Under the pieces are notes generated by a model. That model had not been told where the DNA came from. It did not search any database and saw nothing but the letters and a program-made list of their open reading frames with translations. This document shows, in pieces, positions 1-64,000 of a stretch of 64,000 nt of DNA. Where the stretch lies: positions 62,001 to 126,000 of the forward strand of contig JADHML010000001.1 of the NCBI GenBank assembly GCA_016780065.1, given 5' to 3'. The stretch comes from Flavobacteriaceae bacterium. Its GTDB lineage: Bacteria > Bacteroidota > Bacteroidia > Flavobacteriales > Flavobacteriaceae. Numbering within the stretch: the first letter of the stretch is position 1; each line of letters opens with the position of its first letter. Both the position numbers and the translations under genes were made by a program.

Positions 1-932
1 TCGCTCCCTGACTGTACGGGCAGATGTATATAATTGCAAATATTGGAGTGCTTTGCCATAGTATGCAATACATCTCTGGTCATGTCTTGGGGATTGGACG
101 TAGAAAAGCGGAAACGCATTTTGGGTTGCGCAACGGCCACCATGTCTAAGAGTTGATGAAAATGAATGGCCGTTTTTTGTTGAAGTTCAGATGCTTTAAT
201 GAATTCTTTTTTGGGTCCACCGCCATACCATAGATAACTGTCTACATTTTGACCTAATAATGTGACTTCTTTGAAGCCTCTCTTTGCAAGGTCGTCAATT
301 TCAGATAAAATACTCTTTGGGTCTCGGCTGCGTTCACGTCCTCGAGTAAAAGGAACCACACAAAAAGTGCACATATTGTCACAGCCTCTTGTAATGGAGA
401 CAAATGCAGTGACCCCGTTGGTTTGTAAACGCACAGGGCTTATATCTCCGTAGGTCTCTTCCTTGGATAGGATTACGTTTACGGCATCTCGACCGGTTTC
501 TACTTCTTTAAGTAGATTTGGTAAGTCCTTGTAGGCATCGGGACCTACAACTAAGTCTACGATTTTTTCTTCCTCTAGAAATTTGCTTTTGAGTCTTTCG
601 GCCATGCATCCTAGGACCCCAACTTTCATATTAGGGTTGGCTTTCTTAACGCCATTAAAATGTTCCAAACGATTGCGAACGGTTTGTTCGGCTTTTTCTC
701 TGATAGAACAAGTGTTGACGAGCACCAAGTCGGCTTCATCAATTTTTTGGGTGGTGGCATAGCCTGCATCAGACAGAATAGAAGCGACAATCTCACTGTC
801 AGAAAAATTCATTTGACAGCCATAACTCTCGATGTATAATTTCTTTTCACCCGATGTGGAGTTGTTTTCTGCCAATACATCGCCATTGTATTGGTTGGGG
901 TTTTTCACAACATCAGTATAGACCTGGCTCAT
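1..932 (-). CDS. miaB: tRNA-2-methylthio-N6-dimethylallyladenosine synthase MiaB, C-terminus cut by window edge
   Basis: MiaB is a radical-SAM methylthiotransferase that adds the 2-methylthio group to N6-isopentenyladenosine-37 of tRNAs reading U-starting codons. The reverse strand reads from ATG at 932 through about 310 codons and runs off the window start without a stop. The N-terminal UPF0004 domain shows the three cluster cysteines (about C39 in [13 protein letters not shown]75 in [10 protein letters not shown]109 in GVLGCMAER). The radical-SAM triad CxxxCxxC follows in [15 protein letters not shown] (C184, C188, C191). The C-terminal TRAM domain lies outside the window. The assignment over the related RimO or MtaB rests on the CSIREKA and [11 protein letters not shown] signatures. 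Confidence 0.95.
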
Positions 933-1017
933 TCGGATTTTCTTTTGAAAAAGCGAAGTTACAAAAAAACGACATTTTGTCAGGTTATTGTTCCGGTAAA
1001 GTTAGCGACAACCAGTT

Positions 1018-1431
1018 TTAGTGAGGAAGTTTGTCTTTGATGCGTCCATAAACAAAAGTGCCAAGGGTCGCCGATACAAGTACAACCAAAATGGGTGCAT
1101 ATCCAGCACCGATTAGTGTAAATATAGGTCCAGGGCATGCTCCAGCCAGTGCCCATCCCAATCCAAACACAATACCTCCATATAGATATCGTTTGATGCC
1201 TTTTTCTTTGTCAGCGATTTCGATAGTATCTCCATGAAAGGATTTGATTTTAAATTTTTTGATGGCTTGTGTGATCAAAACACCAAAAACAAGGGCAGAG
1301 CCTATAATCCCATACATGTGAAATGATTTGAACTGAAACATTTCATATATGCGAAACCACGAGGCTGCCTCAGATTTAAACATGGTAATCCCAAAAACAA
1401 TTCCGATAATAAAATATAACAAGGTTCTCAT
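1018..1431 (-). CDS. YeeE/YedE family membrane protein, second half-transporter
   Basis: This is a 137-residue protein from ATG at 1431, with about four hydrophobic segments and the motif GACPGPIFTLIG typical of the YeeE/YedE (DUF395) family, which imports thiosulfate or related sulfur compounds. The open frame extends upstream of 1431, but that part is the preceding gene read in another frame, and MRTLLYFIIG is a normal start for the family. Its ATG overlaps the stop of the upstream partner in an ATGA arrangement (1428-1431), so translation is probably coupled. The two half-size proteins presumably pair to form one transporter. The substrate is inferred from the family only. Confidence 0.85.
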   Translation of the reverse strand: MRTLLYFIIGIVFGITMFKSEAASWFRIYEMFQFKSFHMYGIIGSALVFGVLITQAIKKFKIKSFHGDTIEIADKEKGIKRYLYGGIVFGLGWALAGACPGPIFTLIGAGYAPILVVLVSATLGTFVYGRIKDKLPH

Positions 1432-1985
1432 AGCAAATAAGGCAATATAAAATGGTTCATCAATAAGCCGCCAATAAAAAATCCGATAACAGCAATTAAG
1501 GAAGGTAATTGAAGGTTGCTCAACCCGGAAATAGCATGACCTGAGGTGCACCCTCCTGCGTATCTTGCACCAAATCCGACCATAAATCCACCTACAACAA
1601 GCAGCGATAAGGATTTCCAATCGGTCCAAACAATATTCTCAAAAAAACGTTCTGGCATATATGACTTCCCGGCATCATGAATTCCCAACCCCTGAAGTTG
1701 ATTTACCACATCGGAATTTAGAACTACAGCAGTATCCGTACTCAAATAATGAGCCCCAAAAAATCCACCCACGAGCGCTCCAAACACCACCACTAGATTC
1801 CAACGTTGAGACTTCCAGTCGAAGTCAAAAAAAGTTGTTGATTTTCCTGCACCGCAAAGCGTGCAAATTGTTCTTAGGTTGGAAGACATTCCAAATTTTC
1901 CTCCATTGAGCATCAAGAGCAGCATCACCAAAGCGATCATTGGGCCGCCAATAAACCATGGCCAAGGGTCATAAATCCAATCCAT
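1428..1985 (-). CDS. YeeE/YedE family membrane protein, first half-transporter
   Basis: This is a polytopic protein of about 185 residues from ATG at 1985; an in-frame ATG at 2006 would add seven residues. It carries the family motif ARYAGGCTSGHAISG, whose cysteine is conserved in YeeE/YedE sulfur-compound transporters, and a second cysteine pair in the CTLCGAGK segment. It is translationally coupled to the smaller partner downstream, and the SulP permease lies just upstream on the same strand. The three genes look like a small sulfur or anion uptake set. Thiosulfate is the best-studied YeeE substrate, but the cargo here is not shown by the sequence. Confidence 0.85.
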   Translation of the reverse strand: MDWIYDPWPWFIGGPMIALVMLLLMLNGGKFGMSSNLRTICTLCGAGKSTTFFDFDWKSQRWNLVVVFGALVGGFFGAHYLSTDTAVVLNSDVVNQLQGLGIHDAGKSYMPERFFENIVWTDWKSLSLLVVGGFMVGFGARYAGGCTSGHAISGLSNLQLPSLIAVIGFFIGGLLMNHFILPYLL

Positions 1986-2040
1986 TTTAAATAAAATTTG
2001 ATGCAAAAATACATTTTATAAAGACAAGAAAAGCCTTTGT

Positions 2041-3771
2041 TTATTTTTTGGTACTTGTTTGATTAGAAACTTTCTTTTGAATTTCTGTTGGGTAAGACAC
2101 TCCTTTGAAGTTGTCAACGGCATCTTTGGTTTTTGCAAAGAAATTTTTTTCCTCAATCAACAAGTCTAGTTTGCTATTATGAAGGATATCTCGTGCGGGA
2201 CCTATTGCTCCTGCGACCATAAATCGTACGTCTTTATCATGAAACCATTTAATCATGGATTGTAGGGTACTTAGTCCACTGCTGTCAATGTAAGTGATGC
2301 CTCTAGCAACCAAAATCACGCCCCTAAGTTGACTTCCCTTTTGAATTGCTTCCTTCGTAAGGACGGTTTTGAAGTAGTCTCGATTTCCAAAAAAAAGCTG
2401 AGAATCATATCTAAAAATAAGCAGTTCAGGGTCTATTAGAATGTCCTTTTCAAAACGTTCAATGTTTTTATAATATTGAGTGCTTTTAATTTGTCCCAAG
2501 ACAGCATAATGAGGTTTAGATGATCTCACTACCATCAGCAAGAGTGAAAGCAATACGCCTAGTGTAATTCCCTGAGTGATGCCTAAAAATAGGGTTATAA
2601 GCATTGTGACAACTAGCAAGAAAAACTCATCCTTCTGAGTATGGAATAAGGTTTTAGCATATCTAATGTCGATGAGCCCAAAAACAGCAACCATAATGAT
2701 GCCCGCTAAGACTGCAATAGGTAGAAAGTAAAATGTTTGTGTAAAGAACAACAAGAACAACCCGACCCAGATGGCACTTGTCAGACCCGCCAAATTTGTT
2801 TTAACTCCAGATTGATAGTTTACTGCAGATCTTGAGAAGCTCGCAGAGACAGGGTAAGACTGAAAAAAGGCCCCGAAAAAGTTGGTGGTGCCCAATGCTA
2901 AAAGCTCTTGGTTGGGCTTGATATTGAATTGCTCTTCTTTTTCTTCGATACCCTTTCCGATAGATATAATCTCCATGTATCCAAGTACAGCTAAGGCAAA
3001 GGCCAAAGGCAACAATTGCGCTAGCAGTTCTGTAGAAATTTCTGTGCCTATAAATTCAGGAAGTCCTTCTGGGATGTGCCCCACTACAGAAAGCCCTTGT
3101 AGGTCCCAACGGGTGATGGCAACCAATGCGATTCCAAACAAGGTGGCAATTAGTGGCGCCGGCAATCTTCGGTCAATTTTACGGGATATTAAAATTAATA
3201 AGATGGTGCTCGTGCATACAACAACTGAAATCAATTGAGTGCTGCCAATATTCTGATACAAACTTGCTAAAATATGCTGTAATTGATTAGAAGAGCTCGT
3301 CTCTATCCCTAAAAAGTATTTTACCTGACTCATACCTATAATGACTGCCGCTGCTGAAGTAAAACCACTTATTACAGGTTTTGAAAGATAGTTTACCAGC
3401 ACCCCCATTCTCATAATTCCCATTAGTATTTGCAAGCCTCCCACCAGCAAAGTCAATAGAAGCACAGCTGCAATTATTGATTCTATTCCGCTGATGGATA
3501 AAGATCCAATTGCTGTGGCCACTATTAGTGAATCTAACGCAACAGGTCCTATGGCAACCTGACGCGAGGTGCCCATAAGTGCATATATAATTTGTGGTAA
3601 CAGCGCTGCATAGAGCCCATAAACAGGAGGCAGCCCTGCAATTATTGCATAAGCCAAACCTTGAGGAATTAACATTACTGCGGTGATTGTTCCTGCTTTA
3701 AGATCTCCTAATAGCAGATCCTTATGGTACTCTGGCAACCATTTAAAAATTGGGAATACACGTTTTAACAT
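2041..3771 (-). CDS. SulP family inorganic anion transporter with STAS domain
   Basis: This 576-residue member of the SLC26/SulP permease family opens with the Sulfate_transp core (GTITAVMLIPQGLAYA, GLPPVYGLYAALLP) and has ten or more hydrophobic helices over residues 20-420. A C-terminal cytoplasmic STAS domain spans about 440-560, including the IDSSGLSTLQSM motif. Members carry sulfate, bicarbonate or other anions across the inner membrane. Proximity to the YeeE/YedE pair favours sulfate or another sulfur oxyanion, but bicarbonate transport cannot be excluded. It starts at ATG 3771, divergent from topA across about 130 bp. Confidence 0.9.
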   Translation of the reverse strand: MLKRVFPIFKWLPEYHKDLLLGDLKAGTITAVMLIPQGLAYAIIAGLPPVYGLYAALLPQIIYALMGTSRQVAIGPVALDSLIVATAIGSLSISGIESIIAAVLLLTLLVGGLQILMGIMRMGVLVNYLSKPVISGFTSAAAVIIGMSQVKYFLGIETSSSNQLQHILASLYQNIGSTQLISVVVCTSTILLILISRKIDRRLPAPLIATLFGIALVAITRWDLQGLSVVGHIPEGLPEFIGTEISTELLAQLLPLAFALAVLGYMEIISIGKGIEEKEEQFNIKPNQELLALGTTNFFGAFFQSYPVSASFSRSAVNYQSGVKTNLAGLTSAIWVGLFLLFFTQTFYFLPIAVLAGIIMVAVFGLIDIRYAKTLFHTQKDEFFLLVVTMLITLFLGITQGITLGVLLSLLLMVVRSSKPHYAVLGQIKSTQYYKNIERFEKDILIDPELLIFRYDSQLFFGNRDYFKTVLTKEAIQKGSQLRGVILVARGITYIDSSGLSTLQSMIKWFHDKDVRFMVAGAIGPARDILHNSKLDLLIEEKNFFAKTKDAVDNFKGVSYPTEIQKKVSNQTSTKK

Positions 3772-3847
3772 GCATCAAAAATACATTTTATAGATGATTT
3801 TAACATGGTAATTTATTGTTGGTAAAAGGCTATTTTAATGACAATGT

Positions 3848-3879
3848 TTGTCAGTTAAAAAATAATTCTGCTACTTTTG
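3848..3879 (+). promoter_or_regulatory. Bacteroidota-type promoter of topA
   Basis: TTG at 3848-3850 is followed after 21 bp by TACTTTTG (3872-3879), an exact TAnnTTTG -7 box. This would start transcription about 15 bp ahead of the topA ATG at 3901. Confidence 0.6.
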
Positions 3880-3900
3880 TGTGCGCTTTTACCTTCAATT

Positions 3901-6372
3901 ATGCCTAAAAATCTAGTTATAGTCGAGTCGCCTGCTAAAGCCAAAACCATTGAAAAATTCTTAGGTTCTGATTTTAGAGTTGTTTCAAGTTATGGTCATA
4001 TTTCTGATCTGCCCGACAAGGAACTGGGCGTAGATGTAGATCAAAACTTCACACCCAAATACATGGTGTCTTCGGACAAAAAAAAGGTAGTTAGTGAGCT
4101 TAGGAAGCTTGCGAAATCCTCTGAAATTGTCTGGCTTGCTAGCGATGAGGACCGTGAGGGAGAGGCCATTGCTTGGCATTTGTCTAATGTGTTAGAACTA
4201 GAAAAAAACAAAACAAAACGGATCGTTTTTAACGAAATCACTCAAACCGCTATTCAACACGCTATCAGTCACCCCAGAAATATTGATCAAAACCTGGTGG
4301 ACGCTCAGCAAGCACGCCGAGTGTTAGATCGCTTGGTGGGCTATGAGATCTCACCAATTCTGTGGCGTAAAGTTCAAGGGGGGCTTTCAGCGGGTCGCGT
4401 TCAGTCAGTAACACTTCGATTGGTGGTGGAGAGAGAACAAGAAATTCAACACTTCAATCCAGAGAAAACGTATAAAGTTCAAGCGGTTTTTAACAATGAG
4501 TCAGGTCAAGTATTTAAGGCAGATCTTCCAACCTCTTTTTCCAGTTATCAAGACGCCAAAGGTTTTCTTGAACAGAACATAGAGGCTGTTTTTTCTGTTG
4601 CAAAACTAGAAAAGAAACCTGCGTCTAAATCTCCATCTGCTCCTTTTACAACATCCACCCTCCAACAAGAAGCCTCAAGAAAATTAGGTTTTTCAGTAGG
4701 ACGTACCATGCAAAATGCGCAACGATTGTATGAAGCTGGTTTGATCACCTATATGCGAACTGACAGTGTGAATCTCTCCGACCAAGCTTTAAGTCAGGCC
4801 GCTGGTGTGATTGAGGGAAAATATGGTAAAAACTATTTGCATACACAAAGTTATAAGACCAAAAACAAAGGCGCCCAAGAAGCTCACGAAGCCATTCGTC
4901 CTACTAATTTAAGCCTTTCAGAAGCGCAAGTGGAAAATGATCAAAAGCGACTTTACGATCTTATTTGGAAACGCACCATAGCCTCTCAAATGAGCAATGC
5001 TAAACTGGAGCGTACAGTGGTCAGAATCGATGCCGACAAACATGACAAACAGTTTGTCGCTAGAGGGGAAGTGTTGCAGTTCGACGGTTTTCTTAAGGTT
5101 TATTTAGAGAGTGTTGATGATCTCGAAGAAGAAGATCAAGGATTGTTGCCGGTTCTTCAAGAGGGTACCTTGGTTACAGCTCAGCGCATATCGGCTACAG
5201 AACGTTTTTCGAGACCCCCATACAGATATTCAGAAGCTTCTTTAGTAAAAAAATTAGAAGAGTTAGGTATCGGAAGACCTTCAACATATGCACCTACTAT
5301 TTCTACGATACTTAATAGAAAGTATGTAGCAAAAGGAAAAGTAGAAGGGGTGGAGCGAAACTACATACAACTTGTTCTTAAAGATCAAGCAATCGATGAA
5401 AAAAAGCTTATCGAAAAAATAGGTTCTGATAAAGGAAAACTTGTGCCAACAGATGTAGGTATTTTGGTAAACGAATTTTTGGTAAATAACTTTGAATTGG
5501 TGGTCGATTACGGATTTACAGCCAATGTAGAACGTGACTTTGACAGAATCGCAGCAGGCAATGTTGAGTGGGAAGGAGTGATGAAAGAATTTTACAAAGA
5601 CTTTCATCCTGTGGTAGAAGATGTCAAAAAAAATGCGACTCGCGAAACAGGGCAGCGTATTTTAGGAACAGATCCAAAAACAGGTCGACAGTTGAGTGTT
5701 CGTTTAGGCAAATTCGGGTCTATGGCACAACTTGGAACCGTTGAAGATGAGGAGAAACCCCTATTCTCAAGCATTCCTGAACATTTATCTTTGACTACTA
5801 TAGATTTTGAACAAGCTCTAGATTTGTTCAAGCTTCCTGCAAATTTGGGGGATTATGAAGGGTTGCCTGTTGAGGTTAACAATGGCCGATTTGGACCTTA
5901 TGTCAAACATGACAATAAATTTTTATCCCTTCCAAGCGGAATCAGCCCATTGTCTGTAACTTTAGAAGAGGCCATTAAGTTTATTCTTCAAAAACGAGAA
6001 GCTGATGCACCGATTTCCCAATACGAAGGGTTGGATGTAACCAAAGGCAAAGGTCGTTTTGGACCATTTATCAAATGGAATGGTTTGTTTATCAATGTAA
6101 ACAAGCAGTATGATTTCGACAATCTAACTCAGCACGACATTGAAGCCTTAATCGAAGACAAAAAGAAGAAAGAAGCAGAAAAGCTCGTATGTCATTGGGA
6201 AGATGAAGGGATTCGTATAGAAAAAGCCCGCTGGGGTCGCCACAACATCATTAAAGGAAAGACCAAAGTAGAGCTAAGCAAAGACATAGACCCAAAAAGC
6301 CTCACATTAGAAGAGGTCAAGAAGCGGTTGAATGCTAAAAAACCCAAAAAACGTAAAACCTCTAAAAAGTAG
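3901..6372 (+). CDS. topA: DNA topoisomerase I (type IA)
   Basis: This 823-residue enzyme relaxes negative supercoils by single-strand passage. The start is ATG 3901, giving MPKNLVIVESPAKAKT, the usual N-terminus; the open frame begins 24 nt earlier but adds no family-like residues. The TOPRIM domain covers about residues 1-115 (SSYGHISDLP, ASDEDREGEAIAWH). The catalytic tyrosine is Y284 in ITYMRTDSVN. The C-terminus has FGPYVKH, FGPFIKW and RWGRHNI repeat units without zinc-binding cysteines, as is usual in Bacteroidota. It heads the transcription unit leading into the ureohydrolase-like gene, with a 1-nt overlap at 6372, and on to the gld genes. Confidence 0.97.
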   Translation: MPKNLVIVESPAKAKTIEKFLGSDFRVVSSYGHISDLPDKELGVDVDQNFTPKYMVSSDKKKVVSELRKLAKSSEIVWLASDEDREGEAIAWHLSNVLELEKNKTKRIVFNEITQTAIQHAISHPRNIDQNLVDAQQARRVLDRLVGYEISPILWRKVQGGLSAGRVQSVTLRLVVEREQEIQHFNPEKTYKVQAVFNNESGQVFKADLPTSFSSYQDAKGFLEQNIEAVFSVAKLEKKPASKSPSAPFTTSTLQQEASRKLGFSVGRTMQNAQRLYEAGLITYMRTDSVNLSDQALSQAAGVIEGKYGKNYLHTQSYKTKNKGAQEAHEAIRPTNLSLSEAQVENDQKRLYDLIWKRTIASQMSNAKLERTVVRIDADKHDKQFVARGEVLQFDGFLKVYLESVDDLEEEDQGLLPVLQEGTLVTAQRISATERFSRPPYRYSEASLVKKLEELGIGRPSTYAPTISTILNRKYVAKGKVEGVERNYIQLVLKDQAIDEKKLIEKIGSDKGKLVPTDVGILVNEFLVNNFELVVDYGFTANVERDFDRIAAGNVEWEGVMKEFYKDFHPVVEDVKKNATRETGQRILGTDPKTGRQLSVRLGKFGSMAQLGTVEDEEKPLFSSIPEHLSLTTIDFEQALDLFKLPANLGDYEGLPVEVNNGRFGPYVKHDNKFLSLPSGISPLSVTLEEAIKFILQKREADAPISQYEGLDVTKGKGRFGPFIKWNGLFINVNKQYDFDNLTQHDIEALIEDKKKKEAEKLVCHWEDEGIRIEKARWGRHNIIKGKTKVELSKDIDPKSLTLEEVKKRLNAKKPKKRKTSKK

Positions 6373-7517
6373 TGGCACTAGAGTTGTTATCCCCGGTTCC
6401 CGAAGCTGTTCTTGCAAGTAGCATGCTTATGCCACCCCAGACATTAGGAAACCAAATACTTAAGAACACACATCAAGACGGATTTCCAGACCTTAGTGAA
6501 GTGCGTGTTGCGCTAGTGGGAATTCAAGAAACACGCTCTGTTGGGCAGCCTCACCAAAGAAAACAAGATTTATCTGCTATACGAAAATCATTATATGCCT
6601 TATTTGCAGGCAATTGGCCCAATGTGATTGCAGATTTAGGAGATCTCCCTATTGGAGATTCAGAATCAGATTCGCACCGAGTTCTTCAAGATGTAGCATC
6701 AGATTTATATAAACAAAACATTTTGTTGTTGGCCTTTGGTGGTAGTCAAGAAAACTTATTGGGCTTGAGTGCTGTTTTTACACAGCATGAAACTTATTTT
6801 AATCTGTGTTCAATTGATTATAAGTTTGATTTTGGTGTACACGGGGTGCTTATTGATAATGATTCTTATATGTCAAAATTGATATCTGCCCGCCCCAATT
6901 TTTTATTAAACTATTGTAATTTAGGGTATCAAAGTTATTATGTAGCGCAAGAGGAATTGGATTTGGTAGAGCGTCTTTATTTTGATGCTGTGAGGTTAGG
7001 TGAATTACATGCAGATATGAAAGTTTCTGAGCCGTATCTTAGAGATTCTGACATTGTTACAATCGATATGTCCTCGGTCATTTCTCAAGTTTTGGGAGGG
7101 GGTTTAACTCAAGTCAATGGTTTTTCAGCACATCAAATATGCGTGTTGGCACGCTATGTCGGTTTGAGTGATCGAGTTGGCATGGTCAGTTTGAATAACA
7201 TACCCCAAACTCCCGAGGCAGCTCAGCTAGCAGGACAAACACTATGGTATATTATCGAAGGTTTGCAACACAGGGCCAACGAATATCCTTTTTCAATTTC
7301 TGACGGTTCTACGAAATATGTGGTGCCCCATGACGAACACGAACTGACCTTTTATCAAAGTACAACTACCAAAAGATGGTGGGTTTTGGTCCCTGTCACA
7401 AATAATAATATAGAAGAATACACGTTATTACCGTGTAATGAATCCGATTATTTGTCTTCTATTGAAGGAATAATCCCGGAACGTTGGTGGCGCACAATGC
7501 GTCGAAATTTGGTGTAA
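6372..7517 (+). CDS. Arginase/formimidoylglutamase-fold protein lacking metal ligands
   Basis: This 381-residue protein of the ureohydrolase fold starts at GTG 6372, overlapping the last base of the topA stop. Canonical members bind two manganese ions through GG(D/G)H, DAHxD and DxDxxDP motifs. Here the matching segments read GGSQE (123-127), SIDYKFD (147-153) and TIDMSSV (230-236), so the histidines and several aspartates are replaced. Flavobacteria commonly carry such a gene between topA and gldK, so the degeneration looks like a lineage trait rather than recent decay. A catalytic role in arginine or histidine degradation is doubtful. A structural, regulatory or secretion-linked role is possible but unproven. 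Confidence 0.75.
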   Translation: MALELLSPVPEAVLASSMLMPPQTLGNQILKNTHQDGFPDLSEVRVALVGIQETRSVGQPHQRKQDLSAIRKSLYALFAGNWPNVIADLGDLPIGDSESDSHRVLQDVASDLYKQNILLLAFGGSQENLLGLSAVFTQHETYFNLCSIDYKFDFGVHGVLIDNDSYMSKLISARPNFLLNYCNLGYQSYYVAQEELDLVERLYFDAVRLGELHADMKVSEPYLRDSDIVTIDMSSVISQVLGGGLTQVNGFSAHQICVLARYVGLSDRVGMVSLNNIPQTPEAAQLAGQTLWYIIEGLQHRANEYPFSISDGSTKYVVPHDEHELTFYQSTTTKRWWVLVPVTNNNIEEYTLLPCNESDYLSSIEGIIPERWWRTMRRNLV

Positions 7518-7573
7518 ATTCTATATTTTTGAATCACCTTGTATGAAATGAATTGATTAACTTCGTTTTCTAA

Positions 7574-9010
7574 ATGAAAAACACATTTGTTGCATTACTG
7601 TTGCTTGGGTCTATATCATCTTGCAATATTTTATTTCCACCTGACAGTCAAGGGGAACTTATGGGGGTAAGATCCAAAAAAAAACAATTCTATCCTGAAA
7701 AACCTCACGGTATGGTAGAGATACCTGGTGGGTCTTTTATTATGGGTTCTTCGGATGAGGATTTGGTTGATGCTCAAAATGACCCCACCAAAACGGTTAC
7801 TGTGCGCTCATTTTACATGGATGACACAGAAATTTCCAATGCCGAGTACAGAGCTTTTGTTGAATGGGTCAAAGACTCGATTGTTCGTACCCAACTGGCC
7901 GTGGCTGCAGTTGAGGAGGCTGGTTATGATTTTCCGACAGATAAAGAATTGGATCAAGATGGAATCCTACAGTATTTTCCAAAATTTGAAAATGAAGAAG
8001 AAAAAACAGGAGCTTACGAAGAATATCTCGATGAATATTCTTTCGGCAGCAATGTTTTAGACAATTGGCTCTCGACTTACCAAGCCCCTGACTCGGTTTT
8101 TCACTATCACTTACCCCTAAACAAAGACGTAGATATTATTTGGGATCGTGATGATTATCCGGATCCCCTATATGCGATGATTATTGAAGATAGTATTTAT
8201 TTGCCTGAGGAGGAATGGTTTAATGGCGAACCCACTACCAATAAAAAAATATTTAAATACAGATTTTCATATTTTGATGCTGTAAGTGCTATCAAAAATC
8301 CTGATACTCCCCGATCTAAATTTTGGGAATATGAAGTCGTAGAAGTATACCCTGACACCACTGTTTGGATAAAAGATTTTAAGTATAGCTACAACGAACC
8401 AGTACATAATAATTACTTTTGGCACAAAGCATATGCTGACTACCCTGTAGTGGGCATCACTTGGGCTCAAGCCACTGCGTTTGCACACTGGCGCACAAAG
8501 ATGCGTAACGATTACTTAAGAAATCGAAAGAAAAAAGACATTGTTCCTCCCTTTCGATTGCCGACAGAAGTGGAGTGGGAATACGCTGCTCGTGGTGGTC
8601 TGGAATCGGCTATTTACCCTTGGGGTGGGCCTTATCTGGTCGATGACAGAGGGGAATTCTTAGCTAATTTTAAGCCTAAGCGGGGAGATTATGCAGCAGA
8701 TTGTGTGTTATACACTGCGGAGGTTTATTCTTTCCCTCCCAATGACTATGGGCTTTACAATATGTCTGGAAATGTAGCTGAATGGACAGAGACACCTTAT
8801 TACGATGAGGCTTACGAATTTGCCTACTTTGTAAACCCCAAGTTGGTTAATAGCGAAAGCAAACGAAGAGTTGTAAGAGGTGGTTCATGGAAGGATGTTT
8901 CCTACTTCCTTAAAGTGGCCACCCGTGACTATGAATATGCCGATAGTGCTCGAAGCTATATAGGCTTTCGTACGGTAAGAGATTTTGTAGGAAATACTGA
9001 TATTAGATAA
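7574..9010 (+). CDS. gldK: Gliding motility / T9SS lipoprotein GldK
   Basis: This 478-residue lipoprotein has an N-terminal signal peptide with lipobox LLLGSISSC, placing the modified cysteine at about residue 17. The remainder is a formylglycine-generating-enzyme-like (SUMF1) domain, seen in VEIPGGSFIMGSSDED near the start and FRLPTEVEWEYAARGG, MSGNVAEWTETPYY and RRVVRGGSWKD toward the end. GldK (PorK) forms, with GldN, the periplasmic ring of the type IX secretion system attached to the outer membrane. An acidic insertion of more than 150 residues splits the SUMF1 fold, as in other GldK proteins. It is the first gene of the gldKLMN block, with 11 nt to gldL. Confidence 0.95.
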   Translation: MKNTFVALLLLGSISSCNILFPPDSQGELMGVRSKKKQFYPEKPHGMVEIPGGSFIMGSSDEDLVDAQNDPTKTVTVRSFYMDDTEISNAEYRAFVEWVKDSIVRTQLAVAAVEEAGYDFPTDKELDQDGILQYFPKFENEEEKTGAYEEYLDEYSFGSNVLDNWLSTYQAPDSVFHYHLPLNKDVDIIWDRDDYPDPLYAMIIEDSIYLPEEEWFNGEPTTNKKIFKYRFSYFDAVSAIKNPDTPRSKFWEYEVVEVYPDTTVWIKDFKYSYNEPVHNNYFWHKAYADYPVVGITWAQATAFAHWRTKMRNDYLRNRKKKDIVPPFRLPTEVEWEYAARGGLESAIYPWGGPYLVDDRGEFLANFKPKRGDYAADCVLYTAEVYSFPPNDYGLYNMSGNVAEWTETPYYDEAYEFAYFVNPKLVNSESKRRVVRGGSWKDVSYFLKVATRDYEYADSARSYIGFRTVRDFVGNTDIR

Positions 9011-9021
9011 AAATAAAAACT

Positions 9022-9630
9022 ATGAAAAAGCAATTTTTTATCCCAGAAAAATGGATTGAGTTATCCTTTGGTGTGGGGGCATCTGTAGTAATTCTTGGAG
9101 CCCTCATGAAAATAACACACAATGATTTCGGACCGATTTCTGGCAATGATTTATTGTCTGCTGGACTAATTACCGAAGCAGTCATCTTTCTAGTCGCTGG
9201 TCTAAGGGGTTATTATGCCGCTCAAAACGAAGCCCAGCCTGAGACTACTTCCGCGCTCCAAAAAACAGCTGACGTCGATGCGGAAGCAAAAGCACTTAAA
9301 CAAGCATTTGTTGATGCGAAAGAACAAATTAGCGCACTTTCAAGCAATTTGAGATCCGCAGCTACGGCTACACAAAGCCTGAGCTTTCCAACTGATTTAC
9401 AGGCTAATATGGAATCGTTAAACATCAACTTGCAAGCGGCAAACAACAGCGTTGCTCAGATCGACGCTGCCTACAGTAAGGTTTATACTAGTTTGCAAAA
9501 ACACCCCGATGCAAACGAATCCCTACTCCAAGCAAATACTCACTTGCGCGATCAGTTAGATTTGATGAGTCAACGTGTTGCTGAACTGAATATCAAGTAT
9601 GCTGCATTGGTTGATGCTATGCGTAAATAA
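9022..9630 (+). CDS. gldL: Gliding motility / T9SS inner-membrane motor protein GldL
   Basis: This 202-residue protein has two N-terminal transmembrane helices (about residues 13-32 and 40-64, the second containing the acidic residue in GLITEAVIFLVAGLRGYY). A long cytoplasmic coiled-coil follows. GldL and GldM form the proton-motive-force-driven rotary motor of the type IX secretion and gliding apparatus, and the acidic residue within the membrane is characteristic of the stator-like GldL. It is followed by gldM after 8 nt. Confidence 0.95.
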   Translation: MKKQFFIPEKWIELSFGVGASVVILGALMKITHNDFGPISGNDLLSAGLITEAVIFLVAGLRGYYAAQNEAQPETTSALQKTADVDAEAKALKQAFVDAKEQISALSSNLRSAATATQSLSFPTDLQANMESLNINLQAANNSVAQIDAAYSKVYTSLQKHPDANESLLQANTHLRDQLDLMSQRVAELNIKYAALVDAMRK

Positions 9631-9638
9631 GATTAAAT

Positions 9639-11339
9639 ATGGCTTCAGGAAAACAGGATACTCGCCAAAAAATGATCAATATGATGTATCTGGTGTTTAT
9701 TGCCATGTTGGCTTTAAACATTAGTAAGGAGGTCTTGGCGACACTTGGTCTTATTAATGACGGGATAGACATTTCTACAAAAGCATTGGAGACTGACAAC
9801 CAACTTAAGCATGCAGTTTTTCAAAACAACATCAACAATGACTATTACAAAGTAGCTGCTGCTTATACGCCTAAAATACAATCATTAGCAGATGAGTATT
9901 TTAATTATGTAGATGATATTAAATCATATTTAATTGACTCTGACAAAAATAATTTTAAAATGGAGCGCACTGATTTGCGTACTGGTCAGACAGATACGAT
10001 TGTCGACTATCAAACCATGGATAAATCCCAATATCTAGACGAATATTTTTTTATTGGTGATAAAAACACTGCGAAAGGGGATGAGTATATCGATCGATTT
10101 CGTGATTTCCCGAATGACATAAGAGTTGTTTTGGACAGTTTGGTTCTTGCAGACCTTGCGAAGGATCCATCCACAGAAGAAAAGCCCGAAGGGGAGTATG
10201 CCGACTTTGACTTTTCAGGTTTTGACGAAGTGGCTTCAAGATTTTCTTACTCGGAAGAAATATTGAATAGAGACGGTAAGTATCAACCTTTTCTTGAATA
10301 TCAATTTTCAGGATTTCCGCTTATCGCTTCTTTGTCCAAATTCACCAAATTACAACATGATATTCGGTACGCCGAAAATCGTGCATTAGAAATGATTTTA
10401 GCTACCATAGCCAGTCACGAAGGAGGATTAAATAAATATCAAACTTTGTTGGAGTCATCAAAATCATCCTATTACACAAACGATTTGGTTGATGCTTCAG
10501 TGGTCATGGGAAAAAAAGACTCCAACTTTAAACCTGATCGTGCAGAGCTTTTTATTGATGAACGTCCACTCGTTCAAGGAAGAGACTACGAAATTAGTGC
10601 GGGTGGTGTACAGTTGATGAAAAGGTTTCCAAGTCCAGGTTCGTATGCCTTGACAGGGAAACTCTTCTTTGAAAGGAATAAAGAAGAACTTTCTGTCGAA
10701 GTAAACCAACAAATTTCAGTGATTGACAAACCCAACGATGCTGTTATTTCTGCAGATCAAATGAAAGTTGTTTACCAAGGCTTGCCCAACCCTTTATCAA
10801 TTTCGATACCTGGAATTCCAAATGACAAGCTCAGGGTTTCGGCTCGTAACGGATCTATCAGACGAAAAGGAAGTAAATACGAAGCAATCCCTGATGGTGA
10901 CAAATCAGGACAGTTCATGAAAATATTTGTTTCTGGTGAGATCAATGGACAACAAATTCAGGCGCCTCCCCAAGATTTTAGAATCAAGCCGTTACCTCCA
11001 GCTTATGGCTCTATCGACTTAGGTGATTTGGGTAAGTTTGCTAAAGGGGATGTCTCTAAATCTTTTTTACCTGCTGGAATTATTGGCGCCAAATTCCCCG
11101 AAGATTTTGACTATCAGCTCGACATTAAAATCAATGGATTTGAAGTTACTGTTGGGAATTTTGGTACCGTTGAAGTTAGGGGTGATCGCATCATGTTTAA
11201 TCGTGTAGCAGAATCTTATATAAAAAGCTCTCGTCCTGGGGATAAGGTGTTTATTTCTGATATTGATGCGGAGGTACGGGCTGGAAATCAGGTGTTAAAA
11301 GACATTCGTGTGTTGGACTTTGTAGTGTCACTAAAATAA
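9639..11339 (+). CDS. gldM: Gliding motility / T9SS motor shaft protein GldM
   Basis: This 566-residue protein has a single N-terminal transmembrane helix (KMINMMYLVFIAMLALNIS region) followed by a large periplasmic part. It spans the periplasm as a dimer and transmits motion from the GldL/GldM motor to the GldK/GldN ring. The helical first domain is followed by beta-rich domains ending in VFISDIDAEVRAGNQVLKD. At 566 residues it is somewhat longer than the roughly 515-residue GldM/PorM proteins I know. The extra length appears to lie in an acidic stretch around residues 100-200. Confidence 0.95.
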   Translation: MASGKQDTRQKMINMMYLVFIAMLALNISKEVLATLGLINDGIDISTKALETDNQLKHAVFQNNINNDYYKVAAAYTPKIQSLADEYFNYVDDIKSYLIDSDKNNFKMERTDLRTGQTDTIVDYQTMDKSQYLDEYFFIGDKNTAKGDEYIDRFRDFPNDIRVVLDSLVLADLAKDPSTEEKPEGEYADFDFSGFDEVASRFSYSEEILNRDGKYQPFLEYQFSGFPLIASLSKFTKLQHDIRYAENRALEMILATIASHEGGLNKYQTLLESSKSSYYTNDLVDASVVMGKKDSNFKPDRAELFIDERPLVQGRDYEISAGGVQLMKRFPSPGSYALTGKLFFERNKEELSVEVNQQISVIDKPNDAVISADQMKVVYQGLPNPLSISIPGIPNDKLRVSARNGSIRRKGSKYEAIPDGDKSGQFMKIFVSGEINGQQIQAPPQDFRIKPLPPAYGSIDLGDLGKFAKGDVSKSFLPAGIIGAKFPEDFDYQLDIKINGFEVTVGNFGTVEVRGDRIMFNRVAESYIKSSRPGDKVFISDIDAEVRAGNQVLKDIRVLDFVVSLK

Positions 11340-11345
11340 TTATTT

Positions 11346-12203
11346 ATGAAACTCTTTGCTCTCATCTTTACTGTATTTATCGTTGGTTTACAAATGCTTG
11401 TTGCCCAATCCAATATTCTCAACGCTAAAAACCCCACTGACGTCGGGAAGAAATCTGAAGGTCAAATGGCTTATGAAGCCGACCGAGCTCCCCTGGAATA
11501 CCCTTATGTAGATGACAAAGACATTTTGTGGAGTAAAGTCGTTTACGAAGAAATAGACTTGTCTCAAAAGTTCAATTTTCCTTTACTGTACCCTACAGAT
11601 GACGCCCTCTACACTGACGATAGAAAATCTCTTTGGCGGATTATTTACGAATCTCTTGAAAATGGTTTGATAGAAAACGTATACCAACGTAACAATAGAA
11701 ACTTTACAGAAGCATATTCCAAAGAAGAATACATGGAGTTTCTAAAGACCTCCATCAATATTGGTGGTATTGTTCAAGAAGATCGGGTTGAGTCACACCA
11801 AATAACCTCTTACAGAGTGAAGGGAATCTGGTATTTTGACAAAAAATACGCTGAGCTAAGATATCGCTTGTTAGCTATTATGCCGGTAGGTCGTGATTTG
11901 CTCAACGAAAATGATCTAGAATATAGGACGGGTCTTTTTTGGATATGGTATAGAGATTTGCGACCTATCCTTTATGATGAATTGACCTACACAGGAAAAA
12001 ATAGTGCAAAACGCATCAGTTTTGATCAATTGCTTACCTCTCGAAGATTTCATTCCTACTTGTATGCTGTAGAAAACATTATGAATGATAGAACCTTAGA
12101 CGAGAGTCCTAATATTTCTGATGATCCTTACATGCGACTTGTTGAATCTGAGCGTCTCAAACAAAGTATTTTAGATTTTGAGTTAGACATGTGGGCTGAT
12201 TAA
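11346..12203 (+). CDS. gldN: Gliding motility / T9SS ring protein GldN
   Basis: This 285-residue secreted protein has a signal peptide (hydrophobic residues 3-18, cleavage near VAQS). Conserved GldN/PorN features include the DDKDILWSKVVYEEIDL segment near the start of the mature protein and the KGIWYFDKKYAELRYRLL segment. GldN associates with GldK to form the large periplasmic ring of the type IX secretion system. It is the last gene of the block, 6 nt after gldM, and is followed by a strong intrinsic terminator. Confidence 0.95.
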   Translation: MKLFALIFTVFIVGLQMLVAQSNILNAKNPTDVGKKSEGQMAYEADRAPLEYPYVDDKDILWSKVVYEEIDLSQKFNFPLLYPTDDALYTDDRKSLWRIIYESLENGLIENVYQRNNRNFTEAYSKEEYMEFLKTSINIGGIVQEDRVESHQITSYRVKGIWYFDKKYAELRYRLLAIMPVGRDLLNENDLEYRTGLFWIWYRDLRPILYDELTYTGKNSAKRISFDQLLTSRRFHSYLYAVENIMNDRTLDESPNISDDPYMRLVESERLKQSILDFELDMWAD

Positions 12204-12221
12204 CTCCCTCATCAAAATCAT

Positions 12222-12244
12222 AAGCCCATTGTTGGGCTTTTTTT
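12222..12244 (+). terminator. Intrinsic terminator of the gld operon
   Basis: Stem AAGCCCA (12222-12228), loop TTGT, stem TGGGCTT (12233-12239), then a T-run to 12244. The run ends directly against the ATG of the next gene at 12245. Confidence 0.85.
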
Positions 12245-13297
12245 ATGCAAATAGATTATTTAGTTGTCGGTTTGGGTTTGGCTGGAATTGCGTTCTGTGA
12301 ACAGTTGCGCATTCATAACAAAAGTTTTGTTGTCATAGATCAAACACAATCGAGTGCATCAACAGTAGCTTCTGGGCTGTATAATCCGATTGTTCTAAAG
12401 CGATTTGTGCCCGCTTGGAAAGGGTCCGAATTGATGAATCTCTCTCTGCCTTATTATAACAAACTTGAAAAGAAGTTAAAGATCTCATTTATACATTCTG
12501 CTCCTATTTTGAGAAGATTTAATGCCCCTGCAGAGCTAAATGATTGGCAACACGCTTGTAGCTCTTTAGGTATGACTTCCTTTATGGATCCATCATTAAA
12601 AACCAATGCCAACATAGCTATTGACGCTCCTTTTGGCTACGGAATGCTTCAGGGCACAGGTTGGGTTGATTGTAACTTATTATTATCTGCATACCGATCT
12701 CTTTTATTGTCTTCTTCACAATTGAGAGAAGATTTATTCGATTATGACCGTTTAAATACCAGCGATCATAAGTTGGGGTATGATGATATTTCAGCTCAAA
12801 ACATTGTTTTTACAGAAGGAACAGGAATGATTAAAAATCCATGGTTTTCATATTTGCCATTAAGGCGTACAAAAGGCGAGTTATTGGTGATTCACTGTCA
12901 TGACCTTAAAGAAAGTAATATTTTACACTCAGGTATATTTATAATTCCTTTGGGCAACAACCACTACAAAGTTGGCGCTACTTATAATAATCACGATAAG
13001 ACAGCTTTGCCTACAAATGAGGGTCGTAGGTTGTTAGAAACCCGTTTAAAAAAAATTCTTCGCGCCCCATTTACAGTTGCGGATCATATGGCTGGTTTAC
13101 GACCAACAACACCTGACCGCAGACCCATGGTTGGACTCCACCCAAAAGATAAACGTATGTCGGTCATAAACGGATTGGGTTCCAGAGGTGTTTTACAGGC
13201 CCCTTTTACAGCCAAATCGTTGTTAGAGAACATAGAATATGGTAAGGCATTAGACCCCGAAATAGACGTTTTTAGGTATGAATCTAGCGCTTTATAG
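12245..13297 (+). CDS. FAD-dependent oxidoreductase, DadA/glycine-oxidase-like
   Basis: This 350-residue flavoprotein has an N-terminal Rossmann motif (DYLVVGLGLAGIAFCEQL, residues 4-21) and a C-terminal substrate-binding half with GLRPTTPDRRPMVG and INGLGSRGVLQAPF, as in D-amino-acid-dehydrogenase-like oxidoreductases. The substrate is unknown. A gene of this type commonly follows gldN in flavobacteria. The Rossmann motif requires a start at or very near ATG 12245, which abuts the T-tract of the gldN terminator. It therefore has no independent leader: it must be expressed by read-through or from a nearly leaderless transcript. Confidence 0.85.
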   Translation: MQIDYLVVGLGLAGIAFCEQLRIHNKSFVVIDQTQSSASTVASGLYNPIVLKRFVPAWKGSELMNLSLPYYNKLEKKLKISFIHSAPILRRFNAPAELNDWQHACSSLGMTSFMDPSLKTNANIAIDAPFGYGMLQGTGWVDCNLLLSAYRSLLLSSSQLREDLFDYDRLNTSDHKLGYDDISAQNIVFTEGTGMIKNPWFSYLPLRRTKGELLVIHCHDLKESNILHSGIFIIPLGNNHYKVGATYNNHDKTALPTNEGRRLLETRLKKILRAPFTVADHMAGLRPTTPDRRPMVGLHPKDKRMSVINGLGSRGVLQAPFTAKSLLENIEYGKALDPEIDVFRYESSAL

Positions 13298-13603
13298 CTT
13301 TTAGGGAGGGGTTTAATTTAGGAATATTAACATTTTACTCTCAAAAAATAGTTTTTTTCTTCGATGAATATGAAAATATAAGATGAAAACTTGGTAGATG
13401 ACATTGTGTAAAAAAAATAAAATTAAACAGCTGATTATCAGCAATATACAAGACAGCTCAATTTTAACACTCCTCTTTGTGTAAAAGAGTTTTGTTCTTA
13501 AAATTGAGAACTTGATAAGTTTTGTTCTTTTTACCTTCGATAACTTTTTAACAAAGTGGCATATCTGTAAAAAAAAGTGTATTTTTAGGTAAAATTAATA
13601 ATC
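13298..13603 (+). other. Intergenic region with nested inverted repeats
   Basis: No gene is seen in these 306 bases, but they are strongly structured. GCTGAT-T-ATCAGC (13430-13442) is a 6-bp palindrome. CTCAATTTTAA (13457-13467) is perfectly complementary to TTAAAATTGAG (13498-13508), and inside that loop CTCTTT (13473-13478) pairs with AAAGAG (13484-13489). There is no T-run directly after the stem, so it is not a simple terminator. It could be a small RNA or a leader element of the small protein gene that follows. Confidence 0.5.
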
Positions 13604-13798
13604 ATGGCATATTCATTTCAAAACAGTAAAGGAAAAACTTATTATTTACACACTAAAGATGTAACACTCAAAGGTGGAAGAAACCAAACCATTTATTACT
13701 TTGCCAAAGATCAAAGAAGCAACGCTTGTGATTTGCCTTCTGGTAAGAAAGTAGTAGAAAACGAGCGTACAGGTCTTCCATTTGTAAAGTCTGTATAA
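13604..13798 (+). CDS. Small conserved basic protein of unknown function
   Basis: This 64-residue soluble protein is rich in Lys, Tyr and Thr, with no signal peptide or membrane segment. The segment GGRNQTIYYFAKD and the ending VVENERTGLPFVKS resemble small uncharacterised proteins found in Bacteroidota and cyanobacteria, which I recall only as a pattern. It stands alone between a structured intergenic element and its own strong terminator, so it is probably monocistronic and possibly well expressed. No function can be assigned. Confidence 0.8.
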   Translation: MAYSFQNSKGKTYYLHTKDVTLKGGRNQTIYYFAKDQRSNACDLPSGKKVVENERTGLPFVKSV

Positions 13799-13820
13799 AT
13801 TAGTTTTTCTTAATATCAAA

Positions 13821-13844
13821 AACCCCGCTATTGCGGGGTTTTTT
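13821..13844 (+). terminator. Strong intrinsic terminator
   Basis: Stem AACCCCGC (13821-13828), loop TATT, stem GCGGGGTT (13833-13840), followed by T residues. It lies between convergent genes and may serve both. Confidence 0.9.
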
Positions 13845-13864
13845 GTTTTTAAAGACTCAACGTT

Positions 13865-14296
13865 TTAAGAGTCTTTGGTTTTTGGAGTTACTGCACCATA
13901 CACTTTTGCAGCAACAAGACCTGCTAAGCCGTAATTGAATATCCAAAAGATTCCATCAACCAAATATCCAAGAGGTTCCATGCGAAGTTCGGTTCCATAC
14001 ATAATAAACATCATGCCAAGGTTCCAAAAAAGAGCAAGCAGTACACCAAAGCGAATTCCTAATGAGCCACTGTGGTCACCTTGACACCATCGCTCATATA
14101 TTATACAGAAAAAATACGCCATAAATAGACAGCCAAGAGTCAAAGCCCAAAGAATCATGTTCTCCTGACCTCTTGAGACATCGACAATTGTCTGTTCTTG
14201 AAAAAAATCTGCGCTTAGAGTGTAAAAAATCCAAGGCAAAAAATACATAACCACAAAAGTGGCTAGGGTAGATAAAGTTCTAGATTTGTTAAACAT
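13865..14296 (-). CDS. Four-helix membrane protein of unknown function
   Basis: This is a 143-residue protein from ATG 14296; a longer frame to 14353 exists but adds an atypical N-terminus. Four hydrophobic segments lie at about residues 10-28, 47-66, 82-101 and 110-132. The conserved-looking features are IIYERWCQGDHSG between helices 2 and 3 and GIFWIFNYGLAGLVAAKVYG at the end. It is transcribed convergently to the small protein gene and divergently from the mevalonate genes. I do not recognise the family. Confidence 0.75.
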   Translation of the reverse strand: MFNKSRTLSTLATFVVMYFLPWIFYTLSADFFQEQTIVDVSRGQENMILWALTLGCLFMAYFFCIIYERWCQGDHSGSLGIRFGVLLALFWNLGMMFIMYGTELRMEPLGYLVDGIFWIFNYGLAGLVAAKVYGAVTPKTKDS

Positions 14297-14411
14297 TGTT
14301 ATTATTTTTTGATTAAACCCAAACAAGTTAGAACTTAATAGGTATTTGAACAAATAATTTCAATGAATTGTATTTTTTTGCACTTGAACCGTATCTAGAA
14401 CGTTGGTACAC

Positions 14412-14419
14412 TATCTTTG
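14412..14419 (+). promoter_or_regulatory. Probable -7 box for the mevalonate gene cluster
   Basis: TATCTTTG is an exact TAnnTTTG box 10 bp before the mvaD ATG, implying a very short leader. The nearest TTG (14384-14386) is 25 bp upstream, a little farther than ideal. Confidence 0.45.
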
Positions 14420-14429
14420 CACATAAATT

Positions 14430-15512
14430 ATGAGTGATTTAAATTCTTTTATTTTTAAAAATTCACCCAAATGGTTGGATAATTATACAGCCCATTGGTC
14501 AGCACCTAGCAACATTGCATTGGTCAAATATTGGGGCAAACAAGATCCTCAAATCCCTAAGAATCCATCTGTTAGTTTTACTCTTGATAAGTGTCGCACA
14601 CACACCAAAGTATATTTTCAAAAACAACCACACCCACAAGAAAGTTTTTTATTTGAAATTTCATTCGATGGAATTCCTAAACCTGAATTTAAACCCAAAG
14701 TGCAATCGTTTTTGAATAGGATCAAAGATTATGTTCCTTATTTGATGCATTACAGCTTGTATATTGAAACCTCTAATACTTTCCCGCACAGCAGTGGTAT
14801 TGCATCATCGGCTTCAGCTATGGGGGCATTAGCAGCCTGTATTATGGATTTGGAAGTGCAGTTAGATCCATTGCAGACGCCAAGCTACACCACTCAGAAA
14901 ACCTCTTTTCTGGCACGATTAGGCTCAGGAAGTGCGGCACGGAGTATCCAGGGCCCTATTGTAGGATGGGGACAACATGCCAAAACTCCATCAAGTTCAG
15001 ACCTTTTTGGAGTAAAAATAGAAAATACACATCCTGTTTTTAGCCGCTTCTGTGACAGTGTTTTGTTGGTAGATAAAGGACAAAAGGCAGTCAGCAGTAC
15101 CTTGGGTCATAACTTGATGCAAGGACACCCTTTTGCCTCTACACGTTTTGAGCAAGCAAGGGGTCATTATGGCCAACTTATTGATATTCTTAAAAATGGT
15201 GACATAGAAAGCTTTGTACAGTTGGTTGAAAAAGAAGCCTTGAGCTTACACGCTATGATGCTTACTTCAGAACCCCAATATGTCCTTATGCAACCCAACA
15301 CCTTACATATTATTCAGTCCGTTTGGGAGTATCGTAAGAAAACTGGGCGTCAGGTTGCTTTTACCCTCGATGCAGGCGCTAATGTGCATTTGCTTTATCC
15401 AAATGACATCAAAGAGCTTGTTCAGTCTTTTATAGAGAATGATCTTTCTTCATTTTGTCAAAACGGAGCCTATATTCACGACCAAGTTGGTACAGGAATA
15501 AAAAAAATGTAA
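14430..15512 (+). CDS. mvaD: Diphosphomevalonate decarboxylase
   Basis: This 360-residue GHMP-superfamily enzyme converts mevalonate 5-diphosphate to isopentenyl diphosphate. It carries ALVKYWGKQD near residue 30, the GHMP glycine-rich loop in SNTFPHSSGIASSASAMGA (about 114-132), and the LGSGSAARSIQGPIVGW motif typical of this decarboxylase. FTLDAGANVHLLYP near the C-terminus matches the family's substrate-site aspartate region. It is followed after 9 nt by the GHMP kinase and then a UbiA prenyltransferase, a grouping consistent with isoprenoid synthesis through the mevalonate route. Confidence 0.93.
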   Translation: MSDLNSFIFKNSPKWLDNYTAHWSAPSNIALVKYWGKQDPQIPKNPSVSFTLDKCRTHTKVYFQKQPHPQESFLFEISFDGIPKPEFKPKVQSFLNRIKDYVPYLMHYSLYIETSNTFPHSSGIASSASAMGALAACIMDLEVQLDPLQTPSYTTQKTSFLARLGSGSAARSIQGPIVGWGQHAKTPSSSDLFGVKIENTHPVFSRFCDSVLLVDKGQKAVSSTLGHNLMQGHPFASTRFEQARGHYGQLIDILKNGDIESFVQLVEKEALSLHAMMLTSEPQYVLMQPNTLHIIQSVWEYRKKTGRQVAFTLDAGANVHLLYPNDIKELVQSFIENDLSSFCQNGAYIHDQVGTGIKKM

Positions 15513-15521
15513 TTTTATACA

Positions 15522-16451
15522 ATGAAAGGTCCACTTTTTTACGCCAAAATACTTCTATTTGGAGAGTATGGTATCATCAAAGATGCCAAAGGCCTTTCTA
15601 TTCCTTACAATTTTTATAAAGGAGCACTCAAAACTTCGGGTACACAATCTGAGCATGCTCAAGCATCGAATGTTAAGTTGCGCGACTATGCCGATTATCT
15701 TAAAGAAATAGATCCGTCGTTGGTGCAATTTGATTTGAAGCGTTACCAAAATGATTTGGAAAGAGGGATGTACTTTGACAGCAGCATACCTCAAGGTTAT
15801 GGTATCGGTAGTAGTGGTGCTTTGGTAGCAGCGATTTACGATCGCTATGCAGTTGATAAAATTACTATCCTGGAAAACTTAACGCGTCAAAAGCTCCTTA
15901 AACTAAAAGAAATTTTTGGGGTCATGGAGTCTTTTTTTCATGGAAAATCGTCAGGTCTTGATCCTTTAAATAGTTTTTTAAGCCTCCCGATTTTAATTCA
16001 TTCAAAAGATCATTTAGAGCCCACAGGCATTCCTTCACAACAACGAAGTGGTCAGGGAGCGGTTTTTTTATTAGACAGTGGTATGATGGGCGAAACGGCG
16101 CCAATGGTTTCCATTTTTATGAACCAAATGGAGTCTCCTGCTTTTAGAAAGATGATTAAAGAACAGTTTATTTCTTATTCTGATTCATGTGTTGAGGATT
16201 TTCTAAAGGGTGATGTCAAGTCGTTGTTTGGCAATCTCAAAAGCTTGTCTAGAATTGTGTTAAAGCACTTTAAACCCATGATTCCGAAAAAGTTTCATGC
16301 CCTATGGCAACAGGGAATAGAGTCTAATGCCTATTATCTCAAACTCTGTGGATCAGGAGGTGGAGGTTATATGCTTGGTTTTACCCAAAACCTTGCGCAT
16401 GCTCAATCTATACTCAAAGACCACCAACTAGAAGTGGTATATACCTTTTAA
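15522..16451 (+). CDS. GHMP kinase, probable mevalonate kinase
   Basis: This 309-residue kinase has the N-terminal AKILLFGEYGII motif, the GHMP ATP loop PQGYGIGSSGALVAA (about 88-102) and the C-terminal glycine-rich motif LCGSGGGGYMLGF. Its position directly after diphosphomevalonate decarboxylase makes mevalonate phosphorylation the natural role. Phosphomevalonate kinase or another GHMP activity cannot be ruled out from sequence alone. It is probably translated from the same mRNA as its neighbours, with 9 nt before it and about 6 nt after it. Confidence 0.85.
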   Translation: MKGPLFYAKILLFGEYGIIKDAKGLSIPYNFYKGALKTSGTQSEHAQASNVKLRDYADYLKEIDPSLVQFDLKRYQNDLERGMYFDSSIPQGYGIGSSGALVAAIYDRYAVDKITILENLTRQKLLKLKEIFGVMESFFHGKSSGLDPLNSFLSLPILIHSKDHLEPTGIPSQQRSGQGAVFLLDSGMMGETAPMVSIFMNQMESPAFRKMIKEQFISYSDSCVEDFLKGDVKSLFGNLKSLSRIVLKHFKPMIPKKFHALWQQGIESNAYYLKLCGSGGGGYMLGFTQNLAHAQSILKDHQLEVVYTF

Positions 16452-16457
16452 ACAGTA

Positions 16458-17345
16458 GTGGTGTCCAACTCTTTAAAAAAGCTGATAATTAAAGGAATCG
16501 GCCTTTTTTCATTGGTGCGTGGTCTCAATTTGTTTGTGTTGGTTTTAGCTCAATTTGTGTCCGCCTTTTTCCTATTTGCTCCCGAATACAATGGTATTTC
16601 CATCCTTCTTGATTTTAACTTTTGGATGATTGTTGTGGCTACTTCATTAAGTGTCGCCTCAGGATATATTTTTAATGCATTTTTTGATGAAGAAAAAGAC
16701 TTGATTAACAGACCTCAAAAGACCTTGTTGGAACGAAATGTTTCTGCTCAAACCAAACTAGCAGTATATTTTGTTTTGATTTTTTTTGCTTTGTTAGCGG
16801 CTAGTTATGTCTCATTTAGAGCTGTAATATTTTTTGCGGTTTATATGGGAGCCATGGTCTTATATTCTATTTTTATTAAAAGGTTTTTGTTTATAGGTAA
16901 CCTAACATCTGCATTACTTACCATATTGCCCTTTTTTGCTGTTACGGTGTATTTCAGAAATTTTAGCTTGGAGATCTTTACCCATGCAGCCTATTTATTT
17001 TTGTTGATTTCCATGCGCGAATTGATCAAAGATTTACACAATCTCAAAGGAGATCTTTCACATCGCTATCAAACGATTCCAGGAGTTTTTGGTGAGCGCA
17101 CTACTAAGCAGTTCTTTACTGTTTTGGTATTGTGTGCCTATGGTGTAGTTTTTCTTTTATTTCAGTTTTTTGAACTCCAAAGCATGGCTCTGTATTTTAT
17201 TTTTGCATTAATATCATTGAGTGTATGCACCTCGATTTTGTGGTTTACACACAGCCAAAAGATCCTTTCCTTTATTCACTTGGGAATTAAACTTGTTATT
17301 TTGGTTGGAATTCTTAGCCTACCTTTATTAAGAATCTCGCTTTAG
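16458..17345 (+). CDS. UbiA family prenyltransferase, geranylgeranylglycerol-phosphate-transferase-like
   Basis: This 295-residue protein has about eight transmembrane helices. The two aspartate-rich UbiA motifs are NAFFDEEKDLINRPQKT (about residues 74-90) and ELIKDLHNLKGDL (about 188-200). UbiA enzymes transfer polyprenyl groups to acceptors within the inner membrane. This subtype, next to mevalonate genes in flavobacteria, is usually named geranylgeranylglycerol-phosphate geranylgeranyltransferase. The true acceptor, whether a quinone precursor or a glycerol phosphate, is not proven. The start is one of two consecutive GTG codons (16458 or 16461). Confidence 0.85.
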   Translation: MVSNSLKKLIIKGIGLFSLVRGLNLFVLVLAQFVSAFFLFAPEYNGISILLDFNFWMIVVATSLSVASGYIFNAFFDEEKDLINRPQKTLLERNVSAQTKLAVYFVLIFFALLAASYVSFRAVIFFAVYMGAMVLYSIFIKRFLFIGNLTSALLTILPFFAVTVYFRNFSLEIFTHAAYLFLLISMRELIKDLHNLKGDLSHRYQTIPGVFGERTTKQFFTVLVLCAYGVVFLLFQFFELQSMALYFIFALISLSVCTSILWFTHSQKILSFIHLGIKLVILVGILSLPLLRISL

Positions 17346-17371
17346 TTGGCGTACCTTTGCAAAAAAGATTC

Positions 17372-18127
17372 ATGTCAGACTCTCGTAAGAAAAAGCAAAA
17401 ACCTTCCAAAAATAAAACAGAGGCGATCAGACTTAACAAATACATTGCTCATGCGGGTATATGTTCGCGCAGAGAAGCAGATATGCACATCGGCTTGGGT
17501 GTTGTTAAGGTTAATAATAAAATAGTCACCGAGATGGGTTTTCAGGTACAGCCCAATGACGTGGTGCAATTTGATGGAAAGCGCATCAACCCTGAGAAAA
17601 AGGCTTATGTATTACTCAACAAGCCAAAAGGGTTTATTACAACAACCCGGGACGATAGAGGACGTAAAACCGTCATGGATTTGGTCGCTAAGTCAACCAA
17701 GTCACGTATTGTCCCTGTAGGCCGTTTGGATCGCCCTACTACAGGGTTGCTTCTTTTTACCAATGATGGGGATTTAGCTAAAAAATTAACCCACCCTTCT
17801 TCTCAAATCAAAAAATTATACCATGTGGTTTTGGATAAATCTCTTTCCTCCTCGGATTTATCAGCTATAAGACACGGGGTTAAGCTCGATGATGGACCTA
17901 TCAAAGCGGATCAAGTGAGTTATGTTCATGGAGCATCAAAACGAGAAGTTGGTTTAGAGCTTCACTCTGGAAAAAACCGCATCGTAAGACGGCTTTTTGA
18001 GCATTTGGGTTACGAGGTTGTGGCATTGGATCGTGTTGTGTTTGCAGGACTTACAAAAAAGGATCTCCCAAGAGGGAATTGGCGACACCTAACCCAACAA
18101 GAGGTTAACAACCTGACCATGCTTTAG
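17372..18127 (+). CDS. Pseudouridine synthase of the RsuA/RluB/RluF family
   Basis: This is a 251-residue protein from ATG 17372. A lysine-rich N-terminal tail is followed by an S4 RNA-binding domain (IRLNKYIAHAGICSRREAD), then the catalytic domain with GRLDRPTTGLLLFTNDGDLA holding the catalytic aspartate. SGKNRIVRRLFEHLGYEV is the usual C-terminal motif. It isomerises a uridine in rRNA; RluB-like modification of 23S rRNA is the most likely role. A TACCTTTG -7-like box lies at 17352-17359. Its last 23 bp overlap the convergent glycosyltransferase gene tail to tail. Confidence 0.92.
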   Translation: MSDSRKKKQKPSKNKTEAIRLNKYIAHAGICSRREADMHIGLGVVKVNNKIVTEMGFQVQPNDVVQFDGKRINPEKKAYVLLNKPKGFITTTRDDRGRKTVMDLVAKSTKSRIVPVGRLDRPTTGLLLFTNDGDLAKKLTHPSSQIKKLYHVVLDKSLSSSDLSAIRHGVKLDDGPIKADQVSYVHGASKREVGLELHSGKNRIVRRLFEHLGYEVVALDRVVFAGLTKKDLPRGNWRHLTQQEVNNLTML

Positions 18128-19448
18128 AAGCTTGTATTTTTCTTTTTAAAAACACTTCCCAAAACAAGAATCCATAGACTAAAATGTATTCTATCGTTAT
18201 TAACAGCATGTTTTCTTTGAAGCCAGATGCGCCATAGGCAGAGTAACTAAAAACAATCAAAGTTGACCATACCCAAGGGAACCTGTATTTCCCAAAGAGT
18301 GACATGCCTAAAGGTAAGACTAAATACCATGGATGAATGGTTGTTGAGAAGAACAAATACAGACAAAAACTCATGGTTATCAAGTCAAAAAAATGATGTT
18401 GCTGTCGTAATGGATGCTTAATCCAAAGAATTAAGAGTATAAAAAAGCTGACCAATGGCAATATTTTTCCAACGGTCCGTATGGGGTTGTAGCCCAACCA
18501 GTCTGATCCTATGGACCGTACTATATAATAAATGCTCCCATTAAATTCGAAGTTCGTAAACCAAAGCCCTAAAGTATTTGAGTAGTTGGTGAACATTTCT
18601 ACAGAGATAAAGGGAGTAAAAGAAAGACAACTTATTACAATGACTCCCAAAATCAACCACGCATTTTTGAGAGGTTGGTTCTTGTATCGAAAAATGACTG
18701 GAAGTGTAAGTAGCGGCAATAGTTTTAAGGAGATTGCACCAGCGATCCCTAATATTGGTGTAATCGTCTGTGATTTAAAAAGCCCATAGATTCCTAATAA
18801 AAAAAGACCTAACATCAAACCCTCAAGATGAAGATTTGCATACAGTTCTAGAATGATCAAGGGGTTCAGGACATACCATAAGATTCTTTTTTTTGGAAGT
18901 TTTAAAAAATGTAAAATCTTAATCCCAAAATAACATACCATAAGATCGCCTAGAATTACAAACAAACGCAAACCTATGATCCCTGATAGTAGGCTGTTGC
19001 CAAAAAGGGTTGATATGTAAAATGCGAATTGGTGAAGGGGCGGATAGTTTGAGTGGTTGGAAGCGCTGAGCTCTCCCATACCTTCTATCAAAGTTTCTGC
19101 ATGAGGGATTTGTGACGCTCCCCATTGATGCATCCACTGACTAGGTGTATATTGATAGGGGTTTACGCCAAGGTGGAGCAGTTGCCCGTCCCACAGGTAG
19201 CGGTAGAAATCTTGCGAAAGCTCTGGGGTTACAAAAAAAAGGCTGACCCGGATGATAGCTGCAAGCCAAAGCCCATGACTAAGAGAGAAACGGTTGTTAT
19301 GGACCCACCAATAACACATAATGGATCCGCCAAACCACACCAAACACAATAAAGCAAAAGAACTCCGCTCTAGAAAATAACCTACATAACAGTAGCTTCC
19401 CCAAATAACCCAAGCTGGAAGGACGAGAAGCGTTAAACGAGCAAGCAT
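18105..19448 (-). CDS. GT-C fold membrane glycosyltransferase
   Basis: This 447-residue protein has about eleven to twelve transmembrane helices. Early loop residues fit the polyprenol-phosphate-dependent GT-C layout: SQDFYRYLWDGQLLHLGVNPY has the acidic and aromatic pattern of mannosyltransferase-like enzymes. LWYVLNPLIILELYANLHLEG is a typical mid-protein segment. It would transfer a sugar from a lipid-linked donor on the outer face of the inner membrane. It is the last gene of the long arsenosugar-centred operon, sharing one base with the preceding glycosyltransferase gene. The acceptor is unknown. Confidence 0.8.
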   Translation of the reverse strand: MLARLTLLVLPAWVIWGSYCYVGYFLERSSFALLCLVWFGGSIMCYWWVHNNRFSLSHGLWLAAIIRVSLFFVTPELSQDFYRYLWDGQLLHLGVNPYQYTPSQWMHQWGASQIPHAETLIEGMGELSASNHSNYPPLHQFAFYISTLFGNSLLSGIIGLRLFVILGDLMVCYFGIKILHFLKLPKKRILWYVLNPLIILELYANLHLEGLMLGLFLLGIYGLFKSQTITPILGIAGAISLKLLPLLTLPVIFRYKNQPLKNAWLILGVIVISCLSFTPFISVEMFTNYSNTLGLWFTNFEFNGSIYYIVRSIGSDWLGYNPIRTVGKILPLVSFFILLILWIKHPLRQQHHFFDLITMSFCLYLFFSTTIHPWYLVLPLGMSLFGKYRFPWVWSTLIVFSYSAYGASGFKENMLLITIEYILVYGFLFWEVFLKRKIQASKAWSGC

Positions 19449-20962
19449 TATACCTTGGCTTTGACAGAGCTGTAAACAATGAATCCAAAACCAAAAAACA
19501 ACAGCATATGGAAAGGGAATAGTCCAAAGTCTCCTTCAGGACCGACGACAAAAGCACTGTACATCCCAAATAAGAAATAAAGCGTTAAAAGACCTTCAAC
19601 GATGGTGCTTTTAGAAATATTTTTTTGGAGGTATTTGTTGGTCTTGAAATTATCTTTAAAGGTACCTATGTTGAATTTAGGTGTTCTAATAAATTCGGAT
19701 CGTTTGCGTAAATGACCCTCTAAGACAGCCACTGAATTGTGAACCGAAAACCCGATGGCTACCGCATAGAAAGTCACAAACTGTTTGGTGAAAGTTAGAA
19801 AGTTTGTGAATCCTTTTCCGTGAATGCGTTTAAAAGTGTGCCAGTAGCAGATAAAGAATATAATTGTGCTGATAATAAACAAGCTCGTCACGTCGAAAAA
19901 CCATCGGAAATGACCCCATTCGTTTTTAATATATAGCATAGGGATGCTTAGAATCGACACCACTAGAACGGTAAAGAACATCGAACTGTTTAGTAGGTGC
20001 ATGATGGCATGCAAACGTGTTTTGAAGTCAATGTTTTTGGCTTGAAAAATCTTTCGAATCATTTTCTGGAAGTTTTCAGCACCTCCTTTGTTCCATCGAA
20101 ATTGTTGCGATCGCACAGCACTCATCACTACAGGAAGCTCAGCAGGTGTTTCCACATCCTCTAAATATTTAAATTTCCACCCTTTGAGTTGTGCGCGATA
20201 ACTTAGATCTAAATCTTCAGTTAGTGTGTCTCCTTCCCAATTTCCAGCATCAACAATGCATGACTTACGCCATACGCCTGCCGTACCGTTAAAGTTTATA
20301 AAGTGTCCACCGCTGTTCCGGCCTACTTGCTCGAGTGTAAAATGTATGTCCAGGGCAAAAGCCTGCACTTGGGTTAGCAAAGAATAGTCTCTGTTTATGT
20401 GTCCCCATCGGGTTTGAACTACGCCCACTTGCTTGTCTTTAAAGTAGGGAACAGTTTGAAACAACCAGTCTGTTCCTGGGACGAAATCTGCATCAAAAAT
20501 GGCTACAAATTCCCCTTTTGCTTCTTGCAAACCTTCTTTTAAGGCACCTGCTTTAAATCCGGTTCGGTTTGTTCTTCGTACATGTACAATGTCCAGTCCA
20601 GTTTTTTGAAGTTCTGAAATCTGTTTAGAGGTCAAGGAAACAGATTCGTCAGTTGAGTCATCTAGTACTTGAACTTCAAATTTATCTCTGGGGTATTCTA
20701 TTTTGGATACATGATTCAACAATCTTTCGATGACATACAGTTCGTTGTACACAGGCAATTGTATGGTAACGTACGGTACTTGATCTGTATCATTGAGGTC
20801 AAACCTTGGTGATTGATCGGTTTTATTTTTATTACGGACATAGTTGATTAGCAAACTAAGTTGACTAATGGCATATAAAAAAATCAGTAATAGAGCGAGC
20901 GCATATAGGCCCATGAGTAGGGCGGAAACTGGGACAAGGATGTCGGACCAATCAAAATCCAT
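19448..20962 (-). CDS. Processive-type family 2 glycosyltransferase, cellulose-synthase-like
   Basis: This 504-residue inner-membrane GT2 enzyme has an N-terminal transmembrane helix (about 10-36) and a catalytic domain with VTIQLPVYNE, VQVLDDSTD, AIFDADFVPG (the DxD-like motif), EDLDLSYRAQLKGW and QQFRWNKGG (the Q(Q/R)xRW signature). Four to five C-terminal helices follow. The Q-x-x-RW motif suggests a processive or cellulose-synthase/glucosylceramide-synthase-like enzyme using a nucleotide sugar. It sits between another GT2 and the GT-C gene with essentially no spacing, so the three probably act on one glycan or glycolipid. Confidence 0.88.
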   Translation of the reverse strand: MDFDWSDILVPVSALLMGLYALALLLIFLYAISQLSLLINYVRNKNKTDQSPRFDLNDTDQVPYVTIQLPVYNELYVIERLLNHVSKIEYPRDKFEVQVLDDSTDESVSLTSKQISELQKTGLDIVHVRRTNRTGFKAGALKEGLQEAKGEFVAIFDADFVPGTDWLFQTVPYFKDKQVGVVQTRWGHINRDYSLLTQVQAFALDIHFTLEQVGRNSGGHFINFNGTAGVWRKSCIVDAGNWEGDTLTEDLDLSYRAQLKGWKFKYLEDVETPAELPVVMSAVRSQQFRWNKGGAENFQKMIRKIFQAKNIDFKTRLHAIMHLLNSSMFFTVLVVSILSIPMLYIKNEWGHFRWFFDVTSLFIISTIIFFICYWHTFKRIHGKGFTNFLTFTKQFVTFYAVAIGFSVHNSVAVLEGHLRKRSEFIRTPKFNIGTFKDNFKTNKYLQKNISKSTIVEGLLTLYFLFGMYSAFVVGPEGDFGLFPFHMLLFFGFGFIVYSSVKAKV

Positions 20963-21649
20963 TTACCTGAGTGTATATTTAAAAATCCAGTAGAGGATTT
21001 TTACTCCGGCAAATATAGCACCTTTTATGGTTCCTGATACCTTTGAAACCCCTATTCTATTTCTATATTTTACAGGGATTTCTAGATATTTCACTTTTTG
21101 TTTGAGGACTTTGAGTTGCATCTCAACGGTCCACCCATAGGTTTTATCAGACATGTTGAGTGCTAGAAGCTTGTCATATCGAATGGCTCTAAAAGGTCCC
21201 AGATCTGTAAATCTGGCTCCAAAAAACAATTTCATAAGTGTTGTTGCCAAAGCATTTCCAAAAATTTGCGGGAAGGTCATCGCACCTTTTTCTCTCAATC
21301 TAGAGACTCTTGCACCGATTACAAAATCGACCTTATTTTGGATGATGGGTGCAACAATTTCTGTAAGCTGTTCAGGGTAATCTGAGTAATCTCCATCTAA
21401 AAACACAACAATGTTTGGTGGGTTTTCCGCACATTTTTCCAATCCTTTCAAACAGGCATATCCATATCCTTTTCTTGGTTCGTAACAAACAGTGGCACCT
21501 GCTTGTTGAGCAATTTCTGAGGTCTTGTCAGTAGAGCCATTATCCACAACGATGGTTTCAGATACAATTTGAGGAATATCCTTAATGACCTTACCAATTG
21601 AGGGCGCCTCATTGAAGGCAGGGATGATGACAGTAATTCTAGGGTTCAA
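20963..21649 (-). CDS. Family 2 glycosyltransferase, DPM1-like
   Basis: This 228-residue soluble or membrane-associated GT2 has ITVIIPAFNEAPSIGKVI, VVDNGSTDKT and VVFLDGDYSDYPEQL, the DxD region with the metal-binding aspartates. The layout resembles polyprenyl-phosphate sugar synthases (DPM1/DPG-like). Such an enzyme could supply the lipid-linked sugar consumed by the GT-C protein encoded downstream in this operon; this link is inferred from gene order. It ends directly before the next GT2 gene and overlaps the upstream iron-sulfur protein by 4 nt. Confidence 0.87.
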   Translation of the reverse strand: MNPRITVIIPAFNEAPSIGKVIKDIPQIVSETIVVDNGSTDKTSEIAQQAGATVCYEPRKGYGYACLKGLEKCAENPPNIVVFLDGDYSDYPEQLTEIVAPIIQNKVDFVIGARVSRLREKGAMTFPQIFGNALATTLMKLFFGARFTDLGPFRAIRYDKLLALNMSDKTYGWTVEMQLKVLKQKVKYLEIPVKYRNRIGVSKVSGTIKGAIFAGVKILYWIFKYTLR

Positions 21650-23196
21650 AGGGTTTTTTTAAGCTCACCCAATAAATCGGAAGGGTTGTTCATAATAAGG
21701 CCACTATTCTTCATGCGAATTTCTGTGGCTACGTTTTCGAGTTTAAGTACACCCCTTGGACATACAGCCGAACAGATACCACATCCCACACAAGAAGAAC
21801 GAACAATGTGCTCTCCCCTTTGGGCGTAAGCACGTACGTCTATTCCCATTTCACAGTAAACAGAACAGTTGCCACATGAAATGCATTGCCCGCCATTGGT
21901 TGTAATTCGAAACTTGGAAAACAAACGTTGTTGTAGGCCTAAAACGGCCGCCATCGGGCAACCAAATCGACACCACACCCGACTGCCCAAAATAGGGTAG
22001 AACCCAACACCAATCACCCCGCTAAACGCGGCGCCGATACCAAACCCGTACCATTCCCTGAGTTTATAGCTGTTCACAAAAAACAATTGATTGGCATCCG
22101 CAGTGTGGTTCATGACGATCAGCGCCAAAACAATGGTACCCAAGGTGCCCAAAGTGATCAGTGCATCTTTATTAAGTGCCTTTCTTTTAAAACCATATAT
22201 TACGGCCATTACCAGAACAATCAATCCGATACTTCCATAGACGAACTGGTCTTGGGTGATTCCTAACAGGTTGTTGTTTTTCTCCAAATAACTATATAAA
22301 ACCGCCAAGGTCATAACAGTCACAAAAAACAAAACCAAATGCACCGACCAACGCTCAAGTTTCCAAACCCATTTCTTTTTGCTAGAAAGTTGACGAAATG
22401 GATCGCCTGCCGTTTCAGCCAATCCCCCACAACCACATACCCAAGAACAATACCATCTTTTCCCAAAAAAATATGTCAAAATAGGTGAAATGAGCACCAC
22501 CATAAGCAAACCAAATAATAACATAAACATCCCCAAAGAACCGCTGTCCAGTTGGTTGTTGAGGTGCCAGTCATAAAAGAAGTCGTAGTCTAGCGGCCAC
22601 ATATTTTTGAGATCCATATCAAAATAGGCGTACTGAGGATTGAGTTTGGAGAGTATTTCGGGTATCAGAAAGGCGAATCCCAACTGGAAAAACATTACTG
22701 AAATGGTGCGCACGACTTGGTATCTGTTGTGCCGGTATTTGTGTAAAAATTTATATCCAAAAACAAGAATAGCAAGAGTGTACAGCGTTCCATAAACAAA
22801 CCATTGGCTAGCAGGCTTTCCATTGAGTAATAAACTTAAGGAGTCAAAAAAACCTACCAGTCCAGAATTGTTCCCCTGACTGTTATAACCCAAAGTTTCT
22901 GGATACCAGTACAAGGCTACATAAAAAGCAGTTAGCACCACACCCAATAACCATGCACTCCAGCCACGGTTGCTAAGTCCTTTGTGCCAAACACCGTTGT
23001 TTTTAATTCCTGGCAAAGTGCGATCGTACAAAGCATGGGTATAAAATATACCTCCCAAAACAATTAGTGTCAATGCCACAAACAGAAGCCAGTTCTGAGA
23101 GTTTTTGTTAAATAGGGAAGTAGTCAAGACCAACAAACCTAATACCGCTTGCATTGCTCCGAAAAAGAAATACGTATTTCGAGTTTTTGACGTCAT
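21646..23196 (-). CDS. Membrane polyferredoxin-like 4Fe-4S protein
   Basis: This 516-residue protein has about ten transmembrane helices and several cysteine clusters: CSWVCGCGG in a loop near residue 250, CRFGCPMAA near 410, and a C-terminal pair of 4Fe-4S motifs, CISCGNCSVYCEMG and CVGCGICSAVCPRG. This architecture resembles the NosR/CcoG/NapH-type electron-transfer proteins. It likely passes electrons across or along the inner membrane to a partner reductase. It overlaps its neighbours by 4 nt on each side, next to an FAD/NAD oxidoreductase that could be its electron source. Its role in arsenosugar or arsenolipid metabolism is inferred only from linkage. Confidence 0.85.
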   Translation of the reverse strand: MTSKTRNTYFFFGAMQAVLGLLVLTTSLFNKNSQNWLLFVALTLIVLGGIFYTHALYDRTLPGIKNNGVWHKGLSNRGWSAWLLGVVLTAFYVALYWYPETLGYNSQGNNSGLVGFFDSLSLLLNGKPASQWFVYGTLYTLAILVFGYKFLHKYRHNRYQVVRTISVMFFQLGFAFLIPEILSKLNPQYAYFDMDLKNMWPLDYDFFYDWHLNNQLDSGSLGMFMLLFGLLMVVLISPILTYFFGKRWYCSWVCGCGGLAETAGDPFRQLSSKKKWVWKLERWSVHLVLFFVTVMTLAVLYSYLEKNNNLLGITQDQFVYGSIGLIVLVMAVIYGFKRKALNKDALITLGTLGTIVLALIVMNHTADANQLFFVNSYKLREWYGFGIGAAFSGVIGVGFYPILGSRVWCRFGCPMAAVLGLQQRLFSKFRITTNGGQCISCGNCSVYCEMGIDVRAYAQRGEHIVRSSCVGCGICSAVCPRGVLKLENVATEIRMKNSGLIMNNPSDLLGELKKTL

Positions 23197-24470
23197 ACAG
23201 CTAATTGGGTGTTAAAAGTTTGTTTAATATGTTGCACGGGACTTCGGTACAGTTCTGGGTCAAAAAGGGCTTCTTGCAAATGCTTTATGACATACTCATA
23301 TGCTTTCCCTTCATTTAACCATTGGTCTATACAATCGTGGCGTAAGCGTATACCCAAGGAGTGTATACCCAACACACGTTGGCTGCTTTTGTCATATGCA
23401 ATCCGAAGGGCTTTGTTGTTTGCTGACCAATAGAGATGTTGTTCATTTTTTTGTTTTTGAGTATGAACCCTACCATAGGTCTGGTATTCAATATCAAAAA
23501 ACTTAGCTGAATTGAACCACTGTCCAGGATTGTATTCTTTTGGCATCCCCATGATGGTTTGAGCAACGGTCTCGCCCATAATCCTGCCAGTGTACCAAAC
23601 AGCCTCCACTGAAGGACGCCCTTCGAGAGGGTGTCTTTGTTGGGCACAATCGCCAATGGCATAAATGTCAGGTAGGTTTGTTTTTAAATGGCGATCTACC
23701 AATACACCTCTATCTGTTTCGATGATACTTTTGGTTAGAAAACCAATGTTGGGAGATACTCCAGCAGCAAGTCCAACCCATTGACAAGGTATTTGTTCGC
23801 CGCTGTGAGTTACAACACCCGCAACAGATCCATTATCATCAGAAATAATTTCTTTGAGTTCGGTAGAAAGCCTCAAATCGATTCCATGTTTTTTTATGTG
23901 ATCACCAATTATTGAGGCTTCTTCGTGAGGTAAGACCCCGTTCCAGAAGGCGGTTTCTCTAACCAAGAAAGTAACTTTCTTTCCTCGGCTAACTAACATT
24001 TCAGCCAATTCTACCCCTATCAACCCGCCTCCTACAATGACAGCTCTGTCAATTTTGGGAGTGGAAGCTTCCAAGGCTTCCAAATCTTGTTTGTGATACA
24101 GTCCTTGAACCCCTTGTAGATGCTCCCCTGGCCATCCATAACGATTTGGCATTGAACCAGTGGCAATGATGAGCACATCATAATCAATGTTTTGTTTGTC
24201 TGCCAGTATCAAGGTTTTATTTGTTGGATCTATTTTGTCAACCCGTCCACGCAAGCGTTCAATTTTATTCTGATTCCAGAACTCCTCCTCGTAAGGGTAG
24301 GTGTGCTCAAATTTCATATGCCCCATATACACATACATTAGAGCAGTACGCGAAAAAAAGGCGTCCGATTCGTCAGAGATCAATAAAATCTTATCATCAC
24401 CCATCTTGCGTAAGTGCCGTGCGGCAGTTACTCCAGAAATTCCGTTTCCGATAATGACTATTTTTCGCAT
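23193..24470 (-). CDS. FAD/NAD(P)-dependent oxidoreductase (pyridine nucleotide-disulfide type)
   Basis: This 425-residue flavoprotein has two Rossmann motifs: IVIIGNGISGVTAARHL at the N-terminus for FAD and AVIVGGGLIGVELAEMLVS (about residues 147-165) for NAD(P)H. DIYAIGDCAQQ is the conserved third FAD-contacting motif, here near residue 270. The overall fold matches ferredoxin or nitrite-reductase-like reductases. It overlaps the polyferredoxin gene by 4 nt and abuts DUF547, suggesting a redox pair that reduces a membrane carrier. The substrate is unknown. Confidence 0.87.
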   Translation of the reverse strand: MRKIVIIGNGISGVTAARHLRKMGDDKILLISDESDAFFSRTALMYVYMGHMKFEHTYPYEEEFWNQNKIERLRGRVDKIDPTNKTLILADKQNIDYDVLIIATGSMPNRYGWPGEHLQGVQGLYHKQDLEALEASTPKIDRAVIVGGGLIGVELAEMLVSRGKKVTFLVRETAFWNGVLPHEEASIIGDHIKKHGIDLRLSTELKEIISDDNGSVAGVVTHSGEQIPCQWVGLAAGVSPNIGFLTKSIIETDRGVLVDRHLKTNLPDIYAIGDCAQQRHPLEGRPSVEAVWYTGRIMGETVAQTIMGMPKEYNPGQWFNSAKFFDIEYQTYGRVHTQKQKNEQHLYWSANNKALRIAYDKSSQRVLGIHSLGIRLRHDCIDQWLNEGKAYEYVIKHLQEALFDPELYRSPVQHIKQTFNTQLAV

Positions 24471-25162
24471 TATTTTTCGTTTAAAGACCAGTCGTATCGT
24501 TGGTATTTGATGGGATGATCACTTTTCAATGGTGTTTCTATGTATAAATTTATAAAATCCAATACACTTCCATGCTGAAGGAAATCTTCCTCAAACCATT
24601 TAAAAATTTTAGAGAGTTGAATTTGGGGTTTGTTTAGGTTGTTTTTTGAGAGGTCATTTAAGAATTTTTTTGTTGCTCGATTCAGCTGTTCATGTAGGGA
24701 ATGTGCTTCGTATGCCTGTCTTTCCAAATCCGGGCAAGATCGCGAGGCACAATTGATGGCAAAATGAATTTGTGGTGTATTCATCTTTCGCAATATTTCA
24801 TGCTCAATATGGTTAAGATTGAGAGGCTTGCCTTGATATAAAAATACATCTCTTCGCCATGGGTTGACTAGCAATAATATCGATTTTAAAGGATAATGAT
24901 CTAAAATAAGCTGAACCGTACATGCATTATACACATTAATCCAATAAGAGAGTTTTTCGGGTTTTGACCAATCTTCTTTTGGTGTATTTCCTTCTAAATA
25001 TTGGATGTATTCGATGAGTTTGTCTGGATTTTTTTGCCAAGACTTATAATCCACGTTTCCAGCTTCGTCTACATAAACCTTCAATAAGGAAGTCCACGAC
25101 TCGTGGGTGGGTTGTGCCCATGTAAATAGACTCAAAAACAATAAGGGAACAAAAACTTTCAT
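24470..25162 (-). CDS. DUF547 secreted or periplasmic protein
   Basis: This is a DUF547 protein of about 230 residues from ATG 25162, with a signal peptide (FVPLLFLSLFTWAQP). The domain is marked by KLSYWINVYNACTVQLIL and a conserved HFAINCASRSCPDL segment, whose Cys and Ser/His residues may form a thiol-type active site. Function is not established for the family. It lies immediately downstream of arsM, within the arsenosugar operon. A start at 25177 is also open but would overlap the end of arsM. Confidence 0.85.
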   Translation of the reverse strand: MKVFVPLLFLSLFTWAQPTHESWTSLLKVYVDEAGNVDYKSWQKNPDKLIEYIQYLEGNTPKEDWSKPEKLSYWINVYNACTVQLILDHYPLKSILLLVNPWRRDVFLYQGKPLNLNHIEHEILRKMNTPQIHFAINCASRSCPDLERQAYEAHSLHEQLNRATKKFLNDLSKNNLNKPQIQLSKIFKWFEEDFLQHGSVLDFINLYIETPLKSDHPIKYQRYDWSLNEK

Positions 25163-25167
25163 AAGTC

Positions 25168-26136
25168 TTAACAACAACCCCCTCCGTCGTAATGGAAAGT
25201 AGGTTCAGAAATAAAAATATCTGATCGATTTAGTTTTAATAGCTTTTGTGCGGTTTTATCGCAGACAGACAAGGGTTGGTTGCGCAACAACACATGTCCG
25301 TTATGGTCATCATAATAGTCATCCGCTCCGAAATATATAGCAGCCCGTCCTGTAAATACGCAAGGTCCATCTGAGGGCATTGGGTCTTTGATCGCGCATA
25401 CCTCAATGCTTTCGATGTAGATTAGTTCTGAAGTGTCATAATGTGTGGGGTCTAAAACACGATAGGGTTTTCTACTCCTGATTTCAATGGTTCCAAAACC
25501 GACGTCTGTTAGAAGCTTAATGTATTCAGCTATTGGCAAGGCGCCACTTAAACACAAAGCCCTTAATTGTGCATCCTCACGAAGTGTTTCATTCATTTTT
25601 TGTTCACAAGTGGGATCGCTCATCACCAGCTTACCGTGGGGTTTTAACACACGGTACATTTCTTGCAAAGCTTTCCTTACATCTTCTTCTTTGAAGATAT
25701 TAAACAAGCAGTTTTGTGCTGCTACATCAATGGTTTTATCTTCAATGGGCAGTTCTAGGGCATCTCCTTTTTTGAGTTGTATAAAATTGGGGTTAAACCA
25801 ATCATTCTCTTGAGCGGCTTTTTCAAAATTTTTACCACAAGCTTCAAGCATTTCATCTACGACATCGACTCCGATTATCGCCCCTTTTCTTCTTGAGAAA
25901 TAGGCAAACTGAAGCAACTCCATACCCCCTCCCACACCCACATAAAGCACATTGGGGCTGTTGCCGAGGTCTCTAGGGTGTGCGGTGCTTCCACATCCAT
26001 AATTCATTTCTTGCATGATTTTTGGGATGCTGAGTCCAGGTAATTCCCAAATAGGATTGGTTGTACAACATAGGCCAACATCTGGAGTTAGTGCTGCTTC
26101 TTTGTAAACATTTTTTGTGGTTTCTAGATAGCTCAT
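25168..26136 (-). CDS. arsM: Arsenosugar-type arsenite methyltransferase ArsM
   Basis: This 322-residue SAM-dependent methyltransferase has motif I in VLYVGVGGGMELLQFAYF, then IGVDVVDEML. The cysteines matching those that bind As(III) in ArsM appear in LCCTTNP (about 23-24), AAQNCLFNIF and LRALCLSGAL. A C-terminal extension of about 110 residues ends in the cysteine-rich GGGCC tail, a feature of the ArsM subtype paired with ArsS. It would methylate arsenite to dimethylarsenite, the ArsS substrate. It overlaps the purine nucleoside phosphorylase gene by 4 nt. The subtype call rests on the operon partners as well as the sequence. Confidence 0.88.
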   Translation of the reverse strand: MSYLETTKNVYKEAALTPDVGLCCTTNPIWELPGLSIPKIMQEMNYGCGSTAHPRDLGNSPNVLYVGVGGGMELLQFAYFSRRKGAIIGVDVVDEMLEACGKNFEKAAQENDWFNPNFIQLKKGDALELPIEDKTIDVAAQNCLFNIFKEEDVRKALQEMYRVLKPHGKLVMSDPTCEQKMNETLREDAQLRALCLSGALPIAEYIKLLTDVGFGTIEIRSRKPYRVLDPTHYDTSELIYIESIEVCAIKDPMPSDGPCVFTGRAAIYFGADDYYDDHNGHVLLRNQPLSVCDKTAQKLLKLNRSDIFISEPTFHYDGGGCC

Positions 26137-26945
26137 AAAGATTTGATTGTTAGGGTGAAAATTTTGATAATTGATGGCTCGGCTTTTTCTGCAAGCATCA
26201 TAATTTCGGGGATGTTAATAGGGCTAAGGTTTTCAGGGTCACACTCATCTGTTAGGATGGAAATGGCGGCACAGGGCAGGTCAAGATGATTGGCAACAAT
26301 CACTTCCGGGACTGTTGACATACCTACCGCATCTGCACCAATGATGCCCAAGTAACGATATTCAGCACGTGTTTCGAGATGTGGACCTACCACAGAAGCA
26401 TATACTCCCTCATTTAGAAGAATGTTGTGTTTTTCTGCCGCTTGTCGGAGGGTTTTATTAAGTAATTTGTCATAGGGTGCAATCATGTCAACAAACCGTT
26501 CTCCAAAAGATTCCACTCCCTTAAATGCCAAAGGGGATCCTCCCTGTAAGTTGATATGATCCGTCAAAAGCATGAGTTCTCCTTTTTTAAACTGTTTGTT
26601 GATGGCTCCTGCGGCATTACTAATGAGTAAGTGCTTGATTCCCAAAGCATGCATCACTCGAACAGGAAAGGTGATTTGCAACAAATCATAACCCTCATAC
26701 AGGTGGAACCGTCCTTGCATGACGATGACTGTTTTTCCGCCCAATCGACCATAATGAAGCTTGCCTTTGTGAAATTCTACTCGAGAAGCTGGAAAATGAG
26801 GAATGTGATTATAACTCAAACTTTCTTGAATCTCCATATGGGTTACCAATTTGCCCATGCCTGTGCCCAATATGATGCCAATTTCTGGAGCATCAAACCC
26901 TTTTTCTGTCAAATACTCAACTGCTTCTTCAATTTGTTCTTTCAT
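26133..26945 (-). CDS. Purine nucleoside phosphorylase
   Basis: This 270-residue enzyme of the trimeric PNP family has GIILGTGMGKLV (phosphate loop), VVGPHLETRAEYRYLGIIGADAVGMS (substrate-binding region) and NAAGAINKQFKKGELML. It phosphorolyses purine nucleosides to base and ribose 1-phosphate. In this operon it sits between arsM and arsS, which fits removal of adenine from the deoxyadenosyl-arsenic intermediate made by ArsS. That pathway role is inferred from linkage and from similar operons; ordinary purine salvage is also possible. Confidence 0.9.
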   Translation of the reverse strand: MKEQIEEAVEYLTEKGFDAPEIGIILGTGMGKLVTHMEIQESLSYNHIPHFPASRVEFHKGKLHYGRLGGKTVIVMQGRFHLYEGYDLLQITFPVRVMHALGIKHLLISNAAGAINKQFKKGELMLLTDHINLQGGSPLAFKGVESFGERFVDMIAPYDKLLNKTLRQAAEKHNILLNEGVYASVVGPHLETRAEYRYLGIIGADAVGMSTVPEVIVANHLDLPCAAISILTDECDPENLSPINIPEIMMLAEKAEPSIIKIFTLTIKSL

Positions 26946-27528
26946 GTGTATGTTGTATAAGTTTTGGAAATTGTTCTAAATCTTTTTGTGTGTCAATGTC
27001 AATGTGTGTATCAAGTAAGGAGTAGCAAAATGATTTACAATGGTCGAGGGTTTGATCCAAGACCTTGTCTGTGCTCCAGTCTACTTTATTAAAAATTTCT
27101 TTGAAGGGAGATTGCATACCCACTAAATAATATCCCCCGTCATGGGCGGGTCCTACGACAATTTCGTGTTTCTCTAGTTGTTCAAAAGCGTGTTGAATGA
27201 TTGTACTGCTAAGATTGGGCAGATCACTTCCAATTAAGATTTGGTGGGTGTAGCCCATAGAAAAACCATCTAGAAGGGCATTACGCATTCGATCCCCTAG
27301 GTTATTGCCTCGTTGCATATACTTATGGTTTGTTTTAAAATCATCATCATTGTCTACCCATTGGCTATAGTATACCGCATGTGCAAAGTTCTTACACGCT
27401 TTGGCAGTGCGTTTTATCAACGCGATATATACCTCCAGTGCTGCCCGATGACCGATTTGACTACCCAGTCGGGTTTTTACTTGACCCTCAACGGGGTTTT
27501 TTACAAAGACAATGATTCTTTTTTTCAT
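26929..27528 (-). CDS. TIGR04282-type arsenosugar-associated nucleotidyl/glycosyl transferase
   Basis: This is a 199-residue protein from ATG 27528, with a GT-A fold. The diagnostic N-terminus is RIIVFVKNPVEGQVKTRLG, with HQILIGSDLPNLSS and EIVVGPAHDGGYYLVGMQ following. These match the family first described as rSAM/selenodomain-associated transferase 1 and now linked to arsenosugar synthesis. It probably adds or activates the sugar-derived moiety of the arsenosugar. It overlaps arsS at its start and the phosphorylase gene at its end, so all three are co-translated from one mRNA. Confidence 0.88.
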   Translation of the reverse strand: MKKRIIVFVKNPVEGQVKTRLGSQIGHRAALEVYIALIKRTAKACKNFAHAVYYSQWVDNDDDFKTNHKYMQRGNNLGDRMRNALLDGFSMGYTHQILIGSDLPNLSSTIIQHAFEQLEKHEIVVGPAHDGGYYLVGMQSPFKEIFNKVDWSTDKVLDQTLDHCKSFCYSLLDTHIDIDTQKDLEQFPKLIQHTHERTN

Positions 27529-28565
27529 GAGTTCAAAGCGCCTTGACAACTACTTCCAGCACCGGCAGTGCAACCATAGCAGTGTTGTGAAACTCGAATG
27601 CTGCGCTTGTTGATTTCAGGCTTATAACCACTGATGTGGTCGATCGGACCATTAATCTTCAAATTGAGCATTTGATTAAAATCACAATCGTACAAACTGC
27701 CGTCCCATCCTACAGATAGGGTGTTGGTACACATTACATTTTCTAAGGCTGTTGGATTGTATGCTAAAACCAATTCACGCATGTAGTCTTCATAATTTTC
27801 AGTGGCTAGCAAATAGTCTAAAAACCTGCTTATGGGCATATTTGTGATGGTGTACAATTTATTGAATACGATGCCAAAATCCTCCAATAATGCTTTTTTG
27901 AAATCGGCTTCAAGTTCTTTTTGATCTCCTGGCAAAAAAGCACCTGCAGGATTGTATACCAGGTCGAGCTGAAGTTTGGAGTTGGGTTGTCCATATCCTA
28001 ATGCATTGAGTGTTTGAAGGGCTTTGATTGATTTGTCAAATACTCCGTCTCCACGCTGACGATCTGTTTTGTTGCGGCTGTAAAACGGCAGAGAAGACAC
28101 CACATGGACGTTGTGTTTAGCAAAAAACTCAGGAAGTTCTTTGTAGGTTTTGTTAGCAGTCAGTATGGTCAGATTCGAGCGCACAATGAGGTCATCAACA
28201 TGTGTGCTAGATTCCTCAACAAACCAGCGGAAGTGGGGGTTCATTTCGGGCGCACCCCCAGTAAGGTCAAGAGTTGATATCCTATGGTTCTTACAAATGT
28301 CTAAACACATTTGGAGTGTTTTGCGTGTCATGATTTCTTTACGATCAGGACCTGCATCTACATGACAATGCGCACAAACTTGATTGCACATATAACCCAT
28401 GTTTATTTGCAGAATTTCAAGTTTTTTGGGACTTAATTTCTGATCTATACGATCAATGAATCGGGGCAATTCCCCATTTTCAAAGATGCCATTGGACAAA
28501 ATCTCTAGTTGTCGATCTGTGTTAGATAGACTGTTTTGACGAGCGTGTAATGATTTTAGACCCAT
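27525..28565 (-). CDS. arsS: Arsenosugar biosynthesis radical SAM protein ArsS
   Basis: This 346-residue radical-SAM enzyme has the cluster triad in MGYMCNQVCAHCHVDAGP (CxxxCxxC). The C-terminal Cys-rich region QHCYGCTAGAGSSCQGAL is characteristic of the family first called rSAM_SeCys and now ArsS. ArsS joins a 5'-deoxyadenosyl group to dimethylarsenite. Some homologues carry selenocysteine in the C-terminal motif; here all positions are ordinary cysteine codons. It overlaps the AhpD-like gene by 1 nt and the transferase gene by 4 nt. Confidence 0.93.
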   Translation of the reverse strand: MGLKSLHARQNSLSNTDRQLEILSNGIFENGELPRFIDRIDQKLSPKKLEILQINMGYMCNQVCAHCHVDAGPDRKEIMTRKTLQMCLDICKNHRISTLDLTGGAPEMNPHFRWFVEESSTHVDDLIVRSNLTILTANKTYKELPEFFAKHNVHVVSSLPFYSRNKTDRQRGDGVFDKSIKALQTLNALGYGQPNSKLQLDLVYNPAGAFLPGDQKELEADFKKALLEDFGIVFNKLYTITNMPISRFLDYLLATENYEDYMRELVLAYNPTALENVMCTNTLSVGWDGSLYDCDFNQMLNLKINGPIDHISGYKPEINKRSIRVSQHCYGCTAGAGSSCQGALNS

Positions 28566-28900
28566 TACATACTGAGTTTGTCATGAATATTCATCATTTG
28601 CACTCCATGCACCAAGGCTGCTCCACTTTTGATAGCGGCACCTACATGAACAGCTTCCATCATTTCTTCCTTCTCAATTCCTCGTTTTAGCCCATCTTGG
28701 GTATATGCATCAATACAGTAAGGGCATTGGACTACATGTGATACGGCAAGAGCGATTAGAGATTTTTCACGAGCTGTTAGGGCTCCTGATTCAAATACAG
28801 CGTTGTAGTATTCAAAAAATTTATCTCCTAGTTCTTTATTCCAATTTGTGATATCGCCAAATTTTTTAAGATCTTGAGGTTTGTAATAGGTTTTTTCCAT
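28565..28900 (-). CDS. AhpD-like arsenosugar-associated protein
   Basis: This is a 111-residue carboxymuconolactone-decarboxylase/AhpD-fold protein with the redox motif VVQCPYCIDAY (CxxC) and a downstream His in AVHVGAAIKSG. It matches the small peroxidase-like family found next to arsS/rSAM_SeCys genes. It may protect or reduce thiol or arsenic intermediates; the exact reaction is unknown. It is the first gene of the operon, with its start at ATG 28900, 62 bp from the fbp stop on the same strand. Confidence 0.9.
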   Translation of the reverse strand: MEKTYYKPQDLKKFGDITNWNKELGDKFFEYYNAVFESGALTAREKSLIALAVSHVVQCPYCIDAYTQDGLKRGIEKEEMMEAVHVGAAIKSGAALVHGVQMMNIHDKLSM

Positions 28901-28962
28901 GTTTCTAAATAAAGATGATTCTCAAATGTATGATTTTGAGTCTAAAGCCTAAAATCTGTCAA

Positions 28963-29961
28963 CTACTGTGCCAAAAAACCTTCAAGCCGGTTTACCATTT
29001 CCGTATTGCCACAATAAAATGGAACTCTTTGGTGCAATTGTTTGGGATTGATATCTAGAATGCGTTTATATCCATTGGTGGCTTTGCCACCTGCTTGCTC
29101 TGCCAAAAAAGCGATGGGGTTACATTCATATAAGAGTCTGAGCTTTCCGTTGGGGTGATTTTTGGTCGAGGGATACAAATAAATACCCCCTTTGATTAGG
29201 TTTCGGTGAAAATCTGAAATCAACGAACCTATGTATCTAGATGTATAGGGTCTGTTGACCCCACTTGCTTGGCAGTATTTTATGTACAATTTAACACCCT
29301 CTGGAAAATGAAAATAGTTCCCTTCATTGATCGAATAAATAGATCCTGATTTTGGGAATTTCATGTCTGGATGTGATAAATAAAACGTTCCCAAAGCTGG
29401 GTTGAGTGTAAACCCATGCACCCCTTTTCCGGTAGTATATACCAACATGGTAGATGTGCCATACACAACATAGCCAGCGGCTACTTGAGCGTGTCCTTTT
29501 TGCAAAAAATCTTCCATTTGAGCTGGAGCGCCCAACTTGGAAACTCTTCTGTAAATAGAAAAAATAGTTCCTACTGAAACATTGACATCGATATTGGAAG
29601 ATCCATCTAAAGGATCTATCAAAACGATGTATTTGTTGTTATTGGCTTTACTGTCTATGTCAAAGTTTATAAAATCATCTTCTTCTTCAGAAGCCAATCC
29701 ACAGATGATTTCACGGTTTTGCAAGGCTTTGATAAATACTCGGTTGGCCAGTACATCTAGTTTTTGTTGGTCTTCGCCATGAGCATTGGTTTCGCCATGT
29801 GCGCCAACAATGTCAACCAACCCAGCTTTGTTGACTTCGTGGTTAACAGTTTTAGAAGCCAGTCGAATGGCATTGATTAGGCTAGAAAGCTCACCCGATG
29901 AGTAGGGGAAATGCTCTTGATTTTGAATGATAAATTCGCCGAGTGTAAGGTTTGTAGGCAT
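28963..29961 (-). CDS. fbp: Fructose-1,6-bisphosphatase, class I
   Basis: This 332-residue gluconeogenic enzyme hydrolyses fructose 1,6-bisphosphate to fructose 6-phosphate. The metal site is clear in [10 protein letters not shown] and [23 protein letters not shown]. The substrate region includes [20 protein letters not shown] and [14 protein letters not shown]. Length and motifs fit class I FBPase. It is downstream of the tRNA-Phe gene on the same strand, but a terminator separates them. Confidence 0.95.
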
Positions 29962-29991
29962 GAGTTTGGGGCTTTATATGCTCTAAAATAC

Positions 29992-30022
29992 AAAAAAGCC
30001 CGCACTTTCGTTTGGGCTTTTT
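29992..30022 (-). terminator. Intrinsic terminator after tRNA-Phe
   Basis: On the minus strand AAAAAGCCC pairs with GGGCTTTTTT across a 12-nt loop, ending in a T-run. It lies between the 3' end of tRNA-Phe and the fbp start. Confidence 0.75.
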
Positions 30023-30026
30023 GAGG

Positions 30027-30099
30027 TGGTACCTCCAGGAATCGAACCAGGGACACAAGGATTTTCAGTCCTTTGCTCTACCAACTGAGCTAAGGTACC
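30027..30099 (-). tRNA. tRNA-Phe (GAA)
   Basis: The cloverleaf reads on the minus strand: acceptor GGTACCT/AGGTACC, D arm GCTC-AGTTGGTA-GAGC, anticodon arm AAGGA-CTGAAAA-TCCTT with anticodon GAA, and T arm CCTGG-TTCGATT-CCAGG. The discriminator is A. Only CC, not CCA, follows in the DNA, so the CCA end is completed enzymatically. Confidence 0.96.
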
Positions 30100-30194
30100 A
30101 TGCGATTACGCAGCTGCAAATATAAACTCTTTGTAAAAATGGGCAAAGGTCTTTATAAATTTAAACTAAATTTGTAAAACTTGATTTATTGTAA

Positions 30195-30920
30195 GTGAAC
30201 TTAACTGTTGATATAGGCAATACAACCATCAAACTCGTAGTTTTTGATTCTTCGAAAGTTGTGATCCGTTATGTCATAGCCCATGATGATGTCTTTGACA
30301 TGCAGGCTTTGATTAATACATACTCCATTAAGAATAGCATTGTATCAACAGTTACAACCTCTGAATTTCCTTGGATGTCTTCACTTACAAAAAACACCCA
30401 TTGCATCCGTGTAAATCATTCTATGCGAATTCCTTTTACCTCGTCTTATTCACCATTTGAACAATTGGGCTTAGATCGTGTGGTTGGTCTGTCAGCAGCG
30501 ATAAATATGTTTCCTGAAGAAGATGTTTTAGTCATCGACGCTGGCACTTGCATTACATATGACTTAATAAATGCTCAATCACATCATTTAGGGGGTTCCA
30601 TCAGTCCTGGGCTTGGAATGCGTTACCGCGCTATGCATGAATTTACAGATGCTCTGCCGAAGTTAGATTTCAATAGCTCAAGCACTTTCCCGCCAGTCAA
30701 TACCCAAGATGCTATTCATCATGGTGTTTTAGATGGTACATGTGCTGAGATAAATGCTTTTATTGCTCAGTATACCCAAAACACCCCAAAATTTAAGGTA
30801 ATTTTAACAGGGGGAGACGCAAACTTTTTGGCTGAACGCCTAAAAAATGGCATCTTTGCCCACGTTGATTTTTTGGCCTACGGCCTCAACTCCCTACTCG
30901 AACTCAATTTAATTGAATGA
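30195..30920 (+). CDS. coaX: Type III pantothenate kinase
   Basis: This is a 241-residue enzyme from GTG 30195, giving MNLTVDIGNTTIKLVVFD, the phosphate-binding start of the ASKHA fold. LGLDRVVGLSAA, VIDAGTCITYDL and GGSISPGLGMRYRAMHEFT are the CoaX signatures, the DAGT motif holding the catalytic aspartate. It phosphorylates pantothenate in the first step of CoA synthesis. The next gene overlaps its stop by 4 nt, beginning a run of envelope genes. Confidence 0.94.
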   Translation: MNLTVDIGNTTIKLVVFDSSKVVIRYVIAHDDVFDMQALINTYSIKNSIVSTVTTSEFPWMSSLTKNTHCIRVNHSMRIPFTSSYSPFEQLGLDRVVGLSAAINMFPEEDVLVIDAGTCITYDLINAQSHHLGGSISPGLGMRYRAMHEFTDALPKLDFNSSSTFPPVNTQDAIHHGVLDGTCAEINAFIAQYTQNTPKFKVILTGGDANFLAERLKNGIFAHVDFLAYGLNSLLELNLIE

Positions 30921-32167
30921 TTCGTAACATACTATTCTATTTGCTGTTGATTTCTACAGCAGTGCATGCTCAAAAAGGAACCTTATCTCCGTATTCTTTT
31001 TACGGGACTGGAGAAACCCTTTTTCGTGGATCGGCTGAACAGCGCATGATGGGTGGTTTTGTCAGTTATGCGGATAGTATCAGTCATAGCATTTCATCTC
31101 CTGCAAGTTTAGCCAATCTAAAAATGGTGAACTATTCTATAGGAGCCAACCATCGAAATACCAAATTTGACTCACAAGGAAATGCTATCAGCAACACCAC
31201 GGCTGGTATAGACTATTTAGCTGTTGCGGTTCCTACCAAACATTTTGGTTTTGCTTTTGGATTGATGCCCCAAAGTGCCGTTGGGTACCGTTTACGCAAT
31301 GTTGACGACCCTGAAGAGATCAGCTTTGGCGATCAGTATGAAGGATCTGGTGGGATAAATCAGGTTTTTTTGTCTTTCGGTTTTTCTCCGATTAAAAATT
31401 TATCACTTGGTTTCGCCTTTCACTACAACTTTGGGCAGGTACAACGCAGTCATGTACGCTTTGACCAAGATATTGATTTATCTACACAATTATTTGATGA
31501 GTCTTTGGTACGCGGTGTTGAGTGGAATATCTCTGCTGCCTATAAGCAGGATTGGAACAGCAAATTGTATTCCCAATTCCACGTTTCGTACCGTCCCGAA
31601 GTAGCTTTACAGTCCGAGAACAATCGCTCCATTACAACTTTTAACAGCCTAATTGGGAGTGTGAATGACGCACAAGAAATTGACTTAACAGCCCTTGGAC
31701 TAGATGTTACTGATATTGAATTACCTTCAACTTACACCATTGGTTTGGGATTGGGTGAAAATCAAAAATGGTATGCAGGTGTTCAATGGATTCAATCAGG
31801 ATCTGGAGTTAACAATTCTTACTTAAGTTTTGATAACGCCAGTTATGAATCATCCAAACAGTTATCTGTGGGAGGTTTTTTCATTCCCGAATATGATTCG
31901 TTTAGCAGTTATTGGAAAAGGATCATTTATCGCGTAGGTGTACGTACGGGTCAGACAGGTTTGCGTGTAAACGGTACTTCGATTGATGATTTTGGCATAA
32001 ACTTTGGACTAGGATTGCCAATTGCAGGTCTGTCGACCGCAAATATTGGAGTTGAATTGGGGAAAATGGGGGCGACAGTAAACAATCTTGCAGAAGAAAA
32101 TTATGTAACCATTCGAATCGGTTTTTCATTAAACGATTTATGGTTTATCAAACGTCAATATGATTAA
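30917..32167 (+). CDS. Outer-membrane beta-barrel protein, FadL-like layout
   Basis: This 416-residue protein has a signal peptide (NILFYLLLISTAVHAQ) and many alternating aromatic strands typical of a Bacteroidota barrel. The early mature segment LSPYSFYGTGETLFRGSA and SHSISSPASLANL resemble FadL/PorV-type outer-membrane proteins. No substrate can be assigned. It overlaps coaX by 4 nt and precedes the TPR, LptC and foldase genes, which suggests an envelope role. Confidence 0.8.
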   Translation: MIRNILFYLLLISTAVHAQKGTLSPYSFYGTGETLFRGSAEQRMMGGFVSYADSISHSISSPASLANLKMVNYSIGANHRNTKFDSQGNAISNTTAGIDYLAVAVPTKHFGFAFGLMPQSAVGYRLRNVDDPEEISFGDQYEGSGGINQVFLSFGFSPIKNLSLGFAFHYNFGQVQRSHVRFDQDIDLSTQLFDESLVRGVEWNISAAYKQDWNSKLYSQFHVSYRPEVALQSENNRSITTFNSLIGSVNDAQEIDLTALGLDVTDIELPSTYTIGLGLGENQKWYAGVQWIQSGSGVNNSYLSFDNASYESSKQLSVGGFFIPEYDSFSSYWKRIIYRVGVRTGQTGLRVNGTSIDDFGINFGLGLPIAGLSTANIGVELGKMGATVNNLAEENYVTIRIGFSLNDLWFIKRQYD

Positions 32168-32242
32168 GAACGAAATTAATTATATTCAAAGTTGAGGTTT
32201 TTTTACAGATAATTATATCTGACAAACAGTAAATTTAAGTAC

Positions 32243-33628
32243 ATGAAAAGGAACTTTATTTTTTCAATAATTATTACGGGGTTTTCTCTATGCAATGTTT
32301 TTGCACAGAGCGCTGCAGATTGCCCTGCCAATTTGAGCATATTTGCTGAATATGCAAAAGTTAAAAACTATGATGCAGCCTACACGCCTTGGATGGAAGT
32401 TCGTACACTGTGCCCCGAATTAAATTCGGCCACATTTGCCTATGGTGAACGAATCTTAGTGCATAAAATCAAAAATGCTGAGGATAAAACTTCGTACTCC
32501 AATGATTTAATCAAGCTTTATGATGAGTGGCTAACTTATTTCCCAACTGATCCTAGAGGTAAGAGCCAGGTAGGGAAAATCTTGGCGTCTAAAGCCCAAG
32601 CCATGCTTGATTACAACTTAGCACCCAAAACAGAGATCTATAAAGTTTTTGATACTGCTTACAATGAAGATCCTGAAAGCTTTACCAATCCTAAGGGTTT
32701 GTATAGCTACTTCAAAACTTTGTATGAAAATTACAAAGCCGGAGATCCTTCAGTAACCATGGCAGTTTTGTTTTCTAAATACGAAGATGTTTCTGAAAAG
32801 TTTGCATATGAAAACACCAAATTGTCTAAAATACTGGATGTAATTATCAAAAAAGAGGATGCAGGCCAGCCCTTAACCTCAAGGGATAAAAGAAACAAAC
32901 GTATGTCCGAGATCAACTCGCGCGCAAACACCACTTTTGCCAACAATCTAGATGCTATAATAGCTCAAGAATCTTCGTGTGAGAACCTGATACCCTTGTA
33001 CAAAAGTAATCTTGACGCCAATCGTGGAGATGAAAAATGGCTTAAGCGTGCTGCCAGTAGGATGGACGCTAAAGAATGCTCCGATGATCCTTTATTTGTC
33101 GAGCTAGTTGAAGCATTACATAGCTTAAAACCCTCAGCAGATTCTGCTTATTACCTTGGGATTCTTAAAGACAAAGCAGGTGATAGTCAGTCTGCACTAG
33201 AATTTTATGAAGAATCACTTTCTTTAGAAAACGATCCATATCGTAAAGCAACCATTTACTACAAGATTGCAGTCAAGTTTAAGAACAAAGGGCAAAAAAG
33301 TCAATCAAGAACTTATGCAAAACGAGCATTAAGTAACCAGCCTTCAATGGGGAAGGCACATCTTTTGATAGCTAGCTTATATGCTGACAGCGCCAACGAA
33401 TGCGGAAACACTCAATTTGAGAAAAGGGCTGTGTACTGGTTGGCTGCTCAGACCGTTCGAAGAGCGGCTTCTGTAGACCCATCACTTAAGTCTACGGCTC
33501 AAAAATTAGAAGCTAGCTATAATGGACGAGCACCAAGTAAGACCGATATTTTCACGGAAGGAAAATCTGGAGAAGAAGTTGTTTTTAACTGTTGGATTCG
33601 CTCAAAAGTAAAGGTACCTAACCTATAA
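32243..33628 (+). CDS. Periplasmic TPR-repeat protein
   Basis: This 461-residue protein has a signal peptide (IFSIIITGFSLCNVFAQ). TPR-like helical pairs are seen toward the C-terminus, for example SAYYLGILKDKAGDSQSALE and KATIYYKIAVKFKNKGQKS. Four cysteines in the mature part (DCPANLS, LCPELN, SCENL, ECSDDP) could form disulfides. The function is unknown. It lies seven bases before lptC in an envelope gene run. Confidence 0.8.
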   Translation: MKRNFIFSIIITGFSLCNVFAQSAADCPANLSIFAEYAKVKNYDAAYTPWMEVRTLCPELNSATFAYGERILVHKIKNAEDKTSYSNDLIKLYDEWLTYFPTDPRGKSQVGKILASKAQAMLDYNLAPKTEIYKVFDTAYNEDPESFTNPKGLYSYFKTLYENYKAGDPSVTMAVLFSKYEDVSEKFAYENTKLSKILDVIIKKEDAGQPLTSRDKRNKRMSEINSRANTTFANNLDAIIAQESSCENLIPLYKSNLDANRGDEKWLKRAASRMDAKECSDDPLFVELVEALHSLKPSADSAYYLGILKDKAGDSQSALEFYEESLSLENDPYRKATIYYKIAVKFKNKGQKSQSRTYAKRALSNQPSMGKAHLLIASLYADSANECGNTQFEKRAVYWLAAQTVRRAASVDPSLKSTAQKLEASYNGRAPSKTDIFTEGKSGEEVVFNCWIRSKVKVPNL

Positions 33629-33634
33629 AATTCA

Positions 33635-34177
33635 GTGCGTCGATTGATTTATTTTTGTGTAGTATTAACTCTTTTGTCAGGGTGTACAGACAATCTATCT
33701 GCTATCAAAGAAATCAATCGTTTTGATCAATCCCCGATAGGAATTACTGAAAATTTATATTTGATTTATTCTGACTCAGCCTTTGTTGAGGCAATTCTTG
33801 AGGCTGAAAAAAATATAGATTTCACGAATCAAAAATTCCCTTATTCTGAATTTCCTGAAGGACTGGAGGTTACTTTGTTTGATAGAAAAGGAAATCAAAC
33901 ACATGTACATGCTGATTATGGTATATACTACCCAAAAACTGAGATTATCGACCTTCAAGGAAATGTAATCATATCAGATTCTACCGGCGTACAACTCAAC
34001 ACACATCAACTTTATTGGGATGCGGGGCAAGAATGGTTATTTACCGAAAAAAACTTTACTTTTACAAGTGAAGACTATGATATAAAAGCAACCCAGCTAG
34101 ACGCCAATCGCTCTTTTACTAAATTAGTGACTGGAGTCTTGCGAGGGACCGTTCAAGTTCAAGAAGATCAATTATAA
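33635..34177 (+). CDS. lptC: LPS export component LptC
   Basis: This 180-residue protein starts at GTG 33635 with a lipoprotein-type signal (FCVVLTLLSGCTDN). The mature part fits the LptC beta-jellyroll: PEGLEVTLFDRKGNQTHVHA, YYPKTEIIDLQGNVIIS and LFTEKNFTF. LptC relays LPS from the LptBFG transporter to LptA across the periplasm. Lipid anchoring instead of a membrane helix is common in Bacteroidota LptC. Confidence 0.85.
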   Translation: MRRLIYFCVVLTLLSGCTDNLSAIKEINRFDQSPIGITENLYLIYSDSAFVEAILEAEKNIDFTNQKFPYSEFPEGLEVTLFDRKGNQTHVHADYGIYYPKTEIIDLQGNVIISDSTGVQLNTHQLYWDAGQEWLFTEKNFTFTSEDYDIKATQLDANRSFTKLVTGVLRGTVQVQEDQL

Positions 34178-34180
34178 ATT

Positions 34181-34381
34181 ATGCGACAATTTTTTAGAAT
34201 TTCAGAATTTATTTATTTGGCATGTGGGTTTTTGTTTACCTATAGAGTTTTGATAAATATCAATGAGGTGAACAACCAACTCTACATTTACATACTTTTT
34301 GCAGCCCTTTCTTTTGGGATGTATTTTTTTAGACGTCGATTTCGCAAAAAAATAGAAGACAGGAACCAAGGAGGTTCATGA
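34181..34381 (+). CDS. Small two-helix membrane protein
   Basis: This is a 66-residue protein with two hydrophobic helices (about 8-25 and 33-50) and a basic C-terminal tail containing FRRRFRKKIEDR. It is 3 nt after lptC and overlaps the following CNNM gene by ATGA at 34378-34381, so it is very likely translated. No family is recognised. Confidence 0.75.
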   Translation: MRQFFRISEFIYLACGFLFTYRVLININEVNNQLYIYILFAALSFGMYFFRRRFRKKIEDRNQGGS

Positions 34382-35646
34382 GTCATTCCCCAATAGTTAT
34401 ACTGGTTTGCTTATTGCTCTCTGCCTTTTTTTCAGGTATGGAGATTGCATTTGTTTCCTCGAATCGCATTCGCCTGGCAATCCAAAAAAAACAAGGAGGA
34501 TTGATGGCTATTGCACTTAGTAAACTAACTGATAACCCTTCTAAATTTATCGCCACAGCGTTGGTGGGAAATAACGTTGCCCTTGTTGTGTATGGGATTT
34601 TTATGGGGCAATACATCATTCATTTGGCCCATCCAAACCTAGTTCATGTTGCTGAGTTGCCACTATCTGTTATTTTAGAACAAATCTTGATTTCTACCGC
34701 TGTTATTTTGATAACAGCTGAATTTATGCCCAGAGTTGTTTTTAAGATTTATGCCAACTCATTATTACAGTTTTTTGCCATTCCTGCTATTTTGTTTTAT
34801 CACATTCTAAGTCCGCTTACCAACGGATTCTTATGGTTTTCAAATACGTTGCTTCATAAACTTTTTAAGGTTGGAGAAGATCAAAATTCGACTGCTTTCA
34901 CACGAGTTGAGCTTGAAGAATATGTCAGCGAACATGTAGGTTCTGCTCAAGAAGAGGAATTGGAAAATGAAATTCAAATATTTCATAATGCATTAGCTTT
35001 TACTGACAGAAAAGCCCGAGAGGTTATGGTGCCAAGAGCCGAAATCACGGCTGTCGATAGATATATGCCTATTGAACAACTTACAGACTTATTTTCAAAA
35101 ACTGGCTATTCTAAAATACTGGTTTTTAATAGTGGCGTGGATCACATTGTGGGTTATGTACACGCTTTCGACCTATTTAAAAAACCCAAAACTACTCGAT
35201 CTATTATTCACCCTGTAGAATTTGTGCCAGAGTCTATGTATATCAAAGACGTCTTAAATGCGCTTATAAAAAAACGCAAAAGCATGGCGGTTGTTTTAGA
35301 TGAGTATGGTGGCACAGCAGGCATGATGACTATTGAAGATATTGTAGAAGAGTTGTTTGGAGAGATTGAAGACGAGTACGATCAAATCGACTTGATTGAG
35401 CATCAACAGGATGATGGGACTTTCGTTTTTTCTGCTCGTTTGGAAATCGATTATCTGAATGAAACATATGACTTGTATTTTCAGACAAGTGATCAATATG
35501 AAACTCTCGGAGGCTATATAGTACATCACACGGAAAATGTTCCAGAAAAAGGAGCAACCTTCGTTATTGAGCAGTGTGATTTTGAAATTGAAGAAGTATC
35601 CAACACAAAGATAGAGTTGGTCAGGGTCAAACCACAAAATGCTTGA
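34378..35646 (+). CDS. CNNM/CorC family protein with CBS domains
   Basis: This 422-residue protein has the DUF21 transmembrane domain (residues 1 to about 180, including LLLSAFFSGMEIAFVSSNR), two CBS domains (about 200-325, AREVMVPRAEITAVD and SMAVVLDEYGGTAGMMTIED) and a C-terminal CorC_HlyC domain. Members affect magnesium or cation transport and were once called hemolysins. The gliding protein GldE belongs to this family, but the usual gldE neighbours are absent, so I leave it unnamed. Confidence 0.88.
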   Translation: MSHSPIVILVCLLLSAFFSGMEIAFVSSNRIRLAIQKKQGGLMAIALSKLTDNPSKFIATALVGNNVALVVYGIFMGQYIIHLAHPNLVHVAELPLSVILEQILISTAVILITAEFMPRVVFKIYANSLLQFFAIPAILFYHILSPLTNGFLWFSNTLLHKLFKVGEDQNSTAFTRVELEEYVSEHVGSAQEEELENEIQIFHNALAFTDRKAREVMVPRAEITAVDRYMPIEQLTDLFSKTGYSKILVFNSGVDHIVGYVHAFDLFKKPKTTRSIIHPVEFVPESMYIKDVLNALIKKRKSMAVVLDEYGGTAGMMTIEDIVEELFGEIEDEYDQIDLIEHQQDDGTFVFSARLEIDYLNETYDLYFQTSDQYETLGGYIVHHTENVPEKGATFVIEQCDFEIEEVSNTKIELVRVKPQNA

Positions 35647-35711
35647 CAAAAAAACAGGTTTTATTTAACCTAAAGAAATTGTATTTTCGCCTACTATCAA
35701 AAAAATAAATT

Positions 35712-37814
35712 ATGGCCATTCTAGGCAAAATAAGAGAACGATCGATTTTTTTAATACTTGTAATAGGTATGGCATTGTTTGCCTTTGTCATTTCTGGTGT
35801 ATTTGACGGAGCTGGTTCTATTTCTCAAGACCCCCTTGCTAAAGTAGGAGATGAGGAGATTTCATTAGAGCAGTTTAGTCCACGTGTCGATTTTGTAGAA
35901 CGAAACTACGGCATGACGACCCTTCAAGCAGTTAATTTTGTTTGGGATCAAGTAGTCAATGAAACAGCCTTCAAGCAACAACTAGAAGATCTAGGTCTAA
36001 ATGTCGGTCGAGACCACGTAGCAGATTTTGTCTCTACCGACCCAAGCTTTATGCAAGACTCACGTTTTCAAAATGCCATAGGCCAGTTTGATTTAAACGC
36101 ATTTTCAGACTTTGTTTCTGATTTAAGAGCAAATAACCCATCGGGTTATGCACAGTGGCAACAGCAAGAATCATCTATTATGGACAACTTGCGTCAACGT
36201 CAATATTCGAATATGGCTCGCTTAGGAATCCATTACACCCAGTTTGAAGGCGCACAAGCTCATGCTCTTGAAAACGATAAAATCAACATTGAGTATATAA
36301 AAATTCCTTACACAGCGATTGCAGACAGCTTGTTTACTGTAACCGATTCGGAAATAAAAATATATATATCTCAAAACGAGGACACTTACCAGCGAGATGC
36401 TTCTAGAAACATTGAGTATGTTGTTTTTGAAGAGAAAGCATCTGTTGAGGATAATTTAGAACTTGAAGCCAGTTTAAAAGTGCTTCTAGCGCCTCAAACC
36501 GTTTTTAATGAAGTCACTCAGCGAGAGGAAGTGATTCCTTCGTTCTCTGAAACCAACGATATTTCGGATTTTGTATCTGAGTATTCAGATGTTCCATATG
36601 ACGGTCAGTACCAAACAAAGGCTCAGTTGGGAACATATGCTAATACACTTTTTGAGTTGAAAGAAGGCGCTGTATTTGGACCATATAAAGATGGAGATTA
36701 TTTCAAAATATCTAGATTGATGGATTTTGACAAAGGCGGATCTGTAAAAGCCCGTCACATTCTTATTTCTTATCAAGGTTCTCAAAATGCTGGAAATGAA
36801 ATCAGCCGCACAAAAGACGAAGCTCGAAAAGAAGCATACCGAGTTTTAAGATTGGTCCGTCGTTCTGGATCCGATTTTTCTGAACTAGCCCGAACTTATT
36901 CTGATGGACCGTCAAAGAATCGAGGAGGAGAATTAGGTTTCTTCAAACGTGGAGCTATGGTTGAGGCTTTCAATGACTTTGTTTTTAGCAAGGCTGTTGG
37001 ATCATTGGGGGTTGTCGAAACTGAATTTGGTTTTCATGTAATTGAGGTTCAAGATAAAGAAGATGTTGTTTTGTTGGCTAGTGTTGCTAAAAAGATTGTT
37101 CCTTCTGAAGCAACTAGCAATCAGGTTTTTCGTTCAGCTACTCAATTTGAGCTTAACAGTGGGGAAGATGGATTTTCATCTGCTTCTCAGGCTGAAAACT
37201 ATGAGATTAAGACAGCTTCAAAGCTCAAAGAGTTAGATGAAAACATTCCAGGACTGGGTGCCGAGCGCAATATTGTGAGATGGGCATACAGCGAATACAC
37301 CTCAATAGGTTCTGTCAAACGATTCAATAAGCAGGGGGGTGGTTATGTAGTAGCAAGGCTTTTAGAGTCTATTGATGAGGGTCTGGCCAGCATTGAGGAA
37401 GTACGTTCTCAAATTTCTACGATCTTACTTAAACAAAAGAAGTTCGATTATCTACAAAAAAAACACGCTGGAACAAACGATTTGAACAGTTTGGCCAGTA
37501 CTTATAATGTGACAGTCAATACTTCTTCTGCAATAAACGCTGCTGCTGGAACCATTGCGGGAGCAGGAACAGAACCCGGAGTTGTAGGAGCAAGTTTTGG
37601 GTTAGAAATAGGTGAAACGTCTACCTTAATTGAAGGTAAACAAGGTGCTTTTTTGGTAAAGTTGAAAGACTTACAAAAAGCTACTCCTTTGGTTTCTTAT
37701 CAGGGTTATAATGACACTTCCTTGTCATTCATTCTTCCAACCTTGACTTCTAAATTACAAGAAGTCGTACAGTCAAACTATGAGTTGGTGGATAACCGAA
37801 GTGAATATTACTAG
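35712..37814 (+). CDS. PpiD-like periplasmic peptidyl-prolyl isomerase
   Basis: This 700-residue foldase has one N-terminal membrane anchor (IFLILVIGMALFAFVISGVF), a SurA/PpiD N-domain (residues 40-250) and a parvulin domain at about 345-450 (VKARHILISYQG, FSELARTYSDGPSKNRGGEL, VETEFGFHVIEV). It assists folding of proteins leaving the Sec translocon toward the outer membrane. It is the last gene of the coaX-to-foldase run and borders the cas9 island. Confidence 0.9.
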   Translation: MAILGKIRERSIFLILVIGMALFAFVISGVFDGAGSISQDPLAKVGDEEISLEQFSPRVDFVERNYGMTTLQAVNFVWDQVVNETAFKQQLEDLGLNVGRDHVADFVSTDPSFMQDSRFQNAIGQFDLNAFSDFVSDLRANNPSGYAQWQQQESSIMDNLRQRQYSNMARLGIHYTQFEGAQAHALENDKINIEYIKIPYTAIADSLFTVTDSEIKIYISQNEDTYQRDASRNIEYVVFEEKASVEDNLELEASLKVLLAPQTVFNEVTQREEVIPSFSETNDISDFVSEYSDVPYDGQYQTKAQLGTYANTLFELKEGAVFGPYKDGDYFKISRLMDFDKGGSVKARHILISYQGSQNAGNEISRTKDEARKEAYRVLRLVRRSGSDFSELARTYSDGPSKNRGGELGFFKRGAMVEAFNDFVFSKAVGSLGVVETEFGFHVIEVQDKEDVVLLASVAKKIVPSEATSNQVFRSATQFELNSGEDGFSSASQAENYEIKTASKLKELDENIPGLGAERNIVRWAYSEYTSIGSVKRFNKQGGGYVVARLLESIDEGLASIEEVRSQISTILLKQKKFDYLQKKHAGTNDLNSLASTYNVTVNTSSAINAAAGTIAGAGTEPGVVGASFGLEIGETSTLIEGKQGAFLVKLKDLQKATPLVSYQGYNDTSLSFILPTLTSKLQEVVQSNYELVDNRSEYY

Positions 37815-37835
37815 AAAATCAGTTTTTTCCTACAT

Positions 37836-38024
37836 TCAAGTAGTATTTATTGTACGTAAAAAAACAATCACTTTTGACACTTTTATGAATGTGTAAGGCT
37901 GTTTAATTCCAAAAATTAAGGATTTTACTTGGCTGACAATAAAATTTGCTTGTCTTTTTTCACTTTTACTCCAAGAAGAAGACGATGCGGAATTTATCAG
38001 TGCTTTTTCATTTAGTTTTTTCAT
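37836..38024 (-). CDS. Doubtful 62-residue open frame upstream of the cas9 island
   Basis: This open frame begins MKKLNEKALINS, a start seen in short Bacteroidota leader-type peptides, followed by a Ser-rich stretch and a basic hydrophobic tail. No domain is recognised. Its start codon lies inside the loop of a 12-bp inverted repeat (37984-37995 with 38050-38061), whose inner arm is within its own codons. It may be a small regulated peptide gene, but it may equally be a chance frame. Confidence 0.2.
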   Translation of the reverse strand: MKKLNEKALINSASSSSWSKSEKRQANFIVSQVKSLIFGIKQPYTFIKVSKVIVFLRTINTT

Positions 38025-38061
38025 AAGTTATAGTTTAGTTCAACACCCCAAATTCCGCATC
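37984..38061. repeat. 12-bp perfect inverted repeat with 54-bp loop
   Basis: GATGCGGAATTT (37984-37995) is the exact reverse complement of AAATTCCGCATC (38050-38061). A CC-T6 stretch follows on the plus strand, so it might end the ppiD transcript. It also brackets the start of the 62-residue minus-strand frame. Confidence 0.7.
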
Positions 38062-38081
38062 CCTTTTTTGCCCTGATGACT

Positions 38082-38183
38082 TAACCAATTCTGGTTACTA
38101 TGTTTAGAAATGAATCATTCTAGATTCTTTTAAAATTCCTCGTCGATGGTTGGTCTCTACCGATCATCGACTTGGTTTTTTTT
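38082..38183 (+). ncRNA. Candidate small structured RNA ending in a terminator
   Basis: Three successive hairpins occur: TAACCA-ATTC-TGGTTA (38082-38097), GAATC/GATTC (38112-38127) and GTCGATG/CATCGAC (38142-38148 with 38165-38171). The last is followed by TTGG and eight T residues (38176-38183). The final hairpin works as a plus-strand terminator; whether the whole stretch is an independent RNA is uncertain. It converges on the tracr-like RNA, leaving about 30 bp between the two 3' ends. Confidence 0.4.
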
Positions 38184-38212
38184 GATGTGTTGTCAGAAAA
38201 TTATCGACTAGC

Positions 38213-38282
38213 AAAAAAAAAATCCCACCGAAGTGGGATTGTAGACGTTGGTCTGCGGCATTGAGCCTTATTGTGATAAGAT
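38213..38282 (-). ncRNA. tracrRNA-like RNA, divergent from cas9
   Basis: Read on the minus strand, the RNA contains anti-repeat ATCTTATCACAAT, then AAGGC-TCAAT-GCC forming a small nexus stem, hairpin AGAC-CAAC-GTCT (38254-38243), and a terminator hairpin AATCCCAC-TTCG-GTGGGATT (38240-38221) with a run of T. The core ACAATAAGGC...TGCCGCA closely resembles, from memory, the corresponding part of Neisseria meningitidis tracrRNA. A -7 box TATATTTG lies at 38293-38286 on the same strand, predicting a start near 38280 and a very short anti-repeat of about 13 nt. The anti-repeat matches the 14-nt direct repeats found downstream of cas9. Confidence 0.8.
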
Positions 38283-38285
38283 GTT

Positions 38286-38293
38286 CAAATATA
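38286..38293 (-). promoter_or_regulatory. -7 box of the tracr-like RNA
   Basis: TATATTTG on the minus strand is an exact TAnnTTTG box, only 10 bp from the divergent cas9 ATG. No well-spaced upstream TTG is apparent. Confidence 0.5.
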
Positions 38294-38302
38294 TAAAAAA
38301 TT

Positions 38303-41300
38303 ATGAGTTTTACTTTAGGTCTTACAATTTCTTATAATACCATTGGATGGGCATTGATCGACAAAGCGGGTCAAAAACCCAATATTGATATGGGAGTTCG
38401 TGTTTTTCAACCAAGTGTTCTTAACATTGGAGAGGGGATTCGAGAACAATCGACACACACTCAAAGAACTCATGTAAGACAAATGCGTAAGATTTTTAGA
38501 AACAAACGCTTGAGAAAACAAAAACTCCTAAGTTTATTGATCGATCATCATTTATGCCCTCTGTCTAAAAAAGATTTACAATCTTGGATAGAAAAAAGAC
38601 GTTTTCCCCACAATTCCTTTTCTGATTGGTTAGAACTAGACCCTTATGTTCTTAGATCAAAAGCGATAAAAGAAAAAATTGAACTTTTTGAATTGGGCCG
38701 GATTTTCTATCATATTTCACAGCGTAGGGGCAAATGTTATGTAGCTAGGGAGAGTCAAAAAGACAATAGGATTTATTTTCACGGTAAGCCACAAATGAAT
38801 AGAGTAGGTCTTAGAGAAACACTCGAAGCACTAGAAGATGATCAAACATTGGGCGCTTATTTGGCAGAATTAAAACCAGCCCATGGTGTGCCTTATGAAA
38901 AAAATGACAATCGCATCCGAAACCGTTATTTAGATAGGCTGATGTATGTAGATGAGTTTCATAAGATTTACTCGTTTCAGCAAAAGTTTTATCCTGAACT
39001 TACCCATTCCGTAAGAGTTGCACTTGGTGGAGTTGAAGGAAGTGAAAATGATCTCAAAAGTGGTGTGTTGTTTTTTCAAAGACCCTTAAAACCCAACCAA
39101 ACTTTTAAACGATTTTGCCCTATTGAGCCCAATAAAAAACGTACTCCTGCCTCACATCCCGAATATGAGGTATTCAAAGTTCTAAAATGGATTAATAGTA
39201 TTCGTTGTAATGGCAAGCCTTTGAGCACAACTCAAAGAGAAGCGATCTTGGATATCCCTTTTCGTTTTTCTCAGTTTTCTTTTAAAAAAATCAGAAAGGC
39301 CTTGAAACTTGAAGATCAGACGGTGCAGTTTAATTATGATGACAACGACATCATTTCATTGGCTTATTTCTTAGTTCATTTGTCCAAGCCACAGCTTTTT
39401 GGAAATCGCTTCTTAAAACAACCTATAGATGAACAAATCCAAACATGGCACACCTTGTATTTTTTTGATGATTCCTCCAAAATAGAGGCTCATGCAAAAC
39501 AGCGTTGGAATTGCTCTGATGAGCAAGCAACACGATTGATCAAATTACAACTACAACAAGGTTATGGAGCTTTTAGTTTGAAAGCAGTACGCAAAATCAC
39601 ACCTTTCTTAAAACTTGGAATGCGCTTTGATGAAGCTTTGTTTTTTGCAGGACTCTCCGTGGCTACAGGTACGATATGGAAAAACTTCTCCTCGGAACAA
39701 CGAGAATTTTTTGTTAGTGAGTTTTCAAGTTTTATTCATCAAAAAAAGGAAAAGAGAGACTGGGTAAAGGAAATTAAACAAAACTTAAAGACTCATTTCG
39801 AAATTCATCATTTTGATGAAGTCAAATTTTTCAATTACAACCGCCATTTGTTATATAAACAGAAAGTGCGATTAGATACGGGGCTTTCTTCAGATCAACA
39901 TATAAAGAACAAGTTTAAACCCATTGGTCACTCGGCAATTTTTGAGTTGAGAAAGTTGGTCAATGCGATATTAGAAAACTATGGTGAGATTCAAGAAATC
40001 AAAGTATATGTGCGCCCTGTACTTAAAGCCAGTAGATCTTCTCGTAAAAAACAATTTGACGAGAAAAAACGGAGAGCTGCTTCTCAGCACTACCATTTGT
40101 CTGCTGTTCATGAATTGGGTAAAAACCCTACTCATCTTAATATTCTTAAACACCGTCTGTGGGAGGAATTTGACAGACGTTGTCCCTATACTGGTAAGGA
40201 AATAAATATTGATCAGCTATTTACAAACCAAGTGTCTGTGGTACATATATTGCCATGGAATCGGTTTTTTAATGATTCTGACATCAACAAGGCTCTTTGT
40301 ATGAGTTCCTTTAAACATCATATATCCGACAAAACTCCATGGGAATATTTTTCTGAACAACCTACAGGGACTTGGGAACAGGTTAAAATACGGGTTTTAA
40401 AACAGCTATTGAATGTTAATAAAATCTCTGGCATTCAAAAGTTCAAACAATTCACTCGATCGAATTATTCACTAGATGCCAAAACTCATGAAATGACAGA
40501 CACGCACCATGTGAGTTTACATATAAAAAACATACTAAATCAGGTTTGTGAAAATGTACAAATGACCCTAGGGCATACTACGCACAATCTAAGAGAAAAA
40601 TGGTATTTGGACCGACTCGATAATTTTTTACACACCGAGCCCATTAACGATCAAAGAAGACATGCAATAGACGCTTTGGTTACAGCGGTTAAAACTCCTT
40701 TTCTCTTAGATGTATTATCTAAATGGAATCGGTACGAGAACACAGCTCGGAATGCATCTTTCCCTGCCCCATGGCCAGATTTTAAAAAAGACATACAGGC
40801 TGTTTTCGAAACGGTTCAAATAAGTTTTCCTCATCCAAAAAAAGTCTTTACAGCTACTCACAAAACCTATTACAAAAACAATGAGAAAAGAATTGCGCGT
40901 TGTTCTTCGGCTAGAGGACAATTACATAAAGAGTTGTTTTATGGCAAACGTAAGGCACCAAATGAATTGGATTATAGTTATCATATAAGAAAGCCTATTC
41001 ATCAAATTCAAACTGCCAAACATGTGCAAAAGATTGTTGACCCTGAAATTAAAAAGCGTATATATGCTCAAATAGATGCCATGGGAGGTTTTGAAAAAGG
41101 AAAAATTCCAAAAAACTGTTTGACATTTATAGATGAAAAAGGATTTACCCGATCCAAAATCACATTACCTAACAGAAGAGGCGCGGAAGTTCCTGTAAGA
41201 AAAGTACGTATTCGGGAACAACTTGGCAATGCCATACAGTTGCATAAGGATGTTAATATTTTTGCCAATTCTCGAAACAATCACCATATATTGATTTATG

Positions 41301-41740
41301 AAAATATTTATGGAGAATTAGCTCAAAAGGTGATCACTTTTTGGACTGCCGTACATAGAAAGAAAAATAAAGAACCTATTTGGCAACTCCCAGATGATGG
41401 CCGCCGTATTGTGGCAAGCCTCCATCTAAATGATTGTTTTTTGATGGGGCTTACCCCTGAAGAATTAGCTAATTGGAAGCTGTTACCAAAAAAACAACTC
41501 TACGAACACTTGTATCGGGTACAGCGCATTTCAAACAATTTCTACGAATTTAGACATGTATTCGACGCAGATATCTATGATACAGCCTATCCGAACTACA
41601 TAAGAATTTTGAATTTTGGAAAAAGAAAAACAGGATGGAAAACCTATAACCCTAAAAAAGTTTATGTGGACAACCTTGGCAATCTTTTTGAATATAAACC
41701 TTTTTACAAATCTGTTAAACAACCCCAAAGTCAATCATGA
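38303..41740 (+). CDS. cas9: Type II-C-like Cas9 homologue, apparently nuclease-dead
   Basis: This 1145-residue full-length Cas9 starts at ATG 38303. The Arg-rich bridge helix is at about 55-75 (THVRQMRKIFRNKRLRKQK) and IFYHISQRRG at 135-144. RuvC-I reads LGLTISYNTIGWAL: the catalytic Asp is Thr8. RuvC-II reads EIKVYVRPVLKAS: the Glu is Tyr569. HNH keeps CPYTGKEI (627-634) and His648 (VVHILPWNRF), but its Asp is Val647 and its catalytic Asn, 23 residues after the His, is Lys671. RuvC-III keeps His787 and Asp790 (RRHAIDALV). The C-terminal part retains EVPVRKVRIRE, LGNAIQLHKDVN and RNNHHILIYENIYG, as in active Bacteroidota Cas9. There is no cas1, cas2 or normal array, and both flanks are housekeeping genes. 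It probably still binds guide RNA and DNA without cutting. Confidence 0.93.
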   Translation: MSFTLGLTISYNTIGWALIDKAGQKPNIDMGVRVFQPSVLNIGEGIREQSTHTQRTHVRQMRKIFRNKRLRKQKLLSLLIDHHLCPLSKKDLQSWIEKRRFPHNSFSDWLELDPYVLRSKAIKEKIELFELGRIFYHISQRRGKCYVARESQKDNRIYFHGKPQMNRVGLRETLEALEDDQTLGAYLAELKPAHGVPYEKNDNRIRNRYLDRLMYVDEFHKIYSFQQKFYPELTHSVRVALGGVEGSENDLKSGVLFFQRPLKPNQTFKRFCPIEPNKKRTPASHPEYEVFKVLKWINSIRCNGKPLSTTQREAILDIPFRFSQFSFKKIRKALKLEDQTVQFNYDDNDIISLAYFLVHLSKPQLFGNRFLKQPIDEQIQTWHTLYFFDDSSKIEAHAKQRWNCSDEQATRLIKLQLQQGYGAFSLKAVRKITPFLKLGMRFDEALFFAGLSVATGTIWKNFSSEQREFFVSEFSSFIHQKKEKRDWVKEIKQNLKTHFEIHHFDEVKFFNYNRHLLYKQKVRLDTGLSSDQHIKNKFKPIGHSAIFELRKLVNAILENYGEIQEIKVYVRPVLKASRSSRKKQFDEKKRRAASQHYHLSAVHELGKNPTHLNILKHRLWEEFDRRCPYTGKEINIDQLFTNQVSVVHILPWNRFFNDSDINKALCMSSFKHHISDKTPWEYFSEQPTGTWEQVKIRVLKQLLNVNKISGIQKFKQFTRSNYSLDAKTHEMTDTHHVSLHIKNILNQVCENVQMTLGHTTHNLREKWYLDRLDNFLHTEPINDQRRHAIDALVTAVKTPFLLDVLSKWNRYENTARNASFPAPWPDFKKDIQAVFETVQISFPHPKKVFTATHKTYYKNNEKRIARCSSARGQLHKELFYGKRKAPNELDYSYHIRKPIHQIQTAKHVQKIVDPEIKKRIYAQIDAMGGFEKGKIPKNCLTFIDEKGFTRSKITLPNRRGAEVPVRKVRIREQLGNAIQLHKDVNIFANSRNNHHILIYENIYGELAQKVITFWTAVHRKKNKEPIWQLPDDGRRIVASLHLNDCFLMGLTPEELANWKLLPKKQLYEHLYRVQRISNNFYEFRHVFDADIYDTAYPNYIRILNFGKRKTGWKTYNPKKVYVDNLGNLFEYKPFYKSVKQPQSQS

Positions 41741-41788
41741 ACCAGATGCAAACCCGTATACAACCCATTTTTCGTGAAGTTAAAATTT

Positions 41789-41802
41789 ATTGTGATTTGA
41801 TA
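41789..41802 (+). repeat. CRISPR-repeat-like unit 1
   Basis: ATTGTGATTTGATA resembles the 5' end of Bacteroidota type II-C repeats. Its first 8 nt pair with ATCACAAT of the tracr-like RNA; a 2-nt TT/TT internal loop and a 3-bp GAT:ATC stem follow. It begins 49 nt after the cas9 stop. The candidate guide is the 20-30 nt ending at 41788. Confidence 0.6.
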
Positions 41803-41829
41803 CACAAAAAATAAGGGTGATCTTTTTAA

Positions 41830-41848
41830 ACGTGTTTACGTCTTTTTT
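41830..41848 (+). terminator. Weak hairpin with T-run between the two repeat-like units
   Basis: ACGT-GTTT-ACGT (41830-41841) is followed by C and six T residues. The 4-bp stem is weak, but it could end a short RNA containing guide 1 and repeat unit 1, or cas9 mRNA. Confidence 0.3.
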
Positions 41849-41862
41849 AATTTAAGTATAGT

Positions 41863-41876
41863 ATTGTGATTTGATA
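41863..41876 (+). repeat. CRISPR-repeat-like unit 2
   Basis: This is an exact 14-nt copy of unit 1 (ATTGTGATTTGATA), starting 74 bp after it. That spacing is close to the 76-77 bp period of repeat plus spacer in Bacteroidota type II-C arrays. Sequence after the 14 nt is not conserved between units, so the repeats are degenerate or minimal. Its downstream part can fold by itself (TTGAT-AA-ATCAA). Confidence 0.6.
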
Positions 41877-41924
41877 AATCAATGATTGGCTGGGGTTTTT
41901 GTTGTTGTTTTAATAGTTCGGGTA

Positions 41925-42419
41925 TTATAAAAAATCCCCTTTGTGTGCCCAAAACTTTAGTACGTATAAGACCAGAAAAGTGACACAAATCAAAAACTTT
42001 AAGAAAGTTCCTGTCAAAAACCCTATAAAAGATCCAAAGGCAGCTCTGTAAGCCTGACGCATGGGGGTTTTTTGGCTAATTTCTCCGGCTAATGCTCCTA
42101 TAAAAGGACCAAAAATAATACCTATGGGTCCCATGAATAAACCAACTAACATTCCAATTCCAGCACCATAAGCACCAGCTTTAGTGCCTCCAAAACGTTT
42201 GGTTCCCCATATAGGAATAAAATAATCAAGGATAAAAACGAGTACGGCCACTGAAAGAGTAATCCCCAAAAAAGACCAATCCATATCGATAACTCCAGTG
42301 AGGTGAATGATCAATAACCCCAACCAACCACACAAGGGTCCAGGAATGACAGGTAAAAAGCTTCCAGCCACCCCAACAGCAACCATCAAGAAACCTATTA
42401 AAAGCAGCAAAATGTCCAT
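41925..42419 (-). CDS. DUF456 membrane protein
   Basis: This protein of about 164 residues with four or five transmembrane helices starts MDILLLLIGFLMVAVGVAGS; an in-frame ATG at 42425 adds two residues. LPVIPGPLCGWLGLLIIHLT and the glycine-rich GAGIGMLVGLFMGPIGIIFG segment are hallmarks of DUF456. The function is unknown. It marks the right border of the cas9 island and is divergent from the lipoprotein gene. Confidence 0.88.
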   Translation of the reverse strand: MDILLLLIGFLMVAVGVAGSFLPVIPGPLCGWLGLLIIHLTGVIDMDWSFLGITLSVAVLVFILDYFIPIWGTKRFGGTKAGAYGAGIGMLVGLFMGPIGIIFGPFIGALAGEISQKTPMRQAYRAAFGSFIGFLTGTFLKFLICVTFLVLYVLKFWAHKGDFL

Positions 42420-42502
42420 ATGCAAATGATTTGTAAGGCGAAATTACTTAACCTTACTCTTATCACAAACCTAAACAGTATTTTTTGTAATTTTCAGTCG
42501 CC

Positions 42503-42943
42503 ATGCGAAGCATATTTTTGGGTTATATATTTCTTTGTTTATTGAGCTGCAATCAGTTCAATAAAACCTCACCAAACAAACCTGACACCAGCTGGCAAAC
42601 TTCCGATCAGCCTCCTGTATTTCCAGGCTGTGAACAACACACGAATGTAGAAGATCAATGGCTTTGTTTTCAGAAAAGCATTTCAAAGTTATTTTTCAAT
42701 GCCTTAAAGGATCAACCCATTTCCAATACATTTAAAGTTAATGACACACTTTGGTTGCATCTTCGCGTCGACCACTCCGGAACCGTGGTGTTAGATGCTA
42801 TCAATGAAACGGATACAATTTCGACAATGTTCCAAAAGATTGAAAAAATGGTTTCTCAATTCCCAAAGTTGTCACCTCCTACAAAAACCAACTTAGGCGT
42901 CACCACTCAAGTCAAGGTTCGATTGCCGATTCAGGTTCCATAA
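42503..42943 (+). CDS. Lipoprotein with a TonB-C-terminal-like domain
   Basis: This 146-residue protein has the lipobox FLCLLSC near residues 11-17. The segment PPVFPGCE and the later LWLHLRVDHSGTVVLDAI and VRLPIQV resemble the C-terminal domain of Bacteroidota TonB proteins. The membrane anchor and proline-rich linker of true TonB are missing, so it is not an energy transducer itself. Its role is unknown. Confidence 0.7.
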   Translation: MRSIFLGYIFLCLLSCNQFNKTSPNKPDTSWQTSDQPPVFPGCEQHTNVEDQWLCFQKSISKLFFNALKDQPISNTFKVNDTLWLHLRVDHSGTVVLDAINETDTISTMFQKIEKMVSQFPKLSPPTKTNLGVTTQVKVRLPIQVP

Positions 42944-42961
42944 AAAATACTACTTTTGATT

Positions 42962-43522
42962 ATGGCAGAATCGCAAACGCGAATTATACTTGGGATAGAT
43001 CCCGGTACGACTATCATGGGTTTTGGCTTATTGTCTGTAAAAGGAAACTCCATGAGCTGCCTTCAAATGGATGAGCTCAAGCTCAACACCAAAGACCATC
43101 ACTATCTACGTCTTCAAAAAATTTTCAATCATACTATTGGGCTGATTGATGAATTTCATCCTGACGAAATTGCGATCGAGGCCCCTTTTTTCGGAAAAAA
43201 TGTACAGTCGATGCTGAAGTTAGGACGTGCTCAAGGAGTCGCCATGGCTGCAGGCTTGTCTAGAGAGATTCCTATCACTGAATACTCTCCTAAAAAAATC
43301 AAAATGGCCATTACAGGAAATGGAAACGCAAGCAAGGATCAAGTTGCTAAAATGTTGAAATCTCTACTAAAACTCAAGTCTCTTCCTAAAAACTTAGATG
43401 CTACGGATGGCTTGGCCGCTGCGGTTTGTCATTTTTTCAATCCAACCGATTCGTCTGACGAAAAAAAATATAAAGGTTGGGCCTCCTTTGTAAACCAACA
43501 ATCCCATAGGATTAGAAATTAA
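42962..43522 (+). CDS. ruvC: Crossover junction endodeoxyribonuclease RuvC
   Basis: This 186-residue Holliday-junction resolvase starts at ATG 42962. [13 protein letters not shown] holds the first catalytic aspartate and [13 protein letters not shown] the catalytic glutamate; [15 protein letters not shown] holds the C-terminal acidic pair. Unlike the RuvC-like site of the nearby Cas9, all catalytic acids are intact. A TACTTTTG box at 42951-42958 lies directly before the gene. Confidence 0.95.
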
Positions 43523-43529
43523 GTCCCTA

Positions 43530-44660
43530 TTGAGCGGTTTATACATACATATTCCCTTTTGCAAACAAGCTTGTAATTATTGTAACTTCCATTTTTCTAC
43601 GGTTTATAAACAAAAGTCAGCGCTTTTGGAGGCCATGTGTGAGGAAATCACATTAAAATCATTTCAAAAGCCAACTCCCTTAGACACGCTGTATTTTGGT
43701 GGTGGAACCCCCTCGGTGTTTACTCCATCAGAACTTGATAAAATCATAAAGGCGGTAACAAAACATCATCATTTACTTGCTGATGCGGAGATTACTTTAG
43801 AAGCCAACCCCGACGACATTGACAAGTCATATTTAAATGATTTGATTGATTTGGGATTCAATAGGTTATCTGTCGGGGTGCAATCTTTTCATGACAGAGA
43901 GCTCAAAATGATGAATCGCGCCCACAACACAAAACAAGCAAAAGAAGCTTTAAGTTTGGTTGCAGATCTGTTTTCCAACTGGTCTTTGGACCTGATGTTT
44001 GGTATGCCGAAAAGTACCCATCAATCATGGGAAGAAAACCTTCAACAAGCCATGTTGTTTGATCCGCCTCACCTCTCTGCTTATGCACTGACAATTGAAC
44101 CACATACGGCCTTAGAAAAATACATACAAGAAGGATTTATAATTCCTTGCAGCGAAGATCAGCATGCTGCCCAATTTGAACAATTGGTCGATTACACCAC
44201 AAAGTTGGGTTATGAAAATTATGAAGTGAATAGTTTTTCCAAACCTGGTATGTATTCCCGTAACAACACAGCTTATTGGACTGGAAAACCTTATTTAGGG
44301 ATCGGTCCTTCAGCACATAGTTTTGAGGGATCAAGAAGGGCGTGGAATGTATCTAACAATGCTCAATACATTAAATCTCTTAAACAAAAGACTATTCCAG
44401 AAACGGAAGAGATACTGACTGAGGTCGATCGTTTTAACGAATATGTGATGACGGGTCTACGAACCCAGTGGGGTGTGTCTTTGGATCATGTTAGGCTTGC
44501 TTTTGGCAAGCATTTTGAAGATCATTTAGTTCATGAAATTCAACCTCAATTAAAGGTTAAAAACCTTAGGTTAGAGAATCGAGTTATTTACACAACCTTA
44601 CAAGGTCGTTTTTTAGCAGATGGCATTGCTGCTTCATTGTTTTTAGTCAACCTTTCTTAA
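43530..44660 (+). CDS. hemW: Radical SAM protein HemW
   Basis: This 376-residue protein starts at TTG 43530, giving MSGLYIHIPFCKQACNYCNF with the CxxxCxxC motif. The family features TLYFGGGTPSVF and NRLSVGVQSF follow, and FNEYVMTGLRTQWG marks the HemN C-terminal domain. It is annotated as HemW, a heme chaperone, rather than the oxygen-independent coproporphyrinogen oxidase HemN, based on its length and on the CNYCNF motif. Its 3' end overlaps the convergent peptidase gene by 14 bp. Confidence 0.9.
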   Translation: MSGLYIHIPFCKQACNYCNFHFSTVYKQKSALLEAMCEEITLKSFQKPTPLDTLYFGGGTPSVFTPSELDKIIKAVTKHHHLLADAEITLEANPDDIDKSYLNDLIDLGFNRLSVGVQSFHDRELKMMNRAHNTKQAKEALSLVADLFSNWSLDLMFGMPKSTHQSWEENLQQAMLFDPPHLSAYALTIEPHTALEKYIQEGFIIPCSEDQHAAQFEQLVDYTTKLGYENYEVNSFSKPGMYSRNNTAYWTGKPYLGIGPSAHSFEGSRRAWNVSNNAQYIKSLKQKTIPETEEILTEVDRFNEYVMTGLRTQWGVSLDHVRLAFGKHFEDHLVHEIQPQLKVKNLRLENRVIYTTLQGRFLADGIAASLFLVNLS

Positions 44661-46038
44661 GATTAGCAAATGCCTTGTGAAATTCTGGAATGGTCTCTAT
44701 CCCTTTTAGAAAATTGAACACCCCAAAATGTTCATTGGGCGAGTGAATAGCATCGCTGTCCAACCCAAAGCCCATCAAGACTGTTTTACTGCCTAAAGTT
44801 TCTTCAAAGAGCGCCACGATTGGAATGCTACCACCATCACGCACAGCGATGGGTGGCTTTCCAAAAGTTTTTTCGTAAGCCTGGCTGGCCGCTTGAAATT
44901 CAACCCCAGAAGTGGGCATTACATAGCCTTGTCCGCCATGATGTTCGGTGACTTTGACTTTTACGCTTTTAGGTGCAATGGCTTTGAAATGATCTGCAAA
45001 CAATTGGCTGATTTTCTTCCAATCTTGATTTGGAACCAAACGCATGGATATTTTTGCGAATGCCTTAGATGGAATTACTGTTTTGGCACCCTCACCAGTA
45101 TATCCGCCCCAAATACCATTGACATCTAAGGTTGGTCGAATAGATTTTCGCTCCAATGTGCTGTAGCCTTCTTCACCATGTATATCTTCTATGTCCAAAG
45201 CGGCTTTATAGGCTGATAGGGAAAAGGGAATTTTTTCAATTTCTTTTCGATCGGCATTTTCCAACACCTCCACTTTGTCATAAAACCCAGGAATGGTCAC
45301 ATGGTTGTTTTTGTCATGAAGAGAAGCAATCATCTGAGTTAAAATATTGATGGGGTTGGCCACAGCACCCCCATAAAGTCCAGAGTGTAAATCTCTGTTA
45401 GGTCCCGTTACTTCAACTTCCATATAGCTCAACCCCCGTAGACCTGTAGTAATAGATGGGGTGTCGTTTGCTAACATGCCTGTATCTGAAATTAGGATGA
45501 CATCGTTGGAAAGTAAATCCGTATGTTCTCGAACGAATGCCTCTAGGTTGTCGCTGCCTACTTCCTCTTCACCTTCAATCATAAACTTGACATTACAAGG
45601 GAGGCCATCTGTTTTCAGCATGACTTCTAATGCCTTCAAGTGCATAAAAAACTGCCCCTTATCATCACAAGCCCCTCTGGCAAAAATGGCACCCTCAGGG
45701 TGGGTTTTGATTTTTTTGACAATGGGGTCAAAGGGGTCGTTGTCCCATAAGTCTAGCGGATCGGGGGGCTGCACGTCGTAATGCCCATAGACAAGTACTG
45801 TGGGCAATTTGGGATCTACCAAGCAAGACCCATATACTACAGGATATCCGGCAGTAGCGTAAATCTGAGTATGTGTACAACCCGATTCTTGTAGGAGCAT
45901 TTCTACTTTTTCAGCTGCTTTTTGCATCTCACCTGCATAGGCTGGGTCTGCACTGATCGAAGGGATTCGGATAAGAGCAAACAATTCTTCTAAAAAACGT
46001 TTTTTATTTTTTTGGATATACGAAAGGGTAGATTTCAT
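44647..46038 (-). CDS. M20 family dipeptidase
   Basis: This 463-residue zinc metallopeptidase has VLVYGHYDVQP (first metal His/Asp), FARGACDDKGQFF (bridging Asp), MIEGEEEVGSDN (catalytic and metal Glu) and DLHSGLYGGAVANP, all typical of the CNDP-like dipeptidase branch of M20. The bimetal site appears complete. It has no clear signal peptide, so a cytoplasmic dipeptidase is likely. Confidence 0.92.
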   Translation of the reverse strand: MKSTLSYIQKNKKRFLEELFALIRIPSISADPAYAGEMQKAAEKVEMLLQESGCTHTQIYATAGYPVVYGSCLVDPKLPTVLVYGHYDVQPPDPLDLWDNDPFDPIVKKIKTHPEGAIFARGACDDKGQFFMHLKALEVMLKTDGLPCNVKFMIEGEEEVGSDNLEAFVREHTDLLSNDVILISDTGMLANDTPSITTGLRGLSYMEVEVTGPNRDLHSGLYGGAVANPINILTQMIASLHDKNNHVTIPGFYDKVEVLENADRKEIEKIPFSLSAYKAALDIEDIHGEEGYSTLERKSIRPTLDVNGIWGGYTGEGAKTVIPSKAFAKISMRLVPNQDWKKISQLFADHFKAIAPKSVKVKVTEHHGGQGYVMPTSGVEFQAASQAYEKTFGKPPIAVRDGGSIPIVALFEETLGSKTVLMGFGLDSDAIHSPNEHFGVFNFLKGIETIPEFHKAFANLKKG

Positions 46039-46110
46039 GATATAAATCCGTTAGAATGATTACACGAATATACCTTTAAATTCATTGAAAGAAAATAACC
46101 AAAATGTACT

Positions 46111-46118
46111 TATATTTG
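46111..46118 (+). promoter_or_regulatory. -7 box of tRNA-Leu
   Basis: TATATTTG is an exact TAnnTTTG box 10 bp before the tRNA. A TTG at 46085-46087 lies 23 bp upstream. Confidence 0.55.
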
Positions 46119-46128
46119 CTCCCCCTAT

Positions 46129-46210
46129 GCGGGTGTGGTGAAATTGGTAGACACGCTAGACTTAGGATCTAGTGCTTCACGGCGTGGGGGTTCGAGTCCC
46201 TTCACCCGCA
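46129..46210 (+). tRNA. tRNA-Leu (TAG)
   Basis: Acceptor GCGGGTG/CACCCGC, anticodon arm CTAGA-CTTAGGA-TCTAG with anticodon TAG, long variable arm TGCTTCACGGCGT and T arm GGGGG-TTCGAGT-CCCTT define a class II leucine tRNA. The discriminator A is at 46210. The next bases are CAA, so CCA is not encoded. Confidence 0.96.
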
Positions 46211-46213
46211 CAA

Positions 46214-46242
46214 AACCTCAACAGACGATGTTGGGGTTTTTT
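46214..46242. terminator. Bidirectional terminator between tRNA-Leu and waaA
   Basis: AACCTCAACA (46214-46223) pairs with TGTTGGGGTT (46229-46238), with one G-T pair, followed by T residues. It lies just past the waaA stop and serves tRNA-Leu on the plus strand. Confidence 0.8.
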
Positions 46243-47461
46243 ATTTCAAAAACCCTATAATTTTTTGGGTAGCACCTTTTTGAGCGTTTACAAAATCAAG
46301 GTTGTTTTTGCCGATTTTTTCAGCCTGTAATTTGTCAGCAGTCAGACGAGAGAATGTTTCTTTAAAGGATTTTTCAGTTTCGCAACTATACACCCCTCCT
46401 AAACGAATCATCTCTTTGGCCTCATCAAATTTTTGATAGTTTTTGCCAATCACTATAGGAATGCCCGCTGCGGCCGGTTCCAATACATTGTGAAGCCCCG
46501 ATGTGCCCATACCACCACCCACATAGGCCATCTGCGCAGAGGCATAACAAGCATTGAGCAACCCTATGGTGTCCAAAATCAACACACGTGTCTCAGGCAG
46601 TTTCTCTTTTTCCAAATTGGTGTATCGTTGTACTTTCCCTTTAATCGCCGTTGTCATATGCTTTATAAAGCCAGGCTGCAATTTGTGGGGCGCCAACACC
46701 CAACAAGTCTTTTTATCTGATTCTTGAATCGCATCCTTGATCAATTCAAAATCTTTGGGCCAGATGCTGCCAGCCACTACACAAAACCGGTCTTTTGCAA
46801 AAGCCTCCATAAAATTTAAAGGCGCTGGAGGTTCACTTAATCGATCAAAGCGTGTATCGCCTGTGATGGTTACATTCTTAAAACCAATAGACACCAACAA
46901 TTCTTTGGAATTGTCGTCCTGCACAAAAAAATGTTTAAAAGCTTTTAGTGACTTGTGAATAAAAGCGCCCCTTTTTTGAAACAAAAACTGCTTTTCATAA
47001 AAACGCCCTGACACCAAATAGGTAGGTATGTTTTTAGAGGTCAAACCATCTAGTAGATTTGGCCAAAACTCGTACTTAACGATACATGCCATTTCAGGCT
47101 TAAGGATTTCTAAAAAACGGTTAATGTCTTTGGGCGTATCCCAAGGTAAATAAACACATAAGTCCGCTACACCATGATTGTGTCGAAGCTCATAGCCCGA
47201 AGGAGAAAAAAAACTTACAACAAACTGTCGATCTGGGAATTGCTGTTTGAGCGATTCTAAAACCGGCAATCCTTGCTCGTATTCTCCTAAGGATGCTGCA
47301 TGTATCCAAATGGTTTTTTGTTTAGGGTTTAACTGCTGTAGCTGCTTCCATAAAGCTTTACGCCCCGTTACAAATGCCTTTATTTTAGGATTAAACAACC
47401 CCCCAAGAGGCAAAACAAGCTTTGCGGTACTTACAGAAAGATTGTAAAAATGACTCAACAT
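46241..47461 (-). CDS. waaA: 3-deoxy-D-manno-octulosonic acid transferase
   Basis: This 406-residue GT-B enzyme attaches Kdo to lipid A. An N-terminal hydrophobic segment precedes TIWIHAASLGEYEQGLPVL, the conserved active-site region, then CIVKYEFWPNLL, TGDTRFDRL and AYVGGGMGTSGLHNVLEPAA, which match the C-terminal donor-binding domain. It acts at the cytoplasmic face of the inner membrane in the core region of LPS synthesis. Confidence 0.93.
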   Translation of the reverse strand: MLSHFYNLSVSTAKLVLPLGGLFNPKIKAFVTGRKALWKQLQQLNPKQKTIWIHAASLGEYEQGLPVLESLKQQFPDRQFVVSFFSPSGYELRHNHGVADLCVYLPWDTPKDINRFLEILKPEMACIVKYEFWPNLLDGLTSKNIPTYLVSGRFYEKQFLFQKRGAFIHKSLKAFKHFFVQDDNSKELLVSIGFKNVTITGDTRFDRLSEPPAPLNFMEAFAKDRFCVVAGSIWPKDFELIKDAIQESDKKTCWVLAPHKLQPGFIKHMTTAIKGKVQRYTNLEKEKLPETRVLILDTIGLLNACYASAQMAYVGGGMGTSGLHNVLEPAAAGIPIVIGKNYQKFDEAKEMIRLGGVYSCETEKSFKETFSRLTADKLQAEKIGKNNLDFVNAQKGATQKIIGFLK

Positions 47462-47528
47462 TCCTGCAAAGATATCGTTTCAAGGCTTAAAGTTCTATTT
47501 TGTAATTTTGCATCAACAAAAAATTGTC

Positions 47529-48659
47529 ATGGAAAAAATCCAAATGGTAGATCTTCAAGGTCAATACAAGTACATCAAACCCGAGGTGGAAATGGGTATG
47601 CATGAAGTACTTGAAAGCGCCATGTTTATCAATGGTCCCAAGGTGAGAGAGTTTCAAGCAGATTTGGAGGGTTATTTAAATGTCAAACATGTAATTCCTT
47701 GCGCCAACGGTACGGATGCTTTGCAAGTAGCCATGATGGGCTTGGGGCTTCAGCCTGGTGATGAGGTTATCACTGCAGATTTTACTTTTGCGGCTACTGT
47801 GGAGGTGATTGCCTTGTTACAACTGACTCCAGTTTTGGTGGATGTTTTACCAGACACTTTTAACATTGACCCAGAAGCGGTACGCAAAGCCATAACCCCT
47901 AAAACCAAAGCGATCGTTCCTGTACACTTGTTTGGGCAGGCTGCTAATATGGAGGCTTTGATGAAGATAGCTCACGAACATGATTTATATGTAATCGAAG
48001 ACAATGCCCAGGGCATAGGTGCCAATTACAGTTTTTCTGACGGGACGGTAGCTAAAACGGGAACCATTGGCCATATTGGATCAACCTCTTTTTTCCCCTC
48101 TAAAAATCTAGGTTGTTATGGAGATGGAGGGGCGATTTTCACCAATGATGATGATTTGGCTCATACCATTCGAGGTATTGTCAACCATGGTATGTATGAG
48201 CGCTATCATCATGATGTAGTAGGCGTAAACTCTCGTTTGGACAGTTTGCAAGCGGTGGTGCTCAAAGAAAAACTAAAATATTTGGATTTTTACAACGAAC
48301 GCCGCAAATATGCGGCCTTGCGTTATGATGACTTTTTTAAAAACCACCCCAATATTATCACTCCTGTTCGCGAAGCTGAGTGCGACTCACATGTGTTTCA
48401 TCAGTATACGCTAAGAATCATAGATGCTGACAGAGATGCATTGGTTAAACATCTCCAAGAGCACCAAATACCATGTGGGGTTTATTATCCAATACCGCTA
48501 CACCTGCAGAAAGCCTATAAGGACGAACGCTATCAAGAGTCTGATTTTGAAATCACCAATCGTTTGGTTAAAGAAGTCATATCACTACCTATGCACACTG
48601 AACTCAACGAGGAACAGTTGTCGCATATCGCCAAAACTGTATTGAGTTTTTTGGCCTAA
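47529..48659 (+). CDS. DegT/DnrJ/EryC1 family sugar aminotransferase
   Basis: This 376-residue PLP enzyme starts at ATG 47529. IPCANGTDALQVAMMGL, IEDNAQGIGANY and SFFPSKNLGCYGDGGAI are family motifs, the lysine of the last forming the Schiff base. Such enzymes transfer an amino group to a nucleotide-linked keto-sugar, typically for LPS or surface polysaccharide. The location opposite waaA supports an envelope sugar role. The exact sugar is unknown. A TAATTTTG -7-like box lies at 47503-47510. Its 3' end overlaps fabD by 4 bp, convergently. Confidence 0.9.
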   Translation: MEKIQMVDLQGQYKYIKPEVEMGMHEVLESAMFINGPKVREFQADLEGYLNVKHVIPCANGTDALQVAMMGLGLQPGDEVITADFTFAATVEVIALLQLTPVLVDVLPDTFNIDPEAVRKAITPKTKAIVPVHLFGQAANMEALMKIAHEHDLYVIEDNAQGIGANYSFSDGTVAKTGTIGHIGSTSFFPSKNLGCYGDGGAIFTNDDDLAHTIRGIVNHGMYERYHHDVVGVNSRLDSLQAVVLKEKLKYLDFYNERRKYAALRYDDFFKNHPNIITPVREAECDSHVFHQYTLRIIDADRDALVKHLQEHQIPCGVYYPIPLHLQKAYKDERYQESDFEITNRLVKEVISLPMHTELNEEQLSHIAKTVLSFLA

Positions 48660-49537
48660 GATAAAGCCGCAGCAGTTTCTAAGTCTCGATCAATTTTTTT
48701 GACAAGCCCCTGTAAGACCTTTCCTGGTCCTACCTCTGTAAAAATAGTTGCGCCATCTGAAGCCATTTGATGGACACTTTGCGTCCAACGCACCGGTGCG
48801 GTGAGTTGGGCGATTAAGTTGGATTTGATTTGTTCAGCATCGGTGACTGCTTGCGCGACCACATTTTGATAGATGGGACAAGAAGCTTGTGTAAAAGGAG
48901 TTTGCTCAATGGCAGCGGCAAGTTTTTCTCGAGCTGGCTCCATCAAAGGGGAGTGAAACGCACCTCCCACAGGAAGTATCAAAGCGCGACGCGCACCTTT
49001 TTCTTTTAAACTTTCACACGTTGACGCGACCGCCGAGTAGGCTCCCGAAATGACCAGCTGCCCGGGACAGTTATAGTTGGCTGCAACTACTACGCCCTCG
49101 GTTTGATCACAGACTTGTTCTACAATACCATCTTCAAGACCCAGTACAGCAGCCATCGTTCCCTTTTCAAGACCACAGGCTTCTTGCATAGCTTGAGCAC
49201 GTTGAGATACCAATCGAAGACCATCTTCAAAAGAAAGAACTCCTATAGAAGCCAGTGCTGAAAACTCTCCAAGAGAATGACCAGCAACCATATCAGGTTT
49301 GAAAGCATTCCCTAAAACACGGCTTACAGCTACAGAATGAATAAAAATTGCAGGTTGAGTAACCCGGGTTTCTTTCAGGTCGTCTGCACTCCCTTCAAAC
49401 ATGATATTGGTTAATGAAAAGCCTAAAATTTGGTTGGCTTTTTCAAACAAAGCTTTAGCTTCGGAATGACTGTCATATAAGTCTTTTCCCATTCCACTAA
49501 ACTGGGATCCTTGTCCCGGAAATACATATGCGTTCAT
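48656..49537 (-). CDS. fabD: Malonyl-CoA-ACP transacylase
   Basis: This 293-residue enzyme loads malonyl groups onto ACP for fatty acid synthesis. FPGQGSQFSGMGKDLY opens the protein and VAGHSLGEFSALASIG holds the catalytic serine (GHSLG). GGAFHSPLMEPAREKL contains the catalytic histidine. It is the last of the thyA-DHFR-fabD run on this strand, with 1 nt between it and the DHFR fusion gene. Confidence 0.95.
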   Translation of the reverse strand: MNAYVFPGQGSQFSGMGKDLYDSHSEAKALFEKANQILGFSLTNIMFEGSADDLKETRVTQPAIFIHSVAVSRVLGNAFKPDMVAGHSLGEFSALASIGVLSFEDGLRLVSQRAQAMQEACGLEKGTMAAVLGLEDGIVEQVCDQTEGVVVAANYNCPGQLVISGAYSAVASTCESLKEKGARRALILPVGGAFHSPLMEPAREKLAAAIEQTPFTQASCPIYQNVVAQAVTDAEQIKSNLIAQLTAPVRWTQSVHQMASDGATIFTEVGPGKVLQGLVKKIDRDLETAAALS

Positions 49538-49538
49538 G

Positions 49539-50438
49539 CTATTTTCTTTGATATCTTATAAAACTAAAAGCGTAGTCGTGTTTCTCGTCAGTTGGGTGTT
49601 CTTCACGCCATACTTCTTCCCATATATTTAAGTCAATTTCAGGGAAAAAGGTATCTGCTTCAAATTCACCATGAACTCTTGTAAGCTCAATCTCATGAGC
49701 GATTTCCATGGCTTGGGCATAAATTTCACCACCACCTATAATAAACGGGCGTGAATCTGACTGAGCTACTTTAACTGCATCGGCTAACGAGCTGACAACC
49801 ACTGCATTTTCAGCACTGTAGTCAGGCTGACGCGTGATCACTACATTGGTACGGTTGGGGAGGGCTTTGGGCATAGACTCAAAGGTTTTACGCCCCATGA
49901 TCACATGGTGCCCTTTGGTGAGATTTTTAAAGTGTTTTAAGTCGTCAGACAGGTGCCAAATGAGTTGATTGTCTTTTCCTAATGCATGGTTGGTGGAAAC
50001 TGCAGCAATCATAGTAATGCGTTGAGAAGTTTGAGGCTCTTGATGCCATTCTGACTGCGCTTTTATAGAAGCTTCTTTGTCTAATTCACGTTTTATTTTT
50101 TCGATTCGAGCTTCTTGTAAACCTACAAGCAGTTTGATTTGCTCTTGCTCCCAAGCTTTTCCCATAAATCGATGGGTGACAAATACCTGAAAAGTATGAA
50201 GTAATAAACCAACGAGCCACAACAAAGCCACATTGAAAACCCATGGGTACCCAAAAGGTGCGATAGTTTCCCCATAATCCAACCCGATGTTGATAATCAC
50301 CAGCACGAGATTAATAAACAGGAAAGCTATAAAATGGTAATACAAACGTCTTTTTTGACGAATGCGGTTCTGGGCATTTTCGACCAATAAAATTTGCTGG
50401 TCATCGATTGAAGGATTTTGTTTTTTCTTAAAAAACAT
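49539..50438 (-). CDS. folA: Two-helix membrane domain fused to dihydrofolate reductase
   Basis: This 299-residue protein has residues 1-140 forming a 2TM-type domain: a basic start, helices at about 34-52 and 65-88, then a basic coiled helix. The rest (141-299) is dihydrofolate reductase, with MIAAVSTNHALGKDNQLIWH, the acidic active-site residue in LSDDLKHFK, VIMGRKTFESMP and FIIGGGEIYAQAM. It regenerates tetrahydrofolate, matching thyA 43 bp upstream. Single-domain DHFR is about 160 residues; the fusion presumably anchors this enzyme to the inner membrane. The frame is continuous from ATG 50438 and no internal stop separates the parts. Confidence 0.92.
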   Translation of the reverse strand: MFFKKKQNPSIDDQQILLVENAQNRIRQKRRLYYHFIAFLFINLVLVIINIGLDYGETIAPFGYPWVFNVALLWLVGLLLHTFQVFVTHRFMGKAWEQEQIKLLVGLQEARIEKIKRELDKEASIKAQSEWHQEPQTSQRITMIAAVSTNHALGKDNQLIWHLSDDLKHFKNLTKGHHVIMGRKTFESMPKALPNRTNVVITRQPDYSAENAVVVSSLADAVKVAQSDSRPFIIGGGEIYAQAMEIAHEIELTRVHGEFEADTFFPEIDLNIWEEVWREEHPTDEKHDYAFSFIRYQRK

Positions 50439-50481
50439 AAACTAAGTTAGATTTGGCTAAAATAGTCAATACTAAAGAAAA

Positions 50482-51306
50482 TTACACTGCTACCGCCCCT
50501 TTTATATGAGGATGCGGGTCGTAATCTTCGATGGTAAAATCTTCAAACTCAAAACTGAAAATATCAGTCTTGTTTGGGTTGATTTTTAGTTTAGGTAAAG
50601 CACGAGGTGTTCTGCTAAGTTGAAGCTCAATTTGCTCCATGTGGTTGGTGTAAATATGAGCATCACCAAATGTGTGTATAAAATCTCCTGGTTGGTAACC
50701 GCAGGCTTGTGCCATCATATGAGTAAACAACGCATAAGAAGCAATGTTAAAAGGCACACCAAGGAAGATGTCTGCACTGCGCTGATAGAGTTGACAAGAG
50801 AGCTTTCCATTGGCTACATAAAATTGAAAGAAAGCATGACAAGGAGGTAATGCAGCTTTTCCGTGAGCTACATTTTCAGAAAAAGATTTTGAGGTGTTCG
50901 GCAATACAGAGGGGTTCCATGCTGAGACCAACATACGTCGGCTGTCGGGATTGTGTTTTAGGGTATGAATCACCTCTTTGATTTGGTCGATTTCTTCGCT
51001 GTTCCAATTGCGCCACTGGTGGCCGTAAACAGGGCCTAGATCTCCATTTTCATCGGCCCACTCATTCCAAATACGTACCCCATTTTCTGTGAGATATTTA
51101 ATATTGGTATCACCTTTTAAAAACCATAACAATTCGTATATGATCGATTTGAGATGTAGTTTTTTTGTGGTCACCATGGGGAATCCTTCACTCAGGTCAA
51201 AGCGCATCTGATACCCAAATACACTCTTGGTTCCCGTTCCTGTTCTGTCAGACTTTTCCACGCCATGATCCAATACGTGTTGGACCAAATCTAAATATTG
51301 TTTCAT
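50482..51306 (-). CDS. thyA: Thymidylate synthase
   Basis: This 274-residue enzyme makes dTMP from dUMP using methylene-tetrahydrofolate. [16 protein letters not shown] binds dUMP phosphate, [13 protein letters not shown] holds the catalytic cysteine, and [18 protein letters not shown] and [13 protein letters not shown] are standard motifs. Its product dihydrofolate is the substrate of the DHFR fusion encoded next. Confidence 0.97.
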
Positions 51307-51390
51307 CTAGAAATTTTTTTAAAAATACAATCCAAAAGCTTGGTATCTCACATCAAAATAAAAAACTTTTCAAGTCCTTTTTAACCAATT

Positions 51391-52737
51391 TTATCCGATG
51401 ACGGCTCCGGCAATAATTGCCGATAATATCGAAGCCAAAGTTCCTCCAACAAGGGCTCTAACTCCAAATTTAGACAACACTTTTCGTTGTCCAGGTGCCA
51501 ATGATCCGATGCCGCCAATTTGAATTCCTATAGAAGCAAAATTGGCAAACCCACACAGCATATAGGTTGCCATGATCACTGATTTTTGATATTGTAGGTG
51601 TATAACATTCATTGGGTTTTTGAGTTCGGCGAGTTGTATATAACCTACAAACTCACTTGCTGCTAATTTGATGCCTAAAAGTTGACCCATAGGCATAATG
51701 TCTGGAGTTGGCACACCCATAATCCACATCAGCGGAGCGAAAATACTCCCAAGAATGGCCTCAAGAGAAAACTGATCATATAGAGTATTTGCAGCAAACC
51801 AATCATTGAGGTTGGTCCAATCACCTACCCATCCTAATATCCCATTGGCCATGGCGATAAGAGCTACAAAAACCAACAGCATCCCACCAATGGTAGCTGC
51901 TAAACGCAGCCCTTCTACCGTTCCGTTAGAAATGGCATCCAAAGCATTGGTGCCAATTTTTTCCATGGAAACGTTTACTTCATTGTTGATGGCGTCGGTT
52001 TGTGGATAAAGTATTTTAGAGACTACGATTGCTCCTGGAGCAGCCATTACAGACGCCGCTAACAAATGTTTGGCAAACTCAAGACGCATTTGAGGATCGT
52101 CTCCGCCTAAAAAACCAATGTAAGCAGCCAAAACACCTCCAGCAACAGTAGCCATGCCTCCTATCATAACAAGCAAAATCTCAGATTTGGTCATTTTTTC
52201 TAGATAGGCTTTTATCATAAGGGGTGCTTCGGTTTGCCCTAAAAATATATTGCCAATAACAGACAGGCTCTCAGCACCAGAAATATGTAAAATTTTAGTG
52301 ATGGCTAGCGCTAGCATTCGCACTACAAATTGTATGATGCCAAGGTAAAACAAAAGGGAGGTAAGTGCTGCGAAAAAGACAATCGTTGGTAGGATTTGAA
52401 AAACAAATATAAATCCATAGGTATCTGTGTTCATTAAATCACCAAACAGAAAAGTACTTCCAGCGTTTGTAAAATCTAGGATGCTTACAAACAGCTTCCC
52501 CATGGTTTCAAACACACGCTGTACCCACGAAATTTTAAGAATACCAATGGCCAAAATAAGCTGTAGTGTGAGGCCTAAGCCTACTGTTTTCCATGCGATG
52601 TTTTTTCTATTGGCACTACACAAAAAAGCTATGATTAGTACTACAAAAAGACCCAATGCGCCGCGAAGTACACCTGCAGTTGTGATTCCACTACTTGGCA
52701 CCAATACATCTTGGCTCAACATTCCAATTATGCCCAT
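51391..52737 (-). CDS. Concentrative nucleoside transporter (NupC/CNT)
   Basis: This 448-residue inner-membrane protein has about ten hydrophobic helices. ISGAESLSVIGNIFLGQTEA and the MMAPGAIVVSK-like VMAAPGAIVVSKILYP and GFANFASIGIQIGGIGSLAP match the Gate and C-terminal domains of CNT carriers, which import nucleosides with protons or sodium. It fits the neighbouring thymidylate and kinase genes for nucleoside salvage. The substrate preference is not deducible. Confidence 0.9.
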   Translation of the reverse strand: MGIIGMLSQDVLVPSSGITTAGVLRGALGLFVVLIIAFLCSANRKNIAWKTVGLGLTLQLILAIGILKISWVQRVFETMGKLFVSILDFTNAGSTFLFGDLMNTDTYGFIFVFQILPTIVFFAALTSLLFYLGIIQFVVRMLALAITKILHISGAESLSVIGNIFLGQTEAPLMIKAYLEKMTKSEILLVMIGGMATVAGGVLAAYIGFLGGDDPQMRLEFAKHLLAASVMAAPGAIVVSKILYPQTDAINNEVNVSMEKIGTNALDAISNGTVEGLRLAATIGGMLLVFVALIAMANGILGWVGDWTNLNDWFAANTLYDQFSLEAILGSIFAPLMWIMGVPTPDIMPMGQLLGIKLAASEFVGYIQLAELKNPMNVIHLQYQKSVIMATYMLCGFANFASIGIQIGGIGSLAPGQRKVLSKFGVRALVGGTLASILSAIIAGAVIG

Positions 52738-52743
52738 TAATTT

Positions 52744-53334
52744 TTATTTTTTATCCTTAGTTCGTTTTGAGATTTCGTCCCGCAGCCGGACAGCCAATTC
52801 ATAATCTTCTTTTTTGACTGCTTTTTTAATGGCTGCTTGGAGTTCTTCGACACTCAAACGGCTAAGTTCCTGATTAGAGGACTGGGGTATATCGGATTTT
52901 GTTTTCTTTTCTTTTTCTTGCTCATCCATTGCGATTCCAGCCTTTTCCAAAACTTGGTTGTGCGCAAAGATGGGCGCTTGAAATCGAAGTGCTAACGATA
53001 TTGCATCAGAAGTTCTGGAATCTATGATTTCTTCAATCTTATCTCGCTCACATATCAAGCTAGAATAAAATACTCCATCGACCAATTTTTGGATGATTAC
53101 TCGTTTGATTATGATGTCAAACCGCATCGAAAAATTTCGAAACAAATCATGAGTAAAAGGTCTTTGTAATTGAATGTCTTTGTCTAAAGCTACAGCAATG
53201 GATTGAGCCTCAAATTCGCCAATCACAACAGGAAGTTTGCGATCTCCATCTACTTCATCCAAAATAAGTGCATATGCACCACTTTGATTTTGGCTATATG
53301 AAATACGATTAACCCGCAATTGAATCAAGCTCAT
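52744..53334 (-). CDS. Bifunctional nuclease family protein with UVR motif
   Basis: This is a protein of about 196 residues from ATG 53334 (SLIQLRVNRISYSQNQSGAY); the frame extends seven codons upstream. The BFN/DUF151 domain covers residues 1-130 (LPVVIGEFEAQSIAVAL, SRTSDAISLALRF). After a charged linker, EDYELAVRLRDEI is a UvrB/UvrC-type interaction motif. Members have been reported with nuclease activity, but the role in Bacteroidota is unclear. Confidence 0.88.
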   Translation of the reverse strand: MSLIQLRVNRISYSQNQSGAYALILDEVDGDRKLPVVIGEFEAQSIAVALDKDIQLQRPFTHDLFRNFSMRFDIIIKRVIIQKLVDGVFYSSLICERDKIEEIIDSRTSDAISLALRFQAPIFAHNQVLEKAGIAMDEQEKEKKTKSDIPQSSNQELSRLSVEELQAAIKKAVKKEDYELAVRLRDEISKRTKDKK

Positions 53335-53390
53335 AATAGATGTAGTTGCAACCAATTCATGGTTGGCTCTAAAATATGGAAAATAGCTGA

Positions 53391-54350
53391 TTAAACGGAG
53401 CCTATTTGTAAAGCTTTTAATTTTTCAGTTAATCTTGGCACTACATCAAAAGCATCTCCTACAATTCCGTAGTCTGCTGCTTTAAAAAATGGAGCCTCTG
53501 GATCTGTGTTTATCACGACCTTGATTTTGGAGGCATTGATGCCGGCCAAGTGCTGAATGGCCCCTGAAATTCCAATAGCAAAATAAAGGTTGGTAGCAAC
53601 AGGTTTTCCAGTTTGACCTACGTGCTCACTATGGGGTCGCCAGCCCATGTCTGAAACAGGTTTTGAACAAGCTGTTGCAGCTCCTAAAACCTCGGCCATT
53701 TCCTCAATAATTCCCCAATTTTCTGGACCTTTTAAACCACGCCCTGCCGAAACTACAATATCTGCGTCTGCAATAGAAGCTTTTCCGGTAGTTTGTGAAA
53801 CATCAATTTGAGTCATTGTTTGATCTGGAATATTTGGTTGAAATTCTATAACCTGAGCATTGACTTGATTTTCAGCAGCTCCAAAAGCATTGGTTGACAG
53901 CCCTAATACATTCATATTCGCGTGAAGGGTTGTGTGTGAAAAAGCTTTGTTGCTAAACGCCATTCGCTTAACGGTTGTGTGGGCTCCAAAAACTGGAAGA
54001 TCTACAACATTAGACACATAGCCCGCGTCTAGTTTGGCAGCCAATATGCCTGCCATATATTTAGCATTTGCGCTGCTGCTGATGATGACTAGGTTTGACC
54101 CCTCTTGTTTTACAGCTTGTGTTGCAATCTCACTGTAGATAAGCGCGTCAAAATATGGGAAAGTCAAAGTTGTGTTCAGGACTTTATCTGCTCCGAAGTT
54201 ACCTAGCTCACCAGGTTCATCACAATTTATTGCTAATGCAGTAACAGTAGTGTTTTGATGGTTGGCAAGTGCTTTTGCATATGAAACAACTTCAAAGGCA
54301 TTTTTCTTAAGCTTGCCGTTTTCGGATTCGGTTAATACGAGTATAGACAT
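53391..54350 (-). CDS. etfA: Electron transfer flavoprotein, alpha subunit
   Basis: This 319-residue subunit has the C-terminal FAD-binding domain signature VSAGRGLKGPENWGIIEEMA and GQTGKPVATNLYFAIGISG. Together with EtfB it carries electrons from acyl-CoA dehydrogenases to the quinone pool. It lies 8 nt downstream of etfB. Confidence 0.95.
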   Translation of the reverse strand: MSILVLTESENGKLKKNAFEVVSYAKALANHQNTTVTALAINCDEPGELGNFGADKVLNTTLTFPYFDALIYSEIATQAVKQEGSNLVIISSSANAKYMAGILAAKLDAGYVSNVVDLPVFGAHTTVKRMAFSNKAFSHTTLHANMNVLGLSTNAFGAAENQVNAQVIEFQPNIPDQTMTQIDVSQTTGKASIADADIVVSAGRGLKGPENWGIIEEMAEVLGAATACSKPVSDMGWRPHSEHVGQTGKPVATNLYFAIGISGAIQHLAGINASKIKVVINTDPEAPFFKAADYGIVGDAFDVVPRLTEKLKALQIGSV

Positions 54351-54358
54351 TGATTTTT

Positions 54359-55105
54359 TTATAAGACTTTAGCTTCGTTTTGTAATAGATCTATTAACTG
54401 GTCTAGGTCATCTGCTGCAATGAGTTTAACATGGGCCTTGGGTTCAGGCTTTTCGAACTTACTGACTGTTGTGTTTGCATTGATGTCTTTGGCAGCAATG
54501 ACCTCAAATGGTTTTTGTCGAGCTTGCATGATGCCTCTCATATTTGGGATTTTTAAATCCGTTTCTTCAACCAATCCTTTTTGCGCTCCAATAATTAAAG
54601 GTAATTGGGTTTTTAATGTTTCTGATCCGCCATCCATCTCACGAACTGCGACAGCCTCTTTACCATCAATTTTTAGACCAACACAGGTGTTGACAAACGC
54701 ATATCCAAGCACTGAGGCCATCATTCCAGGCACCATCCCTCCATTGTAATCAATGGATTCTCGGCCGGCGATGATTAGATCATATGGATTTTCTTTAACA
54801 AAATTTGCGATCTGATTAGCTACAACAAAACCATCTGTTGCGTCTGTATCGATGCGAAGCGCTTTATCTGCGCCAATGGCCAAGGCCTTGCGTAGGGTAG
54901 GGTCAGCGTCTGATCTACCGACATGCATCACATCTACAGTTGCGCCTTGCTGTTCTTTAAACCAAATGGCTCGCGTTAGGCCAAATTCGTCATTGGGGTT
55001 GATGACAAACTGCACACCCTGTTTATCAAACTTCGTGTCGTTTTCGATAAAATTTATTTTGGATGTCGTGTCCGGTACATTGCTTATGCAAACAAGTATT
55101 TTCAT
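54359..55105 (-). CDS. etfB: Electron transfer flavoprotein, beta subunit
   Basis: This 248-residue subunit starts MKILVCISNVPDTTSKI. VINPNDEFGLTRAIWFKEQ and DLIIAGRESIDYNGGMVPGM are EtfB motifs for AMP binding and partner contact. It is the first gene of the etfBA pair and divergent from pdhB. Confidence 0.95.
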   Translation of the reverse strand: MKILVCISNVPDTTSKINFIENDTKFDKQGVQFVINPNDEFGLTRAIWFKEQQGATVDVMHVGRSDADPTLRKALAIGADKALRIDTDATDGFVVANQIANFVKENPYDLIIAGRESIDYNGGMVPGMMASVLGYAFVNTCVGLKIDGKEAVAVREMDGGSETLKTQLPLIIGAQKGLVEETDLKIPNMRGIMQARQKPFEVIAAKDINANTTVSKFEKPEPKAHVKLIAADDLDQLIDLLQNEAKVL

Positions 55106-55185
55106 CTAGAAATATTGAAATGTAAATATACAAAAAAGAGAATAAATACTATGCACGCATAATATTTTTCTTATAGTTCAAAAAA

Positions 55186-55217
55186 TTGCTTAAATGGTTT
55201 AATTATTACTATTTTTG
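55186..55217 (+). promoter_or_regulatory. Bacteroidota-type promoter of pdhB
   Basis: TTG (55186-55188) is followed after 21 bp by TATTTTTG (55210-55217), an exact TAnnTTTG box, 18 bp before the pdhB ATG. Confidence 0.6.
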
Positions 55218-55235
55218 CGCAGTCAAAAAAAAAGC

Positions 55236-56210
55236 ATGAGAACCATCCAGTTTAGAGAAGCTATTTGTGAAGCGATGTCGGAAGAAATGCGCAGAGATGA
55301 AAGCATTTACCTTATGGGAGAAGAAGTAGCTGAATACAATGGCGCTTACAAAGCCTCTAAAGGCATGTTAGATGAGTTTGGTGAAAAGCGTGTTATCGAC
55401 ACACCGATTTCTGAATTGGGTTTTGCTGGAATTGGGGTTGGTTCTACCATGACTGGTAATCGCCCCATTATTGAGTTTATGACATTTAACTTTGCTTTGG
55501 TGGGCATAGATCAAATCATCAACAACGCTGCCAAAATTCGCCAAATGTCTGGTGGTCAATTTCCCTGTCCTATAGTATTTCGGGGTCCAACTGCCTCTGC
55601 AGGTCAGTTAGCCGCAACACACTCACAGGCATTTGAAAGTTGGTATGCCAATTGTCCTGGTCTAAAGGTAATTGTTCCTTCGAACCCTTACGATGCTAAA
55701 GGTTTGCTTAAGGCCGCCATTCGCGATGATGACCCCGTTATTTTTATGGAGTCAGAACAAATGTATGGTGATAAGGGTGAAGTTCCCGAAGGGGAATATG
55801 TCTTGCCCATAGGCGTAGCAGATGTCAGACGTCAAGGAACCGATGTGACCATTGTTTCCTTTGGAAAAATATTCAAGGAAGCCATAGCAGCAGCTGACAT
55901 CCTTGCCCAAGAAAACATTTCTTGTGATCTTATTGATTTGCGGACTGTCAGACCTCTAGATATAAATACCATCATTGAGTCTGTCAAAAAAACCAATCGT
56001 TTGGTCATTTTAGAAGAAGCATGGCCTTTTGGTAATGTCTCAACAGAGATTACTTATCAGGTTCAACAACAGGCCTTTGATTTTCTTGACGCACCAATTA
56101 TTAAAATAAATACCGCAGACACTCCTGCTCCCTACTCTCCAGTTCTTTTGGCTGAATGGCTACCCAATCGAGATGATGTAGTCAAGGCAGTTAAAAAAGT
56201 GCTACTCTAA
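55236..56210 (+). CDS. pdhB: Pyruvate dehydrogenase E1 component, beta subunit
   Basis: This 324-residue protein starts at ATG 55236 (MRTIQFREAICEAMSEEM); the frame opens seven codons earlier. DTPISELGFAGIGVGSTMTG, GPTASAGQLAATHSQ and LEEAWPFGNVSTEI are E1-beta motifs. It forms the E1 heterotetramer that decarboxylates pyruvate with thiamine diphosphate. E1 alpha and E2 are not in this window, so the complex is encoded at separate sites. A branched-chain 2-oxoacid substrate is less likely but not excluded. Confidence 0.88.
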   Translation: MRTIQFREAICEAMSEEMRRDESIYLMGEEVAEYNGAYKASKGMLDEFGEKRVIDTPISELGFAGIGVGSTMTGNRPIIEFMTFNFALVGIDQIINNAAKIRQMSGGQFPCPIVFRGPTASAGQLAATHSQAFESWYANCPGLKVIVPSNPYDAKGLLKAAIRDDDPVIFMESEQMYGDKGEVPEGEYVLPIGVADVRRQGTDVTIVSFGKIFKEAIAAADILAQENISCDLIDLRTVRPLDINTIIESVKKTNRLVILEEAWPFGNVSTEITYQVQQQAFDFLDAPIIKINTADTPAPYSPVLLAEWLPNRDDVVKAVKKVLL

Positions 56211-56232
56211 AAAATAAACCAACATAATTATT

Positions 56233-58587
56233 ATGCAAAATACAGTATTATACTTTCCTCTACTATTAGCCGTTATCGGTTTGATTGTGATGTACGTTCA
56301 ATCCATTTGGGTACGTAAACAGTCCGTAGGCGATGACAAAATGAAAAGCATTTCAGAGAGCATAAAGCAAGGTGCTTTGGCTTTCCTAAGTGCGGAATAC
56401 AGATTATTATTTGTTTTTGTCATAATTGCTTCCGTGGCCTTGTTTGGAATCTCAACTGTTGTAGAGACGACAAGCTGGCTGATTGTTCCAGCTTTTATCA
56501 TAGGTGCTGTCTTTTCGGCTCTTGCTGGGAACATTGGTATGCGAATTGCTACCGAAGCCAACGCACGAACTGCTGAGGCTGCTAAGACAAGCTTGCCACA
56601 AGCTCTGAAAATTTCTTTTGGAGGTGGTACTGTCATGGGACTTGGAGTGGCTGGTTTGGCCGTTTTTGGTCTCACTTTGATATTTATTCTCCTTTTGGGA
56701 AAGTTTATGGATGGCGCAAATGACTTTTACCTCAATATGACGGTCGTACTTGAGTCTCTTGCTGGCTTCTCCTTAGGTGCAGAATCCATCGCTCTTTTTG
56801 CTCGTGTAGGAGGCGGAATTTATACCAAAGCTGCTGATGTTGGTGCTGATTTGGTTGGTAAAGTAGAAGCGGGAATTCCTGAGGACGACCCAAGAAACCC
56901 TGCTACCATTGCCGATAATGTTGGAGACAATGTAGGGGATGTTGCCGGTATGGGCGCCGATTTGTTTGGTAGTTACGTAGCTACTGTATTGGCATCTATG
57001 GTTTTAGGTAACTACATCATTAGGGACATGAGCCTCGATCAAGGCAGTCAGTTCTCGGATGCTTTTAACGGCATGGGTCCTATACTATTGCCTTTGGTCT
57101 TAGCAGGTGTAGGAATCATTGCGTCTATTTTGGGTACTTTATTTATTCGTATTAAAGACAATAGTGCAAAAGAAGCACAGGTCCAAAAAGCCCTTAACAC
57201 TGGAAACATATTTGCCATCCTTATTACTTTAGTTGCTTCATGGTTTTTAATTGACTTTCTCCTTCCTGAAACCATCAATGGAATGCAGTTTTTTGGAGAG
57301 GGTGCCAAGGACATCCCATCTACCAATGTATTTTATGCGACCATAGTTGGGTTGGGTGTTGGATATCTAATCTCTATATTTACAGAGTATTATACAGCCT
57401 TAGGTAAAAAACCAGTGATGGACATCGTTCAAAATTCCTCTACTGGCGCAGCCACCAACATAATTGCAGGTTTGTCTGTGGGAATGATTTCAACAGCTTC
57501 TTCTGTGTTGTTGTTTGCAGCTGCCATTTGGGGCTCTTATGCATTGGCAGGCTTTTATGGCGTTGCGATTGCTGCCTCGGCTATGATGGCTACTACCGCG
57601 ATGCAATTGGCCATTGACGCATTTGGTCCCATTGCGGACAATGCAGGTGGGGTTGCCGAAATGAGCGAATTGCCAAAAGAAGTCCGCGAACGTACCGATA
57701 TTTTAGATTCTGTAGGTAACACCACAGCTGCTATCGGTAAAGGGTTTGCCATTGCCTCTGCCGCTCTTACGGCATTGGCCCTATTTGCTGCCTATGTAAC
57801 CTTTACAGGAATTGACGGTATCAATATTTTTAAAGCAGATGTACTTGCTGCTTTGTTTATTGGAGGGATGATCCCTGTTGTGTTCTCTGCCTTGGCTATG
57901 AAGTCTGTGGGGAAAGCCGCTATGGAGATGGTACAAGAAGTTCGCCGACAGTTTAGAGAAATCCCCGGTATTTTAGAAGGCAAAGCCACCCCTGACTACG
58001 CAAAGTGTGTGGCCATCTCTACCAATGCAGCTTTAAAAGAAATGTTGTTACCTGGTTTGATTACCATCGTAACTCCGATAGTGATTGGTTTGGTCATGGG
58101 GCCAGAGGCACTGGGAAGTTATATGGCTGGTGTAGCAGTCTCAGGTGTATTATGGGCCATCTTTCAAAACAATGCCGGTGGTGCTTGGGACAACGCGAAA
58201 AAATCGTTTGAAGCAGGTGTCGAAATCAATGGAAAAATTGAAAAGAAAGGATCCGATGCTCACAAAGCAGCCGTTACGGGAGACACCGTTGGAGATCCAT
58301 TTAAGGATACTTCTGGTCCTTCAATGAACATTCTTATCAAACTTACATGTTTGGTAGGTCTTGTGATAGCCCCCATCTTAGGAGATGGTCATGGTCATGA
58401 GGCTGTAGCACAGCAATATGAAAAAAGCATTCAAGTTGAACTTACTACATCTGTTGAGGGTGAGACGATAGCAACTGTAACTACCGTAAAAACCAAAGAT
58501 GGAGAAACTACTGAAACCATTGAGGTCTTTGAAGGAGGTGAAGCTGAAGTAAAAGCTAAAATTGATGCGTTGACTACTCAATTTTAA
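56233..58587 (+). CDS. hppA: Membrane-bound ion-pumping pyrophosphatase
   Basis: This 784-residue protein has about sixteen helices and couples pyrophosphate hydrolysis to H+ or Na+ export. The catalytic loop reads [20 protein letters not shown] followed by [18 protein letters not shown]. The [10 protein letters not shown] segment has Ala where K+-independent enzymes have Lys, so this looks K+-dependent. After the last helix there is a tail of about 60 charged, Thr/Glu-rich residues beyond the HGHE segment. The pumped ion is not settled by these motifs. Confidence 0.95.
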
Positions 58588-58607
58588 AAAAAAAGTACCT
58601 AAAAAAT

Positions 58608-58633
58608 AAAAGGCGCCATTTGGCGCCTTTTTT
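58608..58633. terminator. Bidirectional terminator between hppA and the deoxynucleoside kinase gene
   Basis: AAAAGGCGCCA (58608-58618) pairs with TGGCGCCTTTT (58621-58631), giving a GC-rich stem with A and T tracts on both sides. Confidence 0.88.
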
Positions 58634-59252
58634 ATTTTTTGAATAATCCGTGGAGTTGACTATCTATCTGTTCTATAATTTTTCCTAGATCTTCGGGTTT
58701 GTCAACAAAATCTAAATCATCTACATCGAAAGTGATGAGTTTCCCTTTATCGTATCCGTGTATCCACGCCTCATAGCGCTCATTTAAGCGACTGAGGTAT
58801 TCGATACTTATGGAGTTTTCATAAGCACGTCCTCTTTTGTGTATTTGATCGACCAAGTTTGGGATCGAGCTTCTTAGATAGATCAATAAATCTGGACCTT
58901 TTACCAAAGATTCCATCAGATCAAAAAGTGCACCATAGTTTTCAAAATCCCGATGCGTCATCAATCCCATAGCGTGCAAATTGGGTGCAAAAATATGGGC
59001 ATCTTCATAGATGGTTCGATCTTGTATGACGGTCTTTTTATTTTGATGTATTTCAAGTATTTGTCGAAACCTACTGTTTAGAAAATACACTTGTAGATTA
59101 AAAGACCAGCGCTCCATTTCAGCATAAAAATCATCTAAGTATGGATTTTGTACGACATCCTCATACTGAGGTTCCCACTTATAATGCTTGGCTAATAGTT
59201 CTGTAAGTGTTGTTTTTCCGGCACCTATGTTACCGGCCACAGCAATATGCAT
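58632..59252 (-). CDS. Deoxynucleoside kinase
   Basis: This 206-residue enzyme phosphorylates deoxynucleosides for salvage. HIAVAGNIGAGKTTLTELLA is the P-loop, VIQDRTIYEDAHIFA holds the DR-type motif near the active site, and YLRSSIPNLVDQIHKRGR forms the lid region. The natural base preference is unknown. Confidence 0.9.
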   Translation of the reverse strand: MHIAVAGNIGAGKTTLTELLAKHYKWEPQYEDVVQNPYLDDFYAEMERWSFNLQVYFLNSRFRQILEIHQNKKTVIQDRTIYEDAHIFAPNLHAMGLMTHRDFENYGALFDLMESLVKGPDLLIYLRSSIPNLVDQIHKRGRAYENSISIEYLSRLNERYEAWIHGYDKGKLITFDVDDLDFVDKPEDLGKIIEQIDSQLHGLFKK

Positions 59253-59445
59253 AATAGATGATTTTAATTAAAGTCTAAAAATATAAAATTCATACTAGAG
59301 TTAGATACTTAATATTGATTTCTATACAACTTTATTCCATCTCCCTTATCAATAATAATCGAATCCCTAAGATTTGCCAAAAAGAGAAAATAATTTTTAA
59401 CCCCATACTGAATTATGTCTATCTTTGGAAAATAAACCTACAATA

Positions 59446-60447
59446 ATGAAACAAACTCTAATTATATTTTTTAGCGTATTCTTTTTCGCTTCTTCAAATG
59501 CACAACTGTTTGGAGACATAGACAACTTACTACGAGCATCTGAAGCTGATGCAGCTATTTTGGCTGAAGACTACACCCGACCTTTGGGTAAAGCACTTAT
59601 TTATGGATTGAATTCAGGTTGGGCCAGCAGTGCCAAGACCCATAAAAAATTAGGATTTGACCTCACTATTGGGGTGGCTACCCCTTTTACTCCAGAGGCT
59701 GATGAGTCTTTTATGCCAGAAAGGCTGACTTCTATACAAACCCCCTCTAGCAATTTACCTACCATTTTTGGTGAGGGGCAACCCACGGATTTAAATGTCA
59801 CCCTTCCCGCAGATGGCGTCCGTCCTGAACTCACTGGAACCCTTACCTTCCCTGGGGGATATAAAGACGAGTTGCCTGCCAATACGCTGCCGGCACCCTT
59901 TGTTCAAGCGGGCTTAGGGTTGTTTTTCGATACAGATCTCATAGTGCGTTATGTGCCTGAAATCGAAAGAGAGGGAACAAATTTTAACTTGTTTGGCTTA
60001 GGATTAAAGCACAACCTTATGCAGTATTTTGGACCACTCGACAAGCTTCCATTAAATGTCTCTCTATTGGCGGCATTCACACAGACAGAAATGACCTATG
60101 ACATACCTGAACAAGTCAATCAACAAATCGCATTTGATGTCAATGCCTACACAGTGCAAGCGCTGGCTTCGGTAGACTTACCCATTATCAGTGTTTTCGG
60201 AGGCGTTGGCTATAGCGCTGGAACCTCAAACCTTAGAGTTTTGGGAGATTATGATTTAGCATATAATGTTCAAGGCACCGACTACACCCGACCATTGACC
60301 GATCCCTTAGACCTTTCCTATGATGCCAGTGGGATGATGGGCGTTGTTGGTATGAGAATGAACCTGTTGTTTTTAAAGATTTTTGCCAACTACACCCTTC
60401 AGGAGTACAATACTTTGACTGCAGGGATTTCGCTTAGCTTTCGTTAA
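59446..60447 (+). CDS. DUF6588-type outer-membrane protein
   Basis: This is a protein of about 333 residues from ATG 59446, with a signal peptide (LIIFFSVFFFASSNAQ). A repeated pattern of aromatic beta strands (FVQAGLGLFFDTDLIVRYVP, FNLFGLGLKHNLMQYFGP, VSVFGGVGYSAG-like ISVFGGVGYSAGTSNL) indicates a barrel. It resembles the uncharacterised DUF6588 family of Bacteroidota. A TATCTTTG -7 box lies at 59420-59427. Confidence 0.8.
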   Translation: MKQTLIIFFSVFFFASSNAQLFGDIDNLLRASEADAAILAEDYTRPLGKALIYGLNSGWASSAKTHKKLGFDLTIGVATPFTPEADESFMPERLTSIQTPSSNLPTIFGEGQPTDLNVTLPADGVRPELTGTLTFPGGYKDELPANTLPAPFVQAGLGLFFDTDLIVRYVPEIEREGTNFNLFGLGLKHNLMQYFGPLDKLPLNVSLLAAFTQTEMTYDIPEQVNQQIAFDVNAYTVQALASVDLPIISVFGGVGYSAGTSNLRVLGDYDLAYNVQGTDYTRPLTDPLDLSYDASGMMGVVGMRMNLLFLKIFANYTLQEYNTLTAGISLSFR

Positions 60448-60464
60448 ATAATACAAAAAACATT

Positions 60465-60500
60465 TTGATGTTTGTAAGTGCGTTGTATATTTGCAACGCA
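60465..60500 (+). promoter_or_regulatory. metK promoter overlapped by a palindrome
   Basis: TTG (60465-60467) is followed after 18 bp by TATATTTG (60486-60493), an exact -7 box. The flanks TGCGTTG (60479-60485) and CAACGCA (60494-60500) are perfect inverted repeats centred on the box, like a repressor operator. Confidence 0.65.
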
Positions 60501-60502
60501 AA

Positions 60503-60552
60503 AGAGGATGGATTTGACTGATTGCAACCTCTCTAAAAAAGTGCTAAAGCAG
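60503..60552 (+). promoter_or_regulatory. SAM-II riboswitch
   Basis: P1 is AGAGG (60503-60507) with CCTCT (60528-60532). The loop GATTTGACTGATTGCA and the downstream GTGCTAAAGCAG match the SAM-II pseudoknot core (GATTT, ATTGCA, GCTAAA), compared from memory with the metX aptamer. It precedes metK, metY and metX, all consistent with S-adenosylmethionine control. Confidence 0.9.
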
Positions 60553-60553
60553 T

Positions 60554-60601
60554 GGTTGCTTTACCCAAGACGAGTATTAGTCAAATCCCCAAAAAGCAAC
60601 C
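60554..60601 (+). promoter_or_regulatory. Riboswitch expression platform of metK
   Basis: GGTTGCTTT (60554-60562) is perfectly complementary to AAAGCAACC (60593-60601), forming a hairpin that ends 4 nt before the metK ATG and can block ribosome access. Within its loop, ATTAGTCAAATCC (60576-60588) can pair with the aptamer core GGATTTGACTGAT (60510-60522, one G-U pair). This offers an alternative fold that breaks the aptamer when SAM is absent. Confidence 0.65.
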
Positions 60602-60605
60602 AAAT

Positions 60606-61865
60606 ATGGCTTATTTTTTTACATCTGAATCTGTTTCTGAAGGGCATCCCGACAAAGTTGCTGATCAGATTAGTGATGCTTTATTAGATCATTTCCTTGC
60701 ATTTGACCCTGATAGCAAAGTCGCTTGTGAAACCTTAGTTACCACTGGTCAGGTGGTTTTGTCTGGTGAGGTAAAAAGCACCACATATCTCGATGTACAA
60801 AACATTGCACGTCAAACCATCAACCGAATCGGTTATACAAAAGTGGAATATCAGTTCTCTGGAGACTCTTGTGGCGTAGTTTCATTGATTCATGAACAGT
60901 CACAGGATATCAATCGAGGAGTAGATCGATCCAAAAAAGAAGAACAAGGAGCCGGAGATCAAGGTATTATGTTTGGATATGCATCTAACGAAACGGACAA
61001 TTACATGCCTTTGCCTTTGGCTATTTCACATAAAATTCTTGAGATATTGGCTGATTTTCGTCATTCGGGAGATGTGATTCCATACCTGCGACCTGATGCC
61101 AAATCGCAGGTTACTATCGAATATAGTGACGATCATAAACCATTACGTATAGACAATATTGTCATTTCTACCCAACATGACGATTTTGATGAAGATGCTG
61201 AAATGTTAGCCCGTATCAAAAAAGACATTATTGGTCTAGTCATTCCAAAAGTCATTGCTTCTTTTAATGAAAGAGTACAAAAGCTTTTTAATCAAGACAT
61301 CATATACCATATTAACCCCACAGGCAAATTTGTCATAGGAGGTCCTCACGGAGACACAGGTCTTACAGGACGAAAAATCATTGTAGACACTTATGGTGGT
61401 AAAGGCGCTCATGGAGGAGGTGCTTTTAGTGGAAAAGACCCAAGTAAAGTAGATCGTAGTGCGGCTTATGCAGCACGCCATATGGCTAAAAATGCAGTTG
61501 CAGCTGGAGTCTGTGATGAGATACTGGTGCAATTGAGTTATGCCATTGGTGTTGCCAAACCCACTTCTGTTTTCGTGGACACCTATGGGACCGCTAAAGT
61601 CGACTTGACAGATGGTCAGATTGCTGAACGTCTTCAAACCGCTTTTGACTTAACTCCTTATGGTATCGAAAAACGCCTCAAACTACGAACGCCTATCTAC
61701 TTAGAGACCGCTGCATATGGTCACATGGGCAGAACGCCCAGAGTGGTCAAAAAAGTTTTTGAGTCTCTATATAATGGAAAAACTGAGATTGAGGTAGCCC
61801 TTTTCCCTTGGGAAAAATTAGATGCTGTCCAAGACATTCAACAAATATTTAACATCAATAGCTAA
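60606..61865 (+). CDS. metK: S-adenosylmethionine synthetase
   Basis: This 419-residue enzyme makes SAM from methionine and ATP. The start at ATG 60606 gives [20 protein letters not shown], the standard N-terminus; the open frame upstream runs through the riboswitch. [12 protein letters not shown] and [16 protein letters not shown] are the family signatures. Expression is probably limited by SAM through the SAM-II element. metY follows after 3 nt. Confidence 0.97.
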
Positions 61866-61868
61866 CTT

Positions 61869-63143
61869 ATGAGTACACAACAATTTTCAACAGATGCTTT
61901 GCATGCAGGGCATGATGTAACAACCACTCAAGGTACCCGTGCGGTTCCTATTTATCAATCAACATCTTATGTGTTTAATGATACCGATCATGCAGCCAAT
62001 TTATTTGCACTTGCAGAACCAGGTTATATTTATACTCGATTAAACAACCCTACAGCCGATGTATTGGAGCAGCGTATGGCCGCTCTCGAAGGCGGTATAG
62101 CTGCGGTAGCTACGGCTTCTGGAACTTCAGCCATTAGCACTGCGTTGTTGGTGCTGCTTAAGGCAGGTGATCATATTGTAGCTTCAAACAGTTTATACGG
62201 AGGTACTTACAACATGCTTAAGGTAATGATGCCTCGTTTGGGAATCACCACTACATTTGTGGATTCCGAGGACCCAAAAAACTTTGCTGCAGCTGTTCAA
62301 GACAACACGCGATTGTTTTTTGCCGAATCATTGGGAAATCCCAAGTTAGATGTGCTAGACCTTAAAGCCATTTCTGCGGAGGCAAAAGCCGCCAAAGTAC
62401 CCTTTATGGTAGACAATACAGTAGCTACACCAGCTCTGCTTAAGCCTATTGAGCATGGTGCGAATATTGTCATCCACTCGTTGACCAAATATGCCAACGG
62501 AAATGGTACCGCTATGGGTGGTGTGATTGTTGATGCAGGAACCTTTGATTGGTCCAACGGAAACTTCCCTGAGTTCACTTCGCCCTCAGCAGGCTATCAT
62601 GGTTTGGTACTACACGAGGCACTAGGCCCTGCGGCGTACATAGCCAAAGCTCGTATTGAAGGACTACGTGATTTAGGTGCTGCTATCAGCCCGTTCAACG
62701 CGTTTCAAATCATTCAAGGCCTTGAGACTTGGGAGGTGCGCATGCAAAAGCACAGTCAAAACGCTTTAGAACTTGCCCAATGGCTTCAAGATCAAGATCA
62801 TGTAGCATGGGTGAGCTATCCTGGGCTTAAAGGAGGGAAATACTATGATTTAGCCCAAAGCTACTTACCAAAGGGTCAAAGCGGTATATTGACTTTTGGT
62901 CTTAAAGGAGGTTTTGACGCTGCTAAAACCGTGGTAAACAAAACTCAATTGTTCTCACTTTTGGCAAACATCGGGGATACCAAATCTTTGGTGATTCACC
63001 CTGCTAGTACCACACACCAACAATTGTCCGAAGAGGAACAAGCCACCACAGGTGTGACTCAAGATTTGGTGCGTTTGTCAGTTGGTTTGGAGGACGTTGC
63101 TGACCTCAAAGCAGATCTTAAACAAGCGTTTGATAGTCTATAA
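61869..63143 (+). CDS. metY: O-acetylhomoserine sulfhydrylase
   Basis: This 424-residue PLP enzyme of the Cys/Met-metabolism family has GYIYTRLNNPTADVLEQRMA, ATASGTSAISTALLVLL and HSLTKYANGNG with the Schiff-base lysine. It forms homocysteine from O-acetylhomoserine and sulfide. Pairing with metX just downstream supports this over cystathionine gamma-synthase. It sits in the SAM-II-controlled operon. Confidence 0.93.
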   Translation: MSTQQFSTDALHAGHDVTTTQGTRAVPIYQSTSYVFNDTDHAANLFALAEPGYIYTRLNNPTADVLEQRMAALEGGIAAVATASGTSAISTALLVLLKAGDHIVASNSLYGGTYNMLKVMMPRLGITTTFVDSEDPKNFAAAVQDNTRLFFAESLGNPKLDVLDLKAISAEAKAAKVPFMVDNTVATPALLKPIEHGANIVIHSLTKYANGNGTAMGGVIVDAGTFDWSNGNFPEFTSPSAGYHGLVLHEALGPAAYIAKARIEGLRDLGAAISPFNAFQIIQGLETWEVRMQKHSQNALELAQWLQDQDHVAWVSYPGLKGGKYYDLAQSYLPKGQSGILTFGLKGGFDAAKTVVNKTQLFSLLANIGDTKSLVIHPASTTHQQLSEEEQATTGVTQDLVRLSVGLEDVADLKADLKQAFDSL

Positions 63144-63164
63144 AATCACAATAAAGCAATACCA

Positions 63165-64000
63165 ATGTCAGAAAGAAAGTACATAGACTTTCCGAAATAC
63201 AAAACCTTATCGGGCAACCAAATGGATTTGAAAATCTCTTACAAATCCTTTGGCTGTCCTATGGGGACTGCTCCAGTGGTATTGGTCAATCATTCTCTAA
63301 CTGGAAACGCTGACGTTACGGGAGAAGAGGGTTGGTGGCCACAAATAATAGGCCCAGACAAATTGATAGACACCCATACCTATACCGTGTTGGCTTTCAA
63401 TTTTCCAGGAAATGGTGATGATAATTATCTCATTGAAGACTACGAGCACCTGATACTCCGTGACATTGCTTTTTTGGTCAAAGCAGCTTTAGATAAGCTT
63501 AAGATAGACAAACTGTATGCTGCCATAGGAGGTTCTATTGGGGGAGCCTTGGCGTGGGAGTTGGCAGCTTCTTATCCTGATCTCATAGAAAACCTAGTGC
63601 CCATTGCTTGCGATTGGAAAACCTCTGACTGGGTATTGGCCCATACACTCTTACAAGATCAGATCTTAAAAAACTCTAGCCAACCCCTTTACGATGCGCG
63701 CATACATGCCATGTTGTGTTATCGTACCCCTGAATCTTTCAAATTTCGTTTTAATAGAACCATCAACCCTGAAAAAGATATTTTTAACATTGACAGTTGG
63801 TTGTTTTACCATGGCGAAAAACTCGAGAAAAGATTTCATCTTCAAGCCTACAAGTTGATGAACCATTTGTTACGAACCATTGATATAACGCAAGATCGTG
63901 GGTCATTTGAGCAGATTGTTGAGCAGATTTCCGCCAATATATACTTGGTTTCAATCGATTCGGATTTGTTTTTTACCGATGAAGAAAACAGAGAGACCTA
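63165..64000 (+). CDS. metX: Homoserine O-acetyltransferase, C-terminus cut by window edge
   Basis: This alpha/beta-hydrolase starts at ATG 63165 and is open to the window end, about 278 codons. VLVNHSLTGNADVTG resembles the oxyanion region of MetX, and AAIGGSIGGALAWEL holds the nucleophile serine. VSIDSDLFFTDEE holds the likely catalytic aspartate; the histidine should lie beyond the window. It acetylates homoserine for the metY reaction and lies 21 nt after metY. Confidence 0.88.
   Translation, partial: MSERKYIDFPKYKTLSGNQMDLKISYKSFGCPMGTAPVVLVNHSLTGNADVTGEEGWWPQIIGPDKLIDTHTYTVLAFNFPGNGDDNYLIEDYEHLILRDIAFLVKAALDKLKIDKLYAAIGGSIGGALAWELAASYPDLIENLVPIACDWKTSDWVLAHTLLQDQILKNSSQPLYDARIHAMLCYRTPESFKFRFNRTINPEKDIFNIDSWLFYHGEKLEKRFHLQAYKLMNHLLRTIDITQDRGSFEQIVEQISANIYLVSIDSDLFFTDEENRET

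Follow-up and report, generated by a model that had tools for sequence, protein, structure and literature searches.

A nuclease-dead Cas9 clade of Flavobacteriaceae with a predicted tracrRNA and crRNA-like units

A dead CRISPR effector that has been exapted is dCas12f, found with ECF sigma factors. The papers listed by our literature searches, which left out most subscription journals, include none on dCas12f with ECF sigma factors and none on a natural dead-Cas9 family; the author of the earlier note on this DNA knew of no described family of this kind. Nuclease-dead relatives of TnpB are already known to have turned into gene regulators. As precedents, guides of 6 nt are enough for the repressor TldR, a nuclease-dead TnpB (PMC13418256), and for the Francisella Cas9-scaRNA system 9–15 bp beside a PAM are quoted (PMC13431127). 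Here we analysed a nuclease-dead, type II-C-like Cas9 (dCas9) encoded in a 64,000-nucleotide stretch of Flavobacteriaceae DNA (the window), together with its relatives and the RNA elements predicted beside it.

Catalytic residues, clade and constraint

The gene (38303..41740, plus strand) has an ATG start, encodes 1145 aa and contains zero internal stops. NCBIfam TIGR01865 Cas9 matches the protein over its full length (416 bits at a cut-off of 100; residues 4–1127). In a 65-row alignment, Thr8 replaces the RuvC-I Asp (D8T), Tyr569 the RuvC-II Glu (E569Y), Val647 the HNH Asp/Glu (Asp647V) and Lys671 the HNH Asn (N671K), with His648, His787 and Asp790 still present. These results bear out the earlier claim of an intact, nuclease-dead Cas9 with four residues replaced. 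The AlphaFold2 model, for which the same alignment served as input, had a mean pLDDT of 83.8 and a pTM of 0.72; the top PDB match in Foldseek was the type II-C Nme1Cas9 (6je9; E 4e-42, TM 0.60 by query length).

The RuvC-I Asp, HNH Asp/Glu and HNH Asn are jointly missing in 23 of the 65 rows (the window, P0001–P0017, P0027, P0036 and P0041–P0043), whereas all five checked residues are present in 41 of the 42 remaining rows, the exception being P0046, which lacks the HNH His. The loss in the window Cas9 is thus not due to chance. The 17 best-scoring homologues, P0001–P0017, all share the three losses, which counts against random inactivation in the window.

In a 63-row tree, the 21 dead rows came together as one group, with SH-aLRT support of 100 and a position among active Cas9s, and show the long branches of an old clade. 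The amino acids of the window protein's relatives are under constraint: in 8 of 78 pairs of intact genes, those with pN < 0.3 and none including the window gene, pN was 0.23–0.29 against a saturated pS of 0.73–0.80. The C-terminal region, described as conserved in the earlier note, proved to be the only domain better conserved in dead than in active rows (0.53 vs 0.47); among its 31 columns that are invariant in active rows, 24 are retained by 90% or more of the dead rows, and 0 were lost. Searching viral contigs gave 85 pattern matches, of which 0 encode a relative.

Predicted tracrRNA and crRNA-like units

The locus also carries a predicted tracrRNA and two crRNA-like units, which were missing from the earlier note. 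The predicted tracrRNA (38212..38283, minus strand), recognised by sequence conservation and fold, runs from an antirepeat (38283 downwards) through two small hairpins to a terminator hairpin and T-run (38240–38213), and its predicted fold has an energy of −17.8 kcal/mol (z −3.5). It is kept in 11 of 11 aligned upstream regions, was found by a plus-strand scan in loci retaining the dCas9 5′ end, and has the same layout as the tracrRNA of active sister systems. Judged by sequence and fold only, the window locus has a predicted tracrRNA beside cas9, a feature of type II CRISPR-Cas immune loci. The element TATATTTG (38286..38293, minus strand) fits TAnnTTTG, which we take to be a −7-like promoter motif, here of the predicted tracrRNA. 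Of 21 dead loci, 14 have an exact TAnnTTTG 3–8 nt ahead of the antirepeat core, as against 0 of 10 active loci; the background is 0.4%.

Each crRNA-like unit joins a short conserved guide to the start of a CRISPR repeat; the dead clade has one or two such units beside the gene. Unit 1 (41776..41802, plus strand) consists of the guide GAAGTTAAAATTT (41776–41788) and the repeat start ATTGTGATTTGATA (41789–41802), and unit 2 (41854..41876, plus strand) of the guide AAGTATAGT (41854–41862) and the same repeat start (41863–41876), which occurs exactly at two places in G000. The units have the beginning of their repeat in common with the array repeats of active sisters. Duplexes with the antirepeat were predicted at −14.9 kcal/mol for unit 1 and −14.4 kcal/mol for unit 2. 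No array-like direct repeat was detected between 34000 and 46000 of the window; the locus has two repeat starts only, and no array of repeats with changing spacers. By sequence and predicted duplex, the units would be scaRNA-like, being repeat-like, outside an array and partly complementary to the tracrRNA.

Across 13 loci of the sister subclade that lack full dCas9, the 27-nt unit was 98.3% identical (11 exact, one with 1 change, one with 2), while its 60-nt flanks were 44–47% identical. The antirepeat was matched at 0–1 mismatches in 0 of 15 genomes without full dCas9, and at 2 mismatches in 1 of 15, compared with 3 of 3 control genomes bearing dCas9. The unit thus outlasts dCas9 and tracrRNA, so that the crRNA-like RNA probably has a separate role and part of the function is probably Cas9-independent. 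The sister-subclade unit RNA folds into a stable hairpin, the plus strand being more stable in 24 of 26 loci, and double compensatory changes were seen at 4 of 38, 10 of 51 and 9 of 30 pairs by subclade (raw counts without shuffle control). RNAalifold gave almost no structure on the 21-locus alignment A5, whereas subclade folding (16 of those 21 loci) did; a stem-length test against shuffles had a mixed outcome.

The RNA may even be the primary element: in such a scheme the crRNA-derived small RNA would be the main functional product, pairing with mRNAs, the reported mode of action of the Neisseria meningitidis scaRNA, and dCas9 and tracrRNA would merely stabilise, process or titrate it and be lost when unneeded. 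The nearly invariant unit amid diverged flanks, the missing antirepeats and the compensated hairpin all favour this scheme, as does the meningococcal scaRNA, which works with at most indirect Cas9 help (PMC13431127). However, it leaves the constraint on retained dCas9 unexplained, the window-type unit region is unstructured (z +1.7), several genomes that lack full dCas9 have changed or missing units (L042, L044, L177), and a search tolerating 3 mismatches finds no unit 1 in 6 of the 13 genomes from the window's genus. We regard this scheme as unlikely, if worth serious attention.

We also considered 6S RNA as the identity of the long hairpin around the sister-subclade unit and rejected it, because all 14 tested genomes carry one match to RF01685 (6S-Flavo RNA), none of them at the locus.

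Locus integrity and search for targets

In the syntenic loci of Flavobacteriaceae, the dCas9 gene has a fixed chromosomal place ahead of DUF456-ruvC-hemW. The DUF456 gene (Pfam PF04306; 41925..42425, minus strand in the window) is a constant downstream neighbour that marks the locus; 33 of 36 such loci show it next to dCas9 or a dCas9 remnant. Cas1 and Cas2 were not found among 10 neighbouring proteins run against Pfam, two of which had no Pfam match; the window genome is 58% complete. Loci of the sister subclade encode a small GerE-like HTH protein beside dCas9, and 7 of 8 carry an ECF-sigma-like gene (named by eye) ~1 kb upstream, which persists where dCas9 is lost and is therefore a neighbour rather than a demonstrated partner. 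A CCTTTTTTGCCC block was rejected as a part of the sister-subclade locus; similar sequence sits in an apparent small coding gene.

Among the 36 syntenic loci, 12 genes are unbroken, 7 are full-length but interrupted, 5 run into a contig end, with interruptions in 4 of these, and 12 are remnants; the scan relied on C-terminal peptide patterns and so over-counts C-terminal remnants. No full-length match turned up in 9 of the 13 genomes from the window's genus, and in some loci a deletion has fused HTH and dCas9 remnants. With so many relatives interrupted or deleted, the gene is dispensable in some lineages, and the frame disruptions, which the earlier note had named as refuting, weigh against its retention. 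An inactive Cas9 that is slowly vanishing, its conserved parts mere leftovers, would account for these losses and for the 24 of 36 loci that are not demonstrably whole: 11 have an interrupted gene, 12 a remnant, and 1 a frame that is open up to a contig end. Yet such decay is at odds with a pN far below pS, a single old clade with long branches, a strongly constrained C-terminal domain and invariant RNA units, and its remnant count is inflated by the peptide patterns; we hold it to be improbable.

No family-wide chromosomal target emerged: guide matches of 11–12 nt rose above the reversed-pattern control in G410 only. The proline dehydrogenase/aroB intergenic region (genes named by eye) matches the guide in G409 (18 nt) and in its relative G412 (15 nt). 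No proline dehydrogenase was matched in three genomes that have a dCas9 locus, G032, G410 and G177, and at the other 12 of 14 genes the guide match was at most 6 nt within 400 nt upstream. We rejected this region as a general target; the lead is limited to the two related genomes of the G409/G412 branch. For autoregulation via a local target, no consistently placed 9–10-nt match was found across the loci examined. Residual immunity, in which dCas9 would silence one conserved mobile element through fixed guides without cutting, fits units that stem from a spacer-repeat arrangement and the missing conserved chromosomal target, but appears very improbable for a guide that is constant across the family, unlike in an arms race, and has a short, AT-rich conserved core.

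Proposed role and comparison with known systems

The loss of the cutting residues, the constrained sequence and the predicted tracrRNA and guide-like units together point to a protein that likely acts as a gene regulator by binding DNA and leaving it uncut. On this sequence-based evidence, we give about an even chance to the Flavobacteriaceae clade being a natural dCas9, a guide-directed, non-cutting DNA binder that alters transcription; the window Cas9 would be a domesticated, RNA-guided binder of this kind. The earlier proposal of a retained RNA-guided DNA binder stands in part: the single dead clade, constraint, the C-terminal domain and the predicted RNAs speak for it, and the many interrupted or deleted relatives and a crRNA-like unit that outlives dCas9 and tracrRNA speak against it.

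The promoter-like element next to the start of dCas9 would drive minus-strand transcription of the tracrRNA, whose pairing with the repeat portion of each unit would involve 8–10 bp, a UU/UU loop and 3–5 bp. dCas9 may load the paired RNA and hold its target beside a constant PAM, without cutting. Constant guides and a constant C-terminal domain fit one fixed target set, not changing invaders. In the sister subclade, the GerE-like HTH protein may act together with dCas9, and the structured unit RNA probably has its further, Cas9-independent role. A fuller history, to which we assign somewhat less than an even chance, is that a Cas9 lineage stopped cutting once, fixed its guide RNAs and became a vertically inherited, RNA-guided regulator on the chromosome of Flavobacteriaceae, some descendants leaving a Cas9-independent, structured small RNA derived from crRNA.

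If the binding reading is true, the clade is the natural counterpart of the laboratory tool dCas9. A dead Cas9 clade equipped with fixed guides and a predicted tracrRNA of its own would carry regulator exaptation over to the best-known RNA-guided protein, reveal which Cas9 parts selection retains when cutting is unneeded, and supply naturally tuned binding proteins. The unit left behind once dCas9 and tracrRNA are lost would concretely exemplify a CRISPR RNA that has become an independent small RNA.

Active type II-C Cas9s of Flavobacteriaceae (L074–L082, L084) share 37–38% identity with the window Cas9 (L084, 35%). Their tracr core and terminator sequence are the same as in dead loci, and their array repeat begins with GTTGTGGTTTGATT, as does the sister-subclade unit. 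Unlike the dead clade, they have all checked residues intact; repeat arrays appear in 9 of the 10 stretches examined, L080 being the exception, the antirepeat is longer, and TAnnTTTG lies 25–28 nt ahead of the core in 7 of 10, as opposed to 3–8 nt in dead loci. dCas12f and the window clade are both dead effectors, near an ECF-sigma-like gene in the case of the sister subclade, but dCas12f is type V and the window protein type II.

TldR and the dead Cas9 are alike in a lost nuclease centre, kept guide RNA parts and apparent domestication; TldR comes from TnpB, with demonstrated DNA binding and targets (PMC13418256), whereas the window protein is a Cas9 with a separate predicted tracrRNA. By its sequence, the dead Cas9 would share the TldR-like combination of a dead nuclease centre with kept RNA- and DNA-binding parts. 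The scaRNA and tracr-L systems likewise have, next to Cas9 but not within an array, a repeat-like RNA with partial complementarity to the tracrRNA, and they regulate without cutting, as proposed for the dead clade; a Cas9-independent role is reported in N. meningitidis (PMC13431127, PMC6199352, PMC11417352). Their Cas9s are active nucleases with arrays, whereas the window clade is dead and its unit is kept even without Cas9.

A nuclease-dead Cas9 clade at one chromosomal place

The gene at 38303–41740 (+) is an unbroken reading frame of 1145 aa whose product matches the Cas9 model TIGR01865 along its whole length (416 bits). The predicted structure of this nuclease-dead Cas9 (dCas9) is fairly confident (pLDDT 83.8, pTM 0.72), with Nme1Cas9 as its top PDB match. 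In a 65-row alignment of homologous proteins, all residues listed in the earlier note were borne out: Thr8, Tyr569, Val647 and Lys671 occupy catalytic positions, and His648, His787 and Asp790 are retained. The RuvC-I Asp, the HNH Asp/Glu and the HNH Asn are jointly missing in 23 of the 65 rows, and 21 of these also lack the RuvC-II Glu (kept in P0036 and P0043). The check suggested in that note, whether the same four positions are replaced in homologues, shows shared loss of catalytic residues, with substitutes that vary from branch to branch, as expected once catalytic sites are free to drift. The HNH His is retained in six dead rows. A tree of 63 rows (without the fragments P0012 and P0027; short search; midpoint root for drawing only) sets the 21 dead rows apart across a single branch (support 100), amid active Cas9s. 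A natural, clade-wide nuclease-dead Cas9 with RNA-like parts of its own is well supported, and none of the papers listed by our literature searches concerned a natural dead-Cas9 family. At one syntenic locus (L008), residue 8 is Asp, yet the protein carries Ala569, Val647, Tyr648 and Lys671. A tail much like KQPQSQS, the C-terminal end of the window protein (41717–41737, +), closes P0001–P0010 and is absent from P0011 and P0013–P0017.

A scan with C-terminal patterns as query, run on a single genome for each species, found 37 loci, 36 of which share one chromosomal place (L027 is an active Cas9 elsewhere). Contig permitting, the order 3' of dCas9 is DUF456, a small gene, ruvC, hemW and a peptidase; DUF456 is present in 33 of the 36 (the contigs of L005 and L033 stop before it, and L020 was read in part). 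The 5' genes are coaX to ppiD in window-type loci. In the eight loci read of the sister subclade they resemble lipA, Nramp, an ECF sigma gene (7/8, not L016) and an HTH gene (127–138 aa), the last lying directly 5' of the tracr–dCas9 pair in all eight (L014:9531–9932, L021:9518–9904 and six more). These names were assigned by eye, save that the HTH gene is called GerE from Pfam, where it exceeds the cut-off in two of five HTH proteins tested. In L034 and L029, an HTH-like start appears, by eye, fused to a C-terminal dCas9 remnant. Synteny held at 32–50% protein identity argues for vertical inheritance of the dCas9 locus. In viral contigs, no relative was confirmed. The window also contains a SAM-II riboswitch at 60498–60557 (+; 74.6 bits).

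Predicted tracrRNA and crRNA-like units

A single strongly conserved block lies 5' of dCas9 in 11/11 aligned upstream regions. On the minus strand (38283–38212 in the window) it runs from an antirepeat through small hairpins to a terminator hairpin with a T-run, and represents the predicted tracrRNA. In a + strand scan, the antirepeat was found wherever the dCas9 5' end is kept (L001–L018, L021, L025, L035, L039, L041, L042 and L045; L040 lies on the opposite strand) and was not found in C-terminal remnant loci, bar a 3-mismatch match 5 kb off in L023. The motif TAnnTTTG, which we take to be the Bacteroidetes −7 element, stands 25–28 nt 5' of the antirepeat core in 7 of 10 loci of active sisters (active type II-C systems of Flavobacteriaceae) and 3–8 nt 5' of it in 14 of 21 dead loci (duplicate copies of the same locus and chance matches excluded; background 0.4%). 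From this nearer position, the predicted tracrRNA seems to have become roughly 20 nt shorter at the 5' end, matching the shortened repeat of the units. Window-type loci carry a second conserved block, at 38055–38185 (+) in the window, on the upstream side of the tracr gene. It begins CCTTTTTTGCCC, ends with a strong hairpin and T-run and folds at z −5.7; it may be a further small RNA, in convergent orientation to the tracrRNA.

Two conserved units follow dCas9 in window-type loci (41776–41802 and 41854–41876), each a short guide and then ATTGTGATTTGATA, whose exact matches in the incomplete window genome are confined to these units. The sister subclade has a single unit with 28 invariant columns across 21 loci, 27 of them consecutive. 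Because arrays of active sisters have repeats beginning GTTGTGGTTTGATTAAAG (9/10 fetched stretches), the units look like a spacer end joined to the opening portion of a repeat. Their predicted pairing with the antirepeat is −14.4 to −17.1 kcal/mol.

Constraint on the unit and on the Cas9 gene

The least expected result is that the unit is, judging by its sequence conservation, constrained independently of Cas9. It is 98.3% identical in 13 loci without full dCas9, where the 60-nt flanks reach 44–47%. The sister 27-mer (≤3 mismatches) occurs in 9 of 397 sampled Flavobacteriaceae genomes, in single copy, two having full dCas9 and seven a remnant or nothing. Among 15 genomes without full dCas9 at the locus, none had the antirepeat at 0–1 mismatch (controls 3/3 positive) and one had a 2-mismatch match; no other Cas9 was found by family or genus scan in nine, that whole-genome scan covering all but the six reached through L030–L032 and L036–L038. 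The sister-subclade unit lies within a stable hairpin (z at or below −2.4 in 22/26 loci) whose + strand fold is the more stable in 24/26, with some compensatory changes; the fold is lost in L100, L101 and L106. Identity with 6S RNA was rejected. The near-identity without full dCas9 favors the main rival explanation, that the unit RNA rather than dCas9 is the main product, which we consider tentative and rather unlikely: the window-type unit region is unstructured (z +1.7) and its units are decaying, with unit 1 altered in L042, both damaged in L044 and unit 2 degraded in L177, and unit 1 was not found in 6 of 13 genomes of the window's genus. L177 (genome G011) has lost both dCas9 and tracr by deletion, and there the CCTTTTTTGCCC block now stands just 5' of intact unit 1.

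Decay is a real process in many dCas9 lineages; as the explanation of the locus we regard it as improbable. The 36 syntenic loci comprise 12 uninterrupted full-length genes, 7 full-length interrupted, 5 truncated at a contig end (4 of which are also interrupted) and 12 remnants, C-terminal ones being over-counted because the scan patterns were C-terminal. In the window's genus, the complete gene is present in 4 of 13 genomes (58–86% complete), with a single stop codon in G006, and a further 3 have remnants. Some lineages can thus do without the gene. Such frame disruptions in relatives count against the reading of the earlier note. Against decay, the 8 pairs with pN < 0.3 (13 intact genes, 78 pairs) have pN 0.23–0.29 versus pS 0.73–0.80. 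For the low dN/dS that the note proposed to test, no exact ratio is claimed because silent sites are saturated, and the window gene is in none of these pairs (its nearest relatives, P0001 and P0002, were compared as proteins only). When 21 dead rows are set against 21 active ones from the 65-row alignment, with domain limits drawn by eye, the C-terminal region is the sole domain better conserved in dead rows than in active ones (0.53 vs 0.47) and lost 0/31 active-invariant columns; losses were 1/21 in RuvC-I, 2/11 in the bridge helix, 19/124 in REC, 6/17 in RuvC-II, 6/39 in HNH and 10/42 in RuvC-III.

Function, guide targets and known systems

The best single explanation, held with middling confidence, is that dCas9 is an RNA-guided DNA binder and regulator. 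No conserved guide target emerged from non-self matches compared with reversed controls: the sister 12-mer gave 1, 4, 1, 2, 2, 24 and 2 in seven genomes (control 4, 1, 2, 1, 5, 2, 2; an eighth handle repeats the matches of genome G032), the unit 1 12-mer 3, 2, 0 and 0 (control 2, 4, 6, 4) and the unit 2 11-mer 0, 0, 0 and 1 (control 0, 3, 0, 3). In G410, the genome of L021, the guide 12-mer AATAAATATAGT occurs 24 further times (loci L113–L138; reversed control 2), often as AACATTAATAAATATAGTAAAC, and some copies appear coding. Guide matches of 18 nt in L110 (G409) and 15 nt in L117 (G412) lie within an inverted repeat between divergent genes resembling proline dehydrogenase and aroB.

Short guides would be plausible for dCas9 by analogy, since 6 nt is enough for TldR (PMC13418256) and 9–15 bp is quoted for Francisella (PMC13431127). 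Regulation by the meningococcal type II-C scaRNA is reported to be mainly Cas9-independent, and its authors likewise found no guide-like target (PMC13431127); the scaRNA is a precedent for a unit constrained apart from Cas9.
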